64,000 bases of DNA from positions 1 through 64,000 of the forward strand of contig JAUIJE010000017.1 of assembly GCA_030431455.1 (NCBI GenBank), given 5' to 3'. Numbering within the stretch: the stretch's first letter is position 1; each line of letters starts with the position of its first letter. Below are positions 1-64,000 of this stretch, one piece after another. A model generated the notes under the pieces. The model did no database searches. It was not told the DNA's origin and was given only the letters and a program-made list of their open reading frames with translations. A program made the translations under genes and the position numbers. The DNA is from a bacterium. GTDB taxonomy: Bacteria; Myxococcota; UBA727; JAUIJE01.

Positions 1-157
1 CTTTGTCGATCTCGTCGTAGGCCATCACCTCGCCGCCCGAGGCCTCCGCCATCACTTTGGTGATCGCTGCCGAGAGCGTGGTCTTCCCGTGGTCGACGTG
101 ACCGATGGTGCCCACATTGACGTGCGGCTTGCCGCGCTCAAATTTTTCCTTGGCCAT
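1..157 (-). CDS. tuf: Elongation factor Tu, N-terminal part (runs off the window)
   Basis: The reverse strand reads an EF-Tu N-terminus from an ATG at 157, beginning [16 protein letters not shown]. It continues through the P-loop GHVDHGK, whose Lys and following Thr-Thr bind GTP phosphates and Mg2+, and ends in the segment leading to switch I. About 52 residues are present; the remaining roughly 340 lie left of the window. EF-Tu delivers aminoacyl-tRNA to the ribosomal A site as a GTPase in the cytosol. A purine-rich GGAG element lies about 10 bases before the ATG. No tRNA genes lie immediately upstream, unlike many tuf loci; instead an AgmX-like gene precedes it on the same strand. Confidence 0.97.
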
Positions 158-210
158 GACGCTCTGTCTCCTTCAGAGGTTGCGCGGGACGCCCCGCAGA
201 TGACCGGAGG

Positions 211-238
211 GGTGTAGCAGGGGGAGTGCAGCGTGCAA
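211..238 (-). promoter_or_regulatory. Candidate promoter for tuf
   Basis: On the minus strand a TTGCAC hexamer (233-238) is followed after 16 bases by TACACC (211-216), about 54 bases upstream of the tuf ATG. This is a fair sigma-70-like pair for a GC-rich genome and would give a short leader containing the GGAG ribosome-binding site. It is recognised by eye only. Confidence 0.4.
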
Positions 239-276
239 GGGGATAACCGCCCCCAACGCGCGGGCCGGTGGTCGGC

Positions 277-1476
277 TCAGCGCCCGCGCGGTTGGAGCAC
301 AAACGGGAAGGCCAACCGCCGCGGCTCCGACACCAAGCCCGCGCCCAAGAACCACTCCGACGCCGAGCGGGTCACGCATTCCGCCACCGCGTGGAGCGTG
401 GTGTCGGTCGCGTGCACCTCGACGTCGTCGACGTACCCATCGGGCCGCAACGAAAACTGCAGCACGATGCGGCCGGTCTTTTCGGGGTCGCGCTGCAGGG
501 CCCGGGTCTCGTAGCAGTACCGGACCGCGGCGGAGCGTTCGCGGACCTTGAGCGCGATCTCGCTGCGGTTTTGGGTGAGCAGGCTCGCCTCGTCGTCGGG
601 GGCCGGGGTCTCGAGCGCGGGCAACGCCAACCGGCGCGGCTTGGGCGGCAGCGACACCGGCTTGGGCGGGCGCTGGATGTGGATGTCGAGCCCGGTGCCG
701 ACCAGGCCGCTTTGCACCCCGTCATCGAGCATCGGGCGCGGGGCGAGCAGGCCCCCGGCCCCCTCGCCCAGCTCCGCCGACGACGGGGTCAGGCTCGAGA
801 TGTCGCCGAGGGACGCTTCGAGGTCGTAGCCCGCCGCCCCCTGGTTCACCACGCGCTCGAGCTCGGCCAGGACCTCGCTCACCGAGGGAGCGGGCGCGGT
901 CTGTTTGCGCGCGAGGACGCCGCGTCGTTTGCGCGGGCGGTCGATGCGCTCGGCTTCGGCGCGGCGGGGCCCGACCGCGACCATCACCGGCGCCCCGTGG
1001 TGCTCGGCCCGGTCCGCGGGGTGCCGCATCAACCGGCGCAGGTCGTGCGAGGTGATGCCGCCGCCCATGTCCTCGACGCTGGGCGGCGCGAACAGCAACG
1101 CGCTCACCGCGCAGAGCTGGGCCGCGGCCACCACCATCGAGGTGTGCAGGAGGTTGGCGTCGACAAGCAGCGGCGAGGCCGCGCGCTCGGTGGCCGGCGC
1201 GGGATCGAGCACCAGCGACAGTTCGCCCACCGGGTGCGGCTCGCCCGCGGCCAGGGTCACCGGCACCCCCGCGATCTCGCAGCGCGCGGCGTCGCCCTCG
1301 ACGGCCACGATGGTGACCAAAGCGCCGTTGGGGAGGACGAAGGAGGTGCCGGGGGCGGTGGCCACCCGGCGGCTGTCGAGCAGACAGGCCTGCCAGAAGA
1401 GCAGAAAGCGTCGCGATCGCTTTTGGTTTGGCTCCCGCAGAACCCACCTCCCGGCGCGTGTGACACCGGTTATCAA
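277..1476 (-). CDS. AgmX/PglI-type C-terminal domain protein, membrane-anchored
   Basis: This 399-residue protein has an N-terminal region that looks like a small beta domain, a hydrophobic segment around residues 110-130 (MVVAAAQLCAVSALLFAPP) likely to span the inner membrane, and a long Pro/Arg-rich linker. The C-terminal ~80 residues contain VRYCYETRAL, then GRIVLQFSLRPDGYV, a paired Cys (AECV) and a final FPFVLQP. That C-terminal pattern matches the AgmX/PglI C-terminal domain, a TonB-C-like periplasmic fold named after Myxococcus gliding genes. The family is common in Myxococcota, and the substrate is not known. The gene lies upstream of tuf on the same strand. The start is uncertain because no strong ribosome-binding site is visible, and a perfect 15-bp palindrome (1488-1502) sits just upstream. 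Confidence 0.75.
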   Translation of the reverse strand: MITGVTRAGRWVLREPNQKRSRRFLLFWQACLLDSRRVATAPGTSFVLPNGALVTIVAVEGDAARCEIAGVPVTLAAGEPHPVGELSLVLDPAPATERAASPLLVDANLLHTSMVVAAAQLCAVSALLFAPPSVEDMGGGITSHDLRRLMRHPADRAEHHGAPVMVAVGPRRAEAERIDRPRKRRGVLARKQTAPAPSVSEVLAELERVVNQGAAGYDLEASLGDISSLTPSSAELGEGAGGLLAPRPMLDDGVQSGLVGTGLDIHIQRPPKPVSLPPKPRRLALPALETPAPDDEASLLTQNRSEIALKVRERSAAVRYCYETRALQRDPEKTGRIVLQFSLRPDGYVDDVEVHATDTTLHAVAECVTRSASEWFLGAGLVSEPRRLAFPFVLQPRGR

Positions 1477-1487
1477 CGCGCGGTTCC

Positions 1488-1502
1488 CCCAAATGATTTG
1501 GG
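1488..1502. promoter_or_regulatory. Perfect 15-bp palindrome, candidate operator
   Basis: CCCAAATGATTTGGG has two perfect 7-bp arms around a single central G. It ends 11 bases upstream of the AgmX-like start at 1476. Its position suits an operator or a 5'-leader structure for that gene. No matching regulator could be assigned. Confidence 0.4.
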
Positions 1503-1762
1503 CGGGCCACGCGTGTGGATCTCAGTCTAGCGCCTCCGCCCCCGGCGCATGCCCATGCGGATCTGCGCGCGGTGACGCAGATCGCGGCGCCGCCCCCCGG
1601 ATGTACAAAAGAGGGCGAAGCGCAGGCTCCCTGGTCCGGCCGGGGCCGCGCTTCACATTGCCTTCACCGGCAAGGGTCCCCGCAGGTCATCGCTGCCCTG
1701 GGGTGGGACCGGTGCGCCTGCGGGCGAATTCGGCGGTGGAGGAGGGGGTGGGCCCTCGGGCA

Positions 1763-1778
1763 AATTGTAAACAATTTC
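1763..1778. promoter_or_regulatory. AT-rich inverted repeat upstream of the beta-helix gene
   Basis: AAATTGT-AA-ACAATTT forms perfect 7-bp arms with a 2-bp spacer, inside an AT-rich island in otherwise ~70 % GC DNA and about 150 bases before the ATG at 1931. A TetR- or MarR-like operator or promoter region is plausible, but the regulator is unknown. Confidence 0.4.
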
Positions 1779-1930
1779 AAATAGTTACCTCGCTCCACGG
1801 CACATCCGGTGGGCCGTGGCGGTCGTTTCCCGGGTCCAACGTCGGCCCCCGTGCGCTTGGAGGTGCCAAAGCAAACGGAGACCGAGGGCCCGGGTTGCAC
1901 CGCGCCCAGGTCCTGGCTGATGGTCGCCCC

Positions 1931-3691
1931 ATGACACGCCGCTTCCTTGTCGCCCTTGTCCTGTCGCTCCCGTTGGCCTTCGCGGCGGCCGCCCCGGCCG
2001 CCACCGTCACCGTGGACCAAACCTGCTCCAGCCCGGTGGGCTGCCAATGCCCCTCCGGCGCGTACACCGACATTGGCTGTGCGGTGGCGGCGGCGTTCCC
2101 CGGCGACACGGTTCACATCTGGGGCCCTGGCACCTACGTCGAGCACGGGGTCGACGTGGACAAGGGCCTGACCTTCTTGGGCCAGACCACCGTCGGCCAA
2201 CCATTTCCGGTGATCGACGGCCAGTTCGCGGACGTGATCTTCAACATCAACACCCACGGCGCGGTCACGTTTGAGAACCTCACCCTGATCAATGGCAATG
2301 CACCGCTGGTCCCCGGCCCGTTTGACCCCAACGCGGGCGCCATCTCCACCCCCCAGGGGGCCCTCCTCGGTCCCCTCACGGTGCGCAACTGCGTTTTTGA
2401 CAACAACGCGGGGTCGGCCGGGGCGATCCATGTGGCCGGGACCTTGGTCGTCGAGGATTCGCAGTTCATCGGCAACTTCAGCACCCGGGGCGCGATCGAG
2501 GCCTTCGGCACCACCCACGTGCACAACGCCATCTTTCAATGGAACCACGCCGACGTTGATGGCGGCGCGCTGACCTTTCACGGTTGGCCCTTGGGCAGCA
2601 GTCTTTTTGTGACTGAATCCATTTTCACCGACAATGTCAGTTATCTCGGGGCGGGCGCGGTCGAAATCATCGGCGGCCCCTATGCCAGCATCGACCTGTC
2701 CGGCTTCACCCACAACGTGGGCGAATACGGGGGAGCGGTCCGCATCGCCAGCCTCACGGGGGGCGTTCCGCCTCCCGTCGACATCACCCGCTCCTACTTC
2801 GGAAACAACACCGCCTACCAAGACGGCGGCGCCATCATGCTCAACTACCCGGACAACAAGCTTCCATCGGAGACCGATTTCGTCGACGGAGATTCCTGCA
2901 CCCCGGTGACGTCCGCCCCCTCCCATCGGCTGTCGTTGTCGGAAACGGACTTGGCCAAAAACGTCGCCGCCGGCCGCGGCGCGGCGGTGTTCGGCGGCAC
3001 CGGCGTGGCCCTCGAAATTTTCGACGTGGCCGTCGACGACCACCAGGGCGATGCGCTCTTTTTGCAGGAGGGCACGATCCTGGTCGGCCGCTCCCTGGCG
3101 GTGCGCCACGCCTCGGGGACGGCGTTGGTGGCCGACCACAGCAGCGTGGACCTGACCTCCGCGCTCCTCGCCGATGGCGATTCCGCCATCCGCGGCGCCG
3201 AGACCTGCTTCGGGCTTGAGCATGTCACTGCAGCGGGACACGACACCGCGCTCGCCCACGACAGCTCGAGCGTGGCCAATCTAAAGAGCAGTGTCATTGC
3301 CTACAACCAGCTCGACTGTGGGGGCCCCACCCGTTCGTTGGATCACAACCTCGACAGCGATGGGACCTGCCAGCTCGTCGAGCCCAACGACCTCGCCCAG
3401 GTTGTGGCGCCTTGGCTGGAGCCCGACTACCGCCCCAAGCCGGGCAGCCCGGTGATCGACTCGGCCGATCCCGCGTGCGGCGGGTTCACCAACATCTACG
3501 ACGCCCGGGGCGCGCCCCACGCCCGCCAGGTTGGCGCCACCTGCGACCGAGGGGGGCTGGAGCGGCAATCGTTCGCGTGCGTGCCCGACGGCAAAGTCGG
3601 CCCGAACGAACAATGCGATCCGCTCGTGCCGGGCTCGTGCGCCGGGGGCGACATCTGCCAGCCAAAAACGTGTCTCTGCACGCCGGGCTGA
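1931..3691 (+). CDS. Secreted right-handed parallel beta-helix protein
   Basis: The 586-residue product starts at ATG 1931 with a clear Sec signal peptide (RRFLVALVLSLPLAF, cleavage near AAPAA). Residues ~60-450 are repeated short strands with alternating polar and Gly/Asn turns, such as RNCVFDNNAGSAGAIHV, VEDSQFIGNFS and FTDNVSYLGAGAVEI. This is the pattern of polymorphic-outer-membrane-protein or pectate-lyase-like beta helices that bind or cleave polysaccharide. No catalytic signature is recognisable. The C-terminus carries a Cys-rich module (GPNEQCDPLVPGSC...CQPKTCLC) resembling Cys-rich repeats common on myxobacterial surface proteins. Its stop lies 12 bp before the convergent guaB stop. 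It contains one strict and several loose copies of the iterated CAATG motif. Confidence 0.8.
   Translation: MTRRFLVALVLSLPLAFAAAAPAATVTVDQTCSSPVGCQCPSGAYTDIGCAVAAAFPGDTVHIWGPGTYVEHGVDVDKGLTFLGQTTVGQPFPVIDGQFADVIFNINTHGAVTFENLTLINGNAPLVPGPFDPNAGAISTPQGALLGPLTVRNCVFDNNAGSAGAIHVAGTLVVEDSQFIGNFSTRGAIEAFGTTHVHNAIFQWNHADVDGGALTFHGWPLGSSLFVTESIFTDNVSYLGAGAVEIIGGPYASIDLSGFTHNVGEYGGAVRIASLTGGVPPPVDITRSYFGNNTAYQDGGAIMLNYPDNKLPSETDFVDGDSCTPVTSAPSHRLSLSETDLAKNVAAGRGAAVFGGTGVALEIFDVAVDDHQGDALFLQEGTILVGRSLAVRHASGTALVADHSSVDLTSALLADGDSAIRGAETCFGLEHVTAAGHDTALAHDSSSVANLKSSVIAYNQLDCGGPTRSLDHNLDSDGTCQLVEPNDLAQVVAPWLEPDYRPKPGSPVIDSADPACGGFTNIYDARGAPHARQVGATCDRGGLERQSFACVPDGKVGPNEQCDPLVPGSCAGGDICQPKTCLCTPG
2290..2302 (+). 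repeat. Iterated motif CAATGnnnnTGCA, strict copy
   Basis: Exact match CAATG-GCAA-TGCA inside the beta-helix gene, read in frame as Ile-Asn-Gly-Asn-Ala. It is one of nine strict copies in the window. Confidence 0.8.
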
Positions 3692-3703
3692 CGACGGTCG
3701 CGG

Positions 3704-6342
<2,639 letters not shown>

Positions 6343-6491
6343 GCGCACTCCTCTGCGGGCACGGCTAACACCCGGACGATGCCGCTGCAACGAGCCGCAC
6401 CGACCCAGCGACGGCGGGGCGCGGGCGGTCATTCACCTGCCCCATTGTTCGCGCCGCCCGCTGCCTCTAGGAGACCGGCGGGAGGTGGGGA

Positions 6492-7097
6492 ATGCGGTCT
6501 CACAGTGTTAGGTTGGTGCTTTTGGCGGGGTTTACGCTGCTCGTGCTCGCGGGGTGCGAAGAGAAAAAGCCGGCCCGCATGGAGGTGCACCCCAAGGGTC
6601 CCTTCGCCTTCTCCAGCAAGGGCAAGCGCGAGACGCTGCGCCTGGCGTTTTTCGACGACAAGGGCCGCCCGTACGTGCGCAAACCCAACGCGGTGTTCGA
6701 CGCGGTGGACCCCAGCGTGGTCACCGTGACCGCGGGCGAAGACGGCGCCTCGGCCACCATCGCGCCGATGAAGACCGGCGCCACCGATGTGGTGGTCAAG
6801 GCGTTTGGCCTGTCGGAGACGGTGAAGGTCTCGGTCAACCTGGTGGGCAAGGTCGCGTTCGCCGACGGCATCCCCGACAAGCTCAAGTTGCTGAAGTCCA
6901 CCAAGGTCAAGGTCCAGGTCTTCAATGACCGGGGCGACGAGATCAAAGACCACCCGCCGGTCCAGTACCGGGCCTCCGACTACTGCATCGACGTGATGCC
7001 CGACGGCACGGTCAAAGGCGTGGCATTGGGCCAGTGCCAGGTGATCGCCAGCGTCGGCGGGGTCACCATCCGGCATTCGATTGAGGTCGTGGACTGA
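6492..7097 (+). CDS. Lipoprotein with Ig-like (BIG2-type) domains
   Basis: A 201-residue lipoprotein. GGAGG lies 6 bases before ATG 6492; the signal peptide ends in the lipobox LVLAGC with Cys22. The mature protein has two all-beta modules. The first, around residues 28-115, contains VDPSVVTVTAGEDGASATI and TGATDVVVKAFGLSETVKV, the spacing seen in bacterial Ig-like group 2 domains. The second, around residues 117-200, ends with GTVKGVALGQCQVIASVGG, another typical BIG2 ending. Such domains serve as surface adhesin or scaffold modules; no enzymatic motif is present. Divergent from the exported protein at 6342 and convergent with the HAMP-like protein at 7110, with 12 bp between stops. Confidence 0.78.
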   Translation: MRSHSVRLVLLAGFTLLVLAGCEEKKPARMEVHPKGPFAFSSKGKRETLRLAFFDDKGRPYVRKPNAVFDAVDPSVVTVTAGEDGASATIAPMKTGATDVVVKAFGLSETVKVSVNLVGKVAFADGIPDKLKLLKSTKVKVQVFNDRGDEIKDHPPVQYRASDYCIDVMPDGTVKGVALGQCQVIASVGGVTIRHSIEVVD

Positions 7098-7109
7098 CCG
7101 CGCCCGCGC

Positions 7110-7652
7110 TCAGGCCTGCACCCGGGCCTGTTTGTCGTCGAGCAGGGCTTGGACCGCGGCCTTCTGGTCATCGTCCAGGCCGCCGCGGTCGATGAGGTCT
7201 TGCAGGACCTTCGCCTCTTTGTCGTCACGGGTCTTGAGCGTGTCGATGGCGGCCACGAACAGGGTGAACGTGTCCTTGAACTCGTCGCCTTTGCGCAGGC
7301 CGCGCACCGTCGGGTAGCGGCCCTCGGCCAGCTCCGAGAAATACCGATGCAGGACAAACACCGGGCCCGCCACCCGGTGGGTGACCAACAACCCCAACAC
7401 CCCGAGGGCGATGACCTCGAGAAGCAACATCCCCACCACCAGCCGGAACACCCGCTGCGCGTCGGCGGCGTTGAGCTCGGCGCCGATGGCGTCCGAGATG
7501 TCGATCATCGAGTTCATCTCGGTGTAGGCATCGAGCAGGAAATACCCGAGCACCAACGACACGATGCCCGCCACCACCACGATCAGTCCCGTGTACTTGA
7601 ACTGAAACGAGCGGTCGACGATGGGGATCAGCCTGCGCTTGTGTTTGCTCAT
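7110..7652 (-). CDS. Small membrane protein with HAMP-like domain
   Basis: The 180-residue protein has two transmembrane helices (about residues 20-42 and 70-92) separated by a ~25-residue periplasmic loop. These are followed by THRVAGPVFVLHRYFSELAEG, which has the conserved Pro and heptad pattern of a HAMP linker. The remaining ~70 residues are helical and acidic, with no kinase, cyclase or methyl-accepting domain. It resembles the truncated 'signal transduction HAMP-only' proteins of deltaproteobacteria, which presumably pass a transmembrane signal to a separate partner. The upstream secreted-protein gene (start 9829, stop 7709) is on the same strand 57 bp away, so one transcript is possible. 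Confidence 0.72.
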   Translation of the reverse strand: MSKHKRRLIPIVDRSFQFKYTGLIVVVAGIVSLVLGYFLLDAYTEMNSMIDISDAIGAELNAADAQRVFRLVVGMLLLEVIALGVLGLLVTHRVAGPVFVLHRYFSELAEGRYPTVRGLRKGDEFKDTFTLFVAAIDTLKTRDDKEAKVLQDLIDRGGLDDDQKAAVQALLDDKQARVQA

Positions 7653-7708
7653 GTCCGCAACTTACCGCGCCAGCCGATCGGAGTGAAACCGTGGCACACC
7701 ACGGCCGG

Positions 7709-9829
7709 TCAGCGGCTGAGGTCGATGCGGTCGGCGTTGAGCGACTCGTCCATCGCCTCGCACGACACGTGGCGCGCGTCCCCGACGGGCAAGACCACGT
7801 CAAAGCGCTCTTCGGGTCCGTCCAAGATGCCGTCGACGGGGTCCAAAGGCATCCACTCGCCGCCGGCGGCGGCACACCGGACCCCGGCGAGGGGCTCTTG
7901 GGCTTTGACCGAGAACCGGACCCGGGCCCCGCCTTTTTCGTCCGACAGCTGGGCGGACGAGAACGCCGGCCGGGTCAGAGACACCACGAACGTCGACGAG
8001 ACCGCCTGGTCGGCCCGCACCCGCTCGGGGCCGTTGGTGAGCAGGTCGTCGACCTCGACCTTGACCTGGTAGCGGCCCGGCCCGTAGGTGGTCCCGTCGA
8101 GGCTGACGAAGGGGTTGTCCGACCAGTCCTGGACCATCTCGAAGTTGGTGGACGGGGCCCGGCGCAAAAAGAACCGGTACCGCAGCTCGTCTTTGTCCCC
8201 GTCCTCGACCCAGGCGTACACCGTGCGGTAGCCCCACTCCGGGGTCTGCTTGCCGCTGGGGCGCTCGCTCAGCGTCGGGTAGATGGTGCCTTTGACCCCG
8301 AGAAACTTCTTGAAGGGGTTTTCGCTGAACGTCACCGAGCGGTTGGAGGACTTCTCGCGCGGGTTGCGGGTGACCTTCCAATGGGGGGCGACCACGTCGA
8401 TGCGCTCGATGATCGGGGGCTGGTTGTCGACCAGGTGCGAAATCCGCATCGAGGTCACCGCTTCGCCGCCGCTCAGGGTCGCGCGAATTTGTGCATAGCG
8501 ACCGGGGGGCGCCCGGCTCTTGCCGTCGTCGCCCACCCGCAAGAAGGGTGACCAGCTGTCGTCGGGCTCGTCGGTGTAGCCGGTCCGCACCTCGATGCGC
8601 TTCACCCCCGGCACGTCGACGTGGCCCCATCGGGCCCGGGCATCGGCGTCGATCACCGGGGACAAGACCTCGCCTTGGGGCGCGGATTGGCTCGAGAGCG
8701 CGGCCACCGCCCCGCCGTGGGCGGTGCCGAGCACCACCTGGCCCTTGACCACGGCGAAGGCCATGACCTCGTCGCCGTCGGGGACGTGGCCCACGATCTG
8801 GGCGCGCTCGCCCTCGGCGGTGGCGAGACTGTAGATGCGGCCGTAGGGCCCGGTGCCGAGCAGGAGCCGGCCCTTGTGCAGGCGCAAGGCGTAGGCCCCG
8901 GAGCGCTTGGACTGCCACAATGTCACGGCATTGTCGCTGGCGTCGATCGCCACCAGCTCCGCGCCTTTCACCTTCTTGGGCTTTTTCCGCGGCTGGGGGC
9001 TGTCCTCTTCCTTATCGGCGTTTTTCTCCGAGGTCACCCGGTCCTTCAGCTTGCCCTCCCCGTCGAGGATCGCGGCGAACACCGTGCCCGCGCGATCGAT
9101 GACCAGGTCCGCGACCTCGTCCGCGTCGCTGTCGTACACCGCCACCAACCGGTTGGCGGCGTAGCGGTAGACCCGCCCGAGGTCGCCCCCCCCGACGACG
9201 AACATCCCGGTGCGGGGGTGCACGGCCACGCTGCGCAGGGTCTTTTCATCGGTGGTGGCGAGCTTCTCCACCGTCTTTTTCGAGATGTCGATCTTCAAAA
9301 ACACGCCGACCTCGCCACCCCCCACGGCGTAGATCGAACCGTCGACAAGCACCGCGTCGAGCAAGAACCGCGCGTGCTTCACCTCGATGTCCAGGGTCGG
9401 CGCCGGGGTCTTGCCGGTGGGGTTTTTTTTGCACACCGACAAGCCCGCCTTGGGGGCGGTCAGCACGTAGAGGTTGGCTTTGTCGATGAGCAACGCGCTG
9501 GCCGCGGCGGCCTTGGCTTCGCAGATCAGGGTCGGCTCTTGGCCCCGCGCGATCTTGAACACCCGGGCCGGCCCCGACGTGGCCGCGTACAGCGTCCCGT
9601 CATCGTCGGCGGCGAGGGCGAGCACCGGACCGGGCAGCGCGTCGGCCCAGGCCTCGATGCGCGGCCCCCGCCGGGCCACGCCGTCGGCGTCGAGGGTGGC
9701 GCCAAACATCTCGCCCCCGGACAGGTCTTTGTAACCCTCGACCGAGACGACTTGGGGTTGGCTGGCGGTGGCGGGCACCGCGGCGAAGAGGACGAGCGCG
9801 GCCAAGCCACGCAGACACATGTGCTTCAT
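7709..9829 (-). CDS. Secreted beta-propeller-like protein
   Basis: The 706-residue product starts with a signal peptide (MKHMCLRGLAALVLFAAVP, cleavage near ATASQ). Residues ~40-400 contain repeated propeller-blade elements: LALAADDDGTLYAATSG, VAVHPRTGMFVVGGGDLG, LVIDRAGTVFAAI, RLHKGRLLLGTGPYGRIY and FAVVKGQVVLGTAHGG. They are interrupted by a highly charged Lys/Glu-rich insert at ~265-290. The C-terminal third is rich in beta strands and has Ig/fibronectin-like character (YAWVEDGDKDELRYRFFLRR, GRYQVKVEVDDLLTNG). It is probably a periplasmic or surface binding protein. Its start overlaps the stop of the S55-like protease gene by 4 bp (ATGA), implying translational coupling and a shared task. 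No enzymatic motif was found. Confidence 0.75.
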   Translation of the reverse strand: MKHMCLRGLAALVLFAAVPATASQPQVVSVEGYKDLSGGEMFGATLDADGVARRGPRIEAWADALPGPVLALAADDDGTLYAATSGPARVFKIARGQEPTLICEAKAAAASALLIDKANLYVLTAPKAGLSVCKKNPTGKTPAPTLDIEVKHARFLLDAVLVDGSIYAVGGGEVGVFLKIDISKKTVEKLATTDEKTLRSVAVHPRTGMFVVGGGDLGRVYRYAANRLVAVYDSDADEVADLVIDRAGTVFAAILDGEGKLKDRVTSEKNADKEEDSPQPRKKPKKVKGAELVAIDASDNAVTLWQSKRSGAYALRLHKGRLLLGTGPYGRIYSLATAEGERAQIVGHVPDGDEVMAFAVVKGQVVLGTAHGGAVAALSSQSAPQGEVLSPVIDADARARWGHVDVPGVKRIEVRTGYTDEPDDSWSPFLRVGDDGKSRAPPGRYAQIRATLSGGEAVTSMRISHLVDNQPPIIERIDVVAPHWKVTRNPREKSSNRSVTFSENPFKKFLGVKGTIYPTLSERPSGKQTPEWGYRTVYAWVEDGDKDELRYRFFLRRAPSTNFEMVQDWSDNPFVSLDGTTYGPGRYQVKVEVDDLLTNGPERVRADQAVSSTFVVSLTRPAFSSAQLSDEKGGARVRFSVKAQEPLAGVRCAAAGGEWMPLDPVDGILDGPEERFDVVLPVGDARHVSCEAMDESLNADRIDLSR

Positions 9830-11643
9830 CGTGTTTCCCTGGCGGGGGCTTTGTCGACGGTGACCCGCGGCTTCACCCGGCCCCCGATGTCGGCGTGGGT
9901 GACCACCCGCCCGATGCGAAAAACTTCTTGTTCGACCATGCCCCCCACCGCGCCCCCCGCGCCCTCGAGCACCCCGAGCAGCCCGTCGGGCATGCCCGCC
10001 AGCGACGCGCCCTCGACGCGTTGGCTGACGTCCTCGTGGGTGAGGTAGACGCTGATGCTCCCGGGCGCGGGACGCGCGCGCAGGTCCTCGAGCAGGCCGG
10101 GCAAGCTCACCGGCACGGGCACGAGGCCCGCCTCCATCTCGAACGACTGGGCCGGGTCCTGGCCGGCCACGATCAGCCGGTAGGCGCCCGGGGCCACCCC
10201 CGCGGGGACCGCGACCACGATGCGCCGGTCCCGCAGGCCGCGGTCCTCGTCGAGGGTGCGGACCTGGACGGTGGCCGTGCTCCCCGGGTACAGCGGGGTG
10301 AGCGGCGTGGCGCCGACAATGCGCTCGGCGGTGGAGTCGCTGCGCACCGCGACGTCGAGGTGCACAGCGTCGAGCAGCACCTCGTCAAAGCCATTGGACA
10401 CGACCTCGGTCAGGGCGCTCAGCAGGGTCAAGGCGCTGATCAGCGCGTAGGCGGTGCCGTCGTTGACCGCGACCCGGTACTGAATGGGGAACGTCTCGCC
10501 GTTGTGCAGCGCCCCGGTCCCGGTCACGTCGACGGTGGCGCCGCTTTCGAGGGCCACGCGCTGGGTCAAGGTGTTGGCCAGGGTGATGGCGCAGAACAGC
10601 GGGGTGTCCGAGGTGTTGCGCAACACGTTGACCGACACCGTGGGCCGCGCGTCGGTGGTGGCCCGGGGGCCTTCGACCTGAAGGGCGATGTCGAAGGTGG
10701 TGGTCGGCACCGACGCGTTCATGGTGCCGGCGATGGCGTGCAGCCGGTCGTCGGTGAGGCGCCCCACCTCGTGGGTGGCTTGTCCCATTTTCCAAGACCC
10801 GGCGTCGCTGGCCACGGTGAGCACGATGTCGGCGTTGAACACCGGCATCACGCTCAGGCCCTCCTGGCGAAACGAGTGACCGAAGGCCAGAAACCGGTCG
10901 CCCTTCACCCAGGTCACGGTGCCGATGCCGGTCATGCTCACGTCCCCGCTCACCAGGGCCCCGGCGATGGGCCCCGCCGCGTACAAGCGCTCCGGGCGCC
11001 CTGGCGCGGCCGCGCTCGTCGTCGACGCGCTGGGCACGGCGAACAGTCCCCGGGCCGCGAGCGGTTCGGCAAAGCCCTCGAGCACCGAGGGGGCGATGCC
11101 GGTGACCATCACCGGGGTGGCGATGGGCTCGGCCCCGCCCCACTTCGTGGCCGGTCGGGCCTGGGCGGTGCGCACGCCCACCGGGGGGTCGCGGGCGGTG
11201 AGCATGCGTTCGATCGGGGTGATGCCCGCGATCGCGTCCTTTGTGAACGAACCAAACCGGTAGCCGACGGCGCCGACAAGCTTGCCGTCGATGTACGCGG
11301 GCGAGCCGCTCATGCCGCTGATGACGCCGGTGCGCTCGATGCGCTCACCGGTGAGCTGGGCGATGATCAAGTCCTCGCCCGGCCCGAGGTAGCCGCGCAT
11401 GACCCCGAGGACCACGAAGTCGAAACGCTCGGGGCCTTTGGTCGAGCGAAACACGGTGTACCCGTGTCCGGTCATGCCCTCGCGCACCTCAGCGAGGGGG
11501 AACAACGGCGGGTCCTCGACGCGGATGGCGGCAGGGACGTCGGGAACAGCCAGAGTTTTCGCTTCGGCCGAGACGAACGCGAACGAAGATGCGATAAGGC
11601 CAGCTGTCAAAAATGGTGCGATGGAAAAGCGCCGAGCCGTCAA
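9826..11643 (-). CDS. SpoIVB (S55)-family-like serine protease, exported
   Basis: 605 residues from a TTG at 11643 with an N-terminal signal segment (FLTAGLIASSFAFVSAEA). Residues ~105-150 carry the S55 signature TGVISGMSGSPAYIDGKLVG followed by GITPIERM. In SpoIVB the Ser of GMSGSP is the nucleophile; candidate His residues here are in TGHGYTVF and in FLAFGHSFRQEG. SpoIVB cleaves SpoIVFA in spore formers; in non-spore-forming bacteria the S55 role is unknown, so the substrate cannot be stated. The C-terminal half has beta-rich repeats. It is coupled by a 4-bp overlap to the propeller-like gene downstream, and only 35 bp separate its start from the divergent speA ATG, so the two promoters must overlap. 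Confidence 0.8.
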   Translation of the reverse strand: MTARRFSIAPFLTAGLIASSFAFVSAEAKTLAVPDVPAAIRVEDPPLFPLAEVREGMTGHGYTVFRSTKGPERFDFVVLGVMRGYLGPGEDLIIAQLTGERIERTGVISGMSGSPAYIDGKLVGAVGYRFGSFTKDAIAGITPIERMLTARDPPVGVRTAQARPATKWGGAEPIATPVMVTGIAPSVLEGFAEPLAARGLFAVPSASTTSAAAPGRPERLYAAGPIAGALVSGDVSMTGIGTVTWVKGDRFLAFGHSFRQEGLSVMPVFNADIVLTVASDAGSWKMGQATHEVGRLTDDRLHAIAGTMNASVPTTTFDIALQVEGPRATTDARPTVSVNVLRNTSDTPLFCAITLANTLTQRVALESGATVDVTGTGALHNGETFPIQYRVAVNDGTAYALISALTLLSALTEVVSNGFDEVLLDAVHLDVAVRSDSTAERIVGATPLTPLYPGSTATVQVRTLDEDRGLRDRRIVVAVPAGVAPGAYRLIVAGQDPAQSFEMEAGLVPVPVSLPGLLEDLRARPAPGSISVYLTHEDVSQRVEGASLAGMPDGLLGVLEGAGGAVGGMVEQEVFRIGRVVTHADIGGRVKPRVTVDKAPARETR

Positions 11644-11678
11644 ATCGAAACCCTACTTCTTTCCCGACGGAGGCCCAC

Positions 11679-13628
11679 ATGGCCCGGTGGACTGTACATG
11701 ACAGCGCGGAGCTTTATCACATCCGCAAATGGGGCGCGCCCTTCTTCGACGTCAACGAGGCGGGCAACGTGGTGTGCACGCCCCACGGCGACGACCGCGC
11801 CCTGGACCTCAAACAACTCATCGATCACATCTGCCGCCGCGGCATCGAGCCGCCCATTCTCATCCGGCTCAACGATGTGCTCAACGCCCGGGTCAGCCTG
11901 CTCGCCGACTCGTTCGCCGAGGCGGCCAAGACGTATGAGTTCGAAGGGCACTACATGCCCGCCTACCCCATCAAGGTGAATCAGCAACGTCACGTCGTCG
12001 AAGAACTCGTGCGTTGCGGGGAAAAACACGGCCTGGCCCTCGAGGTCGGGAGCAAGCCCGAGTTGCTGGTCGGCATCGCCCACCAGACCACCGGCGGCAC
12101 CATCTTGTGCAACGGCTACAAGGACAACGAATACGTTGAGACCGCCCTGCTCTGTCAAAGCCTCGGCTTCCGCGTGATCGTGATCCTCGACCGGGCCGAA
12201 GAGCTCGACGTGGTCCTCGGCGCGGCCGAGCGCCTCGGCATCGAGCCGCGCATCGGCGTGCGCATGAAGCTCACCTCCCGGGGGGCGGGCAAATGGGAAG
12301 AGTCGTCCGGCGACTCCAGCAAGTTCGGCCTGTCCGCCAGCGAGGTCATCCGCGCGATCGAGCGTCTGCGCGACGCCAACCAGCTGCACATCTTGGAGCT
12401 GGTGCACTTCCACATCGGCTCGCAGATCACCGCGATCCGATCGGTGAAAGAGGCCATCCGCGAAGCGAGCCGGGTCTACGTCGACCTCCACCGCATGGGG
12501 GCGGAGAAGCTGCTCTTTCTCGACGTGGGCGGGGGCCTGGCGGTGGACTACGACGGCAGCCAGACCAACTTCCACTCGTCCAAGAATTACAGTGTCCAGG
12601 AATACGCCAACGACATTGTGTCCGCGGTGAAAGACGCCTGTGACGCGGCCGAGGTTCCGCCCCCGACCATCGTCACCGAATCTGGACGCGCCCTGGTGGC
12701 CCACCACAGCATCCTGGTGTTCAACGTGCTCGGCTTCCACGAGCGCTTCGACTTCTCCCGGATCAAAGAGCCCCCCCCGCCCCAGGAAGACGACCCCGAC
12801 ATCGTGCACGGGATGTTCGAGGCCTACCGCAACGTCTCCCGCAAGAACTTCCAGGAGTCGTACAACGACGCGGTCCAGCTCAAGGACGAGTGCGCCACGC
12901 TGTTCGCCCACGGGGTCATCGACCTCCGGGTCCGGGCCCGGGTGGAGGAGACCTACTGGGCCACCTTGCTGCGCATCCAACGCACCGTGCGCCAGCTCGA
13001 CTACGTCCCCGACGACCTCGAGGACCTCGACAAGCAACTGGCCACCACCTACTTCTGCAACTTCTCGGTGTTTCAGTCGTTGCCCGACTCTTGGGCGGTG
13101 GGCCAGCTATTCCCCATTGTGCCCCTGCACCGCCATGAGGAGCAGCCCACCCGGGACGCGATCATCGCGGACCTGACCTGCGACTCTGACGGCAAGGTCG
13201 ATCGGTTCATCGACCTGCGCGACGTCAAGGACACCCTGCGGCTGCACACCCCGGACAAGGACGAGCGCTACTTCCTGGGGGCGTTCTTGGTCGGCGCCTA
13301 CCAAGAGACATTGGGCGACCTCCACAACCTGTTCGGCGACACCGCCTGCGTGCACGTCACCGTGGACGACGATGGGTATCAACTGCAGCACGTGATCAAA
13401 GGCGATCGCGTCGACGAGGTCCTGACCTACGTCGAGTACGAGCCCGCGGTCCTGATCAACCGGGTGCGGGACGCCTCCGAGGCCGCGGTCCGGCGGGGCG
13501 GGTTCACGTTCGAGCAGAGCGCGGGCTTCATGGAGCGTTTCGAGCGGGGGCTGACCGGCTATACCTACCTGGGGAAGACTCAGTTTTCGGAGCGTCGGCG
13601 GAAGGAAGATGCCCCGGACGCGCCTTGA
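11679..13628 (+). CDS. speA: Biosynthetic arginine decarboxylase
   Basis: SpeA converts arginine to agmatine and CO2 with PLP, the first step to putrescine by the agmatine route. The 649-residue length fits the family (about 630-660). The start ATG 11679 has CGGAGG six bases upstream. The PLP Lys lies in YMPAYPIKVNQQ (Lys99). The fold-III decarboxylase elements HFHIGSQ, LDVGGGLAVDYDG and VTESGRALVAHHS are intact, as is the C-terminal substrate region. It is divergent from the S55 protease. Its last 101 bp overlap tail-to-tail with the histidine kinase gene on the other strand. Confidence 0.96.
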   Translation: MARWTVHDSAELYHIRKWGAPFFDVNEAGNVVCTPHGDDRALDLKQLIDHICRRGIEPPILIRLNDVLNARVSLLADSFAEAAKTYEFEGHYMPAYPIKVNQQRHVVEELVRCGEKHGLALEVGSKPELLVGIAHQTTGGTILCNGYKDNEYVETALLCQSLGFRVIVILDRAEELDVVLGAAERLGIEPRIGVRMKLTSRGAGKWEESSGDSSKFGLSASEVIRAIERLRDANQLHILELVHFHIGSQITAIRSVKEAIREASRVYVDLHRMGAEKLLFLDVGGGLAVDYDGSQTNFHSSKNYSVQEYANDIVSAVKDACDAAEVPPPTIVTESGRALVAHHSILVFNVLGFHERFDFSRIKEPPPPQEDDPDIVHGMFEAYRNVSRKNFQESYNDAVQLKDECATLFAHGVIDLRVRARVEETYWATLLRIQRTVRQLDYVPDDLEDLDKQLATTYFCNFSVFQSLPDSWAVGQLFPIVPLHRHEEQPTRDAIIADLTCDSDGKVDRFIDLRDVKDTLRLHTPDKDERYFLGAFLVGAYQETLGDLHNLFGDTACVHVTVDDDGYQLQHVIKGDRVDEVLTYVEYEPAVLINRVRDASEAAVRRGGFTFEQSAGFMERFERGLTGYTYLGKTQFSERRRKEDAPDAP

Positions 13629-15249
13629 GCGACGACGGTGACGGGCCGGCGGCGGGGCCGGTCTGGTGGTGACCCCGGGGGAGCCGCACCACGAAGGTGG
13701 TGCCCGCGCCGGGGGCGCTTTCGCACAACAGCTCGCCCCCGTGGCGCTCGACCACGATGCGCCGGGCCACGGCCAGGCCTTGTCCCGTGCCCTTGCCCAC
13801 CGCCTTGGTGGTGAAGAAGGGGTCAAAGATGCGGTCTTTGACCTCGGCCGACATGCCCGGGCCGTCGTCGCGGATGCGCACCTCGACGCGCCCCTCATCG
13901 GCGACGCGGGTGGAGATGAAGATGCGGCCCTTGGCCTCGCCCGGCCGATCCTCGAGAGCGTGGGCGGCGTTGACCACGATGTTCAAGAACACCTGGTTGA
14001 GCTCCGCTTCAAAGCAGTTGAGTTCGGGCAGGTCCGGGTCGAGGGCGAACTCGATGTCGGCGACGTTTTTCCAGGCGTTGCGGCAGACCTTGGTGGTGTT
14101 CTCCAAGGACCGGTTGAGGCTCGCGGGGGCGGCTTCGCGGCGGCCTTGGTGCGAGAACGATTTCATCGCCGACACGATGTCCGCAACCTGCCGCACCCCG
14201 CCCACGCACGCGTCGGCCGCGGGGTTGCCGCGGCTGAGCAACATGTCCACCCGCGCCCGACGGGAGAGCGCGTGGGCCTCGGCCACCACGTCGGGGTCGG
14301 CGCTGGCCGCGCACAGCTCCTGGTAGCGCTCGACCACCGGGGCCAGCCGCTGCAGGACCTTCTGCAAAAAGCGCGCGTTGTCCCCGATGTACTGCAAGGG
14401 GGTGTTGATCTCGTGGGCGATGCCGGCCGCGAGTTGGCCGATGGACTCGAGCCGGCGGGCCTGGGCGAGCTCCTCTTCGAGCGACCGCTGGTCGGTGACG
14501 TCGCGCAACAGCGCGACCCCCTCGTCGCTGCCGCTGGGGGCCACCCGGGCTTCAAAATACCGGGGCGCGGCCGCCTCGCTGTGCACAAAACTCACGTTGC
14601 GCACCCGGTGGTCGGCGACCGCCTGCGAGACCGCGTCCACCAGCCACGCGGAGAAATCCCCGCCCGCGGCTTCGCCGAGCCGTGCCCCGACGGTCACGTC
14701 CGCGAAGTAGCGCCCGAGCGCGTCATCGCTCCCCAACCGAATGTCGAGCACGGTGCCATCGGTGCGCACCCGCACGATGGTGTCGCGGATGGAGTTGAGC
14801 AGTGCGAGGTGCTGCAACCCGGCGCGCACCGCGTCGGTGGTGTCGGAAAAGAGCATGTAGGCGCGCGCCGGCCGGCCGTGGTCGTCACGGCGGATCGCGC
14901 TCCGGCCCAGGATCCAGCGCAGCTCTCCATATTTGTCGTGCATGCGCCAGGTGTGGTGGAACGGCCAGCCGTCCTCAACGTGCGCGCGCCAATGGGCCCG
15001 CAGCGTCTCCTGGTCGTCGGGGTGTGACGCTTCGATCCAAAAGTCTGGTCCGGGGGCGGTGACATCCTCGCCCTCATAGCCGAGCAACGCGAACCAACGC
15101 GGGCTGTAGGTGGCGGTGTGGGCCAACAGGTCATGTTCGACCACCCCGTCGTTGCTCGCGGCCAAATAGAGCCGAAGCGTCTCGGCCGGATCCTCCGTGC
15201 CCGACCACGGCGCCCCCCCCGGCCCGTGCCCCTGTCGATTGTCGCTCAT
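13528..15249 (-). CDS. PAS-domain sensor histidine kinase, soluble
   Basis: A 573-residue kinase with no transmembrane segment. Residues ~22-140 form a PAS/PAC domain ([15 protein letters not shown] to [15 protein letters not shown]). A second PAS-like domain spans ~150-255. The dimerisation/phosphoacceptor box is [18 protein letters not shown] with His279. The N box is [17 protein letters not shown], the G1 box RDDGPGM, the F box DPFFTTK and the G2 box GTGQGLAVA. The C-terminal ~40 residues after VVRLPRG form a basic, Pro/Ser-rich tail encoded within the end of speA (13528-13628). It is divergent from the receiver-FIST-kinase operon and shares the long HEINTPxQYIGxN box with the kinase at 16922, which suggests paralogues that may share receivers. 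Confidence 0.9.
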
Positions 15250-15337
15250 GACAAAAACCCCTCCAGCGAAATCCTTCGCCCCTCCTGCCCGCGCCCCCCG
15301 CGCGCCAACTCAACTATCCGCGACCTCTGCACATCTC

Positions 15338-15367
15338 CTTAACGTCACACCGGGGCGTGTCGTTAAG
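15338..15367. promoter_or_regulatory. Inverted repeat between divergent signalling genes
   Basis: CTTAACG (15338-15344) and CGTTAAG (15361-15367) are perfect 7-bp arms, and the intervening bases (CACAC...GTGT) extend the pairing imperfectly. The element lies in the 191-bp region between the PAS-kinase start and the receiver ATG at 15441. It could be an operator for either direction or a leader hairpin. Confidence 0.4.
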
Positions 15368-15440
15368 GGGGTATGAGTCGTGCGTTCTCGACCCGCCGGA
15401 GGCCCGCGCGGGGGTCCCCCCGCGGCCCCGGGGGGCGCCC

Positions 15441-15803
15441 ATGAAAACCGTGTTGGTGGTCGACGATTCCCCCGCGGTGCGCCGGCAAGTGGCCGCCGCC
15501 CTGAACGGCTTTGTCGTCGTCGAGGCGGGGGACGGCATCGCCGGGGCCGAGGTCCTTGAAGCCCGCGACGACATCGCGCTCGTCATCTGCGATCTCAACA
15601 TGCCGCGCATGACCGGGCTGGAGATGCTGGAGCGTCTTTCCGCAAGCTTGGCCCACCGCTTCCCCAAGGTCCTGATGCTCAGCACCGAAGGGCGCCCCAC
15701 CGTGATGCTCAAAGCCCGGGCGCTGGGGGCCCAGGGCTGGGTGGTCAAACCCTTCGACCACGATCAACTCCGCGCGGCCGCGTGCCGCCTCACCGACGGA
15801 TAG
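15441..15803 (+). CDS. Single-domain response regulator (CheY-like)
   Basis: A 120-residue stand-alone receiver from ATG 15441. It contains the acidic pair Asp8-Asp9 (VVDDS), phospho-acceptor Asp51 in VICDLNMPRMTG, Ser81 (LMLSTEG) and Lys103 in VVKPF, so all catalytic positions of an active receiver are present. It has no output domain and must act on a protein partner or as a phosphate sink. It is the first gene of a rightward operon: the FIST gene begins 4 bp after its stop. The likely phosphodonors are the kinases at 13528 and 16922. Confidence 0.93.
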   Translation: MKTVLVVDDSPAVRRQVAAALNGFVVVEAGDGIAGAEVLEARDDIALVICDLNMPRMTGLEMLERLSASLAHRFPKVLMLSTEGRPTVMLKARALGAQGWVVKPFDHDQLRAAACRLTDG

Positions 15804-15807
15804 GCCG

Positions 15808-16932
15808 ATGCTCGACGTTCGCCGCACCGCCACCACCGCGCCCGACGTCGACACCGCCGTCGCCGCGCTGCGGACCGCGCTGCACGACGAGCCGGACGCG
15901 GTGTTGGTGTTCGTGTCCGAGAGCTACGACCTCGACGCCCTCGGGCCGGCCCTGCGGCGCACCTTCCCCCGGGCGTTGGTGGCGGGGTGCACCGATTCGG
16001 GCTCCATCGGGCCGGCCGGCTATCTCGAGCAGGGCATCTCCGCGGTCAGCTTGGCCGGAGACATCGTAGGCCAAAGTTATTGCATCCAGCCATTGCACAA
16101 CATCCGCGACGATCTCCATCACATCCAGCGCGCGCTGGCCGCGGAAGACCAGGCCCGGCCCCCGGGCGACAATGCCTTTGGGTTGCTGTTCATCGACGGG
16201 CTGAGCCAGGCCGAAGAGATGACCGCGGCCCTGCTCTACACCGCGATTGGATCGATGCCGCTCATCGGGGGCAGCGCCGGGGACAACCGCCGCTTCGAGC
16301 GGACCGCGGTGTATTTCGACGGGACGTTCGCCTCGGACCGCGCGGTGCTCACCGTGTTCCGCACCCCCCACCAGGTCCTGACGTTCAAGTCCCAAAACTA
16401 CGACGCGGGCCCCACCGCGATGGTGATCACCGAAGCGGACCCCGAGCAACGCCGGGTCACGGAGATCAACGGCCGGCCCGCGGCGCAAGCCTACGCCGAA
16501 GCGCTGGGGGTCCGGGTCTCGGACCTCGACCCCGACGCCAGCTCGGTGACGCCCACGGTGCTCAAGCGCGCGGGCGACCTGTACGTGCGGAGCCTGCAAC
16601 GGGTCGAGCCCGACGGGAGCCTGCGCTTTTATTGCGCCATCGACCGCGGGGTGGTGCTCCGGGTGGCCACCCCCCGGGACCTCCCCCGCTCGTTGCGCCA
16701 CGAGCTCGACCGGGTCCACCACGAACTCGGCCAAGCCCCCACGGTGGTGATCGGATGTGACTGCATCTTGCGCAAGGTCCAGGCTGAGCGCGATGGCTGC
16801 CGCGAGGAGGTGGGCGCGATTTTTCGCGACGCGGGCGTGGTCGGGTTCTCCACCTATGGCGAGCAGTTCGGCCCCATGCACGTGAACCAAACCTTGGTCG
16901 GCATTGCCATTGGAGGCATGCGTGGGCCGTGA
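15808..16932 (+). CDS. FIST-domain sensory protein
   Basis: The 374-residue product has an N-terminal FIST_N region (VFVSESYDLDALGPALRR, AGCTDSGSIGP, GLLFIDGLSQAEEM, PLIGGSAGDN) and a C-terminal FIST_C region (AQAYAEALGVRV to FSTYGEQFGPMHVNQTLVG). FIST proteins bind small ligands; the NosP subgroup binds haem and senses nitric oxide, and its genes sit beside a histidine kinase that it controls. Here too the next gene is a kinase, overlapping by 11 bp and lacking a sensor domain, so a FIST-controlled kinase is a reasonable inference. I cannot tell from sequence alone whether haem is the ligand. No signal peptide or membrane helix is seen. Confidence 0.88.
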   Translation: MLDVRRTATTAPDVDTAVAALRTALHDEPDAVLVFVSESYDLDALGPALRRTFPRALVAGCTDSGSIGPAGYLEQGISAVSLAGDIVGQSYCIQPLHNIRDDLHHIQRALAAEDQARPPGDNAFGLLFIDGLSQAEEMTAALLYTAIGSMPLIGGSAGDNRRFERTAVYFDGTFASDRAVLTVFRTPHQVLTFKSQNYDAGPTAMVITEADPEQRRVTEINGRPAAQAYAEALGVRVSDLDPDASSVTPTVLKRAGDLYVRSLQRVEPDGSLRFYCAIDRGVVLRVATPRDLPRSLRHELDRVHHELGQAPTVVIGCDCILRKVQAERDGCREEVGAIFRDAGVVGFSTYGEQFGPMHVNQTLVGIAIGGMRGP

Positions 16933-17932
16933 CGACGAGACCCAAGCGCTTCGGGCCCAGATCGCGGCCCAGCAAAAGACCATCGACGTGCTCATCGAAG
17001 CGCTCGAGGTCAAACGGGACGCGCCGTCGGACTTTGCGATGTTCGAACAGGCGGTGACCCTGGAGCAGCTGGTGGCGGTGAAGTCGGCCGAGCTCCGTCA
17101 CGCCCTCGACGATCTCCACCGCACCCAAGACCAGCTCGTCACCGCCCGCAAGCTCGAAGCCGTGGGCCAACTCGCGGCCGGGGTGGCCCACGAGATCAAC
17201 ACCCCGATGCAGTACATCGGCAACAACGTCCGCTTCTTGGAAAAGGCGGTGAACCACATCCAAGTCGTGCTCACCGCCCTCCGCACCCAAGACGCCCCCG
17301 ACGTCGCCGCCACCCTCGACGACAAGCGGCTCAACCGCTTTCTCGAACGCATCCCCCGGTCGATTTCCTCCACCCTCCAGGGCATCGATTCGGTGCAAAA
17401 GATCCTCGCCGCGATGAAGGGCTTTTCCCACCCTGGCGCGGGCCAGGTGGAGCTCGCCAACCTCAACCAGCTCCTCGACGCCACCGTGACCGTGGCGCGG
17501 GGGGAATGGAAACACGTCGCCACCGTCGCGTTCGACCTCGACCCCGACCTGCCCCCGGTGCCCTGCCACGCGCGCGAAATCAGCCAATGTTTCTTGAACA
17601 TCGTGGTCAACGCTGCCCACGCCATCGCCGAGCACCCGGGCGAGGGCGACGTGGGGACCATCACCGTGAGCACCCGCCTCGAGGACCAGCACGCGGTGGT
17701 GCGCATCTCCGACACCGGTGGGGGCGTGCCCCCCGCGCTGGTGCACCGCATCTTTGACCCGTTTTTCACCACCAAGGCGGTGGGGGTCGGCACCGGGCAG
17801 GGTCTGGCCATCGTCCACAACACCGTGGTCACCAACCACCACGGCCGCCTCCACCTCGACAACCACCCCGGCGAAGGCGCCACCTTCGTCATCGCCCTCC
17901 CCGTCGCCCCCGCCCCCCCCGAGGAGCCCTGA
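16922..17932 (+). CDS. Sensor-less histidine kinase, probably controlled by FIST protein
   Basis: The best start is GTG 16922 with GGAGG five bases upstream, giving 336 residues; a TTG at 16904 is less well placed. Residues 1-85 are a charged helical/coiled-coil segment without PAS, GAF or membrane helices. The phosphoacceptor box is AAGVAHEINTPMQYIGNN (His90). The ATPase boxes are [29 protein letters not shown] and GTGQGLAIV. The start lies inside the last codons of the FIST gene, and its stop overlaps the next ATG (TGATG), so FIST sensor, kinase and receiver are expected at fixed ratios. The acidic N-terminal helix is the likely docking site for the FIST protein. Confidence 0.9.
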   Translation: MGRDDETQALRAQIAAQQKTIDVLIEALEVKRDAPSDFAMFEQAVTLEQLVAVKSAELRHALDDLHRTQDQLVTARKLEAVGQLAAGVAHEINTPMQYIGNNVRFLEKAVNHIQVVLTALRTQDAPDVAATLDDKRLNRFLERIPRSISSTLQGIDSVQKILAAMKGFSHPGAGQVELANLNQLLDATVTVARGEWKHVATVAFDLDPDLPPVPCHAREISQCFLNIVVNAAHAIAEHPGEGDVGTITVSTRLEDQHAVVRISDTGGGVPPALVHRIFDPFFTTKAVGVGTGQGLAIVHNTVVTNHHGRLHLDNHPGEGATFVIALPVAPAPPEEP

Positions 17933-19053
17933 TGCCCCGCCGCCCTCGCGTGATGTTCGTCGATGATGACCGGGAGATTCTCCACGGGCTGGAGAACGCG
18001 ATGTTCGACCTCGAGGACGACGCGGATTTGGTGTTCACCGACTCCGGCCAGGCCGCCATCGAACACCTCGAGCACGAGACCATCGACGTGTTGGTCAGCG
18101 ATATGCGCATGCCCGGCATCAGCGGCCACGCCCTGCTGCGCCGGGCCCAAGAGGTGTCCCCCACCTCCTACCGAATCGTCTTGTCCGGCACCACCGAGTT
18201 CGAACTCGCGGGTGACGCACTGACATTGGCCCACGACTTCGTGTCCAAGCCCTGCACCGACGAGACGTTGATGGACGTCGTGCAACGGGGCATCAAACTC
18301 GCCACCGCCGAGCTCGGCGACCTCGCCCAGCGGCTGGGGTCGATCTCGTCGCTGCCCCCGCGGCCCAAGGTCTACAACCAACTGTCCGCCTACATCGCCC
18401 GGGACGCGAGCCTCGACGAAATCGCGGGCTTGCTCCAAGAGGACGTGGGGCTCACCGCCAAGCTGCTGCACATCGCCAACACCGCCTTTTTCGCCGGCAC
18501 GCACCGGGTCCGCACCGTGCACGACGCCGTGCGCCGGCTGGGCGTGTCCTGCGTGCGGGGGTTGGTCCTGTCCACCGAGGTGTTCGCGTCCGCCCCCCAC
18601 TGGGCCCTCGACGAGGTCGAGACCATCAACCGCCACAGCTTGGAGGTCGCGGCCCGCGCCCACCACATCGCCTCGCCCGACTTCGCCACCACCGCCACCG
18701 TGGCCGGGCTGGTGCATGACCTGGGGAGCCTCTTGCTGTGCACAGATTTCTACGAGACCTACAAGACGCTCACCCTCACCGACCCGCGTGAACAAGAACG
18801 CGACGTCGAGGAGGAGACCGTGTTCGGCTGGAACCACGCCGACGTGGGCGCGCACCTCCTGCGCCTGTGGAACATGGGCGAGGACATCTCGCTGATCGTG
18901 GCCCACCACCACCGCCCCCACCGCGCCCCCGAGCGGTACCGCAGGATGGCGTGGACCTTGTACCTCGCGGATCGATTCAACCCCCGGCCCCCGCCCGCCC
19001 CCCCCAACGAGGTGGCGGACCTGGTCGAGCGGTGGAAGGAGCTGACGTCATGA
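17932..19053 (+). CDS. Response regulator with HDOD output domain
   Basis: The 373-residue protein has a receiver at residues 1-120 (acidic cluster VDDD, phospho-acceptor Asp57 in LVSDMRMPG, Lys in VSKPC). An HDOD domain follows at about 140-340 (LPPRPKVYNQLSAYI, DEIAGLLQEDVGLTAKLLHIAN, VAGLVHDLGSLLL). HDOD domains are HD-fold relatives without phosphodiesterase activity, used as signalling hubs. A His-rich stretch near the end (IVAHHHRPHRAP) is notable. Start and stop overlap both neighbours (TGATG before, ATGA after). It is a likely phospho-output of the kinase at 16922. Confidence 0.9.
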   Translation: MPRRPRVMFVDDDREILHGLENAMFDLEDDADLVFTDSGQAAIEHLEHETIDVLVSDMRMPGISGHALLRRAQEVSPTSYRIVLSGTTEFELAGDALTLAHDFVSKPCTDETLMDVVQRGIKLATAELGDLAQRLGSISSLPPRPKVYNQLSAYIARDASLDEIAGLLQEDVGLTAKLLHIANTAFFAGTHRVRTVHDAVRRLGVSCVRGLVLSTEVFASAPHWALDEVETINRHSLEVAARAHHIASPDFATTATVAGLVHDLGSLLLCTDFYETYKTLTLTDPREQERDVEEETVFGWNHADVGAHLLRLWNMGEDISLIVAHHHRPHRAPERYRRMAWTLYLADRFNPRPPPAPPNEVADLVERWKELTS

Positions 19054-20219
19054 CCGAAGAGAACCTCCCCCGGGTCTTGTGCCTCGACGACGAGCAACGT
19101 GTGCTCGAGGGACTCGAGAACCAGCTGTGTTTTGAGTACCAGGTCGAGTCGTTCACCGCGGGCGACCAAGCCCTCGCCCGGCTGGACACCCCCGATGCCC
19201 CGCACTTCGACGTCATCATCTCCGACATGCGCATGCCCGGCATGGACGGCGCCACCTTCTTGAAGGAGGCCCACCAGCGCACCCCCGACGTGGTGCGCAT
19301 CCTCCTCACCGGCCATTCCGACCTCGACGACGCCGCCGCGGCGGTGAACAAAGGGCACATCTACAGGTTCTTGCAGAAGCCCTGCGATCCCGATCAGCTG
19401 ATGAGCACGGTGGCCGCCGGCGTTCGGCAGACCGCCCTGCAGCGGGCCGAGCGCGAGATCCTCCACGGCACCCTCAATGGCACTGTGCGGTTGTTGGTCG
19501 ACGTGCTCGGCATCGTGTCACCGGCCGCGTTCCGCACCATCGGGGATGTTCGCGACATGGTCATGTCCGCCACCGAGACCCTCGGGCTCGAGGTGGCGTG
19601 GGAGATCGAAGCCGCCGCCTCCTTGTACCGGCTGGGGGCGGTGACCATGCCCGACGACGTGGTGCTCAAGGGGCTCGCGGGCCAGGCGCTGTCGGGGGCC
19701 GAGGGCGAGATGTTCCTCAAGCTCGGCGAGACCAGCGCGCGGTTCCTCGACCAGATCCCGCGCCTGTCCGGCGTGGCCCGCATCATCCGGCGGGCCCACG
19801 AAATCCGCTTCGGGATGTTGCCCAAGGAGGGTGAAGACGCGCGCGCGGCGTGGCTGGTGGCCGCGGCCGAAGAGATCGACATGCGCGTCTGCTCGGGCAA
19901 AAAATGGGTCCGGGCCAAACAGAGCGTGTGCCGCTCGTTGCGGCTGCCCCCCGAGCTCACCGCGGCCCTCACCCACCACACGGAGACGAGCCAGGGGGGC
20001 CCGCAGTTTGTGCAGATCGAGGACCTCACCCAGGGCATGACCCTCGACTCGGATGTGTTGTCCAAGTCGGGCCAGCCTTTGGTGCGCAAGGGCACCCAGG
20101 TCTCGCCCGCGCTCATCGCCCGCTTGGAAAACTTCGCCGCCAACCAAGGGGTGCAAGAGCCACTGCAGGTGCGGTGGTCGGCGGAGGGCGCCCTGGCCGC
20201 GGCCACCGCGCCGGCCTGA
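19050..20219 (+). CDS. Response regulator with degenerate HD-GYP-like output domain
   Basis: The 389-residue protein starts at ATG 19050, overlapping the previous stop by 4 bp. Residues 1-125 are an intact receiver (CLDDE, phospho-acceptor Asp59 in IISDMRMPG, Lys in LQKPC). Residues ~175-310 align by pattern with HD-GYP domains: AASLYRLGAVTMPDDVVLKG stands where active enzymes have LLHDIGKIGIP, and IIRRAHEIRFGM where they have the HHE-type motif. The metal-binding His-Asp pair and the GYP motif are missing, so cyclic-di-GMP hydrolysis is not expected. A short C-terminal beta region (FVQIEDLTQGMTLDSDV) resembles the DUF3369/RpfG-like tail. It ends the operon. Confidence 0.82.
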   Translation: MTEENLPRVLCLDDEQRVLEGLENQLCFEYQVESFTAGDQALARLDTPDAPHFDVIISDMRMPGMDGATFLKEAHQRTPDVVRILLTGHSDLDDAAAAVNKGHIYRFLQKPCDPDQLMSTVAAGVRQTALQRAEREILHGTLNGTVRLLVDVLGIVSPAAFRTIGDVRDMVMSATETLGLEVAWEIEAAASLYRLGAVTMPDDVVLKGLAGQALSGAEGEMFLKLGETSARFLDQIPRLSGVARIIRRAHEIRFGMLPKEGEDARAAWLVAAAEEIDMRVCSGKKWVRAKQSVCRSLRLPPELTAALTHHTETSQGGPQFVQIEDLTQGMTLDSDVLSKSGQPLVRKGTQVSPALIARLENFAANQGVQEPLQVRWSAEGALAAATAPA

Positions 20220-20246
20220 CCCCGCTCCTCGAGGTGTCCGCGTGCG

Positions 20247-20993
20247 CTATTTCCGAAAGCGCATGCCCCAGACCTTGGTCGCGGCCTCGAGCACAATGCT
20301 GCTGTCCATTTTGCTTCGGCCCGCTTCGCGCTCGTAGAACACGATGGGGATCTCCTTGACCCGAAAGCCCTGCTCGAGGGCGCGGTAGGTCAGCTCGATC
20401 TGGAACGCGTAGCCGGTGCACTCGACCGAGTCGAGATCGATGGCGAGCAGCACCTCGCGCCGAAAACACTTGAACCCGCCGGTGAGATCGCTGACGTCGA
20501 CGCCGAGGATGCGGCGCGCGTACAGCGAGCCCCCTTTGCTGATCAGCTTGCGCAGCGACGACCAGTTCACCGTGCCGCCGCCGCTGACGTAGCGGGAGCC
20601 GAGCACGAGGTCGTAGTCCTGGATCGCGCGCAAGAACTCCGGGATGTACCGAGGCTGGTGGGAAAAGTCCGCGTCCATCTCGAAGATGAACTTGTAGGTG
20701 CGCTCGAGGGCCCAGCGGAACCCGGCGAGGTAGGCGCGGCCCAGGCCTTGTTTGCCCGGGCGGTGGAGCACATGCACCCGCGCGTGCTGGTCGGCCAAGC
20801 CGTCCGCCACCGCCCCGGTGCCGTCGGGGCTGTTGTCGTCGATGATGAGCACGTCGACGGGCGCCACCCGCAAGAGCTCTTCGACGATGGACGAGATGTT
20901 CTCGCGCTCGTTGTAGGTGGGGATGCAGACCAACGCGTCGCTGGGGGCCGCGTCGGGGGCGGGGTCGTCGGGGACGTCGTGCTCTTCGTTCAT
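20247..20993 (-). CDS. Polyprenyl-phosphate mannosyltransferase-like GT2 enzyme
   Basis: The 248-residue soluble GT2 protein has the hallmarks of DPM1/Ppm1-type enzymes: CIPTYNERENI near the N-terminus, IIDDNSPDGTGAVAD, the FEMDADFSHQP metal-binding DAD motif, GSRYVSGG and LTGGFKCFRR. Such enzymes move mannose (or glucose) from a nucleotide sugar to a polyprenyl phosphate, providing lipid-linked sugars for envelope glycans. It lacks the C-terminal membrane domain of some bacterial homologues and so matches the single-domain type. Start ATG 20993 was chosen because the core begins shortly after. It is 43 bp downstream of the membrane-protein gene on the same strand and convergent with the signalling operon. 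Confidence 0.88.
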   Translation of the reverse strand: MNEEHDVPDDPAPDAAPSDALVCIPTYNERENISSIVEELLRVAPVDVLIIDDNSPDGTGAVADGLADQHARVHVLHRPGKQGLGRAYLAGFRWALERTYKFIFEMDADFSHQPRYIPEFLRAIQDYDLVLGSRYVSGGGTVNWSSLRKLISKGGSLYARRILGVDVSDLTGGFKCFRREVLLAIDLDSVECTGYAFQIELTYRALEQGFRVKEIPIVFYEREAGRSKMDSSIVLEAATKVWGMRFRK

Positions 20994-21036
20994 CGGGGCG
21001 AAACCTCTGCGCGGTCTGGCAGACGGACGCGGTGCG

Positions 21037-22776
21037 TCAAGGCCCCTTGGGCGGCGGGGCCCCCGGCTTGCCCAGCCCCCCGGGCGGCGGGGGCAAAGCC
21101 GTGGACGGCTTGAACTGGACCAAGGACTCGCGCACGAGGCCGGGCACCGAGGGCGCGGGCCGCACCCGTTCGATGCGCCACGTGCGCGGCTCGTCGTCGA
21201 ACAGGAGCACGACACAGCCCACTTCGCCCCGGTGCGGGGCCGGGCACGCGCCGGCCACCGCCGCCGCCACCTGTTGCGCGAGGTCCTCGACCGGTCCCGG
21301 CCCGAACCGGTCCCAGGGCACGGTGCGCGCCTCGTCGAGCACCGTGCGCCCCACCCCGGCGGCCCGCCTGGCAAAGGCCACGCTCGCCCCGGGGGCGTTG
21401 TTGCGGACCAGGCCGTCCGCCCCCCACTCGACCGCGGTGCGGCGCCGGGCGCGGTGGGTGGTGACCAGGCCGAGCACGGCCCCCCCGCCCTCGTCGACGA
21501 ACAGCTCCTGGGGGGCGACCCGGCCGGCGCGCACCGCGCCCCCGTCGCCCACGCCGATCAAGGCCGCGGGGTCGGCGCGCTCGCTGCGCAATGTGCCTTC
21601 ATGGCCGGGCGCGAAGAGTTCGATCCGCACCACCCGCGCGGCCTGCGCGCCCTGCACCGCGTCGACGAGCAGCACCCGGTCGACGACCACACCGCGCCGT
21701 TGGTAGAGCACACCGGTGACCAGCAGCGCCACCGCGGCCAGGCCGAGCCCGCTCTGGCGGGCGCGCCCCCGCCGGAGACAGAGCGCCCCCCCGACGACAA
21801 AACCCGCCAACGGCCAAAGCCAGCCGACCGACCACCCCACCCGCACCCCGCGCTGGCCGAGCACGTCGAGGGCGGCGGGCAGCACATCCTGATCCACGCC
21901 GTGCGGTTGGTCGGCGAGCGCGAACGCGAGCGCGGCTTGTTCGGCCGCGACCGGCGCGTCCGGCGCCCGCTCGAGATAAAGCCCGGCGCCGGCGGCGAAC
22001 GCGCGCACCTTGCGCACGTCGTCGGGCGCGACCGCGGCGCCGCCCTCTTGGGCCGACACCCCGTCGGGCAACGCCACCGCCACGCCCGCCTTTTGCTCTG
22101 GCTTGTCCTTGCCGATGACCTCGTCGGGGTGTTTGGTCACCGCGATGTCGCCCACGAACACCCCGCGTTGGGCCGCGGGGCCGACCACCACCCCGCCGTC
22201 GCGCAGCTGGGCCACGGCCGCGGCCTGGACCAGCGGGGGGGGCGGGCCCATTCCGAGCACGGTGGCGATGTAGCCGGTGGCCACCCCCTCGGGCGCGACC
22301 GCGCCCGCGCTCGGGGGCCGGTGGACGCCAAAGGGGGGCCAAGGCCCCTGCCCGTCGTCGAGGACCACGGTCAGTTCGCGCGCGGTGGGGCCCTGGAGGT
22401 CGAGCACCGCGCCCACCGGGCGGGTGCCTTCTTCGGTGGCGCACACGTCGCCGAGGCACAGGGTGAGCGGGAGGTGCGAGAGCACGGGGATGCGCACGGG
22501 CACCGCCACCGCGTCGGTGGGGGCCGGCTTTTGCACCGACACGTCGGCCACGGCGCACGCGGGGTCGGGGCACACCCGCACCGGGACCCGGGCCTCGCCC
22601 CGGTCGGGCCCGACCAAGCGCAGGGTGGCGGTCTCGACCACCACCCGGGACGGGGCGGTGGCGGGGCGGGTGAGCACCGCCCGCATCCCGTCGTGTTCGA
22701 CCACGAGGGGGGCGCCGGGCGCGGCGGACGCCCCCGCGCTGAGCAGCAGCCACAATGCAACTGCTCCCCCGGCCAT
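21037..22776 (-). CDS. Membrane protein of unknown function with periplasmic N-domain
   Basis: I do not recognise a family for this 579-residue protein. ATG 22776 starts a signal-like helix (AVALWLLLSAGASA). Residues 25-285 are a beta-rich presumed periplasmic region with two Cys pairs (CPDPAC, CLGDVC) that could form disulfides. Two transmembrane helices follow around 305-325 (WLWPLAGFVVGGALCL) and 330-350 (GLAAVALLVTGVLY). The C-terminal ~230 residues contain AVEWGADGLVRNN and EVGCVVLLFDDEPRTW and end in a Pro-rich tail. The start is 2 bp from the fabZ stop, so it is translated as the next gene of the skp-lpxD-fabZ transcript, which hints at an envelope role. Confidence 0.7.
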   Translation of the reverse strand: MAGGAVALWLLLSAGASAAPGAPLVVEHDGMRAVLTRPATAPSRVVVETATLRLVGPDRGEARVPVRVCPDPACAVADVSVQKPAPTDAVAVPVRIPVLSHLPLTLCLGDVCATEEGTRPVGAVLDLQGPTARELTVVLDDGQGPWPPFGVHRPPSAGAVAPEGVATGYIATVLGMGPPPPLVQAAAVAQLRDGGVVVGPAAQRGVFVGDIAVTKHPDEVIGKDKPEQKAGVAVALPDGVSAQEGGAAVAPDDVRKVRAFAAGAGLYLERAPDAPVAAEQAALAFALADQPHGVDQDVLPAALDVLGQRGVRVGWSVGWLWPLAGFVVGGALCLRRGRARQSGLGLAAVALLVTGVLYQRRGVVVDRVLLVDAVQGAQAARVVRIELFAPGHEGTLRSERADPAALIGVGDGGAVRAGRVAPQELFVDEGGGAVLGLVTTHRARRRTAVEWGADGLVRNNAPGASVAFARRAAGVGRTVLDEARTVPWDRFGPGPVEDLAQQVAAAVAGACPAPHRGEVGCVVLLFDDEPRTWRIERVRPAPSVPGLVRESLVQFKPSTALPPPPGGLGKPGAPPPKGP

Positions 22777-22778
22777 GG

Positions 22779-23276
22779 CTAGCGCGCGCCCTCGGGGAGG
22801 TCGGCGATGGCGGCGGTGATGACCGCCTCGGCCGCGCGTTTGCCGTCGACGGTGGCGCTGGTCTCGACCTTGCCGAGCCGGCTGCGCAGGGTGATGATCT
22901 TGGCCGTCATCACCAGTTGGTCGCCGGGCACCACCGGGCGGCGGAACTTGACCTTGTCCATGCTCATCAACAGCGGCACCTTGTTGTCCGACTTGGTCGA
23001 CGACAACGCATGCACCATCAACGCCGCGGTCTGGGCCAAGGCCTCGACCTGGAGCACCCCGGGCATGACCGGAAAGCCGGGGAAATGTCCCTGGAAGAAC
23101 GCTTCGTTGGCGGTGACGTTCTTGATCGCGGTCAGGCTCTCGGCATCCGCCGAGATAACGCGGTCGACGAGCAGGAAGGGATAGCGGTGCGGCAGCACCT
23201 TCACGATGTCCGCCCACTCAGCAGGGATGGGGAACTCATTGGCGCCCACCAGGCGGCGCTCGGTCTGTTCGGCCAT
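22779..23276 (-). CDS. fabZ: 3-hydroxyacyl-[ACP] dehydratase FabZ
   Basis: FabZ dehydrates 3-hydroxyacyl-ACP in type II fatty acid synthesis. The 165-residue length is slightly longer than E. coli FabZ (151) because of a short N-terminal extension. The start ATG 23276 has AAGGAGG at good spacing. LPHRYPFLLVDRV and GHFPGFPVMPGVLQVEALAQ are present; by alignment with E. coli His54 and Glu68 the catalytic pair is His64 and Glu78. It lies 67 bp downstream of lpxD, the classic order that balances fatty acid and lipid A synthesis, but lpxA and lpxB do not follow. Confidence 0.95.
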   Translation of the reverse strand: MAEQTERRLVGANEFPIPAEWADIVKVLPHRYPFLLVDRVISADAESLTAIKNVTANEAFFQGHFPGFPVMPGVLQVEALAQTAALMVHALSSTKSDNKVPLLMSMDKVKFRRPVVPGDQLVMTAKIITLRSRLGKVETSATVDGKRAAEAVITAAIADLPEGAR

Positions 23277-23343
23277 GAACTGGTCCTCCTTGTCGGCCCT
23301 GCCATAGCAGCATCGTGCACCGTCCACGAGGCCACCCCGCGGG

Positions 23344-24414
23344 CTAATCCGCGGACCCCTCCAGCGCGGCCAAACGCGCCTCGAGCCGCGCCAGGGCCGC
23401 CGCCTGCCGCCGCACCTGCTGCACGAGCTCGTCGTGGCGGGCCAGGTGCGCGCTCGTCTTGAGCCACACCCGGTGCGGCACCGCCGGATACCCGCTCTTG
23501 GCCGCGCCCGCGGGCACGTCCCGGGTCACCCCGCTCTTGCCCCCGATGCGGGCTTGGGCCCCGATGCGCACATAGGGCGAAACCCCGACCTGTCCGGCGA
23601 GCACCGCGCCCTCGCCCACGTCGACGTCACCGCCAAGCCCGCCGCCGGACACGACGACCGCGTGGGCCCCGATGTGCACCCCGTGGCCCACCTGCACGAG
23701 GTTGTCGAGCTTGGCCCCGGCCCCCACCACGGTGTCGCGCAGCTGGCCCCGGTCGATGCCGCTGTTGGCCCCGACCTCGACGTCCTCGGCGATGGTCACG
23801 CCCCCCACCTGCCGGACTTTGCGGTTGTGCGCCCCGTCGGGGGCGTAGCCGAACCCATCCGCGCCCACCACCACCCCGGGTTGCAGAATCGTGCGCGCCC
23901 CGATGCGCACCCCGTCGAGGATGACGCAGTGGGCGCCGATGTGTGCCCCAGGCCCGATGAACACGTCGTCCGCGATCACCACATGTGACTGCACGACCGC
24001 GCCGGCCTCGATCACCGACGCCCCCACCACGCAGTAGGGCTCCAGCCGGGCCTGGGGGTGGACGCGGGCCTGGGGGCTGATGACACACGTGGCGTGCACC
24101 CCGGGCGCGGCCGGGACATCGACGTACAGCTCGTCGAGCACCCGGCGCCACAGGTCGGCCGCGTCCTCCGCGAACATCACCGCACAGGGCAGCTCGTCGG
24201 CGACGTGGGCGGCGGTGCGCTCGTCGGTCACGAGGCACGCCGCGCGGGTGGCGCGCACCTCGTCGAATCTTTTTTTGGTGTGGCAGAACGTGATGTGCTG
24301 CGCGCCCGCGTGCGCGGGGTCTTTGGCCCCGTCGACGACCAGCTCGTCGTCCCCGATGAGCCGGGCGTGGCAGCGCGCCGCGAGTTCGCCGAGCGAACGG
24401 GCTTGGCCGCGCAC
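23344..24414 (-). CDS. lpxD: UDP-3-O-acylglucosamine N-acyltransferase
   Basis: LpxD adds the second 3-hydroxyacyl chain to UDP-3-O-acyl-glucosamine in lipid A synthesis. The 356-residue protein has an N-terminal uridine-binding domain (ITFCHTKKRF) and a left-handed beta-helix of hexapeptide repeats (IGPGAHIGAHCVILDGVRIG). Conserved stretches are GFGYAPDG, GANSGIDRGQLRDTVVG and the catalytic-His segment QVGHGVHIGA (His244, E. coli His239 equivalent). The C-terminal helix closes the trimer. The start is a GTG at 24414, 2 bp after the skp stop, consistent with coupled translation. The usual Ala/Gly-rich AGCAGIAGS-like coil is SGGGLGG here. Confidence 0.94.
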   Translation of the reverse strand: MRGQARSLGELAARCHARLIGDDELVVDGAKDPAHAGAQHITFCHTKKRFDEVRATRAACLVTDERTAAHVADELPCAVMFAEDAADLWRRVLDELYVDVPAAPGVHATCVISPQARVHPQARLEPYCVVGASVIEAGAVVQSHVVIADDVFIGPGAHIGAHCVILDGVRIGARTILQPGVVVGADGFGYAPDGAHNRKVRQVGGVTIAEDVEVGANSGIDRGQLRDTVVGAGAKLDNLVQVGHGVHIGAHAVVVSGGGLGGDVDVGEGAVLAGQVGVSPYVRIGAQARIGGKSGVTRDVPAGAAKSGYPAVPHRVWLKTSAHLARHDELVQQVRRQAAALARLEARLAALEGSAD

Positions 24415-24416
24415 GG

Positions 24417-24953
24417 CTACTTCTTCTTGCCGCCCTTTTTCTTCCCGTACGCTTGGTTGTAGCGGCGGATGAGCTCGTTGGTGAGGTCGAGGTGGCCCTT
24501 GGAGTAGAGCACCGCGGACCGGTCGACGATCATGGTGTAGCCCTGCTCCCGGCCCATGGTCTCGAGGATCACGCCCATCTTTTGGAAGATGGCGCCGGTG
24601 ACCTCGGACTCCTTCTTGGTGAGCTCTTGCTGCATGGTGAAGTAGAGCTGTTGCACCTCGAGGAGCTGCTTTTGCAGCTCGGCGAGCTTCTCTTGCTTCA
24701 CCTCGGGCTTCATCATCATCCCGCGGGCGTCGATCTCTTCTTTCATCGCCTTCAGCGCGTTCTGTTTTTCGTCGAGCTTGCGCTGCTTTTCGTCGAACTC
24801 TTTTTTCAGCGCCGCTTTGGCGGTGGCGCCCTCGTCCACTTCATTCAGCGCGCGCTGGAGGTCGACGTAGCCGATCTCATTCTCGGCCGCGGCCGCGGGA
24901 AGCGACACGAACAGCACACCGAGGCACAGGGCGGACAACACAGCACGAGACAT
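24417..24953 (-). CDS. skp: OmpH/Skp-family periplasmic chaperone
   Basis: Skp holds unfolded outer-membrane proteins in the periplasm. From ATG 24953 (AAGGAG seven bases upstream) the 178-residue product has a signal peptide (LSALCLGVLFVSLPAAAAE). The mature N-terminal strand EIGYVDLQRALNEVDEG is typical of OmpH. A long Lys/Glu/Gln-rich coiled coil follows (residues ~45-120), then the C-terminal TMIVDRSAVLYSKGHLDLT segment that completes the body. It heads the skp-lpxD-fabZ run; bamA, which usually precedes skp, is absent and pyk lies upstream instead. Confidence 0.93.
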   Translation of the reverse strand: MSRAVLSALCLGVLFVSLPAAAAENEIGYVDLQRALNEVDEGATAKAALKKEFDEKQRKLDEKQNALKAMKEEIDARGMMMKPEVKQEKLAELQKQLLEVQQLYFTMQQELTKKESEVTGAIFQKMGVILETMGREQGYTMIVDRSAVLYSKGHLDLTNELIRRYNQAYGKKKGGKKK

Positions 24954-25081
24954 CGACACACTCCTTTTTGCCCCCACCCTGAAACGAAAGCGGGGTGAGG
25001 GACATTCACGCGGGCGACGCTACCACCACAAAGGCGGCTGTCTATGCGGGTCTGCGCCGCGCCGTGCGCGCCCTGCGGCGG

Positions 25082-26530
25082 TCACCGCACCCCGGCGAGG
25101 CGGCTGGTCCCCACACAGTGCAGGTGCATCGTGTTGGTGCGTTGTCGTTGCGACAGCGGGACCTTGCTGCACACCACCACCGTCTGGCCCGGCTCGGCGA
25201 GTTGGCCCTCGATCATGCGGTCGTCGATGGCGGCGAACAGCGCCTCGGTGGACTCGATGTTGGGCAGCAGTTGGCTCTGGACCCCCCACGCAAACTGCAG
25301 GCGCCGCCGCTGCTCCTCGTCCTGCACAAACGCGACGATGGGCACCCGCGGACGGTACTCGGCGATGAGCCGCGCGGTGCTCCCCGAGTTGGTGTACACG
25401 CAGATCGCGTCGGCCTTGAGCTCGTGGGCCGAGCGCACCGCGGCGAGCGAGATCGCGTTCTGGAAGTCCTGGGCCGCCTGGGTGTCGAGGGCGTGGTTGG
25501 TCTGCACGTATTCCGCGCGGTCGCTGCCCTCGGCCTCGATGATGATGCGGCTCATGATCTCGACCACCGCCTTGGGGTCGCGGCCCACCGCGGTCTCGCC
25601 GGACAACATCACCGCGTCCGCCCCGTCGAACACCGCGTTGGCGACGTCGGACGCCTCTGCCCGGGTCGGCCGCGGGTTGTGGATCATCGACTCGAGCATT
25701 TGGGTGGCCACGATCACCGAGCGCCCCCGCCGGTTGGCCTCCTCGATGATGCGTTTTTGGATCACCGGCACCTTCTCCGGGGGCATCTCCACCCCGAGGT
25801 CACCGCGGGCCACCATCACCCCGTCGGCCTCCTCGATGATGCCGTCGAGCTGGTCGATGGCCTGGGGCTTTTCCAGCTTGGCCACAATGAAGGCCCGGCT
25901 CTTGTGGGCCGCGAGCTCCCGCCGCAGCATGCGCACGTCGTGGCCGGTGCGCACGAATGACAATGCCACTGCATCGACACCGATCTCGGCCCCGAAATGG
26001 GCATCCTGGATGTCCTTTTCGGTGAGCGAGGGCGCGGACACTTTGCTGTGCGGCAGGTTGATGCCCTTTTTGTCCTTGAGCACGCCCCCGTCGATGACCC
26101 GGCACCGCACGTCGGTGTCGGTGGTCCCGAGCACCTCGAGGCTGAGGTTGCCGTCGTCGAGCAGAATGCGGTCGCCGGCGGCCACGTCGCGGGGCAACAG
26201 CTTGTAGGACGTGCCGAACCGCTCGGACGTGCCGACGATGTCGTCGGTGGTGATCACGGTCTCCGCCCCCGCCTCGAGGGGCACCCCGCCGTCCTCCATG
26301 GTCAGGCACCGAATCTTGGGCCCCTGGAGGTCCTGCATGATCGCGACCGGCTTTTGCGCCTCGGCCGCGGCCTCGCGGATGGTGTTGAACAGGCCCCGGT
26401 GGAAGTCGTAGCTCCCGTGCGAGAAGTTGAGGCGAGCCACGTCCATGCCCGCGTCGATCAGGCTGCGAATGGCCTCTTTGGACGACGAGGCCGGCCCCAA
26501 GGTACACACGATTTTTGCGCGGCGTTGCAT
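25082..26530 (-). CDS. pyk: Pyruvate kinase
   Basis: Pyruvate kinase transfers phosphate from phosphoenolpyruvate to ADP in the last step of glycolysis. The 482-residue protein from ATG 26530 has KIVCTLGPASS, the substrate-binding MDVARLNFSHG, AIMQDLQGPKIR, the B-domain lid, the AKLEKPQAI catalytic-Lys segment, DGVMVARGDLGVEM and TQMLESMIHNPRPTRAEASD. The C-terminal allosteric domain is intact (VYTNSGSTARLIAEYRP). A strong bidirectional terminator lies upstream (26593-26622), so pyk has its own promoter in the short gap 26531-26592. One strict iterated motif lies over the codons for Asp-Ala-Val-Ala-Leu-Ser and uses codons rare in the neighbourhood (GCA, TTG, TCA). Confidence 0.97.
   Translation of the reverse strand: MQRRAKIVCTLGPASSSKEAIRSLIDAGMDVARLNFSHGSYDFHRGLFNTIREAAAEAQKPVAIMQDLQGPKIRCLTMEDGGVPLEAGAETVITTDDIVGTSERFGTSYKLLPRDVAAGDRILLDDGNLSLEVLGTTDTDVRCRVIDGGVLKDKKGINLPHSKVSAPSLTEKDIQDAHFGAEIGVDAVALSFVRTGHDVRMLRRELAAHKSRAFIVAKLEKPQAIDQLDGIIEEADGVMVARGDLGVEMPPEKVPVIQKRIIEEANRRGRSVIVATQMLESMIHNPRPTRAEASDVANAVFDGADAVMLSGETAVGRDPKAVVEIMSRIIIEAEGSDRAEYVQTNHALDTQAAQDFQNAISLAAVRSAHELKADAICVYTNSGSTARLIAEYRPRVPIVAFVQDEEQRRRLQFAWGVQSQLLPNIESTEALFAAIDDRMIEGQLAEPGQTVVVCSKVPLSQRQRTNTMHLHCVGTSRLAGVR
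25961..25973 (+). repeat. Iterated motif CAATGnnnnTGCA, strict copy
   Basis: CAATG-CCAC-TGCA, antisense to pyk. The coding strand reads GAT GCA GTG GCA TTG TCA for Asp-Ala-Val-Ala-Leu-Ser, avoiding the GC-ending codons used elsewhere in the gene. Confidence 0.8.
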
Positions 26531-26592
26531 GGCTGCCGTCTGGCACAGAAAACGAAAAAGCAACACCGGCGACCGGGAGGCCCCGCACAAAC

Positions 26593-26622
26593 AAAAACGC
26601 CGGCCCTGCGGCCGGCGTTTTT
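26593..26622. terminator. Bidirectional rho-independent terminator
   Basis: A perfect 13-bp stem (26593-26605 with 26610-26622) closes on a CTGC tetraloop. The stem core is CGCCGGCC/GGCCGGCG flanked by A5 on the left and T5 on the right, so it works in both directions. It ends the transcript of the zinc-ribbon membrane protein gene (26638-27372) before pyk. Confidence 0.9.
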
Positions 26623-26637
26623 CGTCTGCGGACCGAA

Positions 26638-27372
26638 TCAGATCAGTTTGTCGCCGCCGCCAGCGATGCCGAAGACGCGCTTGTAGACCAAGGCCACCGC
26701 CACCATGCTGAGCGGGCCGGTCACGAGCAGGCCGAGGCCGCAGGGGATGGAGCCGACGAAGTTGACCAGGCCGAGCACGAGGAGCAGCACGATGTGCGGC
26801 ACGATGCTCTTGTTGACCACGCCCACCGACGCTTTGATCGCGTCCATGAACTCCATCTCGCGGTCGATGACGAGGTAGGTCGAGTACATCGTGGCCATCG
26901 CGAGGTAGAGGCCGGGGATGATGAGCAGGATGCTGCCGATGCCCACCGCGAGGCCGACCACGAGGGTGACGAGCAGCAGGGGCACGAACATCTTGAGGCC
27001 GGCGAAGGAGTGGCCGATCTCGATCGGTTTGCCCTCGGTGGCGCGGAGGGCCATGACCAGAAGGCCGCCGTAGAAGGGCCCCGCGACCAACCCGGCGAGC
27101 GGAATCATGGACAGCACGCTGACGACGACCCCGATGAGGATCGAGCCGACGAGCAGGGGCACGAGGTTGGGCTTGGTGATCTCCCAGCTCTCTTTGAGCA
27201 GGTCGCCCACGGGGGGCAGCTCGACGGGGCCGGCGAGAACTTGGTCGATGCTCTGCACCGCGCCGCCGGCGCTCGCCGCGATGGCGCCGCCGCCGCCGGT
27301 GAACTGGTGTCCGCAAGCTCCGCAGAACTTGGCTTGATCGGGAAGCTGGGTGCCGCACGCGGGGCATTGCAT
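26638..27372 (-). CDS. Zinc-ribbon multi-pass membrane protein
   Basis: The 244-residue product begins MQCPACGTQ...KFCGACGHQF, a four-Cys zinc ribbon at residues 3-20. A Gly/Ala-rich linker follows, then a membrane domain with about five hydrophobic helices between residues 70 and 235 (LVPLLVGSILIGVVVSVLSM, LLLVTLVVGLAVGIGSILLI, IVLLLVLGLVNFVGSI). The start ATG 27372 has AAGGAG eight bases upstream. The fold resembles zinc-ribbon plus DUF4013/DUF975-like membrane proteins of unknown function. It is monocistronic: a terminator lies 16 bp after the stop. Confidence 0.78.
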   Translation of the reverse strand: MQCPACGTQLPDQAKFCGACGHQFTGGGGAIAASAGGAVQSIDQVLAGPVELPPVGDLLKESWEITKPNLVPLLVGSILIGVVVSVLSMIPLAGLVAGPFYGGLLVMALRATEGKPIEIGHSFAGLKMFVPLLLVTLVVGLAVGIGSILLIIPGLYLAMATMYSTYLVIDREMEFMDAIKASVGVVNKSIVPHIVLLLVLGLVNFVGSIPCGLGLLVTGPLSMVAVALVYKRVFGIAGGGDKLI

Positions 27373-27535
27373 AGGACGGTCTCCTTTGGGCCGAAGCCTC
27401 TTCAGTAAAAGCCGGCCCGATCGGTAGCACGGGCCCTCAGCGGCGACAATCCTACCGCAGTGATGCGGCCCACGGGCATTGCGGCGCCCCCCCCACCTGG
27501 TAGAGCTGTAGGAGAACGTAGGTTGTGAGGTGGTC

Positions 27536-29200
27536 ATGCAGCGGCTGAGCTCTTTGGTTTTTCTTTCCCTGGGTGTGGTCGGCGCGATCGGCTGCCCGGA
27601 TGACCTGGACGAATTCGCGCCGCAGGGTGCGATCGAGCCGGCCCTGCTCGACCTCGGCCCCGTGCCCATCGGCACGACCTGCACGCCCCTGCTCGCGGTG
27701 ACCAACACCGGCGGCGCCACCCTCAACATCACCGACGGGGCCTTGGCCGACGTCGACGGCGACTGGGCCATCGGCCGCGTGCCCGAGCAGGTCAGCCTCG
27801 GGGGCGAAGGCGAAGTGGAAATGCAATACACCGCGGCCGGCACCGCGGGCACCCGACAGAGCGTGACCCTGCGGCTCGAGACCAACGACCCCGACAACGA
27901 CGGCCGGATCTCGAGCTCCCTGCAGGCCATTGTCGTCGAGGAGACCGCCGCGGTGGGCGCGATCCTGTGCCCCACCGAGAGCGACACCTACGAACATTGC
28001 GACGGGCCGGTGGACTTCGGCGCGGTCAACAAGGGCGACCCCAACGTGCCCATCGACCAGCGCACCGGCATCACCGTCTCGGTCAAAATCAAGAACGAAG
28101 GCAGCGAGCAGCTCACCGTCAACAACGTGTTGCTCAACGACGGCAACCCCGACTTCGCGGTGCAAGGGCTCGAGCAAGGCAATCTCGTCGTCGACACCCC
28201 GGTGGTGCTCGAGCCGTCGCGCACCGAGGCCTGCGGCCAGCCGGGCGACAACCCCGACGCCGAGGTCACGGTCAACCTGTTCTACGCCCCCACCGACATC
28301 GGGGCCGACACCGAGACCCTCGTGGTCCTCACCGACGCGATCAACGGCGGCAACCTCGAGGTCCCGCTCAACGGCTTCGGCTCGGACATCGGCATCCTGC
28401 TCAACCCCACCGCGATCAACTTCGGCGACACCGTCGAGGACACCGAATACGTCGAGACCATCACCGCCTCCAACGTCGGCACCAACGACGCCCCGGTGAA
28501 CAACACCTGCCTCGACGCCGACGGCGACGAGACCTGCGACGCGAACTGCACCGGCAGCGACGACGACACCGCCCTCGGCGGCATCCTCAAGTGTGAGGTG
28601 CTCAAGGCCGACGGCGAGACCCACGAGGGCAAGGGCTTCATCCTCGCCGGCACCGACGCCACCCCCGGCGGCGACGACGAGCGCGTGGTCAAGGTCACCT
28701 TCTCGCCGGTGGCGGGCAACGCCGACCTCCCCGCCAACGTGTTCTTGCGCTTCGAGACCGCGATCCAGAACAACGCGGTGTGGACCGCCCGCATCGTCGG
28801 CGGCGGCATCGGCAACCTCGCGGTGAGCGGCGGCGTGACCCCCTGCCCCTCGGGCGTGTGCATCCAAGCCGCGGGCGACCCCGCCGACGTGATGACCTGG
28901 ACCGGCCAAATCACCCTCACCCTGGAAAACACCGGCGACGCGTCCCTCGACGTGACCGCGCTGGACTGGGACGGACCGGCCACCATCGCCGACGACTACA
29001 CGCTCACCGATGCGGGCGGCAACGCCCTCGACATCGCCGCCCCCGGCATCTCGCTCGGGGTCGGGGCGAGCACCACCCTCACGCTCGACTACGCCAACAA
29101 CGACTTCTCGGGGCAAGACTTCATCAACCTCGAGTTCGCCAACACCGGGGGCCAAAGCCCGGTGGTGATTCCGCTCAGCATCCTCCCCCCCACCGAGTAG
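27536..29200 (+). CDS. Lipoprotein with HYDIN/ASH-like repeats
   Basis: The 554-residue lipoprotein starts at ATG 27536 (GAGG five bases before; an in-frame GTG at 27530 is less likely). The signal peptide ends in the lipobox VVGAIGC. The mature part contains at least three immunoglobulin-like modules of the HYDIN/'choice-of-anchor D' type, each with the LxxGxVxxGxTxxxxLxVxNTGxxxLxI pattern: LLDLGPVPIGTTCTPLLAV, AINFGDTVEDTEYVETI, and GQITLTLENTGDASLDV. An acidic Asp/Cys-rich insert sits around residue 330 (CLDADGDETCDANC) and may bind calcium. Such proteins are surface or periplasmic scaffolds in Myxococcota. The transporter gene downstream begins 3 bp after the stop. Confidence 0.82.
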   Translation: MQRLSSLVFLSLGVVGAIGCPDDLDEFAPQGAIEPALLDLGPVPIGTTCTPLLAVTNTGGATLNITDGALADVDGDWAIGRVPEQVSLGGEGEVEMQYTAAGTAGTRQSVTLRLETNDPDNDGRISSSLQAIVVEETAAVGAILCPTESDTYEHCDGPVDFGAVNKGDPNVPIDQRTGITVSVKIKNEGSEQLTVNNVLLNDGNPDFAVQGLEQGNLVVDTPVVLEPSRTEACGQPGDNPDAEVTVNLFYAPTDIGADTETLVVLTDAINGGNLEVPLNGFGSDIGILLNPTAINFGDTVEDTEYVETITASNVGTNDAPVNNTCLDADGDETCDANCTGSDDDTALGGILKCEVLKADGETHEGKGFILAGTDATPGGDDERVVKVTFSPVAGNADLPANVFLRFETAIQNNAVWTARIVGGGIGNLAVSGGVTPCPSGVCIQAAGDPADVMTWTGQITLTLENTGDASLDVTALDWDGPATIADDYTLTDAGGNALDIAAPGISLGVGASTTLTLDYANNDFSGQDFINLEFANTGGQSPVVIPLSILPPTE

Positions 29201-29203
29201 CGC

Positions 29204-30073
29204 GTGACCGTCTCGGCGCCTCCCTCGGCGCTGCGCCTGACCGCCACCGTCGCGCTGGTGGTGTGCACGATTTCGTTCGCCGCGATCCTCATCCGGTGGG
29301 CTCAAGCCCCGGCGCTGGCGGTCGCGCTGTGGCGCAATGTCTTTGCGGTGGGAGTGCTGTTGCCCGCCGCGCTGCTGTGGCGGGTGCCATTTCCCCGGGG
29401 GCGGGAGCTTTGGTTCAGCGTCGTGTCGGGGCTGTTTCTCGCCGCCCACTTCGCGTTCTGGATTTCGTCGCTGGACCACACCTCGGTCGCGGTCAGCGTG
29501 GTCCTGGTGTGCACCCAGCCGATCTTTGTCGCCGGGTTCGGCATGGTGGTGTTGCACGAACGCACCAGCCTGCGCGGCGTGGTCGGCATCGCCGCCGCGG
29601 TGGCCGGCGCGATGCTGATCGCCCTCGACGAGCAAGGGGACCAGAGCGCGCTGTTCGGCAACCTCCTGGCCCTGCTCGGCGCGGTGTTCGTCGCGGCCTA
29701 CGTCATCGTGGGGCGCCGGGTGCGCGGGGGGGGCGGCACCCTGCTGGGCTACGTGGTGGTGGTGTACTCGGTGGCCGGGGCGGCGCTGGGCGTGGCCTGT
29801 CTGGTGATGGCGGTGCCGGTGACGGGCTTTTCCGCCCAGACCTGGGGGGTGATGGCCCTGATCGCGGTGGGGCCGCAAATCCTCGGCCACACGTTGTTCA
29901 ACTGGGCCCTCAAGTATGTCCGGGCTTCGGTGCTATCCAGCACCATTTTGCTCGAACCCGTGGGCAGCGCGGCGCTGGCCGCGATGCTCTTGGGCGAGGT
30001 CCCCGGGGTGTTCACCCTCGCCGGCGGCGGCGTGGTGGTGGCCGGGCTCGCGCTGTTGATCTGGGCCCGTTGA
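29204..30073 (+). CDS. EamA-family (DMT) transporter
   Basis: The 289-residue protein from GTG 29204 has ten predicted transmembrane helices in two EamA repeats. The first repeat ends with FVAGFGMVVLHERTSLRGVVG and the second with LLEPVGSAALAAMLLGEVPG, the usual EamA half-endings with a conserved Glu. EamA transporters export metabolites or amino acids; the substrate cannot be read from sequence. It is co-directional and 3 bp from the HYDIN-like lipoprotein gene, and convergent with the TPR gene at 30097. Confidence 0.9.
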   Translation: MTVSAPPSALRLTATVALVVCTISFAAILIRWAQAPALAVALWRNVFAVGVLLPAALLWRVPFPRGRELWFSVVSGLFLAAHFAFWISSLDHTSVAVSVVLVCTQPIFVAGFGMVVLHERTSLRGVVGIAAAVAGAMLIALDEQGDQSALFGNLLALLGAVFVAAYVIVGRRVRGGGGTLLGYVVVVYSVAGAALGVACLVMAVPVTGFSAQTWGVMALIAVGPQILGHTLFNWALKYVRASVLSSTILLEPVGSAALAAMLLGEVPGVFTLAGGGVVVAGLALLIWAR

Positions 30074-30096
30074 CCGCGGCGCGCCGCCGACGCGGC

Positions 30097-31275
30097 TCAG
30101 GGCAGCTCGCCCCGCTTGAGGGCCTCGAACCGGGGGTCGCCGGCGAGCGACTTCAGATCCGGGTCTTGGCTCAGGGTCGAGAGGTCCACGTAGCCGTTGA
30201 GCAACGCGATCTGCAAATAGCCGAACGCCTGCTCGGTTTCGTTGGTCAGCGCGTGGATGCACGCGAGGTTGTAGTAGACGTCGGGGTTGGCGGGGTCCGC
30301 CTCGAGGGCGAGCCCGTAGGCGTCCTTGGCCTCGTCGTACCGGTCGCGCATATAATACGTGACCCCAATGCCGTTGTATCCCTGGCTGTAGGTGGGGTCG
30401 ACCTGGACCGCCTCCTCGAACAGCGCCCGGGCCTCCTCCGCCCGGCCCTGCTGCAACAACTGTTGGGCGTTGGTGGCCTTGGCCTCCGCCTTTTTGCGCG
30501 CCTCGGGCGAGTATTCCCCGTCGAGGGCCGGCCGGTCTTCGTCCTGGACGTCGGGGAGCTTGTTGTCCTTCTTGCGCGGGGCATCGTCACCGCGCGCATG
30601 TTTGCCCTTGCCTTTGCCATCGTCACCGCGCGCATGTTTGCCTTTGCCCTTGCCTTTGCCTTGGCCTTGGCCTTGGCCGTCGTCCCCACGCGCGTGTTTG
30701 CCCTTCCCTTTGCCCTTGCCGTCGTCGCGCGCGTGTTTGCCCTTCCCTCTGCCCTTGCCGTCGTCGCCGCGGGCCTTTGGCCCCTTGCTGTCGTTCCCTG
30801 CGACCGGGCGCTCGCTGGCGGGGGGCGTGTCCTTGTCGCCGGTCCCCTGGGCCACCCGCGTGCCCTTGGCCCCCGACGAGCCGCCTTTGCGGAACGCGAT
30901 CGCGTCGCCTTTCAGCGGGGTTTTGCATTTGCCGTCGAAATGCGCGGCGCCGGACAGCGCCTTGCCGCCCCGGGTGATCAACAACATCACCAAACCCGAC
31001 TTGTTCTTGCCGCAGCCTTGGCCGCACGCGTACAGCTCGCCGGTGACCGAATCGTCCAGTCGCGTGCCGTCGAGGATCACCGCGCCTTTTTTGACCTTGC
31101 AGGGACCGCCGCCAGTCACGGCTTTGCCGGTGACCACGCCGTCTTTTTCGACGATGCGCACGTCGCCCAGCTGGCTTGTGTACACGCCCTCGAGCGGGCC
31201 GGCGGCGGCGGGGATCGCGGCCAACGCGATCGCGGCGGTGAGCGAAATTTGAACGCGGGTCAGATGATGAGACAT
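30097..31275 (-). CDS. Exported TPR protein with Lys/Gly/His repeat linker
   Basis: The 392-residue product starts at ATG 31275 with GGAGGAG upstream and a signal peptide (VQISLTAAIALAAIPAAAG). Residues 27-130 form an all-beta domain with four Cys (GPCKVKK, ACGQGCGKNK, GKCKTP). Residues ~165-235 are a highly basic low-complexity linker built on the unit GDDGKGKGKHAR. The C-terminal third contains two to three TPR repeats (NAQQLLQQGRAEEARALFEEA, YNGIGVTYYMRDRYDEAKDAY, DVYYNLACIHALT). The linker could bind nucleic acid or anionic polymer. The DNA below it is a degenerate tandem repeat. Convergent with the DMT transporter, divergent from zapA. Confidence 0.78.
   Translation of the reverse strand: MSHHLTRVQISLTAAIALAAIPAAAGPLEGVYTSQLGDVRIVEKDGVVTGKAVTGGGPCKVKKGAVILDGTRLDDSVTGELYACGQGCGKNKSGLVMLLITRGGKALSGAAHFDGKCKTPLKGDAIAFRKGGSSGAKGTRVAQGTGDKDTPPASERPVAGNDSKGPKARGDDGKGRGKGKHARDDGKGKGKGKHARGDDGQGQGQGKGKGKGKHARGDDGKGKGKHARGDDAPRKKDNKLPDVQDEDRPALDGEYSPEARKKAEAKATNAQQLLQQGRAEEARALFEEAVQVDPTYSQGYNGIGVTYYMRDRYDEAKDAYGLALEADPANPDVYYNLACIHALTNETEQAFGYLQIALLNGYVDLSTLSQDPDLKSLAGDPRFEALKRGELP
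30580..30776. repeat. Degenerate tandem repeat encoding GDDGKGKGKHAR units
   Basis: The DNA shows about five imperfect copies of a unit reading (on the plus strand) CGCGCATGTTTGCCCTTGCC with inserted TTGCC/TTGGCC hexamer runs. It encodes the basic linker of the TPR protein and is the most repetitive tract in the window, so copy number may vary between strains. Confidence 0.75.
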
Positions 31276-31469
31276 TGGGACGCTCCTCCGACGAGACCAC
31301 ACGCCGTGCGATTCACCGGTCTGCCCCACCATAAACGAACATGTCGGACAAGAGATCTGTGTTTTGACCCGACCGGGTGCGCGCGAATGTCGATCCATCG
31401 CCGCATCTGATCGTCCGGACACCAAAACCCGCGCGTTGCAGATACAAGAAACACCGCGCCGCCCTTGCG

Positions 31470-31492
31470 TTTGATGGTTGACAATGATCAAA
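31470..31492. promoter_or_regulatory. Inverted repeat in TPR gene/zapA divergent region
   Basis: TTTGAT (31470-31475) and ATCAAA (31487-31492) are perfect arms separated by 11 bases, in a patch poorer in GC than its surroundings, 14 bases upstream of the zapA -35 hexamer. It is a candidate operator; no regulator is identifiable. Confidence 0.35.
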
Positions 31493-31505
31493 CCGCGACA
31501 GCTCG

Positions 31506-31535
31506 TTGACAGCCAAGGGCGCGGGCTTTTAGGTT
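31506..31535 (+). promoter_or_regulatory. zapA: Candidate sigma-70 promoter for zapA
   Basis: A perfect -35 hexamer TTGACA (31506-31511) is followed after 18 bases by TAGGTT (31530-31535). The zapA GTG lies 26 bases further on, with GGAGG (31551-31555) between. A consensus TTGACA is unusual in this GC-rich DNA. Confidence 0.5.
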
Positions 31536-31560
31536 ACCGTTCTCGTCGGGGAGGTCATGG

Positions 31561-31929
31561 GTGAAGCGCAAGGTTGAAGTTTCGCTGCTCGGGCAATCCT
31601 TCACCGTTCGCTCGGACAAGGACGAAGCCCACGTGCACGCCTTGGCCAACTTCGTGACCCGTCGCTTCGAGACCCTCCAGCACAAGACCCGCACCGTCGG
31701 CACCCACGAGCTGGCGTTGTTGGTGGCCCTCAATCTCGCCGAAGAACTGTTCGAGGCGGAGGAGCGGGCCAAGGAAGTGCGCGAAGTGATCCGTGGGCGC
31801 GCGGAGCGGGTGCTGGCCTCGCTCAACGGCGCGCTCGATCTCGTCGGCCACCCGGACGACGTGCCCGCCAGCGACGACGATGACGCGCCGGCCATGGCCC
31901 CCGCCGCGGCCGAACAAAGCGCGCGCTGA
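31561..31929 (+). CDS. zapA: Cell division protein ZapA
   Basis: ZapA crosslinks FtsZ protofilaments in the cytosolic division ring. The 122-residue protein from GTG 31561 has the N-terminal KRKVEVSLLGQSFTVRSDKDEAHV strand-turn-helix of the family (split here only for length: VEVSLLGQSFTVR then DEAHVHALANFVTRR). A long coiled-coil helix follows (LALLVALNLAEELFEAEERA), then an acidic disordered tail. An overlapping ATG at 31557 is out of frame. The downstream order zapA - RNA - fau is the conserved 6S RNA locus, which supports the assignment. Confidence 0.9.
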   Translation: MKRKVEVSLLGQSFTVRSDKDEAHVHALANFVTRRFETLQHKTRTVGTHELALLVALNLAEELFEAEERAKEVREVIRGRAERVLASLNGALDLVGHPDDVPASDDDDAPAMAPAAAEQSAR

Positions 31930-31982
31930 TCCCGTTCCCGATCGCCCACGAGACGGCCGGCCGCGGTCAAAGCCCGCGCGGC

Positions 31983-32200
31983 AGGATCCAGGTGAAGAAT
32001 CTCACCTTCCGCGGTTGCGCGCTTCAACCTCGATTTCGTAATCTCTTCTCGACGGGAAACCGTCTCCCCCGGAGACGCGGTTTGGCCATTTACGCTCCGA
32101 ACCGTTTCTCTTACACACGGGAGCCGCTCCTTGCGGGTCTGCGCAAGCCTGCCGCCGAGCAGGACGCCTTCCCCCGCAATATTTGGCGCCCACCTGGCCT
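31983..32200 (+). ncRNA. ssrS: Probable 6S RNA
   Basis: The 312-bp gap between zapA and fau matches the conserved position of ssrS in Proteobacteria. CCAGGTG (31988-31994) pairs with CACCTGG (32191-32197), and flanking AGG (31983-31985) with CCT (32198-32200), making a ~10-bp closing stem around ~200 nt. Inside it, TTGCGC (32015-32020) pairs with GCGCAA (32141-32146), and AAACCG.TCTCC pairs with GGAGA.CGGTTT as an apical hairpin (about 32057-32082). The rod shape fits 6S RNA, which binds RNA polymerase-sigma70 and mimics an open promoter. Ends are approximate, and the central bubble was not modelled. Confidence 0.55.
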
Positions 32201-32241
32201 ATGCTGGTTCGAGCATACCCTCCGCGGGTCCGGGGGCCTTT

Positions 32242-32817
32242 TTGTCCGACGTCGACCTTCCCACCCAAAAAAGAACCCTCCGTCGCGCCCTCAAGGCGGT
32301 TCTGCGCGCGTTGCCGGAGCAGACCCGGCGCGCGGGCGCAGACGCGTCGGTGGCTTTGTGCGGGCACTGTACGGGCCGCACCGCGCTGTTTGTGTCCATG
32401 CGTGACGAGTTCGACACCGGCCCGCTCGACGACGCGCTTCGGCACGCGGAGGTGCCCCGCGCCTATCCGGTATATGACCGGGCCGGGCTGCGGTTTGTCG
32501 AGGTCCCCGACGACGTCGTTGGGCGGCACCTGCCCCAGGACCGGTTGGGCATTCCCACCGCCGATGTCGCGTGGCCGGTGGCGATCGATGTGCAGACCGT
32601 GATCGTGCCCGGGCTGGCCTTCGACCGACGGGGGGGCCGGCTGGGCCGCGGCTTGGGGCTTTACGATCGGTACCTGTCCGCGCACCAAGGCGTGCGCGCC
32701 ATCGGCTTGTTCTACGACGAGCAAGAGGTCGAACGGTGCCCGACGGGCCCCCACGATCAGCGCCTGCGCGAGGTGTTCACCCCGCGCGGGGGGCTGGTGC
32801 ACCTCGATCTGAGCTGA
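32242..32817 (+). CDS. fau: 5-formyltetrahydrofolate cyclo-ligase family protein
   Basis: The enzyme converts 5-formyl-THF to 5,10-methenyl-THF using ATP. The C-terminal signature [20 protein letters not shown] and LYDRYLSAH matches the family's ATP/substrate loop, and the N-terminal [18 protein letters not shown] matches the basic helix. The start is uncertain: TTG 32242 gives 191 residues, the family size; TTG 32131 would extend into the probable 6S RNA. No ATG fits. It follows zapA and the RNA, as in E. coli ygfA. It may be processed from the same transcript as 6S RNA. Confidence 0.85.
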
Positions 32818-32879
32818 CGCGCGCAGGCGGTTGCCAGCCTGCTCAGCGTCGGGCAGACCCCGCCTCCGGAGGGAGGAGC

Positions 32880-34112
32880 ATGGCCTTCATCGCACCCGAA
32901 GAACAGTTGCAGGCGTTGCTGCGCGGCACCGTCGACGTACAAGTCGAGGCCGAGCTGTTGCAGAAGCTCAAGAAGAGCCACGCCGAAAACCGGCCGCTGG
33001 TGATCAAGGCGGGCTTCGACCCCACCGCGCCCGACCTGCACATCGGCCACACGGTGTTGATCAACAAGCTCCGGCAGTTCCAGGAATTCGGTCACCGGGT
33101 GGTGTTTTTGATCGGCGACTTCACCGCCCGGATCGGTGACCCCACGGGCAAAAACAGCACCCGGCCCCCGCTCACCGAGGACGAGATCCTGGAGAACGCC
33201 TCGACCTACAAGCGGCAGGTGTTCAAGATCCTCGACGAGAAGAAGACCGAAATCAGGTTCAACGCCGAGTGGCTGGGCAAGCTCGGGTTCGACGATCTCA
33301 TCCGGCTCGCGGCCAAATACTCGGTCGCGCGCATGATCGAACGCGACGACTTCCGGCGTCGTCTCGCCGAGGGCCGCCCCATCTCCATGCACGAGCTGCT
33401 CTACCCGCTGGCGCAGGGCTACGACTCGGTGGCCCTCGCCGCCGACGTCGAGCTCGGCGGCACCGATCAGCTGTTCAACCTGCTGGTGGGGCGGGACCTG
33501 ATGCGCGCGCACGACATGGAGCCGCAGTGCATCCTCACCGTGCCGATCCTCGAGGGCACCGACGCCCGCGAAGAAGATGGCGCCATCGTGGGGGCCAAGA
33601 TGTCCAAGTCACTGGGCAATTACATTGCGGTGGAAGAGCCCCCCGACACGCAGTTCGGCAAGATCATGAGCGTGTGCGACCCCCTGATGTGGCGGTACTA
33701 CGATCTCCTGTCGTTCCGCCCCGCCGACGAGGTCGCGGCCCTCAAGCAGGACCACCCCAAGAAGGCGAAGGTGGCCCTGGCCAAGGAAATCGTCGCGCGG
33801 TTCCATGATGAGGCGGCGGCGGACGCGGCCGCGCGCAAGTTCGAGGAGCTGTTCAAGCCGGGCAACAAGAATCTCATCCCCGAGGACGCCCCCACCGTCA
33901 CGTTGCACGGTGACGGGGAGGCGGTGCCGATCGTGCGCGCGCTGGTCGAGGCCGAGCTCTGCAAAAGCAACTCTGAGGCCCGGCGCCTCATCGGCCAGAA
34001 CGGCCTGCGCGTCGACGGCGAGCGCGTCTCGGACATGAACTTCGCGCTCCCCGCCGGTGAACACGCGGTGCGGGTGGGCAAGAAGGCCTGGGCCCGGGTC
34101 ATCGTCGACTGA
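32880..34112 (+). CDS. tyrS: Tyrosyl-tRNA synthetase
   Basis: TyrRS charges tRNA-Tyr in the cytosol. The 410-residue protein from ATG 32880 (GGGAGGAG immediately upstream) has the class I motif DLHIGHTVL (residues 54-57 are HIGH) and [17 protein letters not shown]. The binding segment [20 protein letters not shown] and the KMSKS loop [10 protein letters not shown] are intact. The C-terminal S4 RNA-binding domain (residues ~345-410) is intact ([21 protein letters not shown]). Size and GGTDQ form match the TyrZ-like bacterial type. It is 62 bp after fau on the same strand and convergent with the PHP lipoprotein. Confidence 0.97.
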
Positions 34113-34133
34113 GGCGTCAGGACCGCCGGCCGC

Positions 34134-36896
34134 CTACTCGTCGACGATGAGCTGGGTGGTGTCCGCGAGCCAGCCCACCCAGCCGTCCCCGTCGTCGACG
34201 TACAGCGGCGCGGTGTAGCAGAACGTGCTCCCGTGGGCGAAGTCGGGCAAGCCCGGGCCGCGCGCCACCGCGAACCACAGGTCGTCGTCGGCGCTGGGCA
34301 GCGCGGACAAATCGAACGTCATGCGCCCGGTGCTGCCCTCGTCGAGGGACGCCCACAAAGACGCGCCGGTGTCGTCGGGCAACAGGGCATCGCCGTCGCG
34401 CACGATGGGCACGACCCGGCCATTTCGGTACAGCTCCACCCGGGAGACGCTGGCCCACGACGGGGCTTGGACCTGCAGTGACATGCCCGCGGCATCCGCC
34501 GCGCTCACCGGCTCGGCGTGGCCCATGGGCCGGCGGTCCCCGACGTGGAACGTGGCCAGACAGCCGTTGCCCACCGCCACCCGCTGGGCGCGCACCGCGT
34601 CGCGCATGCGGTCGTCGTCGACCTCGAGGGCATCGTCGGTCCCCACGAACAGGAAGTTGCGCGGGTAGCCCACGCCCTCGGCCACCCGGTGGGTGTCGCT
34701 GTTGCCGGTGGCCACCACCGGCAAGCCCGAGCCGAGGAACACGAAGTAGTCGGCGAGCACGGGGACGTCGCCGGCGTTGGCCTCGGATTCGTCGGCGAGC
34801 GCGACCAGCCCCGCCTCGGTGAAGGTGGCGGGGTTGCCGAGCGACCCGTTGAGTTCGATGGCTTCAAAGTTGTTGGTGAACCGGGTGTACACGTCGGGGG
34901 CGAGGCCCGGGAGGGTGGGCGCGGGCCGCGGGGGGCGCTCACCGGTGAGGGGGTTGAGCCGGAAGGCCGAGAACACCCCGGCGTTGTCCGACCGGGGGTG
35001 GTTCATTTGGATGATGGGGTCACCGGCCCGCTCCCGGATGTCCGCGAACAGCGCGGCCACGCTTTTGTCCCACCACAGCCGCGCCCCAATGTCTCTGCAG
35101 GGGTCCGCGGGGTCGATGGCCCAGGGGTAGACGTTGAAGTGGCCGATGGCCTGGTAGCTGACCTCGTCGCCGGCGATGGCCACGAGGTGTTCGGCGACGC
35201 CGGCCTCGACGACGGCGGGGCCAAAGTCAGCGATGTTGTCGTGGTCGGTGGACGCGGTGTACTCGATGCCCTCGGCGGCGTTTTCGAGCACCTTGCGCAC
35301 CAGCGGCACGGTGCCGTCGGTGCTCTTGATCGTGTGTTGGTGAAACTCCGCGGCCACTGCGCCGCTTGAGTCGATTTCGCGCACCAACGCCAAGCTCGCG
35401 TCCGCGGTGCCCCCCGCGGGCACGGTGATGGTCACCTGGTCGGCGGAGAACTCAAAGCCGCGGCTGGCGCTGACTTCGTACGCCCCCGGGGCGAGGGTGA
35501 TGCGCGCTTCGCCGTCGGCGGTGGGCACGCTTTGCACCAATCCGCGGCCGGTGAAATCGCCCAGGGTCGGGCTCGGCCGCGCGGTGCCGTCGAGCGGCCG
35601 GACCGAAAACTTCGTGGGCAGCACCGGCAACGGGCCCCCCGCCCCGTCGGTGTACACCGCGTGCAACTGCAGCTGCCCGGCCGCGGGCAAGCTCAGGTCC
35701 GCGGTCTTTGCGTCCCCCTCGGCGACGCTGACCGCGACGGGCGCGCTGCGCAGGGGGTCGTCGGTGTGGGCGTAGAGGTCGTAGGCCCCCGGGCGCAGGG
35801 TCAACGTGAACGCGCCGTCGTCGTCGGTGAACGTTTGGTTGGTGACCGCGCCTTCGTCGGCGTCGAACAGGTCGCCGACCACCGCCGAGACCATGACGTG
35901 CCCGGCCGCGGTCCCGTCGGGCCCGGTGACGCGCCCGGACACCTCACCCACGGGGCGGTGGGCCAGCTCATAGCCGCGGCGCAGGACGCTCTCAAAGCTG
36001 CCGTCGCCGACGACGATGTAGCGGGTGAAGCTGTCCTCGCGGGCGATGATGGCATCGTCGGCGCACACCAGCGACGTGACCCGCGACTCCGCGAACAACA
36101 TGGTGGGGTCCTCGGTGGGACACACCAGGGCATAGCTGGTCTTGCTGCCCCCCGCGGTCAGGCCCTCGGTGCGGGTGAAGAAGTCCATGTCCCCAAAGCC
36201 GCGCTCGGGGGTGAGCATCCGGTTGACCCCGCCGAAGGCGACAAAATCGGCGTACAGGGGGTAATAAATCTGATCGTCCCCGTCGTTGATGATGCGGGTG
36301 ACGATCTCGATGTAATCGACGTCGGGCCAGAGGATGTAGTCGGTGATCACGGTGGCGTCCATCGTCTGCGAGAGGTACGCGGCCTGGGGCGCCAATGTAA
36401 ATGGACCGAGCTTCCCGGTGACGCGGATGATGCCCCGGACGCCGAGGCGGCCGTCCTCGACCACTTCGATGCTGTCCACGATCACCTCGTTGGCCCCCAC
36501 CGCGACCACGTGTTCGCGGAACGCGTCGAAGTCCGGCTCCCCCTCGGGGCGCACCAAGTCCACGTCGACGAGGTTGCCCCCCCGCGAGCTGTTGCCGAAG
36601 GGGCGGTCGTCGTCTTGGATCAAGAACCGAATCTTGCTGTTGTTGCAACGGTAGGCGTGCCCCACCCGACCGAACGCCAAAGGCCCTTGGATGAGCTCGG
36701 CTTCGTCGTCGACAAACCCGCAGCGCACCTCGCCGTCCGAGAGCCGCACGCTCAGGTCGGACACGTCGGGGGGCGCGGGGGCCGGGCCGTCTCCGGTGCA
36801 AGAGCCGATGACGACGACGAGCACCGGCGAACACATCAACAGACACAACGCGTGGCCCACACCACGCGCCGACGGGGAAGGGTGAAGGGCGCGCAT
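34134..36896 (-). CDS. Lipoprotein with carboxypeptidase-regulatory-like and PHP (CehA/McbA) domains
   Basis: The 920-residue lipoprotein has a signal ending in the lipobox VVVIGSC. Residues 45-320 are a beta-sandwich region. A carboxypeptidase-regulatory-like repeat follows around 325-400 (GEVSGRVTGPDGTAAGHVMV, GAFTLTLRPGAYDLYA). The C-terminal half is a PHP-fold metal hydrolase of the CehA/McbA type: AEFHQHTIKSTDG, YTASTDHDNIADFGP, GDEVSY, IIQMNHPRSD and VATGNSDTHRV supply the His/Asp/Glu metal ligands. CehA/McbA members cleave carbamate or ester bonds; the substrate here is unknown. The architecture suggests an outer-membrane-anchored hydrolase facing periplasm or surface. One strict iterated motif lies in it (35087). 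Confidence 0.85.
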   Translation of the reverse strand: MRALHPSPSARGVGHALCLLMCSPVLVVVIGSCTGDGPAPAPPDVSDLSVRLSDGEVRCGFVDDEAELIQGPLAFGRVGHAYRCNNSKIRFLIQDDDRPFGNSSRGGNLVDVDLVRPEGEPDFDAFREHVVAVGANEVIVDSIEVVEDGRLGVRGIIRVTGKLGPFTLAPQAAYLSQTMDATVITDYILWPDVDYIEIVTRIINDGDDQIYYPLYADFVAFGGVNRMLTPERGFGDMDFFTRTEGLTAGGSKTSYALVCPTEDPTMLFAESRVTSLVCADDAIIAREDSFTRYIVVGDGSFESVLRRGYELAHRPVGEVSGRVTGPDGTAAGHVMVSAVVGDLFDADEGAVTNQTFTDDDGAFTLTLRPGAYDLYAHTDDPLRSAPVAVSVAEGDAKTADLSLPAAGQLQLHAVYTDGAGGPLPVLPTKFSVRPLDGTARPSPTLGDFTGRGLVQSVPTADGEARITLAPGAYEVSASRGFEFSADQVTITVPAGGTADASLALVREIDSSGAVAAEFHQHTIKSTDGTVPLVRKVLENAAEGIEYTASTDHDNIADFGPAVVEAGVAEHLVAIAGDEVSYQAIGHFNVYPWAIDPADPCRDIGARLWWDKSVAALFADIRERAGDPIIQMNHPRSDNAGVFSAFRLNPLTGERPPRPAPTLPGLAPDVYTRFTNNFEAIELNGSLGNPATFTEAGLVALADESEANAGDVPVLADYFVFLGSGLPVVATGNSDTHRVAEGVGYPRNFLFVGTDDALEVDDDRMRDAVRAQRVAVGNGCLATFHVGDRRPMGHAEPVSAADAAGMSLQVQAPSWASVSRVELYRNGRVVPIVRDGDALLPDDTGASLWASLDEGSTGRMTFDLSALPSADDDLWFAVARGPGLPDFAHGSTFCYTAPLYVDDGDGWVGWLADTTQLIVDE
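35087..35099 (+). repeat. Iterated motif CAATGnnnnTGCA, strict copy
   Basis: CAATG-TCTC-TGCA, antisense to the PHP lipoprotein gene; coding strand encodes Pro-Cys-Arg-Asp-Ile-Gly. Confidence 0.8.
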
Positions 36897-36925
36897 GGTC
36901 CATGCGTAGCCCTGTCACCTCTCTG

Positions 36926-37870
36926 TCACAATGGGGGCGGCCGCAAGAACCGAAGCAGCCGCGGCCATGTATGCGCAGGTGCGTGTTTGCCCACCAGCAG
37001 GTCCACGTGCCCCATCGCGGGCGCGTCGTCGTCGAACAGGCACAGCTCGACCCCCGGTCGGGCCAAACGATCGTACAGCGCGAGCACGCCGTCTTTGGTC
37101 GCGAGCCGGTCGCCGGCCGCCCCGAGCACGAGCACCGGCAAACCCGGGGGCACCGACAGCGCCCGCCCGAGCCGCTGCGCGCCTTTGTCCGGGTCCATCA
37201 GGTCCGCGACCGCCCGCAGGCTGTCCTGGTGAAAACTCTTGGCCAAAAAGAACCGCAACACCTCGGGCTCGAGGCTCCCGGGCACAAAGAACTGGAACGG
37301 AAACGACAACCCCGGCCAGTCCAGGGCCCGGCGCGTGGCGAGCAACGGCCCGGTCAACCACTGGCCCGGGAACGAGAGCTTGCCCCGGCCGAGCGTGCGC
37401 GCCAGCGGGGCCAAGGCCGCGAACGCCCCGTCGACCACCGCGCTGTGGCTGTCCACAAAAAGAGGGCTGGCGATGACCGCGAGCCGGTCCAGCCGCCGCT
37501 GGTCGGCGGCGTCGAGCAACAACGAGAGCAGGCCGCCCATGGAGTGGCCGACCAACGCGACCCGTTGGTGGCGCGCGGTGACCTGGTCGATGGCCCAGCG
37601 CAGGTCGTGGTCGACGTAGTCGAGCAAGGTGTCGCCCCGCGCGAAGGCCCGCTTGTCCGACCCCCGCCCGAACAGCTCCAAACAATACGTGGTGAACCCG
37701 TGCGCGGCGAGATGGCGGGGCAAAGACCGGGTGGGGACCTCGAACGAGAAACGGTTCTGCACCAGGCCGGGCACCAGGAGCACGGCCTCGGTGGTGTCGG
37801 CCACGGTCTTGTGCAGCACCACGTCCCGGCCGTGGTCCAATGTATGTGCAAATGGAGCGAGCGCGAGCAT
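36926..37870 (-). CDS. Alpha/beta-hydrolase, esterase-like
   Basis: The 314-residue protein from ATG 37870 has the alpha/beta-hydrolase core. The oxyanion region is VLLVPGLVQNRFSFE, the nucleophile elbow is ALVGHSMGGLLS, the Asp region is VLVLGAAGDRLATK, and the catalytic His is in PAMGHVDLL. The lid region is large (residues ~150-230). It is similar in outline to polyhydroxyalkanoate-type lipases. No signal peptide is seen, so it is likely cytosolic. It is 11 bp downstream of the TPR-cNMP gene on the same strand and probably co-transcribed. A strict iterated motif lies near its start (37838). Confidence 0.88.
   Translation of the reverse strand: MLALAPFAHTLDHGRDVVLHKTVADTTEAVLLVPGLVQNRFSFEVPTRSLPRHLAAHGFTTYCLELFGRGSDKRAFARGDTLLDYVDHDLRWAIDQVTARHQRVALVGHSMGGLLSLLLDAADQRRLDRLAVIASPLFVDSHSAVVDGAFAALAPLARTLGRGKLSFPGQWLTGPLLATRRALDWPGLSFPFQFFVPGSLEPEVLRFFLAKSFHQDSLRAVADLMDPDKGAQRLGRALSVPPGLPVLVLGAAGDRLATKDGVLALYDRLARPGVELCLFDDDAPAMGHVDLLVGKHAPAHTWPRLLRFLRPPPL
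37838..37850 (+). repeat. Iterated motif CAATGnnnnTGCA, strict copy
   Basis: CAATG-TATG-TGCA, antisense to the esterase gene; coding strand CCA TTT GCA CAT ACA TTG encodes Pro-Phe-Ala-His-Thr-Leu with AT-rich codons. Confidence 0.8.
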
Positions 37871-37881
37871 GGCGCGCGCAG

Positions 37882-39465
37882 CTAGAGCATCACCGGGGCG
37901 TCCCCGAGCAGGTCGCGGTTTTCGCTGCTGCGGCGGGCGGACAGCTCGGACAGGGTCTCGAGAATCTGGGGATGGGTCATGATCAGCTCGTCGACCCGCT
38001 CTTTGGCCAGCCGCAGGACGGTGCACGGGGTGGTCGCGCGCACGCTGGCGCTGGCCGCCTGCTTGAACAAGACGCTCATCTCGCCGAACACGTCGCCTTC
38101 GCGGAGCTCGGCGAGGACCACCTCGCGGCCTTCGGGCCCCTGGGTGAGCACGTCGCACCGCCCGCTGAGCAGCACGTACAGACCGTTGCCGGGTTGGGCG
38201 CGGGTGATCAGGGTGCGGCCCGGGGCGACGTCGCGGCTTTTGAACTTCTGGATCAGGCTGCGCTTGTCCGCGGGGGAAAACGGCGCGAACAGCGGGCTGG
38301 TCTTGAGCAGGTTGGTGAGCATCCGGTTGCGGTGAAAGCGCTGCATCACCTGCTGCACCTGGGGATACTCGGCGGTGATCTCGTCGAGGAGCTCGCGCGA
38401 AATCTCGAACAGCATGGTCTCGTTGTCGGCGATGACGCTGGCGGTGCGGGGGGCGTCGGACAAAAGCGCCATCTCGCCAAAAAATGCGCCGTCGGTGAGG
38501 GTGGCGAGGCGCACCTCACGGCCGTCGCCCATGTCGCGCACCACCCGCACGGTGCCTTGAATGATGACGAACATGCTCGAGGCGTACTCGCCCTCGGCGA
38601 TGAGGATTTCGCCGGGCTCGGCCTGGTGGAGGTTCATGCGCTCGGTCAGGGCGATGAACGCCTCCCCGGGAAGGTCCGAGAACAACGGGATGGGAGGCAA
38701 CGCGTCGGTGTTGATCTCCACCGGCTCGACGATGTCGATCATCTCGTCGTCGGGCAGATCGTAGTCGTCGTCGTCGAGGTCCTCGATGTCGTCGGGCACG
38801 TCGGCGATGTCGTCGACGAGCTGGCCCATGAGCACCCCGTCGCCCCCGCCCGAGGGCGCGGCGTCGACGACGTCAATGTCCATGTCCACGTCGATGGCCT
38901 GCCCCGCGCCATCCCCGCCCACCATGCTCATCAGGTCGGCGAGGTCGGTCTTGATCGGGGCCACGATGGGCGTGTCCGTCACCGACACCTCTTCGAGCAC
39001 ATCCGCGTCGTCGAGGTCGAGCTCGACCTCGGCGCCGTCTTTGCTTCGAATCGATCGCGCGGGGGTCCCGCGGATGGTGGCGGCGCTGTTCTTTTTGAGG
39101 GCCGCGGACATCGACTTGGGCATGTGCACCGGCCCGAAGTCCCCGCGCTTTTTGGCGTAGAGCCCGGCCAACGCCTGCTGGGTCTCGGTGTGGCCGGGAT
39201 CGAGGCCCAAGATGACTTTGCTGATCGCGATGGCCTTGAGCAACAAGCCGTCGGCGGCGTACGACCCGGCCACGGATTGGTACTCGGCCACCGCCTTGTC
39301 CTTCATGCCCAACCGGGCATAGGTGTCGGCGAGCTTCTGCCGCACGGTGAGGTCGCGCGGGTCGATGCGCAGACATTTCTCGTACTCGACGAGGGCGTCT
39401 TTGTACTTGCCCTTGGCGGTGAGCCGCGACGCCTTGTCTTTCAGTTTGCGCGTCTTGTCCGACAT
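37882..39465 (-). CDS. TPR protein with two cyclic-nucleotide-binding domains
   Basis: The 527-residue cytosolic protein from ATG 39465 has TPR-like repeats at residues 1-110 (LTAKGKYKDALVEYEKCLRI, YARLGMKDKAVAEYQSVAG). A long, very acidic linker follows at ~140-285 (DDIEDLDDDDYDLPDDE). Two cNMP-binding domains come next: residues ~290-400 with GAFFGEMALLSDAPRTASVI, and ~415-525 with GDVFGEMSVLFKQAASASV. Both have the FGE...(R/A)-A-S phosphate-binding cassette; the second lacks the Arg of the consensus RTAS and may not bind cAMP. There is no DNA-binding HTH, so it is not a Crp transcription factor. TPR-cNMP scaffolds of this type are common in Myxococcota. Confidence 0.85.
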   Translation of the reverse strand: MSDKTRKLKDKASRLTAKGKYKDALVEYEKCLRIDPRDLTVRQKLADTYARLGMKDKAVAEYQSVAGSYAADGLLLKAIAISKVILGLDPGHTETQQALAGLYAKKRGDFGPVHMPKSMSAALKKNSAATIRGTPARSIRSKDGAEVELDLDDADVLEEVSVTDTPIVAPIKTDLADLMSMVGGDGAGQAIDVDMDIDVVDAAPSGGGDGVLMGQLVDDIADVPDDIEDLDDDDYDLPDDEMIDIVEPVEINTDALPPIPLFSDLPGEAFIALTERMNLHQAEPGEILIAEGEYASSMFVIIQGTVRVVRDMGDGREVRLATLTDGAFFGEMALLSDAPRTASVIADNETMLFEISRELLDEITAEYPQVQQVMQRFHRNRMLTNLLKTSPLFAPFSPADKRSLIQKFKSRDVAPGRTLITRAQPGNGLYVLLSGRCDVLTQGPEGREVVLAELREGDVFGEMSVLFKQAASASVRATTPCTVLRLAKERVDELIMTHPQILETLSELSARRSSENRDLLGDAPVML

Positions 39466-39511
39466 CGGCGGAAATGACCTCCACCTGCGAGATACCACGC
39501 CCGGACGTGGT

Positions 39512-40351
39512 TTATCGAGAAGCTGGCCCGTCCTTTTCCGGGGGCTGGTCGCGGGCGATGCGGTACCACACCCCCGGGTCGGCCCACACCGGCCGGGCCC
39601 GGGCCCGGGCCGGCGGCTTTGGCGCCGGGGTGTCGAACACGGCCTCGAGCAGCCACGCCACCGGGGCGGTGGGCCGCGCGTCCTCGTCGTGCACGAACAG
39701 ATACCGGGCCGTGGCCAGCTCGGCCAACAGCCGGGCATCGGCCCCCCCGCACACCACCCCGGCCACCGCCAACGCCTCGGCGGCGGGGGCGATCACGACC
39801 TCGGCGGGGTGGTCCTTGGCGAACCGGCCCGCGGCCGCGTCGACATCCAGGGGCGGGGGGTGGCCGGCGTGCCACACCGTGCGCCCCCGGTGGCGGAGGT
39901 GATAGCCCAGCCGGTCGGGGCCGGCCCCGGTCGGCGACACCTCCACGCGCACCCCGCGGGTCTCGACCACGTCGCCGGGCCGCACCACCCGCACCCGCCG
40001 CGCGCCGGCGAGACGGAAACGTTTGGCGGAGGCTTCATCCGGCACCAGGCACGAGGCCTCGTCGAGGTCGAGACGGGACAAGTCGCGGGCGTCGAGCCCC
40101 CACCCGTCGGTGACCAACACCAGGTCCAGCCGACCGAGGTCGTCGGGCCCGAGGGCCGCGCCCACCCCGTCGAACACCACCCCGGGCATGGGCGGCGGAC
40201 CGAACCGCGGGTTGATCGCGACCCGGACCGACGAGAGCTCGATCAGGACGCTCGCCCCCCGGACCTTCTGGACCCGGAGCGAACCGCTGGCCGCCGCCCC
40301 CGCGGGGAGCGCGGCGCACAACCACAGGACGACGACCAGGCGACACGCCAC
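39512..40351 (-). CDS. Exported MBL-fold protein with metal ligands lost
   Basis: The 279-residue product starts at GTG 40351 with a signal peptide (LVVVLWLCAALPAGAAAS). The fold pattern follows UlaG-type metallo-beta-lactamase proteins (GASVLIELSSVRVAINPRFG, then DLVLVTDGWGLDARDL, then WHAGHPPP). At the place where active enzymes have THxHxDH this protein has VTDGWGLD, so the dinuclear zinc site is gone and catalysis is unlikely. A binding or structural role in the periplasm is the best guess. Its GTG is only 15 bp from the divergent ATG at 40367, so promoters overlap. Confidence 0.65.
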   Translation of the reverse strand: MACRLVVVLWLCAALPAGAAASGSLRVQKVRGASVLIELSSVRVAINPRFGPPPMPGVVFDGVGAALGPDDLGRLDLVLVTDGWGLDARDLSRLDLDEASCLVPDEASAKRFRLAGARRVRVVRPGDVVETRGVRVEVSPTGAGPDRLGYHLRHRGRTVWHAGHPPPLDVDAAAGRFAKDHPAEVVIAPAAEALAVAGVVCGGADARLLAELATARYLFVHDEDARPTAPVAWLLEAVFDTPAPKPPARARARPVWADPGVWYRIARDQPPEKDGPASR

Positions 40352-40366
40352 GATGTCGAACGTATC

Positions 40367-41422
40367 ATGCCCGCGATGACCGACGCCCCCGCCCCCGGAC
40401 GCTTGACCACGTGGATGCAACGCACCGTGCGCCGGGTGCAGGGGGCCAAGCGGCTCTTGCCGTGGCTGTCCCTCGCCGCGGGGGTGGTGAGCGCGTTTTT
40501 GATGGAGCGATCGCCGCGCTCGTCCGTGCTGGTGGTGGGCGCGGCCCTCGCCGGCTGGGTCTATGTGTTCCTGCTCGCCCTCGTCACCCCCGAAGAGGGC
40601 GACGGCAAGGGCGAGAGGTTTGCGCGGTTTTTGGTGACGTGGGCGGCGCAGACCTTGGCCCAACAATGTCTCTTCTTCGTGCTCCCCTTTTACGTGCTCT
40701 CGTCGAGCTTTGTGCTCGGCCACGGGCTGTTCCTGCTGGTCTTCATCGGGGTCTGTGCAGGCACATTGTGGGATCCGTTCTACGATGGGTTGGCCCAGTC
40801 GATGCCGGCCCGGGTCGGGCTGCAGGTGTTTGTGGCCTTCGTCAGCATCGCCGCGGTGCTCCCCGTGCTCGGGGTGCCCGGGTGGCTCTCGCTGGTGCTG
40901 GCCTCGACGGTGTCGGCGCTGGGCTTGCCCGCGTTGGTGGCGGTGAGCTCGCCAAAGGAAAAGCGGGGGGTGCGCGCGGGGCTGGCGCTGGTGCTGTCGG
41001 TGGGCGGGTTTGTCGCCCTCGCGTTCGTGGGGGCGCCCGCGGTGCTGCCCCCGGCCCCGCTGCGGTTGATGGACGGCGGCCTCGGCACGGGCATGGAAGA
41101 GCACGAGCTCGTCGGCCAAGCGGATGCGTTTGCCCAGACCCCGCTTTTCTGCGCAAGCGCGGTGTCGGCCCCCCGGGGGCTGTCCGATGGGCTGGTGCAC
41201 GTGTGGCGCCACGACGGAAAGGTCACCGACCGCATCCCCCTGACCATTCGCGGCGGGCGGGACGCGGGCTTTCGCACGTACTCGAAAAAGGAGCGCCTCG
41301 CCCCCGGCAAGATCAGCTGCACCGTCGAGACCGGCAGCGGCCAGGTGCTCGGGCGCTTCAGCGCGGTGCTCTCGTCGCCGGCTGCCGCTCCATCAGATAG
41401 CCCCAGCAGTCCCGGCGGATGA
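40367..41422 (+). CDS. Membrane protein with C-terminal DUF2914 domain
   Basis: The 351-residue protein (start ATG 40367; a second in-frame ATG at 40376) has about seven hydrophobic helices between residues 30 and 235 (LSLAAGVVSAFLM, LVVGAALAGWVYVFLLAL, LVFIGVCAGTL, VFVAFVSIAAVLPVLGVPG). A periplasmic C-terminal domain contains VHVWRHDGKVTDRIPLTIRG and GKISCTVETGSGQVLGR, the DUF2914 pattern found in uncharacterised proteobacterial membrane proteins. Function is unknown. Its 3' end overlaps the aspartoacylase-family gene on the other strand by 65 bp (41358-41422). One strict iterated motif lies at 40756. Confidence 0.8.
   Translation: MPAMTDAPAPGRLTTWMQRTVRRVQGAKRLLPWLSLAAGVVSAFLMERSPRSSVLVVGAALAGWVYVFLLALVTPEEGDGKGERFARFLVTWAAQTLAQQCLFFVLPFYVLSSSFVLGHGLFLLVFIGVCAGTLWDPFYDGLAQSMPARVGLQVFVAFVSIAAVLPVLGVPGWLSLVLASTVSALGLPALVAVSSPKEKRGVRAGLALVLSVGGFVALAFVGAPAVLPPAPLRLMDGGLGTGMEEHELVGQADAFAQTPLFCASAVSAPRGLSDGLVHVWRHDGKVTDRIPLTIRGGRDAGFRTYSKKERLAPGKISCTVETGSGQVLGRFSAVLSSPAAAPSDSPSSPGG
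40756..40768 (-). repeat. Iterated motif CAATGnnnnTGCA, strict copy
   Basis: The plus strand reads TGCA-GGCA-CATTG within the DUF2914 protein gene, encoding Cys-Ala-Gly-Thr-Leu-Trp. Confidence 0.8.
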
Positions 41423-42353
41423 CCGCCGGGTCGGTGGTGAACATCACCGGCACCAACGGCCGGGTGAGCACGAGCTTGCCGTCATCGATGGCGAGCAACG
41501 CGTCGAACACATCCACGCCCCCTTCGCGATCGACGACGTCGAACGCGTCCTCGGCCATGTCGTCGACCCACGCGATCACCGTGCCCGCGGGCTGCTCCTG
41601 AAAGTTGTAGGACTCGATCTCGGGGACAAAACGCACCGCACAATCTGGCCCCAGCCCGAACATCGTTTCCCGGTGAATGTGCACGATGCCCTGGGCCCGG
41701 TGCACCACCATCGACATCGGGTCCGCGGCGGGGAAGGCCCCTTGGCCCACGATGCGCTCGAGCACTTCGGCGGCCCAGCGGGGGCCTTGCTCGTCGTGGG
41801 GCGGGCCGAGTTCCCAGATCACGCTGGGGCACAGCTCGGCCATGGCCTGGGCGAACAGGCCGGTGGGCCCCTGGATGTGCACCACGTGGTCGGAGAACGC
41901 CGCGGCCAATCCCAATGAATCTGCATCAGCGAGGTGCACGCCCGCGAAATGGGGATTTTTCCCCGATGAGTTGTGCAGGTCGAACGCGAGCACGGGCTGG
42001 GCCTCTTTGTGGTGGGCCATCAGCGCGTTGGTCTTTTTGTGCGACCTGCCCCAGATGCGGTTGTAGTCCGGTTGGTGGTCGAGGACCCGGCGGCCCTCGG
42101 CCGCGGCGGTGGTGTTGCCGACCTGGAGCCACACCGCGTGGGGCAGCGGGCGGTCGCCGCGGGCGGTGAGCCAGTGTTGCACCGCCCGCAAGCCCCCGGG
42201 CTCATTGCCGTGCAGGAGCATGCTGATCACGATGGGCCGGGGGTCGTCCCCCTCGAGCTTGATCAAGGAGAGCTCGGGGGTGAGCTCGCTCAGCCGCTCG
42301 GGGGGGATGGTCAAAAACCCGTCGGGCAGCCCCGCGAAGGTGGCCAGGGTCAT
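41358..42353 (-). CDS. Succinylglutamate desuccinylase/aspartoacylase-family zinc hydrolase
   Basis: The 331-residue protein has the M14-like zinc site of the AstE/ASPA family: LLHGNEPGG gives the His-x-x-Glu pair and LAFDLHNSSG the third His. GNTTAAAEGRR and WELGPPHDEQGP supply substrate-binding and catalytic-Glu segments. The C-terminal ~100 residues form the beta domain (YNFQEQPAGTVIAWVDDM). Family members remove acyl groups from N-acyl amino acids or polyamines. The substrate here is unknown. The gene overlaps the FHA gene's stop by 4 bp (ATGA), and its own 3' end overlaps the convergent DUF2914 gene. Confidence 0.88.
   Translation of the reverse strand: MTLATFAGLPDGFLTIPPERLSELTPELSLIKLEGDDPRPIVISMLLHGNEPGGLRAVQHWLTARGDRPLPHAVWLQVGNTTAAAEGRRVLDHQPDYNRIWGRSHKKTNALMAHHKEAQPVLAFDLHNSSGKNPHFAGVHLADADSLGLAAAFSDHVVHIQGPTGLFAQAMAELCPSVIWELGPPHDEQGPRWAAEVLERIVGQGAFPAADPMSMVVHRAQGIVHIHRETMFGLGPDCAVRFVPEIESYNFQEQPAGTVIAWVDDMAEDAFDVVDREGGVDVFDALLAIDDGKLVLTRPLVPVMFTTDPAVIRRDCWGYLMERQPATRAPR
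41913..41925 (+). repeat. Iterated motif CAATGnnnnTGCA, strict copy
   Basis: CAATG-AATC-TGCA, antisense to the aspartoacylase-family gene; the coding strand GAT GCA GAT TCA TTG encodes Asp-Ala-Asp-Ser-Leu. Confidence 0.8.
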
Positions 42354-42877
42354 GAAGGCGCGTCTTGGTGGAGGTGGATGGTGAAGTGGGTGTCGCCGAT
42401 GGCGAAGCTGTCGCCGTCGACGAGCACCATGCGCGCGATGCGCACGCCCTCGACCCGGATGCCATTTTTAGAGCCCAGGTCCACCAACTCGAAGTGGCCC
42501 TCTTCGGAGCGCGTGACCCGCGCGTGCTCGCGGCTGACGTCGTCGCCTTTGACCACAATGTCACAGCGCTTGTCCCGGCCGATCAAGGTGCTCGAGGCCT
42601 CGAGGGCCAGGCGCACCTCGTGGCCCTTGGCCCGGCGCACGCTCACCTCGCCGTGGAGGTGCCGCCGGCGGTCCTTGGCCGCGGCCTTGGCCAGCGCGCG
42701 CAGGTCGTGCGGCTGGGTCGCAATGTCATTGACCGTGGGCTCTTTGGCCTCCGCCGCCGGCGCCGCCCCGTCGGCCACGGGCGCGCCCTCGCCCGCACCC
42801 GCGGGTGCCTCCACCCCGGTGCCGGTGTAGGTGTACTCGGTCCCGGTGCTGGTGTACTCCTCGTCGTCGTCGGCCAT
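42350..42877 (-). CDS. FHA-domain protein
   Basis: The 175-residue protein has an N-terminal Thr/Tyr/Gly-rich segment (EEYTSTGTEYTYTGTGVE) that may be phosphorylated, an Ala/Pro-rich linker, and a C-terminal FHA domain at ~80-172. The FHA core has STLIGRDKRCDIVVKGDDVS, the SREHARV phospho-Thr-binding motif, LVDLGSKNGIRVEG and GDSFAIGDTHF. FHA domains bind phosphothreonine on partner proteins. No Ser/Thr kinase is nearby. It is sandwiched between the M14 peptidase (15 bp upstream) and the aspartoacylase-family gene (4-bp overlap), implying one transcript. A back-to-back pair of loose iterated motifs lies at 42719-42733. Confidence 0.88.
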   Translation of the reverse strand: MADDDEEYTSTGTEYTYTGTGVEAPAGAGEGAPVADGAAPAAEAKEPTVNDIATQPHDLRALAKAAAKDRRRHLHGEVSVRRAKGHEVRLALEASSTLIGRDKRCDIVVKGDDVSREHARVTRSEEGHFELVDLGSKNGIRVEGVRIARMVLVDGDSFAIGDTHFTIHLHQDAPS

Positions 42878-42892
42878 CGCCGGCCCAGCTCA

Positions 42893-43804
42893 TCACACCG
42901 GCCGCGGGAGGTCGAGGGCGGCGTGCAAAAAAGCCAGCACCGCGGGCACATCGTTGTCCACCCACCGCGCGACGTCGCGGGGGTTGAAGCGCCAAAACGC
43001 CGAGGGGGCGCGCAGGTGCTGCCGGATGCTGCGGGTCACGGGGAAGCTCTCCACACACACCGCCCAGGTCTTGTGCACGTGGTGCTGGTGGTCTTCTTGT
43101 TCGCCGGTGTAGCTGTCGAACCAGTGCGAGGCCAGCCGCCGGTACCGCACCCCCTGCGCCGCGGCGGCAGCACGGCACAGCCGGGCGTAGGTGCGGTAGG
43201 TCGCGCGGTCCGCGACCCGCGGGGGAATGAAGGTGCCCATGAACGAATGCAGGTTCACGCTCGCCCAGGGCCGCAGCTCGTCGAGCGCTGTGCACAGTTG
43301 TGACACCTCGGGCTCGGAGGCTTCGGCCGGGCCGCGGTAGGTGGCCGCGTCCTCGTCGTCGCTCCCGGTGAACGGCAGGCGAAACCACCCCGTGTCCACC
43401 GGCCGCGGGAAGTTGCGGTTGAGGTCCACCCCGCGCAGGTTCTTGCGAAAGTCCCGCACCCGGCCCACCCCCGCCGCGGCCGCGCAACGCGCGCGCCCGT
43501 CGGGGTTGAGGCAATACAAGACGTGCACCGCGGCCCGCTCGCGCAGGCCGCGGCCCAAGCTCGTCGACAGGGCGCGCACCACACCGAACGCGACCTCGCT
43601 GGAGATGTACTCGATGCCGTGGATGTTCGCGCACACAGTCACGGACCGCTCGGTGTCGGCGGTGGCCGGGACCGACAGCATCATCAAGTCCCGCCCCTCG
43701 ACGCTCTGGCCGTACGCCCCCACCGTGCCCCCGAGCGCGTGGCCCTCCTCCGCGAAGCGCGCGTGCAACGTGGGCAGGTCGGGATAGGGCGAGAGCTCGT
43801 CCAC
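42893..43804 (-). CDS. M14-family zinc carboxypeptidase
   Basis: The ~303-residue protein carries M14 signatures: ANIHGIEYISSEV with the zinc-binding His and Glu, YCLNPDGRAR, GVDLNRNFP, and SVNLHSFMG with the third zinc His. The catalytic-Glu region is CVESFPVTR. Family members cleave C-terminal amino acids or peptidoglycan stem peptides. There is no signal peptide, so it may act in the cytosol. The start is uncertain: GTG 43804 or TTG 43807, with GGCGGAG upstream. It begins 22 bp from the divergent hydrolase ATG at 43826. It leads the M14-FHA-aspartoacylase transcript. Confidence 0.85.
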   Translation of the reverse strand: MDELSPYPDLPTLHARFAEEGHALGGTVGAYGQSVEGRDLMMLSVPATADTERSVTVCANIHGIEYISSEVAFGVVRALSTSLGRGLRERAAVHVLYCLNPDGRARCAAAAGVGRVRDFRKNLRGVDLNRNFPRPVDTGWFRLPFTGSDDEDAATYRGPAEASEPEVSQLCTALDELRPWASVNLHSFMGTFIPPRVADRATYRTYARLCRAAAAAQGVRYRRLASHWFDSYTGEQEDHQHHVHKTWAVCVESFPVTRSIRQHLRAPSAFWRFNPRDVARWVDNDVPAVLAFLHAALDLPRPV

Positions 43805-43812
43805 CAAGAGCG

Positions 43813-43818
43813 TATACT
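43813..43818 (+). promoter_or_regulatory. Possible -10 element giving a near-leaderless transcript
   Basis: TATACT lies 8 bases before the ATG at 43826 in DNA otherwise poor in A/T. If used as a -10 box the RNA would begin at or very near the start codon. No clear -35 element is seen. Confidence 0.25.
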
Positions 43819-43825
43819 CCGCCCG

Positions 43826-44893
43826 ATGGCGCTTTTGACCCGGCTCAAGCTGATGGCGCACCTCGGGCCGGTGGGCGACCGCGTGCCCGCCGCGTTCTGT
43901 CAGACCGTGCGCCACGGCCCCCGCCGGGCCCGGGTCTACGCCCCGCTGTCGGGTCGGGTCCAGGGCGCCTACTTCGTGGTGCCCGGCCTGCACTACCTCG
44001 GCCCCGCCGACGAGCGCATGGACCGCTTTTGCCGTGCGCTCGCCGACGCGGGTTTCTTTGTGTACGCCCCGCACCTCGCGACCTACGAAGCCCTCGCCAT
44101 CGAGGCCCAGGTCATCGACGAGACCGTGGCCGCGTTCGGCGACTTTTGGCGACATCCCTCGCGGCCTCTGTCGGTGCGGCCCGCGGTATTCACCATTTCG
44201 TTTGGGTCGTTGCCCGGCCTCGCCCTCGCCGCCCACCCCGACATCGGCCCGCGGCTGGGGACCCTGGTGGTGTTTGGCGGCGCGGTCGACGTCGGCCGCG
44301 CGCTGCGCTTCGCCATCTCCGCGCACGCCCCGGGCGGGGAAGGCAAAGACCCGCTCAACCTTCCCGCGGTGTTCTTGAACCTGCGCGGTCGCTTCGGCGT
44401 GGCCCCCGGCGTCGAGGATCGGGCCCGGGCCGCTTGGCACCAATACGTGCGCCGCACCTGGGGCCGGCCGGAGATGAAAGCCAAGGACCGCTACATTCCC
44501 CTGGCCGAGGAGATGGGCGCGGCGCTCGACGACGGGGCCCGGGACTTGTTCTTGCTCGGCTGCGGCGCGGCCGGCGACCCCCAGCCGATGGTGGAGCGGG
44601 CGCTCGGGCACGGCCCGCCGGGGTTTTCCATCGCCGCGCGCCTGCCCCAGGTCGCGTGCGAGGTGGTCGGCTTTCACGGGCTCGACGACGACGTGATCCC
44701 CCACGAGGAGCTCGACCGGTTGGGGCAGGTCCTGCCGCCGGGGGTGACGTTCTCCGCGCACAAGACCGGGTGGGTCGATCACACCCGCAGCGCCGCGGTC
44801 TCGGCGACGGCGGCGGCGGTGCGGGAGGCACGCACGATGTGGACGATGCTCGCGCGGCTCGACGACGGGGCCCGGAAGAAGGTCCCGCGCTGA
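43826..44893 (+). CDS. Alpha/beta-hydrolase-like protein
   Basis: The 355-residue product from ATG 43826 has an alpha/beta-hydrolase outline: AYFVVPGLHYLGPADERMD, then the elbow-like TISFGSLPGLALA (Gly-x-x-x-Pro around Ser, not the usual GxSxG), GTLVVFGGAVD, an acidic VVGFHGLDDDVIPHEE and TGWVDHTRS near the end with a candidate His. It may be a cytosolic esterase or thioesterase, but the elbow variation leaves activity uncertain. No signal peptide is visible. Convergent with the hydrolase gene at 44900, 6 bp between stops. Confidence 0.75.
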   Translation: MALLTRLKLMAHLGPVGDRVPAAFCQTVRHGPRRARVYAPLSGRVQGAYFVVPGLHYLGPADERMDRFCRALADAGFFVYAPHLATYEALAIEAQVIDETVAAFGDFWRHPSRPLSVRPAVFTISFGSLPGLALAAHPDIGPRLGTLVVFGGAVDVGRALRFAISAHAPGGEGKDPLNLPAVFLNLRGRFGVAPGVEDRARAAWHQYVRRTWGRPEMKAKDRYIPLAEEMGAALDDGARDLFLLGCGAAGDPQPMVERALGHGPPGFSIAARLPQVACEVVGFHGLDDDVIPHEELDRLGQVLPPGVTFSAHKTGWVDHTRSAAVSATAAAVREARTMWTMLARLDDGARKKVPR

Positions 44894-44899
44894 CCGGGG

Positions 44900-45721
44900 T
44901 CAGGCCGCGAGCGCGGGCGACACCAACGCGAACAACCCGTCGGGGTCGTCGGTGTGCAGCCAGTGCCCGGCTTCGGGCATCACGTGGTGGGCGATGGTGC
45001 CGGCCGCGGCCAGGCGGTCGAGGTGGGCGATGTCGTCGGCGGAGAAGCGGTCCGACCGGCCGCCGCGCACCATCGTCACCGACGAGCCGGTGGGGGGCTC
45101 GTCGAACACCGGCCACGCGTCATAGTCCGCGTAGCTTTGGAGCATCTCGAGGATGCGGGGCAGCGAGAACCGGAACACCAAGCCGCCGTCCCCCTCGGTG
45201 AGGTTGGTGGTCATCCACCGCGCGATGGCGCGGCTGATGCCCCGGCCGGTGAGATCGTCGACGAGGGCTTGGCGATCGGGGAGCGGGGTGCGCACCGCCT
45301 GCACCGCCTCGAGCACGCGGCCGATCTCCGACGAGCCGGTGGCCACCGGCGCTTTGCCGGGGGGGCTGTCGAGCACAAACAGGTGGCGGAGGTCGGCGGC
45401 GAAATGTTGCGCGTAGGCGGCGGCGACCTTGCCCCCGAAGGAGTGGCCGACGACAAAGGCGGGCTCGTCGTCGAGCGCGAGACGCAGGGTCGAGATGTCT
45501 TCGGCGCAGGCGAGCAGGGTGTCGGGGCCGTCCTGGCCGTGGCTCTGGCCGTGGTGCCGCAGGTCGACCACCGCCGCGCGCAGGTGGGGGTGCGCGGTTA
45601 CGCAGCGCCGGGCGAACGACACCCAGTTGCGGCCGGAGCCGAGGATGCCGTGCAAAAACACGATGGTGGTGTCGGCCCCGTCGTGCACGGGGCGCACCCA
45701 CTCGAAGTGGAGGGAGCGCAA
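44900..45721 (-). CDS. Alpha/beta-hydrolase, YbfF-like esterase
   Basis: A 273-residue hydrolase: TIVFLHGILGSGRNW (oxyanion HG), VVDLRHHGQSHG, the nucleophile elbow FVVGHSFGGKVAA, TMVRGGRSDRFS (acid) and MPEAGHWLHTDDP (His). The spacing and DLRxHGxS motif match YbfF/acyl-CoA-thioesterase-like esterases. The apparent start is TTG 45721 without a clear ribosome-binding site; translation may be coupled to the small gene upstream (stop 10 bp before). It is the last gene of a leftward pair. Confidence 0.88.
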   Translation of the reverse strand: MRSLHFEWVRPVHDGADTTIVFLHGILGSGRNWVSFARRCVTAHPHLRAAVVDLRHHGQSHGQDGPDTLLACAEDISTLRLALDDEPAFVVGHSFGGKVAAAYAQHFAADLRHLFVLDSPPGKAPVATGSSEIGRVLEAVQAVRTPLPDRQALVDDLTGRGISRAIARWMTTNLTEGDGGLVFRFSLPRILEMLQSYADYDAWPVFDEPPTGSSVTMVRGGRSDRFSADDIAHLDRLAAAGTIAHHVMPEAGHWLHTDDPDGLFALVSPALAA

Positions 45722-45731
45722 GCGCGGGCGC

Positions 45732-46040
45732 TCAGGCTTTGTTTTTGAGGGCGCCGATGATGCGCTGGGTCTGGGGGTTCTGTTGCGCCCCTTCGGGGAT
45801 GTCGTCGAGCTCGTCGATGCGGCCGGTCTTTTCGAAGGCCTCGAGTTCGCGCTGCAACAGGTCCTGCATGACCTCGTCGGAAAAGCCGTTGGTGGGCAGT
45901 TGGGCGTCGGGCTTGACGCTGACCCCGTGGTGCATGCGCACGACCGCCTCTTCGAGAGAGCTCAGCTGCTGACCGCTTTTGGGCTCCAGGCTGGTGATGC
46001 GCTGGGTTTTGACGGTGGTGGTGGTCTTTGGGCCCGACAT
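45732..46040 (-). CDS. Small hypothetical protein
   Basis: The 102-residue protein starts at ATG 46040 with GGGAGAG eight bases upstream. It is hydrophilic, with Thr-rich N-terminus (SGPKTTTTVKTQRI), helical Leu/Glu segments (SLEEAVVRMHHGV, DLLQRELEAFEKTG) and no membrane helix or motif. Codon use and the ribosome-binding site support a real gene. No family was recognised. It is 10 bp upstream of the esterase gene on the same strand. The 159-bp region upstream (46041-46199) shows nothing further. Confidence 0.65.
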   Translation of the reverse strand: MSGPKTTTTVKTQRITSLEPKSGQQLSSLEEAVVRMHHGVSVKPDAQLPTNGFSDEVMQDLLQRELEAFEKTGRIDELDDIPEGAQQNPQTQRIIGALKNKA

Positions 46041-46199
46041 GAACAGCTCTCCCAGACGGGCGCCCGGGGGCGACCGACGTGATTGTTTCGACCGGCTCAG
46101 CCTAAGGGCGGCCGGGGCCGGGGTCAAATTTCGGACCGGGGGATTTTCCCAACAACTTGGCGTGCTTGGCGCGTTGGTGGCCCCTCGCGACCGGTCCCT

Positions 46200-47000
46200 T
46201 CACCCCGCGCCGGGGGCGTCTTTGGCGCAGCGAAATCCCACCGAGTCGCGTTGCAGCTGGGGCTCCATCGCGTCGCGCGCGGTGGTCCGCACCCGGTAGG
46301 ACACATCCGCCCAGGACCCGCCCCGGATCACGCGCTTGCCCGTGGACAGCTGGGGGCCGGCGGGATTTTCGCCCGGGCTCTGCTGGTAATAGACCGCGTC
46401 GTACCAATCCGCGCACCACTCAGCGACATTGCCGCCCATGTCCATCAGCCCCGCCCCGCTCTTGCCGTCGGCGAAGCTCGCCACCGGGGCGGTCTTGTCG
46501 TACCCATCCGCCGCCCCTTCGACATTGGCCACCATCGGCCGGAACCGGCCTTCCCACGGGAACACAGAAAACTCTGGATAGCGGGCGGCGTACTCCCACT
46601 CCGCTTCGGTGGGCAAACGCCGCTCGATCCATTGGCAGTATTTGCTCGCATCGCCCCAGGTCACCCCCACCACCGGGTGGCGCGGCCGGCCGAGCACCTT
46701 GTCGTCGGCGTACGGCGACTTCCGACACACCCCCGCCTCGACGCAGGCCCGGTAGTGGCCGTTGGTGACCTCCGTGCGGTCGACCTTCAGCGCCTTGACT
46801 TGGATCTCATGCACGGGGAACTCATCGGGCTCGCCTTGGGAAAAGCCCATCAAGAACTTCCCCGCCGGCAGCTGGACCATGTCTTTTTCATCCACCAGCT
46901 CGTCGGGCGCTCCGTCCTTGCCCCCGGACGCAAACTTGAACGACGTGCACCCCCCCGTCGCCAGCAACAGCACCACAGCCCAGATCACGCGCGCGGCCAC
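46200..47000 (-). CDS. SUMF1/FGE-sulfatase-domain lipoprotein
   Basis: The 266-residue lipoprotein from GTG 47000 (GGAGAGGAGG just upstream) has a lipobox LLATGGC. An alternative start is ATG 47030, which overlaps the previous stop (TGATG). The rest is a formylglycine-generating-enzyme-like domain: QLPAGKFLMGFSQGEPDE, VDRTEVTNGHYRACVEAG, HPVVGVTWGDASKYCQWI, RLPTEAEWEYAAR, DMGGNVAEWCADWYD and RGGSWAD...GFRCA. True FGE needs a Cys pair for catalysis; it is absent, so this is more likely a binding or calcium-stabilised C-type-lectin-fold module at the outer membrane. It ends the MinD-PilZ-VWA operon. Confidence 0.85.
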   Translation of the reverse strand: MAARVIWAVVLLLATGGCTSFKFASGGKDGAPDELVDEKDMVQLPAGKFLMGFSQGEPDEFPVHEIQVKALKVDRTEVTNGHYRACVEAGVCRKSPYADDKVLGRPRHPVVGVTWGDASKYCQWIERRLPTEAEWEYAARYPEFSVFPWEGRFRPMVANVEGAADGYDKTAPVASFADGKSGAGLMDMGGNVAEWCADWYDAVYYQQSPGENPAGPQLSTGKRVIRGGSWADVSYRVRTTARDAMEPQLQRDSVGFRCAKDAPGAG

Positions 47001-47029
47001 ATCGGCCTCCTCTCCCCGCCTTGGCGACA

Positions 47030-48391
47030 TCAACGCGCCAAGCGGTCGACCAGGTTGTACAACGCACGCACGCTGCGAACCACCAAGACCTCGTCGACCG
47101 CGCGGGCGTACTCCCCCATGCGGCTGTCCCCGAAGCCCCAGTTCTCCTGCCGCTCTGGGCACACCCACCACACCTTTTTCGCCCGGCGCCGCATCTCCTC
47201 CACCACCCAGGCTTCGCTGTCTTTGTAGTTGGTGCGCCCGTCGCCGAGGATCAGCACCGACGTGCGCCCGGTGATCGACGAGAGCTCGCCGGCGGCGAAC
47301 TGGCGCAAGGCACGCCCATAATCGCTGTTTTCGTACACCGAGACCACGTCACCGCCGAGCACCGCATCGATGGCGGCGTCGACCCCGGCCTCGGCGAACA
47401 GGGCGGTGCTCTCGGCGATGTCGGCCACGAACATGAACGAGCGCACCCGCACGAACACGTCGCTCACCGCGTGCACAAACCGAAGCATAAACGTGCTCGC
47501 GGTGCGCACCGAGTCGGACACGTCGCAGAGCAAAAGCACCTCGGGGCGCTCCCGTTTGCGTCGCTTGTGGCGGGGGGCAAACACCACGCCCTCGGTGCGC
47601 CACGCGTGGCGCAGGGTCCGGCGCAGGTCCACCCGCCCCCGGCGAGAGCGCCGCAGCCTCGACGACGAGCGCGCGTGCAGCCGGCGGCACAGCCGCTCGA
47701 TGGCGCGCTGAAGTTCGTCGTCATCGGCGTTGAGCTGGGCGAAGGGGGCGTTGAGCAGCGAGCGCTGGGCCAATGCCCCTGCAAAGTCGAGGTTCAGCAG
47801 CTCGAAGCGCTCGTGCATCAAGCGGCGGGCGAGCTGGCGCAACTGGATCAGACGCTCGCGCACCACCGCCTCGGCCGGGCCGCGGTCGTCGGGGTCGAGG
47901 CCGCGCGCCCATTGGGCCAACTGGGCCTCGGCCCCGCTTTGTTGCAACAAGCGCTCGGCGAAGTAGCCGACCTGGAGCGGACTTTTGAGCCCGCTCACGT
48001 CGGTGCGGCCCATCGCCTGCTCGAGGGCCTGGGCCATCTTGGCCCCATCGCCGAACACCCCGCCCAGGGCCCCCTCGCCGGCGAGCGCGGCCTTTGCCCC
48101 ATCGGACAAACCCCGTTCGGCCGCGACCGCGGCGAGGTCGGGGATGGACGAGGCCGGGCGCGGGCGTCGTCGGAAGTAGCGGGCGAACAGCTCGTCAAAC
48201 ACCGCCCGGTCCTCGGCGCGGGGCAACAAGGTCGCGCGCAACGCGGCCTGGACCACATCGGGCGCGGCGAGGTCGGCCGCGGGGAGCGACGCGAGCGCGT
48301 CCCGGGCCAGCACCGAGGCATCGATGCCCACCTCGAGCCCATTTTCGCGCAGCACGTGGACAAACCCGGCCAGCCCCGCGGGCCCCGCCAT
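47030..48391 (-). CDS. CoxE-like VWA-domain protein
   Basis: The 453-residue protein from ATG 48391 has a helical N-terminal region (residues 1-235) and a basic segment (RLRRSRRGRVDLRRTLRHA). The C-terminal VWA domain is of the CoxE type: VLLLCDVSDSVRTAST is the MIDAS-like motif, here Asp-Val-Ser-Asp-Ser, followed by ITGRTSVLILGDGRTNY and WWVCPERQENW. Such proteins work with AAA+ MoxR ATPases in metal-centre insertion or protein assembly; no MoxR gene is nearby. The ATG overlaps the PilZ stop (TGATG), and its stop overlaps a possible start of the SUMF1 gene. Confidence 0.85.
   Translation of the reverse strand: MAGPAGLAGFVHVLRENGLEVGIDASVLARDALASLPAADLAAPDVVQAALRATLLPRAEDRAVFDELFARYFRRRPRPASSIPDLAAVAAERGLSDGAKAALAGEGALGGVFGDGAKMAQALEQAMGRTDVSGLKSPLQVGYFAERLLQQSGAEAQLAQWARGLDPDDRGPAEAVVRERLIQLRQLARRLMHERFELLNLDFAGALAQRSLLNAPFAQLNADDDELQRAIERLCRRLHARSSSRLRRSRRGRVDLRRTLRHAWRTEGVVFAPRHKRRKRERPEVLLLCDVSDSVRTASTFMLRFVHAVSDVFVRVRSFMFVADIAESTALFAEAGVDAAIDAVLGGDVVSVYENSDYGRALRQFAAGELSSITGRTSVLILGDGRTNYKDSEAWVVEEMRRRAKKVWWVCPERQENWGFGDSRMGEYARAVDEVLVVRSVRALYNLVDRLAR
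47771..47783 (+). repeat. Iterated motif CAATGnnnnTGCA, strict copy
   Basis: CAATG-CCCC-TGCA, antisense to the VWA gene; the coding strand TTT GCA GGG GCA TTG encodes Phe-Ala-Gly-Ala-Leu. Confidence 0.8.
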
Positions 48392-48858
48392 CACCGATCT
48401 CCGTCGAGAAACTCGCGCAACACCCGGCGGCGGCGATCGTCGAGCCCCACAAACTCGATGCCCATGCCCGGGACCGCGTCGTCGAGCCGGCCGAACGGAG
48501 AGCTCCACCGCACCCGCCCGGAAAACTGGTGGGGCATGTCGTCCTTGTCGTGCAGCCGGACCATCACCGGGTCCCCGACCTCGAGCACGTCGGTGGTCTC
48601 CACAAACACCCCTTTGTCCGAGAGGTTGCACGACGACGACGTGGACTGCGACGAGGAGTACACCGACTCCACCACCACCGGCCGCAACAGCCGCCGGCGG
48701 GGCCCGCGCCGCTCTGCCCCCGCGGTCTCCTGGGGGCCGTAGGGGATGTCTTGTCGACGACGGTAGGCGTCCATCACCGGATCGATCTGGGCCGCGTCGG
48801 TGGCCGCGGCCGCGGCCAACCCCGCGGCGAGGTACGCGTCCCACGGTCGGTCAACCAT
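48391..48858 (-). CDS. PilZ-domain protein
   Basis: The 155-residue protein has a helical N-terminal ~45 residues and a C-terminal PilZ domain. An Arg-rich strand (RRGPRRRLLRPVVV) stands where the RxxxR c-di-GMP motif normally lies. NLSDKGVFVETTDVLEVGDPV corresponds to the D/NxSxxG motif, and GRVRWSS and GMGIEFVGL complete the barrel. c-di-GMP binding is plausible. It overlaps the MinD-like gene by 8 bp upstream and the VWA ATG by one base downstream, giving very tight coupling. Confidence 0.88.
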   Translation of the reverse strand: MVDRPWDAYLAAGLAAAAATDAAQIDPVMDAYRRRQDIPYGPQETAGAERRGPRRRLLRPVVVESVYSSSQSTSSSCNLSDKGVFVETTDVLEVGDPVMVRLHDKDDMPHQFSGRVRWSSPFGRLDDAVPGMGIEFVGLDDRRRRVLREFLDGDR

Positions 48859-49519
48859 CGCCCGCCTCCTCGGTCACCTCGTCGTACAGCGCGGCAAAGT
48901 CCGCGGCCGCGTCGCCGCTGGCGGGGAACCCCGTCCACACCGCGCCGGCCACCTCTTCGCGCTCCGAGATGGCCGCCGCCGCCACCGCCCCACCACAATG
49001 CTTTTGCAAGGCAGCGCGCAGGGCGTCGTCCCCCGCCCCCCGCCGGGTCAGCACCACCTTGTCGAGGCGCGGCCGAGGCCCTCGGATGCGCCGGGCCCCC
49101 AAGAACGCCCGGGCCGCGCCGAGCGCCTCCAAGGCCCCGCCCCCGGTGACGAAAAGCCCCACGTCGGCGCAGAGCAAAGGCAAACACGCCGGGGCCAGCC
49201 CCCCGGTGGGCGCGTCCAACAACACGAGGTCATGGGCCGCGGCTTGCTCGGCCACAAAGTCGAGCAACGCGTCGGGGGCCTGGGGCAACAAGGTGGGGTG
49301 CGCGGCGCAATAGAGCGGGAGCTCCTCGTGGACCGGCAAGGGCCGGGCGCCGATGGGCCCGGACGCGGTGCGTTGAAAATGAAGATGCAACCCGGGCCCG
49401 GCCGCGAGGTCGACGAGCAGCGTGCGGCGCCCCCGCCGGGCGGCGACCGCACCGAGATGCGCCACCGTGGTCGACTTGCCCACGCCCCCCTTGGGATTCA
49501 CCACGCCCCACACCGCCAT
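48851..49519 (-). CDS. MinD/ParA-like P-loop ATPase
   Basis: The 222-residue ATPase from ATG 49519 has the deviant Walker A NPKGGVGKSTT (residues 8-18, signature Lys before GG), the switch-like LLVDLAAGPG and the LVLLDAPTGG Walker B region. It lacks the C-terminal amphipathic helix of MinD and is short for ParA. No ParB/MinE partner or centromere repeats lie nearby, so chromosome partition is unlikely. Its genes downstream (PilZ, VWA, SUMF1 lipoprotein) suggest positioning or assembly of an envelope structure. The divergent cNMP-binding gene begins 110 bp away. A strict iterated motif lies near its end (48997). Confidence 0.88.
   Translation of the reverse strand: MAVWGVVNPKGGVGKSTTVAHLGAVAARRGRRTLLVDLAAGPGLHLHFQRTASGPIGARPLPVHEELPLYCAAHPTLLPQAPDALLDFVAEQAAAHDLVLLDAPTGGLAPACLPLLCADVGLFVTGGGALEALGAARAFLGARRIRGPRPRLDKVVLTRRGAGDDALRAALQKHCGGAVAAAAISEREEVAGAVWTGFPASGDAAADFAALYDEVTEEAGDG
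48997..49009 (+). repeat. Iterated motif CAATGnnnnTGCA, strict copy
   Basis: CAATG-CTTT-TGCA, antisense to the MinD-like gene; coding strand encodes Leu-Gln-Lys-His-Cys-Gly. Confidence 0.8.
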
Positions 49520-49628
49520 GCCGAGATTGTAGCCCGGGCGGAGGGGATTGGGTCGCTCTGATCGCCGGGGTCAAAATCGAGACGAGGCCCACAAATCGGC
49601 ATATGGTCAGGTCGAGGAGGGTGAGGCG

Positions 49629-50084
49629 GTGTCCGACGCGCTCGCGACCCTGAAACAAAATCCGCTGCTCCGCGGCTTTTCCGACGACGGCGTACGCATC
49701 ATCCACGCCGCGACCACGCTTCGCCAGTTCGGGGCGGGGGCGCCGATCTTTCTCGAACAACAAGTCGGGGAAAGCGCCTACCTGTTGGTGTCGGGGGCCG
49801 TGCAGATTTCCGTGACCCGCAACGGGGTGGCGCGCGTGTTGGCGGTGCTCAACGCCCCGGCCAGCTTTGGCGAGATCGCCCTGCTCTCCCCCGGCCAGCG
49901 CCGGGTCACCGCCCACGCCCAGACCGCGGTCACGGTGTTTGAGATTCCGCGCCGCGACTTCGCCAGCCTGCAAAAACAACGCCCCCAGGCCTGCATGAAG
50001 TTGATGGTCAACATCATGCAAAGCTTCGGCGAGCGGGTGCAGATGGCGTCCCCGCTGCTCGACCTGTTGCTCCCGTCGAACTGA
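49629..50084 (+). CDS. Single cyclic-nucleotide-binding-domain protein
   Basis: The 151-residue protein from GTG 49629 (GAGGAGG upstream) is a stand-alone cNMP-binding fold: FGAGAPIFLEQQVGESAYLLVSG, then APASFGEIALLSPGQRRVTAHA. The phosphate cassette FGEIALLSPGQRRV has Arg but Val instead of the canonical Thr-Ala, so cAMP affinity is uncertain. There is no DNA-binding domain. It is divergent from the MinD-PilZ-VWA operon and may be a regulator or partner of it. Convergent with the metzincin lipoprotein. Confidence 0.87.
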   Translation: MSDALATLKQNPLLRGFSDDGVRIIHAATTLRQFGAGAPIFLEQQVGESAYLLVSGAVQISVTRNGVARVLAVLNAPASFGEIALLSPGQRRVTAHAQTAVTVFEIPRRDFASLQKQRPQACMKLMVNIMQSFGERVQMASPLLDLLLPSN

Positions 50085-50103
50085 CCGACGACGACCGCCG
50101 CGC

Positions 50104-51390
50104 TCAGGGCCCCTGGATGAGGGGGTGGGCCCGCAACACCGCCGCCTGCCCGTCGGTCAGATCGGTGAAGTCATTGGAGATGAAATACATGAGGTTTTGC
50201 AGGACCGCGGGCTCCTCTTCGGGGGTGTCGCTGACGATGTCGAACACATCGGTCTGGGTCGGCCGGCTGCGCTCCTGGGTGTGAAACAGCCCCAGGGCGT
50301 GGGACACCTCGTGGGCGATGATGTTGCCGAGTTGGCCGGGTTGGTCGTCGAAGAACGACCGGGCCACGGCCACGCCCCCATTGGCATTGGCGGCGAGGGG
50401 CCAAGCCGCGGGGATGCCCCCCGAGATGCCGGCGATGCCCGGGCCCACGTCGAAGCCGCCGATGGTGCAGGAGAAGGCTTCGACGATGAACAGCTGGGCG
50501 GTGGGGCGCGCCGGCGCGGGGGTGGTGGCGAACAACGCGGAGAGATCGGCCCCGTCGCAGGTCTCGTCCGCCAATGTCACTGTGTCGAAGGCGGGCATGT
50601 TCAGGTCTTGGTACACGAGGTCGTCGACGACGATGCCGGCCTGGCCGAACACCTCCCGCACCCTTTGTTCGGCCGCGGCCCACATCGGGTCGGTGGGCGC
50701 GCTCTGGGCGTCGAGCAGCGGGGTCTGGAACGTCACCGTGAGGTGGAGGGTGCGGGGGGTGCCCGGCGCCAACTTGGGCTTGAACACCGCGGCGACCCGG
50801 ATGGGCAACGACGCGGGCACCGGCTCGGCCCCCACCGCTTGAAACACCCCGATGCGGGCCCGGTAGGTCCCGGGGGCGAACAGCACGTCGGGGGTGTTGG
50901 GCAACAGGTACGACAGCGTGCCCCGCTGCACCAACGCCCGCGCGGGGGAGAACAGCTGGGCCGGGAAGCCGCGGGCGGCGGTCACGTCGGCGTCGAGCAG
51001 GTCGTCGGGGGGCGTGTCGGTGACGTAGACCTCGCCGCCGGGGCCGGTGACGGTGACGGGAATGAGAAACGCGTTGGGCGTGGTCTGGGCGAGCAACAGC
51101 ACGCTCTCGGTGTCGTCGTCGACGGTGAGGGCGATGTCGACGCCGTCGCCGCTGCGGACCGCGTCGAGTTCGACCACGCGCCACGGGGCGGTGTCGTCGG
51201 GCCACTCGAAGAGGAGGTCATCGCCCGCGGCGGGGGCAGGATCGTTTTCGTACACGAGCAAAACCGGCTCAGGCTCGAACCCACCGTCGGGGTCCGCCAC
51301 CCCGGCGTCGTCGTCGATCGGGCCGGCCGGGCCACAGGCGGCCACCGCCCCCGCGACGACCCCCAAAAGGACCTGCACCCGCCACGTCAT
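50104..51390 (-). CDS. Metzincin-type metalloprotease lipoprotein
   Basis: The 428-residue lipoprotein starts at ATG 51390, with the lipobox GAVAACG. A beta-sandwich region (residues ~30-200) precedes the protease domain. The zinc motif HEVSHALGLFH (around residue 360) has the metzincin HExxHxxGxxH form, preceded by QLGNIIAHE. A downstream Met in QNLMYFISNDFTDLTDGQ is the Met-turn candidate, and the C-terminal DLTDGQAAVLRAHPL helix matches M43/'matrixin-like' proteins of Myxococcota. It likely faces the periplasm or surface. A strict-like loose motif lies at 50572. The 56-bp gap to the upstream gene holds nothing else. Confidence 0.87.
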   Translation of the reverse strand: MTWRVQVLLGVVAGAVAACGPAGPIDDDAGVADPDGGFEPEPVLLVYENDPAPAAGDDLLFEWPDDTAPWRVVELDAVRSGDGVDIALTVDDDTESVLLLAQTTPNAFLIPVTVTGPGGEVYVTDTPPDDLLDADVTAARGFPAQLFSPARALVQRGTLSYLLPNTPDVLFAPGTYRARIGVFQAVGAEPVPASLPIRVAAVFKPKLAPGTPRTLHLTVTFQTPLLDAQSAPTDPMWAAAEQRVREVFGQAGIVVDDLVYQDLNMPAFDTVTLADETCDGADLSALFATTPAPARPTAQLFIVEAFSCTIGGFDVGPGIAGISGGIPAAWPLAANANGGVAVARSFFDDQPGQLGNIIAHEVSHALGLFHTQERSRPTQTDVFDIVSDTPEEEPAVLQNLMYFISNDFTDLTDGQAAVLRAHPLIQGP

Positions 51391-51446
51391 GTTCGGATTG
51401 TGCCCGTTGCGCCCCCCCGACGCACCCCCGAAACGGCGGCCCGCAT

Positions 51447-51794
51447 TTACATGTCCATCGCCAAGGCGTCCGCCGCCGACGCGAGGATGCCGGGAATCTG
51501 TGCCTCCCGCGGCGAGGGGTTGGTCCACAACAGCAGGTAGTAGCCATCCTCGAGCAGCTGCAGCCACATCACCTCGCCTTTGGTCTTGACCCGGGCCACC
51601 AGCCGCGGCCCCTGGTTGCGCAGCTGCGGAATCAGCGACGCGAAGGACGCGCCCCGGATGTCGAGGTCGAAGGGGTCAATGCCCGCCTCCGCCACGTGGG
51701 CCCAGACCCGCTCGCCTTCCTCGTCACAAAAAATCGCCCCCTTGAGGCTCTCCACCTCGCTGGCGATGCCCTTGAGGATCGCGCCGAGCGGCAT
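51447..51794 (-). CDS. Roadblock/LC7-like protein
   Basis: The 115-residue protein (start ATG 51794; an upstream in-frame ATG at 51812 is possible) has the alternation of Roadblock/LC7 modules: LKGIASEVESLKGAIFCDEEGERVW, then GASFASLIPQLRNQG, then VARVKTKGEVMWLQLLEDG and YYLLLWTNPSP. In Myxococcota such modules act with small GTPases (as MglB with MglA) in polarity; no GTPase gene is adjacent. It diverges from the HSP90-like/transglutaminase pair, whose start is 58 bp away, so the two may be jointly controlled. Confidence 0.6.
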   Translation of the reverse strand: MPLGAILKGIASEVESLKGAIFCDEEGERVWAHVAEAGIDPFDLDIRGASFASLIPQLRNQGPRLVARVKTKGEVMWLQLLEDGYYLLLWTNPSPREAQIPGILASAADALAMDM

Positions 51795-51851
51795 GGCCCA
51801 TCTTCCGCCCAAACCCCCGCGGGCTCAAGTGTTCGCTGGTATTGTCCCCGG

Positions 51852-54668
51852 GTGCCGGCAGCAGAACACCCCGGGGCCGCGGCGGAGTTTTTTCGCCGCG
51901 CCGGCCAGGAGGCCGAACGCTACGGCGGCGACCCCCTGATCTTTCTGCGCGAGCTCGTGCAGAACAGCCGCGACGCCGGCGCCGGCACCATCGCGTTCGA
52001 GACCGCGCACGACGGCGATGACTTCGTGCTCTCGTGCACCGACGACGGCCAGGGCATGAGCCAGGCCGACGTCGAGCGCTACCTGTTCCGCTTGTACTCG
52101 TCGAGCAAAGGGCAAGGCCGGGCCGGTCGCTTCGGGGTCGGGTTCTGGTCGGTGTTGCGGTTTTCGCCGCACACCATCCGCATCGAGTCCCGCTCCGCCA
52201 CCGCGCAGGTGGCGTTCGAGGTCGACGTGTCGCGCGGCGCGGTCACGCTGTTGCCCCCGCCGCGCCTGGCCCACACCGGCACCCGCATCACCCTGCGCCG
52301 GGCGTACGATCCGGCCCTGTGCGACGACGAGCGGCTGCGGCACACCCTCACCGTGAGCGCGGGCGCGGTCACCGCCCTGCCCCCGCGGCGACGTCCCCAG
52401 CTGCGGTTCAACCAGGCCGCGGTCAACCGGCCCCTGGCCCCCCGGGGGGTCTACGCGCGCCGGGTCAAGACCCCGCGATGCAATGGCTTTGTGGGGGTGG
52501 GACCACAGCCGAGCATTCGGCTGTACAGCTTTGGGCTCTTCGTGCGGGAGGCCAAGAGCCTCGACGAGCTGCTGCCCCACCGGGCGGGGCTCGAAGGGCC
52601 CACCCTCGGCCTGTTCCCGGTGGCGGACATCAACGCCGACGGGCTCGACGTGTTGCTCGACCGGTCCCGCCTCGGCGAGGACAAGGTCCTGCACGACGTG
52701 GTCGAGGTCGTCACCCGGCGGGCCGCGGCGGCCCGGCTCGAGGTGTTGCACGAGGTCGCGCCGCTGCCCCTGGCCACCCGGGTGGCGCTGTGGGCCAAGA
52801 GCCAGGGCACGTCCCGGGTGGTGCTGTTCGCGGGGGGCCTGCTGCTCGCCCTCGTCTTGACCGTGGCGCTGGCGTCGCGGTTTCGGGTCGCGCCCGGGGG
52901 CGCCAGCGCCGCGCCGCCCGGGGCGGTCACCGACAACGGCGACGACGACGACGTGACCGCGCCCCCCCGGGAGGTGCGCGCGCCGCGGCCGGTCGACGAC
53001 GCGGTCGATCCCCTGGCCGGCCCCGTGATCAATCCGCCCGAGGGGCCGGCGGCAGGCTGGGACATCACCTACGAAGGCCCCGACCGGCCGTTTTTCAAGA
53101 CCGCGACGTTGGCCCGCTACGACCGGATGCGGGGCCTGGTGGGCGAGCCCCCGTCGGACGAAGGACCCTACCGGTTCCTCAAGGCCGGCACCGACCCGGT
53201 GTACATCGTGCGCCTCGGGGTCGTGCCCTCCCGCCGGCCGTTGGTCCTCCCGGTGCCGTCTGGCCACCGCGTCATCGCGCAGTCCCTGGCCTACACCGGC
53301 GAGGGGGCGCTCCGGCTGCGCCGCACCCCCCACGACGAGCCCCTGCTCGAACGCGGGGGGCTCTCGGCCGGGGTGCTCACCTACCGCACCGCGCCGGGGG
53401 GCCGGGTCCCGGTCGAAGCCGGTCTGCGCGAGGGCCCCGCGCGGGTGGGCGGCCCCTTTGCCCGGGTACTTCGAAAAGTGCGCAAACAACGAAGTGAACG
53501 CCGGGTGGCCGCGATCATCGACGCGGTCAAACAACACGTGCGCTACACCACCGACCCCCTCGACGCGGCGTTGTTCGCGCGGTCCGCGCGCCCCTTTGTC
53601 CAGCGGGTGACCGACCTCGGCATCGGCGACTGTGACGTCATGAACGGCATGACCGTGCTGCTGCTGCGCCGGGCGAACATCCCCGCCCGGCTGGGGGTGG
53701 GATTTGTCGGCGAGGCCGGCGAGGTCGCGAGCGACCTGCACGCCTGGACCGAATACCACCTCGGCGGCGTGTGGCGGACGGTGGATGTGTCCCCGCCGCA
53801 GTTCATGCCCACGGTGCCGAGCACGCCGGTGGGCCGGGCGGGGCCTGCGCCGGGGGGCGACGACGACGACGTCCGCGGGGAAGACGGCCCCGGGACGGGG
53901 GCGGAGCCCGACGACGGGAGCGTGCCGGGCCCGGCGGAGACGATCGCCCCCGAGGCCCCCGGGGGTCACGATTCGATGATTGTGTATCTATCAAAACAAA
54001 CCGTGTGGGGGATCGGCCTCGGGCTCCTGGTCCTGCTCGGCGCCGGGGGGTGGTGGTTGGGCCGGCGCCGCGCGCCGGGGGGCGCCGGCCTCGACGACTG
54101 CGCGGTGGCGTTGATGGACCAGGCCCTGTCCGGGGCCGAGACCGGTCTGGCCCTGCGCCGGCGGCCATTTTTTCTCGCCCTGTCCGGCAAGCGCCTCAGC
54201 CTCGAGCAGCTGGTGGACATCGCCGCCACCCGCGACCTGGTGTGCGCGGCGCCGGGCGACGACCTCGCCGCGCGGGTCGAGGGACCGGTGCTCGACGTCA
54301 GCGACCCCCGCTTGGCCCCTCTCCTGCCCCGGCTCCCGGCCACCCTCGACCTCGCCCGGGCCCCGCAGCTGCGGGGCCAGGGCCCGGCCCCGGCGGTGCT
54401 CGGCCGCGTCGAGGCCCGGTTGCGCCCCGCCTTCGGCCCGGTGTCGCTCAACCTCGCCCCCGGCGCGGGCGTGTCCGGCTACGCCGTCGTCGTCGACGGC
54501 GCGCCCACCCACGTGGTGGTGTTGGGCCACGACCACCCCACGGTGCGGGCCGCCCTCGCCAGCGATGACGACGTCACGCTCCTCGACACGGTGCTGACCC
54601 ACACCACGTTGGCCCTCGCCGACCGGGCCGGTTGGCGCGCCCACTTTTTGCGGGAGGCGCTGTCGTGA
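51852..54668 (+). CDS. Transmembrane HSP90-like ATPase fused to transglutaminase-like domain
   Basis: The 938-residue protein from GTG 51852 has an N-terminal GHKL ATPase of HSP90 type: LRELVQNSRDAG with Glu34 and Asn38, TDDGQGMS (64-70) and GRFGVGFWS (92-100). TM helix 1 lies at ~323-343 (VVLFAGGLLLALVLTVALA). Residues ~345-715 form a presumed periplasmic part whose C-terminal half is transglutaminase-like: LGIGDCDVMNG (Cys594), SDLHAWTEY (His630) and RTVDVSPP (Asp645). TM helix 2 is at ~717-736 and a ~200-residue C-terminal domain follows. With N-in topology the ATPase and C-domain are cytosolic and the Cys-His-Asp triad periplasmic. The stop overlaps the partner gene's GTG by 4 bp. I know no described protein with this order. 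Confidence 0.83.
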   Translation: MPAAEHPGAAAEFFRRAGQEAERYGGDPLIFLRELVQNSRDAGAGTIAFETAHDGDDFVLSCTDDGQGMSQADVERYLFRLYSSSKGQGRAGRFGVGFWSVLRFSPHTIRIESRSATAQVAFEVDVSRGAVTLLPPPRLAHTGTRITLRRAYDPALCDDERLRHTLTVSAGAVTALPPRRRPQLRFNQAAVNRPLAPRGVYARRVKTPRCNGFVGVGPQPSIRLYSFGLFVREAKSLDELLPHRAGLEGPTLGLFPVADINADGLDVLLDRSRLGEDKVLHDVVEVVTRRAAAARLEVLHEVAPLPLATRVALWAKSQGTSRVVLFAGGLLLALVLTVALASRFRVAPGGASAAPPGAVTDNGDDDDVTAPPREVRAPRPVDDAVDPLAGPVINPPEGPAAGWDITYEGPDRPFFKTATLARYDRMRGLVGEPPSDEGPYRFLKAGTDPVYIVRLGVVPSRRPLVLPVPSGHRVIAQSLAYTGEGALRLRRTPHDEPLLERGGLSAGVLTYRTAPGGRVPVEAGLREGPARVGGPFARVLRKVRKQRSERRVAAIIDAVKQHVRYTTDPLDAALFARSARPFVQRVTDLGIGDCDVMNGMTVLLLRRANIPARLGVGFVGEAGEVASDLHAWTEYHLGGVWRTVDVSPPQFMPTVPSTPVGRAGPAPGGDDDDVRGEDGPGTGAEPDDGSVPGPAETIAPEAPGGHDSMIVYLSKQTVWGIGLGLLVLLGAGGWWLGRRRAPGGAGLDDCAVALMDQALSGAETGLALRRRPFFLALSGKRLSLEQLVDIAATRDLVCAAPGDDLAARVEGPVLDVSDPRLAPLLPRLPATLDLARAPQLRGQGPAPAVLGRVEARLRPAFGPVSLNLAPGAGVSGYAVVVDGAPTHVVVLGHDHPTVRAALASDDDVTLLDTVLTHTTLALADRAGWRAHFLREALS
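52481..52493 (+). repeat. Loose iterated motif CAATGnnnnTGTG
   Basis: CAATG-GCTT-TGTG inside the HSP90-like gene, encoding Cys-Asn-Gly-Phe-Val. It matches the short form CAATGnnnnTG. Confidence 0.55.
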
Positions 54669-55999
54669 CCCAGCTCTCCGTCGACCTCGGCCTGGCCATC
54701 GAGCGCATCGGCACCCGGCAGCACCTCAACGACGTGCACTTCACCGTGCAGTTGGTGCGCCAGGCGCTGCGGGCCGGCCCCGGGCGCATCGAGCTGTCGA
54801 GCCGGCGCCGCACGTTCACGCTCGAGCACGACGGGGCCGCGTTCTCCGCGGACGAAGCCGACGCCCTGCGGGTGCTGTTCGCCGAGGTGCGCGACCCCGC
54901 GGCGGTGGACGCCGCCCTCGTGGCCCTGGAGCAACAACACGGCATCACCCTGCTCGGGGCCGCCCTGGGCGACGGGGGCGTGGAGGTCCACAGCGCGGTG
55001 AGCTTCGCCATCCGGGGCGGGCGCTTTTCCCCGTTGCCCACCGCCCGCGCCGGCTGCCGCATCGTGGTCCACCGGCGCCGAAAGTCCCGCCGGCGGGAGC
55101 GGGCCGAGCTTCGCTTTTATTGCCGCGACGCCCGCGTCCCCATCGTTCTCGACGGGCGCGCCCTCAATCCCCGCCCGAAAAGCGCGCCCCCCGACGATGC
55201 CCTCGCCGCGCACACGCTCCCCCCGGGGCCGATCCGCGGCTGGCTGGCCGTGCCCCGGGACGGGGACTCGTCGACCACCCGCTACTACGAAAACGGCGTG
55301 TACTTCGGTGTCCGCCGGGCCGTGCACCACAGCCGCATCCCCCTGGACGCGTCCGTCGACCACGAGACCACGGTGTTCGACCCCAACTTTCGCCAAGCCG
55401 TCCGCCGCAGCCACCGTGCGATCAGCGAACACATGCCCGGGGTCTTGGCCCGGCTCGACCCCGCGGCCCTCGACGAGAACGCCCGCCGCCGCACCACCGC
55501 GCTGCTGCTCCGGGCCATGGACCGCCTGCCCCCGAGCGCGCACGCTCTGCCCTTTTTGCCCAGCCAGGACGGCCACACCCTGAGCGTGGATGACATCCAA
55601 CAGCTCGCCGACCGCTATTCCCTATTGCCCTATGTGCCCGAAGGCAGCGCGTTCGACGGGCCCGGCCGCTGGCCCACCCTCACCCCCGAACGCGCGGGAC
55701 AGCTCGCCCGGGCGGTGGGCACCACCCCCGCGATCCTGCGCGCGGCGCCGGCCCCGCCTCCCGCCCCGCCCCCGCCGCCCCCCGACGACAGCGCCGCCCG
55801 CGACCTCGTCGGGCGCCTCGCCGCCCAGGGCCACCGCCTCGAGGTCGCGCCCCCGGGCACGGCCCCGGCCCACGACCCGCGCACCCACGCCGTGCGTCTG
55901 CCCGCCGACCATCCCGACCTGGCCCGGGCCTCGGCCGCCCCCCCCGCCCGCATCGAGGCGGCCTGGGCGCTCGTCACCTTGGCCGCTCAATCGTCGTGA
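54665..55999 (+). CDS. Partner protein with degenerate HSP90-like N-domain
   Basis: The 444-residue protein starts at GTG 54665 within the last codons of the HSP90/transglutaminase gene. Its first ~60 residues follow the same pattern as the neighbour's ATPase (FTVQLVRQALRAGPGRIEL, RTFTLEHDGAAFS), but the catalytic Glu and Asn positions are Gln/Ala and DDGQGM is HDGAAF, so ATP hydrolysis is unlikely. Residues ~90-330 contain beta-strand-rich modules with many Arg/His (RRRKSRRRERAELRFYC, YYENGVYFGVRRAVHH, FRQAVRRSHRAISEHM). The C-terminus is Pro-rich. No signal peptide or TM helix is seen, so it should act in the cytosol with the ATPase side of its neighbour. Its last 26 bp overlap the convergent DUF255 gene. 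Confidence 0.75.
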   Translation: MTQLSVDLGLAIERIGTRQHLNDVHFTVQLVRQALRAGPGRIELSSRRRTFTLEHDGAAFSADEADALRVLFAEVRDPAAVDAALVALEQQHGITLLGAALGDGGVEVHSAVSFAIRGGRFSPLPTARAGCRIVVHRRRKSRRRERAELRFYCRDARVPIVLDGRALNPRPKSAPPDDALAAHTLPPGPIRGWLAVPRDGDSSTTRYYENGVYFGVRRAVHHSRIPLDASVDHETTVFDPNFRQAVRRSHRAISEHMPGVLARLDPAALDENARRRTTALLLRAMDRLPPSAHALPFLPSQDGHTLSVDDIQQLADRYSLLPYVPEGSAFDGPGRWPTLTPERAGQLARAVGTTPAILRAAPAPPPAPPPPPPDDSAARDLVGRLAAQGHRLEVAPPGTAPAHDPRTHAVRLPADHPDLARASAAPPARIEAAWALVTLAAQSS

Positions 56000-57809
56000 A
56001 GCCCGCCGCCACCGCGGCCACGTCGTCGGGCCGGGTCACCGGCCGCGAACAATACGCCCGCCCGCAGATGAACACCGCGGGCTCGTCCCAGGCCCCAAAC
56101 CGGCCCCCGGGCCCGACGTGTTCGATCACCGCGCCCACCGGCGCGGCGTCGAGCGCGGCCCGGTGCATCGCGCCCCCGGCCAGGGGCGCGGGCCCGACCA
56201 GGCTCACGTGCACCGGGGCGTAGGCCCGGTCGTACAGCGCGAGCAACGCCTCGCCCACCCCGCGGCCCAGGCGGGCCAACCGCGGCGGGGTCGAGAGCTT
56301 GTCGAGCACCGCCCCCGCCTGTTCGCGGACCGCGGCGCCCCGTTCGTCGTCGAGCAGCTCGGCGGCGCGCAACAACGCCCGGGCCGCGCGCGCGGATAGC
56401 CCGAGCGGAATGTACGCCCGCCCGAACACCCCCGGGCCCGCGTCCGCCGCCGCCTGGTGCCGAAACCCCCCGCGCTCGTCGTCGATGAGGCCGGTCAACA
56501 CCGGCACCAACGCCAACCACCGGTCGTGCACGACGGGGTCGAGGGTCACCGCGTACATCGCCTCGTAGGCCTCCGCCGCGGCCACTTGGTCCTCGAGAAA
56601 AATGCCCGCGCCGCCGGCCTCGTGCACAAACCCCGCGGGGGTCCACAGCCCAAAGAGCGCGGCCTCGCCCTCGACCAGGCGCGCGAGGGCCGCGTCGTCG
56701 CCGGTGGCCGCGACCCAATCCGCGAGCCCGGTCAACACATAAGCATTGTGGGCGGCGTAGACGTGGCGATCGATGTACGGCACCCCCGCGGCCCGGCGCG
56801 CGGCGTCGTCCAGGGCGTAGTAGGTCCGCCCGGGCACGCGGTCCGCGCCGTGCCCGCCGCCGTCCGCGTCCTGGTTGGCGAAGAAGCCGCCGCCCTCGTC
56901 GGACATGAACGTGTTGAGGTAGGACAGCACCCCCGCGGCGGCCTCGCCGTACCGCGGGTCCTGGGTGCGACGGTGCGCGAGGGCAAACACCGTGAGGGCG
57001 GTGCCCTGCACCTGGGCCAGCTTCTCGGTGTGGGCGTGGGCCCAGTCGTTGTGGGTCGAGTACTGGTACATGCCGCCCCACACCGGGTCACACAAGCGCA
57101 GGAGCTTGTCTGCGGTCTGGACCAGCCGGGCCCCGGCCTGCTCGTCGTCGAACCGCGCGGCGCGGTAGGCCGCGGCCTGCATCGGGGCCCGCAACGGGTA
57201 CTTCTTGGGGCCGCCCCACCCGCCGATGGCCGGGTCGTAGACCGCGTCGAGCTGGGCCTCGGCCGCGGTGATCGCCTCGGCCACGGCCAGGCGCGGGGCG
57301 TCCGCGGTCGGCCGCGCCCGACGGCGCAGCGTTCCCGCGTCGAGGTCAGCGAGCAGCGAGCGCAAGTAGGGCAGGAGTTTTTCTTTGGCCACGAACCCCT
57401 TGAGTTCGCCCAATGGCTCTGCATCGGGCGTGAGCAGGATGGTGGCCGGCCAGCCCCAGGCCTCGTAGCGCACCTTGAGCGCGGGGTTGGCGTCGGCGTC
57501 GGCGCGCACGGGCACAAACCGGGTCGCGAGCAGGGCCGCGACCTCAGGGTCCCCCCAAGTTTTGTCGTCCATGACGTGACACCAGTGACACCAGGTCGTG
57601 CCGATGGACAAGACAATGATCTTGCGCTCGGCGCGGGCCGCGGCCAGGGCTTCGGGGCCAAAACGCCGCCAGGCCACCGCCGCGGGGGCGCTGGTCGTCG
57701 ACGAATCCGACGCGGCCGCGGGTGATGCCGGCCCGGGGGCCTGCGCGGTGGGCGTGCTGCAGGCCGCGACCCCGATGAGGGCGGCGGCGAGAGAGAACGT
57801 GCGCTTCAT
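55974..57809 (-). CDS. DUF255 thioredoxin-domain (YyaL-like) lipoprotein
   Basis: The 611-residue lipoprotein has the lipobox GVAACS. Residues ~45-160 are a thioredoxin-like DUF255 domain with TTWCHWCHVMDDKTW (Cys74, Cys77) and the cis-Pro-like GWPATILL. Residues ~190-560 form the (alpha/alpha)6-barrel-like part: GGWGGPKKYPLRAPM, DPVWGGMYQYSTHNDW, EKLAQVQGTALTVFALAH and FFANQDADGGG. YyaL/spermatogenesis-associated-20-type proteins are widespread and their reaction is not established; the Cys pair suggests redox or thiol chemistry. The lipoprotein signal places this one in the periplasm, unlike cytosolic homologues. A strict iterated motif lies at 57411. Confidence 0.88.
   Translation of the reverse strand: MKRTFSLAAALIGVAACSTPTAQAPGPASPAAASDSSTTSAPAAVAWRRFGPEALAAARAERKIIVLSIGTTWCHWCHVMDDKTWGDPEVAALLATRFVPVRADADANPALKVRYEAWGWPATILLTPDAEPLGELKGFVAKEKLLPYLRSLLADLDAGTLRRRARPTADAPRLAVAEAITAAEAQLDAVYDPAIGGWGGPKKYPLRAPMQAAAYRAARFDDEQAGARLVQTADKLLRLCDPVWGGMYQYSTHNDWAHAHTEKLAQVQGTALTVFALAHRRTQDPRYGEAAAGVLSYLNTFMSDEGGGFFANQDADGGGHGADRVPGRTYYALDDAARRAAGVPYIDRHVYAAHNAYVLTGLADWVAATGDDAALARLVEGEAALFGLWTPAGFVHEAGGAGIFLEDQVAAAEAYEAMYAVTLDPVVHDRWLALVPVLTGLIDDERGGFRHQAAADAGPGVFGRAYIPLGLSARAARALLRAAELLDDERGAAVREQAGAVLDKLSTPPRLARLGRGVGEALLALYDRAYAPVHVSLVGPAPLAGGAMHRAALDAAPVGAVIEHVGPGGRFGAWDEPAVFICGRAYCSRPVTRPDDVAAVAAGFTTIERPR
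57411..57423 (+). repeat. Iterated motif CAATGnnnnTGCA, strict copy
   Basis: CAATG-GCTC-TGCA, antisense to the DUF255 gene; the coding strand GAT GCA GAG CCA TTG encodes Asp-Ala-Glu-Pro-Leu. Confidence 0.8.
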
Positions 57810-57818
57810 GCGCGAGGG

Positions 57819-59855
57819 TTAGCGTCGACGGCGGCGCCGGGCAAACAGCAGCAGGCCCAGGAGCCCGCCCACCGAACTCGCGTCGGCCTGGGCACATCCG
57901 CCGTTGAGCTGCGCGTCACCGGCGGCGTTGGATTCGGGGGCGTCGTCGGCGGGACCGACATCACCCGGCGGGGCACCGGGGTCCTTGTCGTCGTCCGCGG
58001 GGGCGGTGGGGCCACCCGGCAAAGGCGCCCCGAGGTCCGGGGGGCCATCGACCACGCCCGGGTCGGGCTCGGGCTCGGCCGGGGACGGCTCCGGCTCACC
58101 CGGGGTCGGCTCCGGCTCACCCGGGGTCGGCTCCGGCTCGGTCACGGCGGTGTCGCACGCCACCGACAATGAATAGGCACCCGCGGCCGCTTCCCAGGGC
58201 TGGACCGCGATGCCGAGAATGTCGGCGGGGGCGGTGAGGCTGACCGATTCTTGGCCGGTGGGGGTTTGGCTCCCGCCGATCACGTCATCGTTGGTGCCGC
58301 CGGTGGTGAGGTAGAGGTCGAAGTCCTGGTCCGCACCGTCGATGGTGACGGTGATGTCATTGCCCGCGCCCACGTCGACCCGGAACCAATCGATGTCGCC
58401 CCCGGCGAGCACCAAGTCTTCGGTCTGGCCGCAGCCGATGAGGGGGGCGCCGTTGAACGCGTTGTTGGGCTCAAAGCCGTCGTCTCCGATGGGGGTCGGC
58501 TCGGGTTCGGGCACCGGCTCGGGTTCGGGCACCACGCCCCCCACCGTGTCGAGGGTCGCGGCCAGCAGGGCGTCGAGCTGCAGGGACACCTTGGTGTCGC
58601 AGCCGTTGCAGGGCACGCCGGTGCCGGCGAGGAGCCCGTTGATGTCGGCCCGGGTGAGGTTGGGGTTGATCGCCTGCATCAGGCTGATGGCTCCAGTGAC
58701 ATGGGGGGCGGCCATCGACGTGCCCTGGTACCACGCGTAGTCGCTGTTGCCCGGTCCCAGGGCGGAGAGCACGCCTTGGTTCTGGTTGCTCAGCTGGTCG
58801 CCCCCGGGGGCGACGATCTCCACCGAGGTGCCGAAGTTCGAAAAGCTCGACAGCGGCCGGCTCGCGCCCGGGCCATGGGCGGCGACGGTGATGACCCCGC
58901 TGCAGTTGCCCGGCGAGCCCACCGGGCCCGCGTCGTTGCCGGCCGCGGCCACGAACATCACGTTCTGGCCGTTGATGAAGTCGATGGTGTCTTGTTCAAA
59001 GCCACTGCATCCGCCGGGTCCCCCGAGGGAGAGGTTCATCACGCTCACGCGGTCTTCGACCGGGAGGTTGGGCACGCCGTTGATCGAGGCCCCCGCGAGC
59101 CAGGCCGAGCCCTCCATGATGTCGACGAGGTTGCCCCCGCAGCGCCCCAGCGCGCGCACGGTGACCAGACCCGCGGCCCAGTTGAGCCCGGCGATGCCGT
59201 CGCCGTTGTTGGCCTCCGCGAGGATCGTGCCCGCCACGTGGGTGCCGTGAAACGAGTCGCCCTGAAACCCAAAGCCACAGTCCGCGCCGTCTCCCGAATC
59301 AAAATACTCGGCGTCGCGGCCGTTGCCGTCGGCGGCCTGGTTGGCGTTGTCGATGAAGTCGTAGCCGTTGACGTCCCGGGCCGCGAGCTCTTCGTGGGTG
59401 CGGATGGTGCCGGTGTCGACGACGCCGACGCGTTGGGCCGACGTCCCAGTGGTGATGTCCCAGGCCGCGGCCGCGTTGATCACGTCCAGGTGCCACATCT
59501 GGTCAAATCCAGGATCATTGGGCACAGCGTAGGCCCGGTACCACCGGTTGTCGGTGGCGTCGCGCACCGCCGGGTCTTGGGCGATGGCGTGCACCGCGTC
59601 GAGGGTGCGGGCCTCATCCAGCGCGGGCTGCCCCGGCAAGGACACGTCGTAGATCGACCAGCCGAGCAACGACGGCCGCTGCTCGACGAGGCGGAAGCCG
59701 GTGCGGGCTTCGATGTCCCGCAGCGCGTCGGCCGCGTCGAGGCCCGCGGAGAGCTTGACCAAGGCCACGCCCGGCACCCGATCTTGGGGGGCGGCCCAGG
59801 AGATGTTCGCGGCCAGCAGCGTGGTCAGGACCAACATGCGCGCAGCGATCATCAT
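57819..59855 (-). CDS. Secreted subtilisin-family protease with MYXO-CTERM-like tail
   Basis: The 678-residue protease from ATG 59855 has a signal peptide (MLVLTTLLAANISWAAP) and an inhibitor-I9-like propeptide (~25-110). The S8 catalytic domain has Asp147 (GVVDTGTIRTHEEL), His203 (SFHGTHVAGTI), oxyanion Asn307 (AAAGNDAG) and Ser380 (QGTSMAAPHVTG). A PPC-type domain follows (DWFRVDVGAGNDITVTIDG). The C-terminus has Pro/Glu repeats, a Cys-containing segment (LNGGCAQAD), a hydrophobic stretch (VGGLLGLLLFA) and a poly-Arg end. That is the MYXO-CTERM-type sorting signal described in Myxococcota, where the tail is processed and the protein retained at the surface. Confidence 0.9.
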   Translation of the reverse strand: MMIAARMLVLTTLLAANISWAAPQDRVPGVALVKLSAGLDAADALRDIEARTGFRLVEQRPSLLGWSIYDVSLPGQPALDEARTLDAVHAIAQDPAVRDATDNRWYRAYAVPNDPGFDQMWHLDVINAAAAWDITTGTSAQRVGVVDTGTIRTHEELAARDVNGYDFIDNANQAADGNGRDAEYFDSGDGADCGFGFQGDSFHGTHVAGTILAEANNGDGIAGLNWAAGLVTVRALGRCGGNLVDIMEGSAWLAGASINGVPNLPVEDRVSVMNLSLGGPGGCSGFEQDTIDFINGQNVMFVAAAGNDAGPVGSPGNCSGVITVAAHGPGASRPLSSFSNFGTSVEIVAPGGDQLSNQNQGVLSALGPGNSDYAWYQGTSMAAPHVTGAISLMQAINPNLTRADINGLLAGTGVPCNGCDTKVSLQLDALLAATLDTVGGVVPEPEPVPEPEPTPIGDDGFEPNNAFNGAPLIGCGQTEDLVLAGGDIDWFRVDVGAGNDITVTIDGADQDFDLYLTTGGTNDDVIGGSQTPTGQESVSLTAPADILGIAVQPWEAAAGAYSLSVACDTAVTEPEPTPGEPEPTPGEPEPSPAEPEPDPGVVDGPPDLGAPLPGGPTAPADDDKDPGAPPGDVGPADDAPESNAAGDAQLNGGCAQADASSVGGLLGLLLFARRRRRR
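58069..58146. repeat. Tandem repeat encoding EPEPTPG units
   Basis: Three to four 21-bp units, coding for EPEPTPG-like repeats, form the linker between the subtilase PPC domain and its C-terminal sorting tail. On the plus strand they read as GGCTCCGGCTCACCCGGGGTC with small changes. Confidence 0.7.
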
Positions 59856-60087
59856 CGGAACGTCCTTTCGTTGCCGGGTACGAACCAAAAACCGCGCCAG
59901 GACGCCGTCTCGCTCCGCCGCATGGGCATGCGGGGGAGCGTGGGGGACTGTCCGAGCAACGCGGTTCATGGGGGAGATGGTCCCACCCAGCGAGGGCCGT
60001 TGACCTCGGCTGATCCGCGGGGTCGGACGATCGACCGAAGGGCTATGTAGGCGACGGTGTTACCTAATTGGGCGACGGAGGCTGACG

Positions 60088-61398
60088 ATGGGGATGCGCG
60101 CGGCGGACAGACGACGGAACGAGCCCTTTCGGCACCTGCTCGAGAGCGTCAAAGCCCTCGAGGAGGACCGGTCGATCCCCCTGCCGGTGTTGTTCGAGGC
60201 GGGCCAGCGCCCCGCGCCCACCCCCACACCGCCGCCCGGCGCCGCCTTCGCCGACGATGACGAAGACGAGACGGTGGCCGACCTCAATCCCCACCCCGAG
60301 GTGGTGCGGGCCAACCTCCTCGCCACCCACTCCTCCGCCCCGCCCCGCTCCGCCTCCACCGCCAGCGCCCGGCCGCCGGCGCCCGCCGACGTCACCCACG
60401 CCTCCGATGAGCGTTCCATTGACATTGGCGCGGGCGAACAGCGCCTGCTCCGCGCCCCCACCCTGCCCGGCGGCGGCTTCGACATCTCACTGTCGGACCT
60501 CGACGAGGAGGTGCTCGCGGATGTCGCCGACGACGTCGCCGTGGACCTCGACGAGCTGCCCCGGTTGCCCACCGCCGACGAAGAAACCGACCGGCGCCTG
60601 CCCGCGTACGCCCCCCCCGCGACGACCCCGACGTTTGTGAGCGCGGACTTCGCGTCCTCGACCGGCGACGGCATCCTCACCCAGCTCGCCGAGGCCCGGG
60701 CCGGGGCGGCCTCGGATGGGCTCAGCGCCATCCCGAGCCTGCAACCCCTGACCACCCGTGGACCGCGCGGCGCCCTCGCGGTAAGCCAGGGCATGTCGAC
60801 CCGCATCTGGCAAAAGAACGCCACCCCCGACGTGGACGAGGACCAGCTCGACAACACCGCGACGTTCGACGCGCTGTTGGACGGCCCCGATGCGTGGTTC
60901 GACCTGCCCTCGGATGAGCCGCTCCACGCTGCCCCCGCCGAGCGCATCGAAGCCCCCTTCACCCCGCCCCCCGACGAGCTCGAGGCCCCCTTCACCCCGC
61001 CCCCCGAGGCGGAGTCGCCGCTGCACGTCGTGGCCGCGGGCAAGGTCGAAGCGCCGTTCGAGACGTTGCCGGTCGTCCAAGGGACCCCCGTTCGCCCCTT
61101 GCCGTCTCGGGCCCGGGGCACCCCGGTGAAGACCCACCCCGGCCTGCGGGCCCCCGGTCTCGGGGCCGCCCCCCGCCGGAGCGAAGCCCCCGCCCAACGC
61201 GCGGCCCGCCCCCACCAAGGCCAGCTCAAGGTCGTGGCCCGCAAAAACCTCGGCGCGGAGTTTTATGAGCGCGCGGTGGCCCACGTCGCCCGCGGCGAAT
61301 ACGCCGACGCGTTGGCGCGCCTCGCCGCCGCCCACAACCTCGAGCCCGACAACACCCGCTACACCCTGTTGATCGAAGACATCAAGCGCAAGCTCTAG
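60088..61398 (+). CDS. Hypothetical protein with TPR-like C-terminus
   Basis: The 436-residue protein starts at ATG 60088 with GGAGG seven bases upstream. Most of it is low-complexity, rich in Pro, Ala, Asp and Thr (APTPTPPPGAAF, IEAPFTPPPDELEAPFTPPP), with a repeat APFTPPP. Short acidic segments (FDISLSDLDEEVLADVADD) may bind partners. The C-terminal ~60 residues (KNLGAEFYERAVAHVARGEY, ADALARLAAAHNLEPDN) form one or two TPR-like helices. No enzymatic motif. Convergent with purB, 6 bp between stops. The 232-bp region before it (59856-60087) holds the divergent subtilase promoter but no other feature that I could name. Confidence 0.65.
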   Translation: MGMRAADRRRNEPFRHLLESVKALEEDRSIPLPVLFEAGQRPAPTPTPPPGAAFADDDEDETVADLNPHPEVVRANLLATHSSAPPRSASTASARPPAPADVTHASDERSIDIGAGEQRLLRAPTLPGGGFDISLSDLDEEVLADVADDVAVDLDELPRLPTADEETDRRLPAYAPPATTPTFVSADFASSTGDGILTQLAEARAGAASDGLSAIPSLQPLTTRGPRGALAVSQGMSTRIWQKNATPDVDEDQLDNTATFDALLDGPDAWFDLPSDEPLHAAPAERIEAPFTPPPDELEAPFTPPPEAESPLHVVAAGKVEAPFETLPVVQGTPVRPLPSRARGTPVKTHPGLRAPGLGAAPRRSEAPAQRAARPHQGQLKVVARKNLGAEFYERAVAHVARGEYADALARLAAAHNLEPDNTRYTLLIEDIKRKL

Positions 61399-61404
61399 CG
61401 CGCA

Positions 61405-62724
61405 TCACCCGCGCGGGCCCATCACCCGGGCAAAGATGGTGTCGACGTGGCGCACGTGGTGGGCGACGTCGAACAGCTCGGTCAGCCGCGCCTCGTCGAG
61501 CCGCGCGGTGACCTCGGGCTCCTGCTGCAGGGCCTCGAAGAAGCTCACCCCCGCTTCGTCGCGCGAGCGCATCGCCGCGCGTTGGACCCACCCGTAGGCG
61601 GTCTGGCGCAACACCCCGGTCTCGACCAGCGCGAGCAGCACCCCCTCGGAGAACACCAGCCCCCCGGCCGCGTCCAAATGCTGTTGCATGCGGGCTTTGT
61701 CGACGACCAGGCCCTCGATCACCCGCTGGCAACGGTCGAGGGCGAAGCCGAGCAGACCGGTGGCGTCGGGCCCGATGATGCGTTCGACGCTGGAGTGGGA
61801 GATGTCCCGCTCGTGCCAGAGGGCTTGGTTTTCGAACGCGGTGGCCGCGTAGCCCCGGACCAACCGGCAGAGCCCGGTGAGGTTCTCGGTGAGGATGGGG
61901 TTCTTTTTGTGGGGCATGGCCGAGCTGCCGCGTTGTCCTTTGCCGAAGGGCTCGAACGCCTCGGCGACCTCGCTGCGCATCAAGTGGCGCACCTCGACGG
62001 AGAACCGCTCCAGGGTGCCGGCCACGACGGCCAAGGCCGCGAAAAACGCCGCGTGCCGATCCCGGGGCACGACCTGCGTCGACACCGGCTCGGGGGTGAG
62101 CGAGAGGCTGGCCATGACCTCGTCCTCGACGTCCGGGGGGATGTTCCCGAAGTTGCCCACCGCCCCGGACAGCTTGCCCACCCGGACCTCGCCCACCGCG
62201 GTCTCGAGACGGGCGATGTCGCGGTCGAGCTCGGCCACGTAGGTGAGCAACTTGAGGCCGAAGGTGGTCGGCTCCGCGGCCTGCCCGTGGGTGCGGCCCA
62301 GGCACGGGGTGTGGCGGTGCTCGTCGGCCCGCCGGGCGAACGCCTCCCGCAATGTCTTTGTGCGCTCGACGAGCAGGTCACCGGCCCGGGCCAAAATGTG
62401 CGCGAACGCGGTATCCACCACGTCGGACGAGGTCATGCCAAAGTGCACCGCCTTGGACGCGTCCCCGATCTGTTCTTCCAGGGCGGACAAAAACGCGATC
62501 ACGTCGTGGCGCGTGGTCTCTTCGATCTCCACCGCCCGCGCCGCGAACGCGGTCCAGTCGATGGCCGCGGCCTTCTTTTCGATGGTGTCCGCGGTCCCGG
62601 CCGCGAACCGGCCACGACCTTCCCAGGCCCGCACCGCGGCGAGCTCGACCAAGAACCAGGTGCGCAGCTTCTCCTCGTCGGACCACAGGGCGGCAAAATC
62701 GGCGGGCTGGTAGCGCGGAATCAC
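61405..62724 (-). CDS. purB: Adenylosuccinate lyase
   Basis: PurB acts twice in purine synthesis, releasing fumarate from SAICAR and from adenylosuccinate. The 439-residue protein from GTG 62724 (GGAGGAG just upstream) has FGMTSSDVVDTAFAHIL, TPCLGRTHGQAAEPTTFG (catalytic His region), and the superfamily signature GSSAMPHKKNP (around residue 255). The length matches the bacterial family (about 430-460). Its GTG overlaps the stop of the MBL-fold gene upstream by 4 bp. A loose iterated motif lies at 62350. Confidence 0.96.
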   Translation of the reverse strand: MIPRYQPADFAALWSDEEKLRTWFLVELAAVRAWEGRGRFAAGTADTIEKKAAAIDWTAFAARAVEIEETTRHDVIAFLSALEEQIGDASKAVHFGMTSSDVVDTAFAHILARAGDLLVERTKTLREAFARRADEHRHTPCLGRTHGQAAEPTTFGLKLLTYVAELDRDIARLETAVGEVRVGKLSGAVGNFGNIPPDVEDEVMASLSLTPEPVSTQVVPRDRHAAFFAALAVVAGTLERFSVEVRHLMRSEVAEAFEPFGKGQRGSSAMPHKKNPILTENLTGLCRLVRGYAATAFENQALWHERDISHSSVERIIGPDATGLLGFALDRCQRVIEGLVVDKARMQQHLDAAGGLVFSEGVLLALVETGVLRQTAYGWVQRAAMRSRDEAGVSFFEALQQEPEVTARLDEARLTELFDVAHHVRHVDTIFARVMGPRG

Positions 62725-63632
62725 GGCTCTCCTCCAAACAGCGAAAGTTGTCGCGACACCGCCAGCGCCCGGTGCTCCGACTTGCGCCGTCGCTGCTCCC
62801 GGAGCGCGCGGGTGATGGCTTCGGTCTTGGGGGTGCGCGAGAACGTGCGCCGGGCGTGCCCCGGGGGGGCCACCCGCAGCCACCCGGTGGGATGGTGTTG
62901 GGGGGCGACGGCGACCTCGACGTCCCGGCCCTCGACCGCGCGGTGGGCGGCGTCGAGGGCGAGCGCGGGGGTGTTGTTCACCTCGGACAGGTGGGCGAGC
63001 AGGACCTTGCGCAGCCCCGGCCGCGCCGCCGCGCGCAGCAAACGGCCCGCGTCGACGTTGGAGATGTGACCGTACTTGGACAGCACCCGGCGCTTGAGCC
63101 GCGGGGGGTAGGGCCCGTCCTGTAACATTTGCACGTCGTGGTTGAACTCGAGCACGAGGCTGTCGCAGGTGGACAGCGCGTCCGCGAGCCGGCGGTTGAC
63201 CACCCCGAGGTCGGTGCAATAGCCGAGGCGATGGTGGCCATCGTCGACGAGAAAGCCCACGCTCCCGGGCGCATCGTGGGGGGTGGGGAAGGTCGTGACC
63301 CACACGTCGCCGACCTGGATCTGGCCGTCCTCGTCGAGGGGGGCGTGATTCTGGATGCCGCCGGCCCGGGCCATCATCCGCGCGGTCTTCTCCGTGCAGT
63401 AGGTCAGCTGGCGCATCGCCCCCGCGAGCTTGTTGGCCGACCGGATGTGGTCGGCGTGCCCATGGGTGATGCACAGGGCGGTCAGGTCGGACAGACCTAC
63501 GTCCAAGCTCTTCAACCGGTCCCGGGTCTGCTTGGCGGTGAGGCCACAGTCGAGCAACAACCGGGTCGAACCCGCCTCGACGAGGACCGCGTTCCCTTTG
63601 CTCCCGCTGCCCAGAACCGCAAACCGAAACAT
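62721..63632 (-). CDS. YycJ/WalJ-type MBL-fold hydrolase
   Basis: The 303-residue protein from ATG 63632 has the MBL metal site CITHGHADH (His57, His59, Asp61, His62). FRFAVLGSGSKGNAVLVEAG and LLLDCGLTAK give the N-terminal strand pattern, and VLEFNHDVQMLQDGPYPPRLKRRV the family-typical loop. VLLAHLSEVNNTP supplies a distal His. WalJ/YycJ proteins are 5'-3' exonuclease-like or nuclease-related MBL hydrolases linked to DNA metabolism or cell-wall control in Firmicutes; the role here is not known. The stop overlaps the purB GTG by 4 bp (GTGA), so both are translated together. A basic C-terminus (RTPKTEAITRALREQRRRK) may contact nucleic acid. Confidence 0.88.
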   Translation of the reverse strand: MFRFAVLGSGSKGNAVLVEAGSTRLLLDCGLTAKQTRDRLKSLDVGLSDLTALCITHGHADHIRSANKLAGAMRQLTYCTEKTARMMARAGGIQNHAPLDEDGQIQVGDVWVTTFPTPHDAPGSVGFLVDDGHHRLGYCTDLGVVNRRLADALSTCDSLVLEFNHDVQMLQDGPYPPRLKRRVLSKYGHISNVDAGRLLRAAARPGLRKVLLAHLSEVNNTPALALDAAHRAVEGRDVEVAVAPQHHPTGWLRVAPPGHARRTFSRTPKTEAITRALREQRRRKSEHRALAVSRQLSLFGGEP

Positions 63633-63742
63633 CGCGGCCCGGTTACCATGTGCGGTTCGCGTCGAGAAGCTGGCATTGCACCCGCCGGGGCCCGCCCCCT
63701 CGACGAGCACCGGGTGCGGTACCGCACGGTGGTGCGCAAAAC

Positions 63743-64000
63743 CTAACGGAACACTTTGACTGTCAGGCCCTTGTCCGCGGCATAGCTCATGACTTGCCCG
63801 GCCATGGCCTCGCCCAGGCCCAGCTTGTCCGCCGCGCTCTGGGAATACGCGAGCTCGACCCCGTCCGGCTCGACGCTGCCGAGCTTTTCGATCTGGACGT
63901 CCCCGTCGAGCACCTGGTTGGTCATCTTGCCCACTTGGCGACCGACCTCGGCGTAGTCCACCCCGAAGGCCAGCAGCGCGCCCCGCTCGACGAAGCGCGC
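63743..64000 (-). CDS. ABC transporter substrate-binding protein, C-terminal end (partial)
   Basis: The last 86 codons of a minus-strand gene that continues past the right edge. The visible end, with ARFVERGALLAFGVDYAEVG, GRQVGKMTNQVLDGD and EKLGSVEPDGVELAYSQSAA, matches the C-terminal lobe of the TrpX-like/PF04392 ABC-transporter substrate-binding proteins. The typical conserved Gly-Val-Asp-Tyr-x-x-x-Gly and Ile/Val-Asn-like segment near the end are present. These bind amino acids or other small solutes in the periplasm. The N-terminus, signal peptide and permease genes are outside the window. Confidence 0.75.
   Translation of the reverse strand, partial: ARFVERGALLAFGVDYAEVGRQVGKMTNQVLDGDVQIEKLGSVEPDGVELAYSQSAADKLGLGEAMAGQVMSYAADKGLTVKVFR

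Follow-up and report, generated by a model that had tools for sequence, protein, structure and literature searches.

How enzymes of the periplasm, a compartment thought to be free of ATP, are powered and timed is, to our knowledge, an open question. An HSP90-type ATP clamp physically joined to a periplasmic transglutaminase (TGase)-fold enzyme would answer the question of powering directly, and a composition of this kind, with an HSP90-like ATPase and an intact TGase triad on opposite sides of a membrane, had been proposed in a preliminary description of one gene, here denoted A, in the window, that is, the whole stretch of 64,000 nucleotides analyzed. Does this gene encode such a protein, and does the protein act alone? 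Gene A extends from a GTG codon at position 51852 to a stop codon ending at 54668 with 0 internal stops, is present as a single copy in the 7.7 Mb genome, and is followed by an overlapping gene, B. The domain order of A, as established by sequence analysis and prediction, is as follows:

51852..54668, plus strand: gene A, HSP90-like (GHKL)/transmembrane (TM)/TGase-fold/TM/cytosolic C-terminal region; 938 aa, GTG start
51852..52361, plus strand: GHKL/HSP90-type ATP-binding N-domain of A, residues about 1-170 (HATPase_c_3, hhalign with HtpG, invariant residues)
52362..52817, plus strand: HSP90 middle-domain-like part of A, residues about 171-322 (Foldseek matches to TRAP1/HSP90; Arg271)
52818..52874, plus strand: TM helix 1 (TM1) of A, residues 323-341 (hydropathy plus flanking charge across 11 homologues; modeled helix 320-343)
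53049..53816, plus strand: predicted periplasmic part of A, beta-rich domain and TGase-fold enzyme, residues 400-655 (Transglut_core; TgpA profile match)
54003..54059, plus strand: TM helix 2 (TM2) of A, residues 718-736 (hydropathy and charges in homologues; helix 707-740 in the model)
54075..54665, plus strand: predicted cytosolic C-terminal module of A, residues 742-938 (hhalign: paralogous to the C-terminal part of B)
54665..55999, plus strand: gene B, 444 aa, encoding a degenerate HSP90-like partner; GTG start, with a 4-bp overlap with the stop of A

Both active sites reported in the preliminary description were found where it had placed them. The GHKL boxes ELVQN (E34-L-V-Q-N38), DDGQGM (D64-D-G-Q-G-M69), and GRFGVGF (G92-R-F-G-V-G-F98) are present, with the ATP-site residues E34/N38, D64xGxG68, and G92..G97 of the N-domain intact, and the Pfam model HATPase_c_3 matches residues 32-125 above its curated cut-off (E=5.6e-11). 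The TGase triad, consisting of Cys594 (TGT 53631-53633), His630 (CAC 53739-53741), and Asp645, is likewise intact and lies in the loop between the two TM helices, one on each side, within a region (residues 545-645) that is matched by Transglut_core with E=4.3e-11 and 43.5 bits, against a cut-off of 23. The idea of coupling across the membrane had been made to depend on the N-domain folding as GHKL, and this domain both scores and folds as GHKL/HSP90. In particular, the A1 profile matches the N-domains of TRAP1 and HtpG in the PDB (best E=4.2e-8), and comparison of A with Escherichia coli HtpG using hhalign yields E=6.7e-13 over the N-domain. In the AlphaFold model of A (mean pLDDT 67), for which the relative placement of the domains is not meaningful because the pTM is 0.39, Foldseek matches to TRAP1/HSP90 extend over about 370 columns, that is, the N plus the middle domain. 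By fold, the modeled cytosolic part of A is an HSP90/TRAP1-type N-middle scaffold.

Several other features of HSP90 and of histidine kinases were searched for in the scaffold. The invariant Arg271 sits where the catalytic Arg of HSP90 is expected, in a motif (LDVVLSR) resembling the LPLNVSRE motif of HtpG that includes Arg336, with an alignment of the two residues that is not significant by sequence alone. PF00183, a model that includes the C-terminal dimerization domain, gave no match in A or B at E<=10, and no canonical HSP90 C-terminal dimerization domain was recognized. Nor was there a HisKA match or a phosphoacceptor His preceding the GHKL domain of A, which is N-terminal. When the whole genome was scanned with PF00183, matches were obtained only on contig C2, and none at A or B. 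The gene on C2 (460279-462327, minus strand, in genome G000; also L070:780-2828) encodes a PRK14083-like HSP90, named so by resemblance, which is the sole PF00183-related match in the genome and falls below the family cut-off; no canonical HtpG was found above the cut-off.

The topology of A is the point on which the opposite-side placement of the two domains would stand or fall. All 11 homologues have one hydrophobic segment before the enzyme and one after it; in three of them, an additional hydrophobic stretch corresponds to the helix following the catalytic Cys, within the enzyme fold. Averaged over the 11 homologues, the net charge per 20 residues is about +3.2 before TM1 and +0.6 after it, and about +1.2 before TM2 and +3.1 after it. 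Under the positive-inside rule, this charge bias favors an orientation in which the N-domain is inside, the TGase-fold domain outside, and the C-terminal part inside; the two catalytic domains are thus predicted to lie on opposite sides of the membrane, in agreement with the preliminary description, and the C-terminal ~200 residues are predicted to be cytosolic.

For the part of A predicted to be periplasmic, a phmmer search of the PDB with A alone returned nothing useful, but a profile of residues 400-655 gave a single credible match, to the periplasmic domain of TgpA (6g49, E=1.1e-6), which extends across both the beta-rich region and the enzyme. The periplasmic portion of TgpA has transglutaminase activity in vitro, and TgpA is critical for the viability of Pseudomonas aeruginosa (PMC3507681). 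A carries a TGase-fold Cys enzyme that may cleave, deamidate, or crosslink its substrate. The N-terminal TM domain of TgpA (TgpA_N, PF11992) has no match in A at E<=10, and only one TM helix precedes the enzyme. The possibility that A replaces TgpA in its host was rejected, given that a separate TgpA_N protein is encoded on another contig; in several other genomes with A and B, the TgpA_N match is absent or weak.

Homologues spanning most or all of A are found in relatives within the same phylum, and a Holophagae metagenome-assembled genome (MAG) (locus L002) also carries one, with 30% identity over residues 13-854. In the alignment of 11 homologues, which are 25-32% identical to the window protein and are all matched by both HATPase_c_3 and Transglut_core, residues E34, N38, D64, G66, G68, G92, G95, G97, R271, C594, H630, and D645 are invariant. 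The 12th complete homologue (L075) retains every one of these, as do the homologue fragments checked, wherever the positions are covered. Because these residues are invariant at such low identity, both active sites must be strongly constrained. With the catalytic residues of both domains invariant across deep divergence, the interpretation of A as a relic can be ruled out, in agreement with the preliminary description.

The conserved triad also bears on the direction in which a signal might pass. The topology of A is equally compatible with an outside-in sensor, in which the TGase-fold domain would meet or cleave an envelope ligand and thereby set the state of an A-B clamp that acts on a cytosolic client or partner, and GHKL domains of sensor histidine kinases are generally known to receive signals from periplasmic domains. 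A pure sensor, however, would have no need of a fully conserved enzyme triad, and no output domain (HisKA, receiver, or DNA-binding) was found in either A or B, so that we consider this arrangement unlikely.

The preliminary description included neither gene B, nor the C-terminal cytosolic half of A, nor the relation to TgpA. B is matched by no model of Pfam, NCBIfam, or PADLOC. Its structural model (mean pLDDT 74) is nevertheless most similar to the N-middle part of TRAP1/HSP90 (E=8e-13), and in the profile alignment its ATP site has been lost in six of six homologues: the catalytic Glu is replaced by Q or A, the Asn is gone, the first Asp of DxGxG is replaced by H or A, and the glycine lid is absent. 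The B profile matches the N-terminal part of A (E=1.4e-6) as well as its C-terminal part (hhalign E=6e-6, score 49.3, against a null maximum of 18.3 for 60 column shuffles), whereas the TGase part is not matched (0.34). Overall, the scores of B against the two flanks of A are 49 and 56, versus a best null of 18-21 with 60 column shuffles per region. By profile comparison, A is thus paralogous to B in its two flanks but not in the TM-TGase-TM cassette that they enclose. The conserved region that follows TM2 (residues 742-938) was also considered as a separate, unrelated domain, which was rejected because it matches the C-terminal part of B. Because B matches the flanks of A and has lost its ATP site, A is, at the level of sequence, an HSP90-like scaffold into which a TM-TGase-TM cassette has been inserted, and B is a dead twin of A that lacks this cassette.

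The joint occurrence of A and B was assessed in 193 genomes, an even sample of the phylum. In 13 of these, TGase-type A and B are both present, and neither is found alone in any; according to the B profile, B directly follows A at each locus whose contig is long enough to include it. In 10 of 12 loci the two reading frames overlap by exactly 4 bp, and in L002 they overlap by 8 bp. Four further genomes listed in the survey, three of which were examined, carry a GHKL relative without the cassette. Cassette-less relatives at L073, L074, and L077 are contiguous proteins of 520 aa in which the N-part is followed by weak matches to the C-part of A, in the same order, which supports the insertion of TM-TGase-TM into an HSP90-like scaffold. 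A fortuitous gene fusion, with independent domains and no coupling, is made highly improbable by the fact that several other families and the Holophagae MAG have retained the domain order, the two active sites, and the gene for the partner.

Other paired GHKL genes were encountered in the course of the survey. Cassette-less GHKL proteins are encoded beside proteins of 1250-1940 aa, some of them cut by the ends of contigs or stretches, at L028:8314-15050, L040:2549-8894, L073:643-7715, L074:2-6194, L077:2-5304, and L035:8607-14848; these giant partners show weak matches to the B profile, repeated in places, and are degenerate GHKL proteins, and the one scanned against Pfam had no match. A related gene pair (L036:8059-12259, L037:1060-5180, L038:1138-5255, and L034:10938-14436, the last cut by the contig end) encodes a TGase-less GHKL protein with two TM helices and, downstream of it, another GHKL protein that ends in a zinc-peptidase-like HELAH motif, present in three loci, with a weak WLM match. 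The latter pair suggests that the pairing of GHKL proteins, with a link to proteases, is a broader pattern.

The genes surrounding A and B vary between lineages. Those in the window include a metallopeptidase, a DUF255 thioredoxin-fold protein, and a subtilase:

50104-51567, minus strand: metallopeptidase with the motif HEVSHALGLFH; weak astacin and M43 leptolysin matches
51447-51797, minus strand: small divergent gene beside A, by eye Roadblock/LC7-like
57819-59969, minus strand: subtilase with a PPC domain; glycine-leucine stretch and arginine run at the end

Searches of Pfam, NCBIfam, PADLOC, and the PDB gave no support for the Roadblock/LC7 assignment. The tail of the subtilase resembles the MYXO-CTERM type by eye, and no such model matched. 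At other A-B loci, genes for an SLT transglycosylase, a phasin-like protein, and a matrixin lie nearby. In three genomes, A is directly preceded by a gene for a membrane protein, X (about 514 aa; alignment A3), for which no match was found in Pfam or, by profile search, in the PDB, with OsmC-like and NTPase_1-like genes nearby:

L024:5000-6544, L029:3472-5010, and L031:6534-8459: membrane protein X, overlapping the start of A by 4 bp in two genomes and lying 3 bp upstream in the third

X is a possible third component in that family. A fixed three-gene operon is not supported, X being upstream of A in 3 genomes only.

The surroundings also speak to a role in conflict with phages, in which a GHKL protein would sense invasion and the TGase-fold domain would damage the envelope. 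The patchy distribution within the phylum and a weak match of the GHKL region to the PADLOC model TmtA (E=1.4e-11, residues 4-107 only) could be read in this way. However, the TmtA match reflects the shared GHKL fold only, covering positions 51-153 of a 1486-position model, and A does not attain the full length of Tiamat (TmtA; about 1400-1800 positions); the neighbors in the window, L002, and L022 are, by eye, ordinary chromosomal genes (adenylosuccinate-lyase-like, isoprenoid/phospholipid synthesis, and NADH dehydrogenase) rather than defense islands; and 72,556 plasmids contained no match. Accordingly, we regard a role in defense as very unlikely.

HSP90-type proteins are ATP-driven clamps of two subunits, and the strict pairing of A and B, with their overlapping reading frames, suggests a complex of this kind with one live and one dead half. 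Our preferred interpretation, to which we assign close to an even chance, is that A and B form one membrane complex in which an ATP-driven HSP90-like clamp gates the periplasmic TGase-fold enzyme. We infer its assembly, ATP hydrolysis, direction of coupling, reaction, and substrate as follows. A heteromeric HSP90-like clamp would sit on the cytosolic side of the inner membrane, with A providing the live ATP site and B serving as the dead structural twin, and binding and hydrolysis of ATP by A would open and close it. Because the cassette sits between two parts of the scaffold, movement of the clamp would shift TM1 relative to TM2 and could thereby turn the periplasmic Cys enzyme on or off, amounting to inside-out control; the switched enzyme may then cleave, deamidate, or crosslink an envelope protein.

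The linkers in the model of A (residues 343-402 and 650-716) have very low pLDDT, and such long, flexible connections could uncouple the enzyme from the clamp, which counts against tight coupling. The probable flexibility of these TM-enzyme linkers, along with the HSP90/TRAP1 N-middle fold of both A and B, would suit a different function, namely, that of an HSP90-type chaperone tethered to the inner membrane, the TGase-fold domain of which processes or crosslinks exported clients with no switching by ATP. We judge such a chaperone improbable: the canonical HSP90 C-terminal domain is absent, and the position of the cassette inside the scaffold, with both flanks matching B, suggests a mechanical connection, not a simple tether.

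Returning to the gated enzyme, we tentatively put forward, at somewhat less than an even chance, a transmembrane HSP90: a live/dead HSP90-like heterodimer that would spend cytosolic ATP to gate a periplasmic enzyme built as a scaffold-inserted loop. If this is true, we would know of no earlier HSP90-type clamp that works across a membrane, and the heterodimer would represent a new class of ATP-powered envelope enzyme; HSP90 biology would come to include a form that spans the membrane, carries an enzyme, and has a pseudo-ATPase partner, the latter belonging to a family for which Pfam, NCBIfam, and PADLOC offer no model. The preliminary description knew of no described system with this order, and in the literature searched, the coverage of which is incomplete such that absence is not proof, we likewise found none, nor any description of HSP90/GHKL-transglutaminase fusions or of B. 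The components are known, but their combination into an HSP90-based architecture that includes a dead twin appears to be undescribed.

With no PF00183 match and no TgpA_N, A can be filed neither as an HSP90 nor as a TgpA, although it resembles both. It shares with the HSP90 family (HtpG, TRAP1, and PRK14083) the Bergerat ATP site and the N-middle fold, the latter found also in B without the ATP site, and differs in that it spans the membrane, contains an inserted TGase cassette, and has an obligate dead paralogue. With sacsin and the bacterial sacsin-like GHKL proteins, the likeness is a near-threshold score of the GHKL domain of A on NF047352 (45.7 bits, cut-off 50); no J or HEPN domain was found in A, which, unlike these proteins, is a membrane protein with an enzyme. 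The cassette-less GHKL proteins with giant degenerate partners (L040, L073, L074, L077, and L028) share this scaffold, in contiguous form, and are likewise paired with a degenerate gene, but they lack the TGase cassette, and the partner is about 1250-1940 aa. TgpA (PA2873; DUF3488/TgpA_N plus Transglut_core) is, like A, an inner-membrane protein with a periplasmic TGase-fold Cys-His-Asp enzyme preceding the last TM helix, but where TgpA has five N-terminal TM helices (TgpA_N), A has the HSP90-like domain. TgpA genes often adjoin a gene for a MoxR AAA+ ATPase, which embodies a like idea, a cytosolic ATPase together with a periplasmic TGase, and control of a periplasmic TGase-fold enzyme by a linked ATPase is not without analogues. 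Finally, the LapD-LapG system offers a precedent for inside-out control, in which a TGase-fold Cys protease in the periplasm is governed by the cytosolic state from across the inner membrane (PMC4359373), although it does so with two separate proteins and with c-di-GMP in place of the GHKL ATPase.
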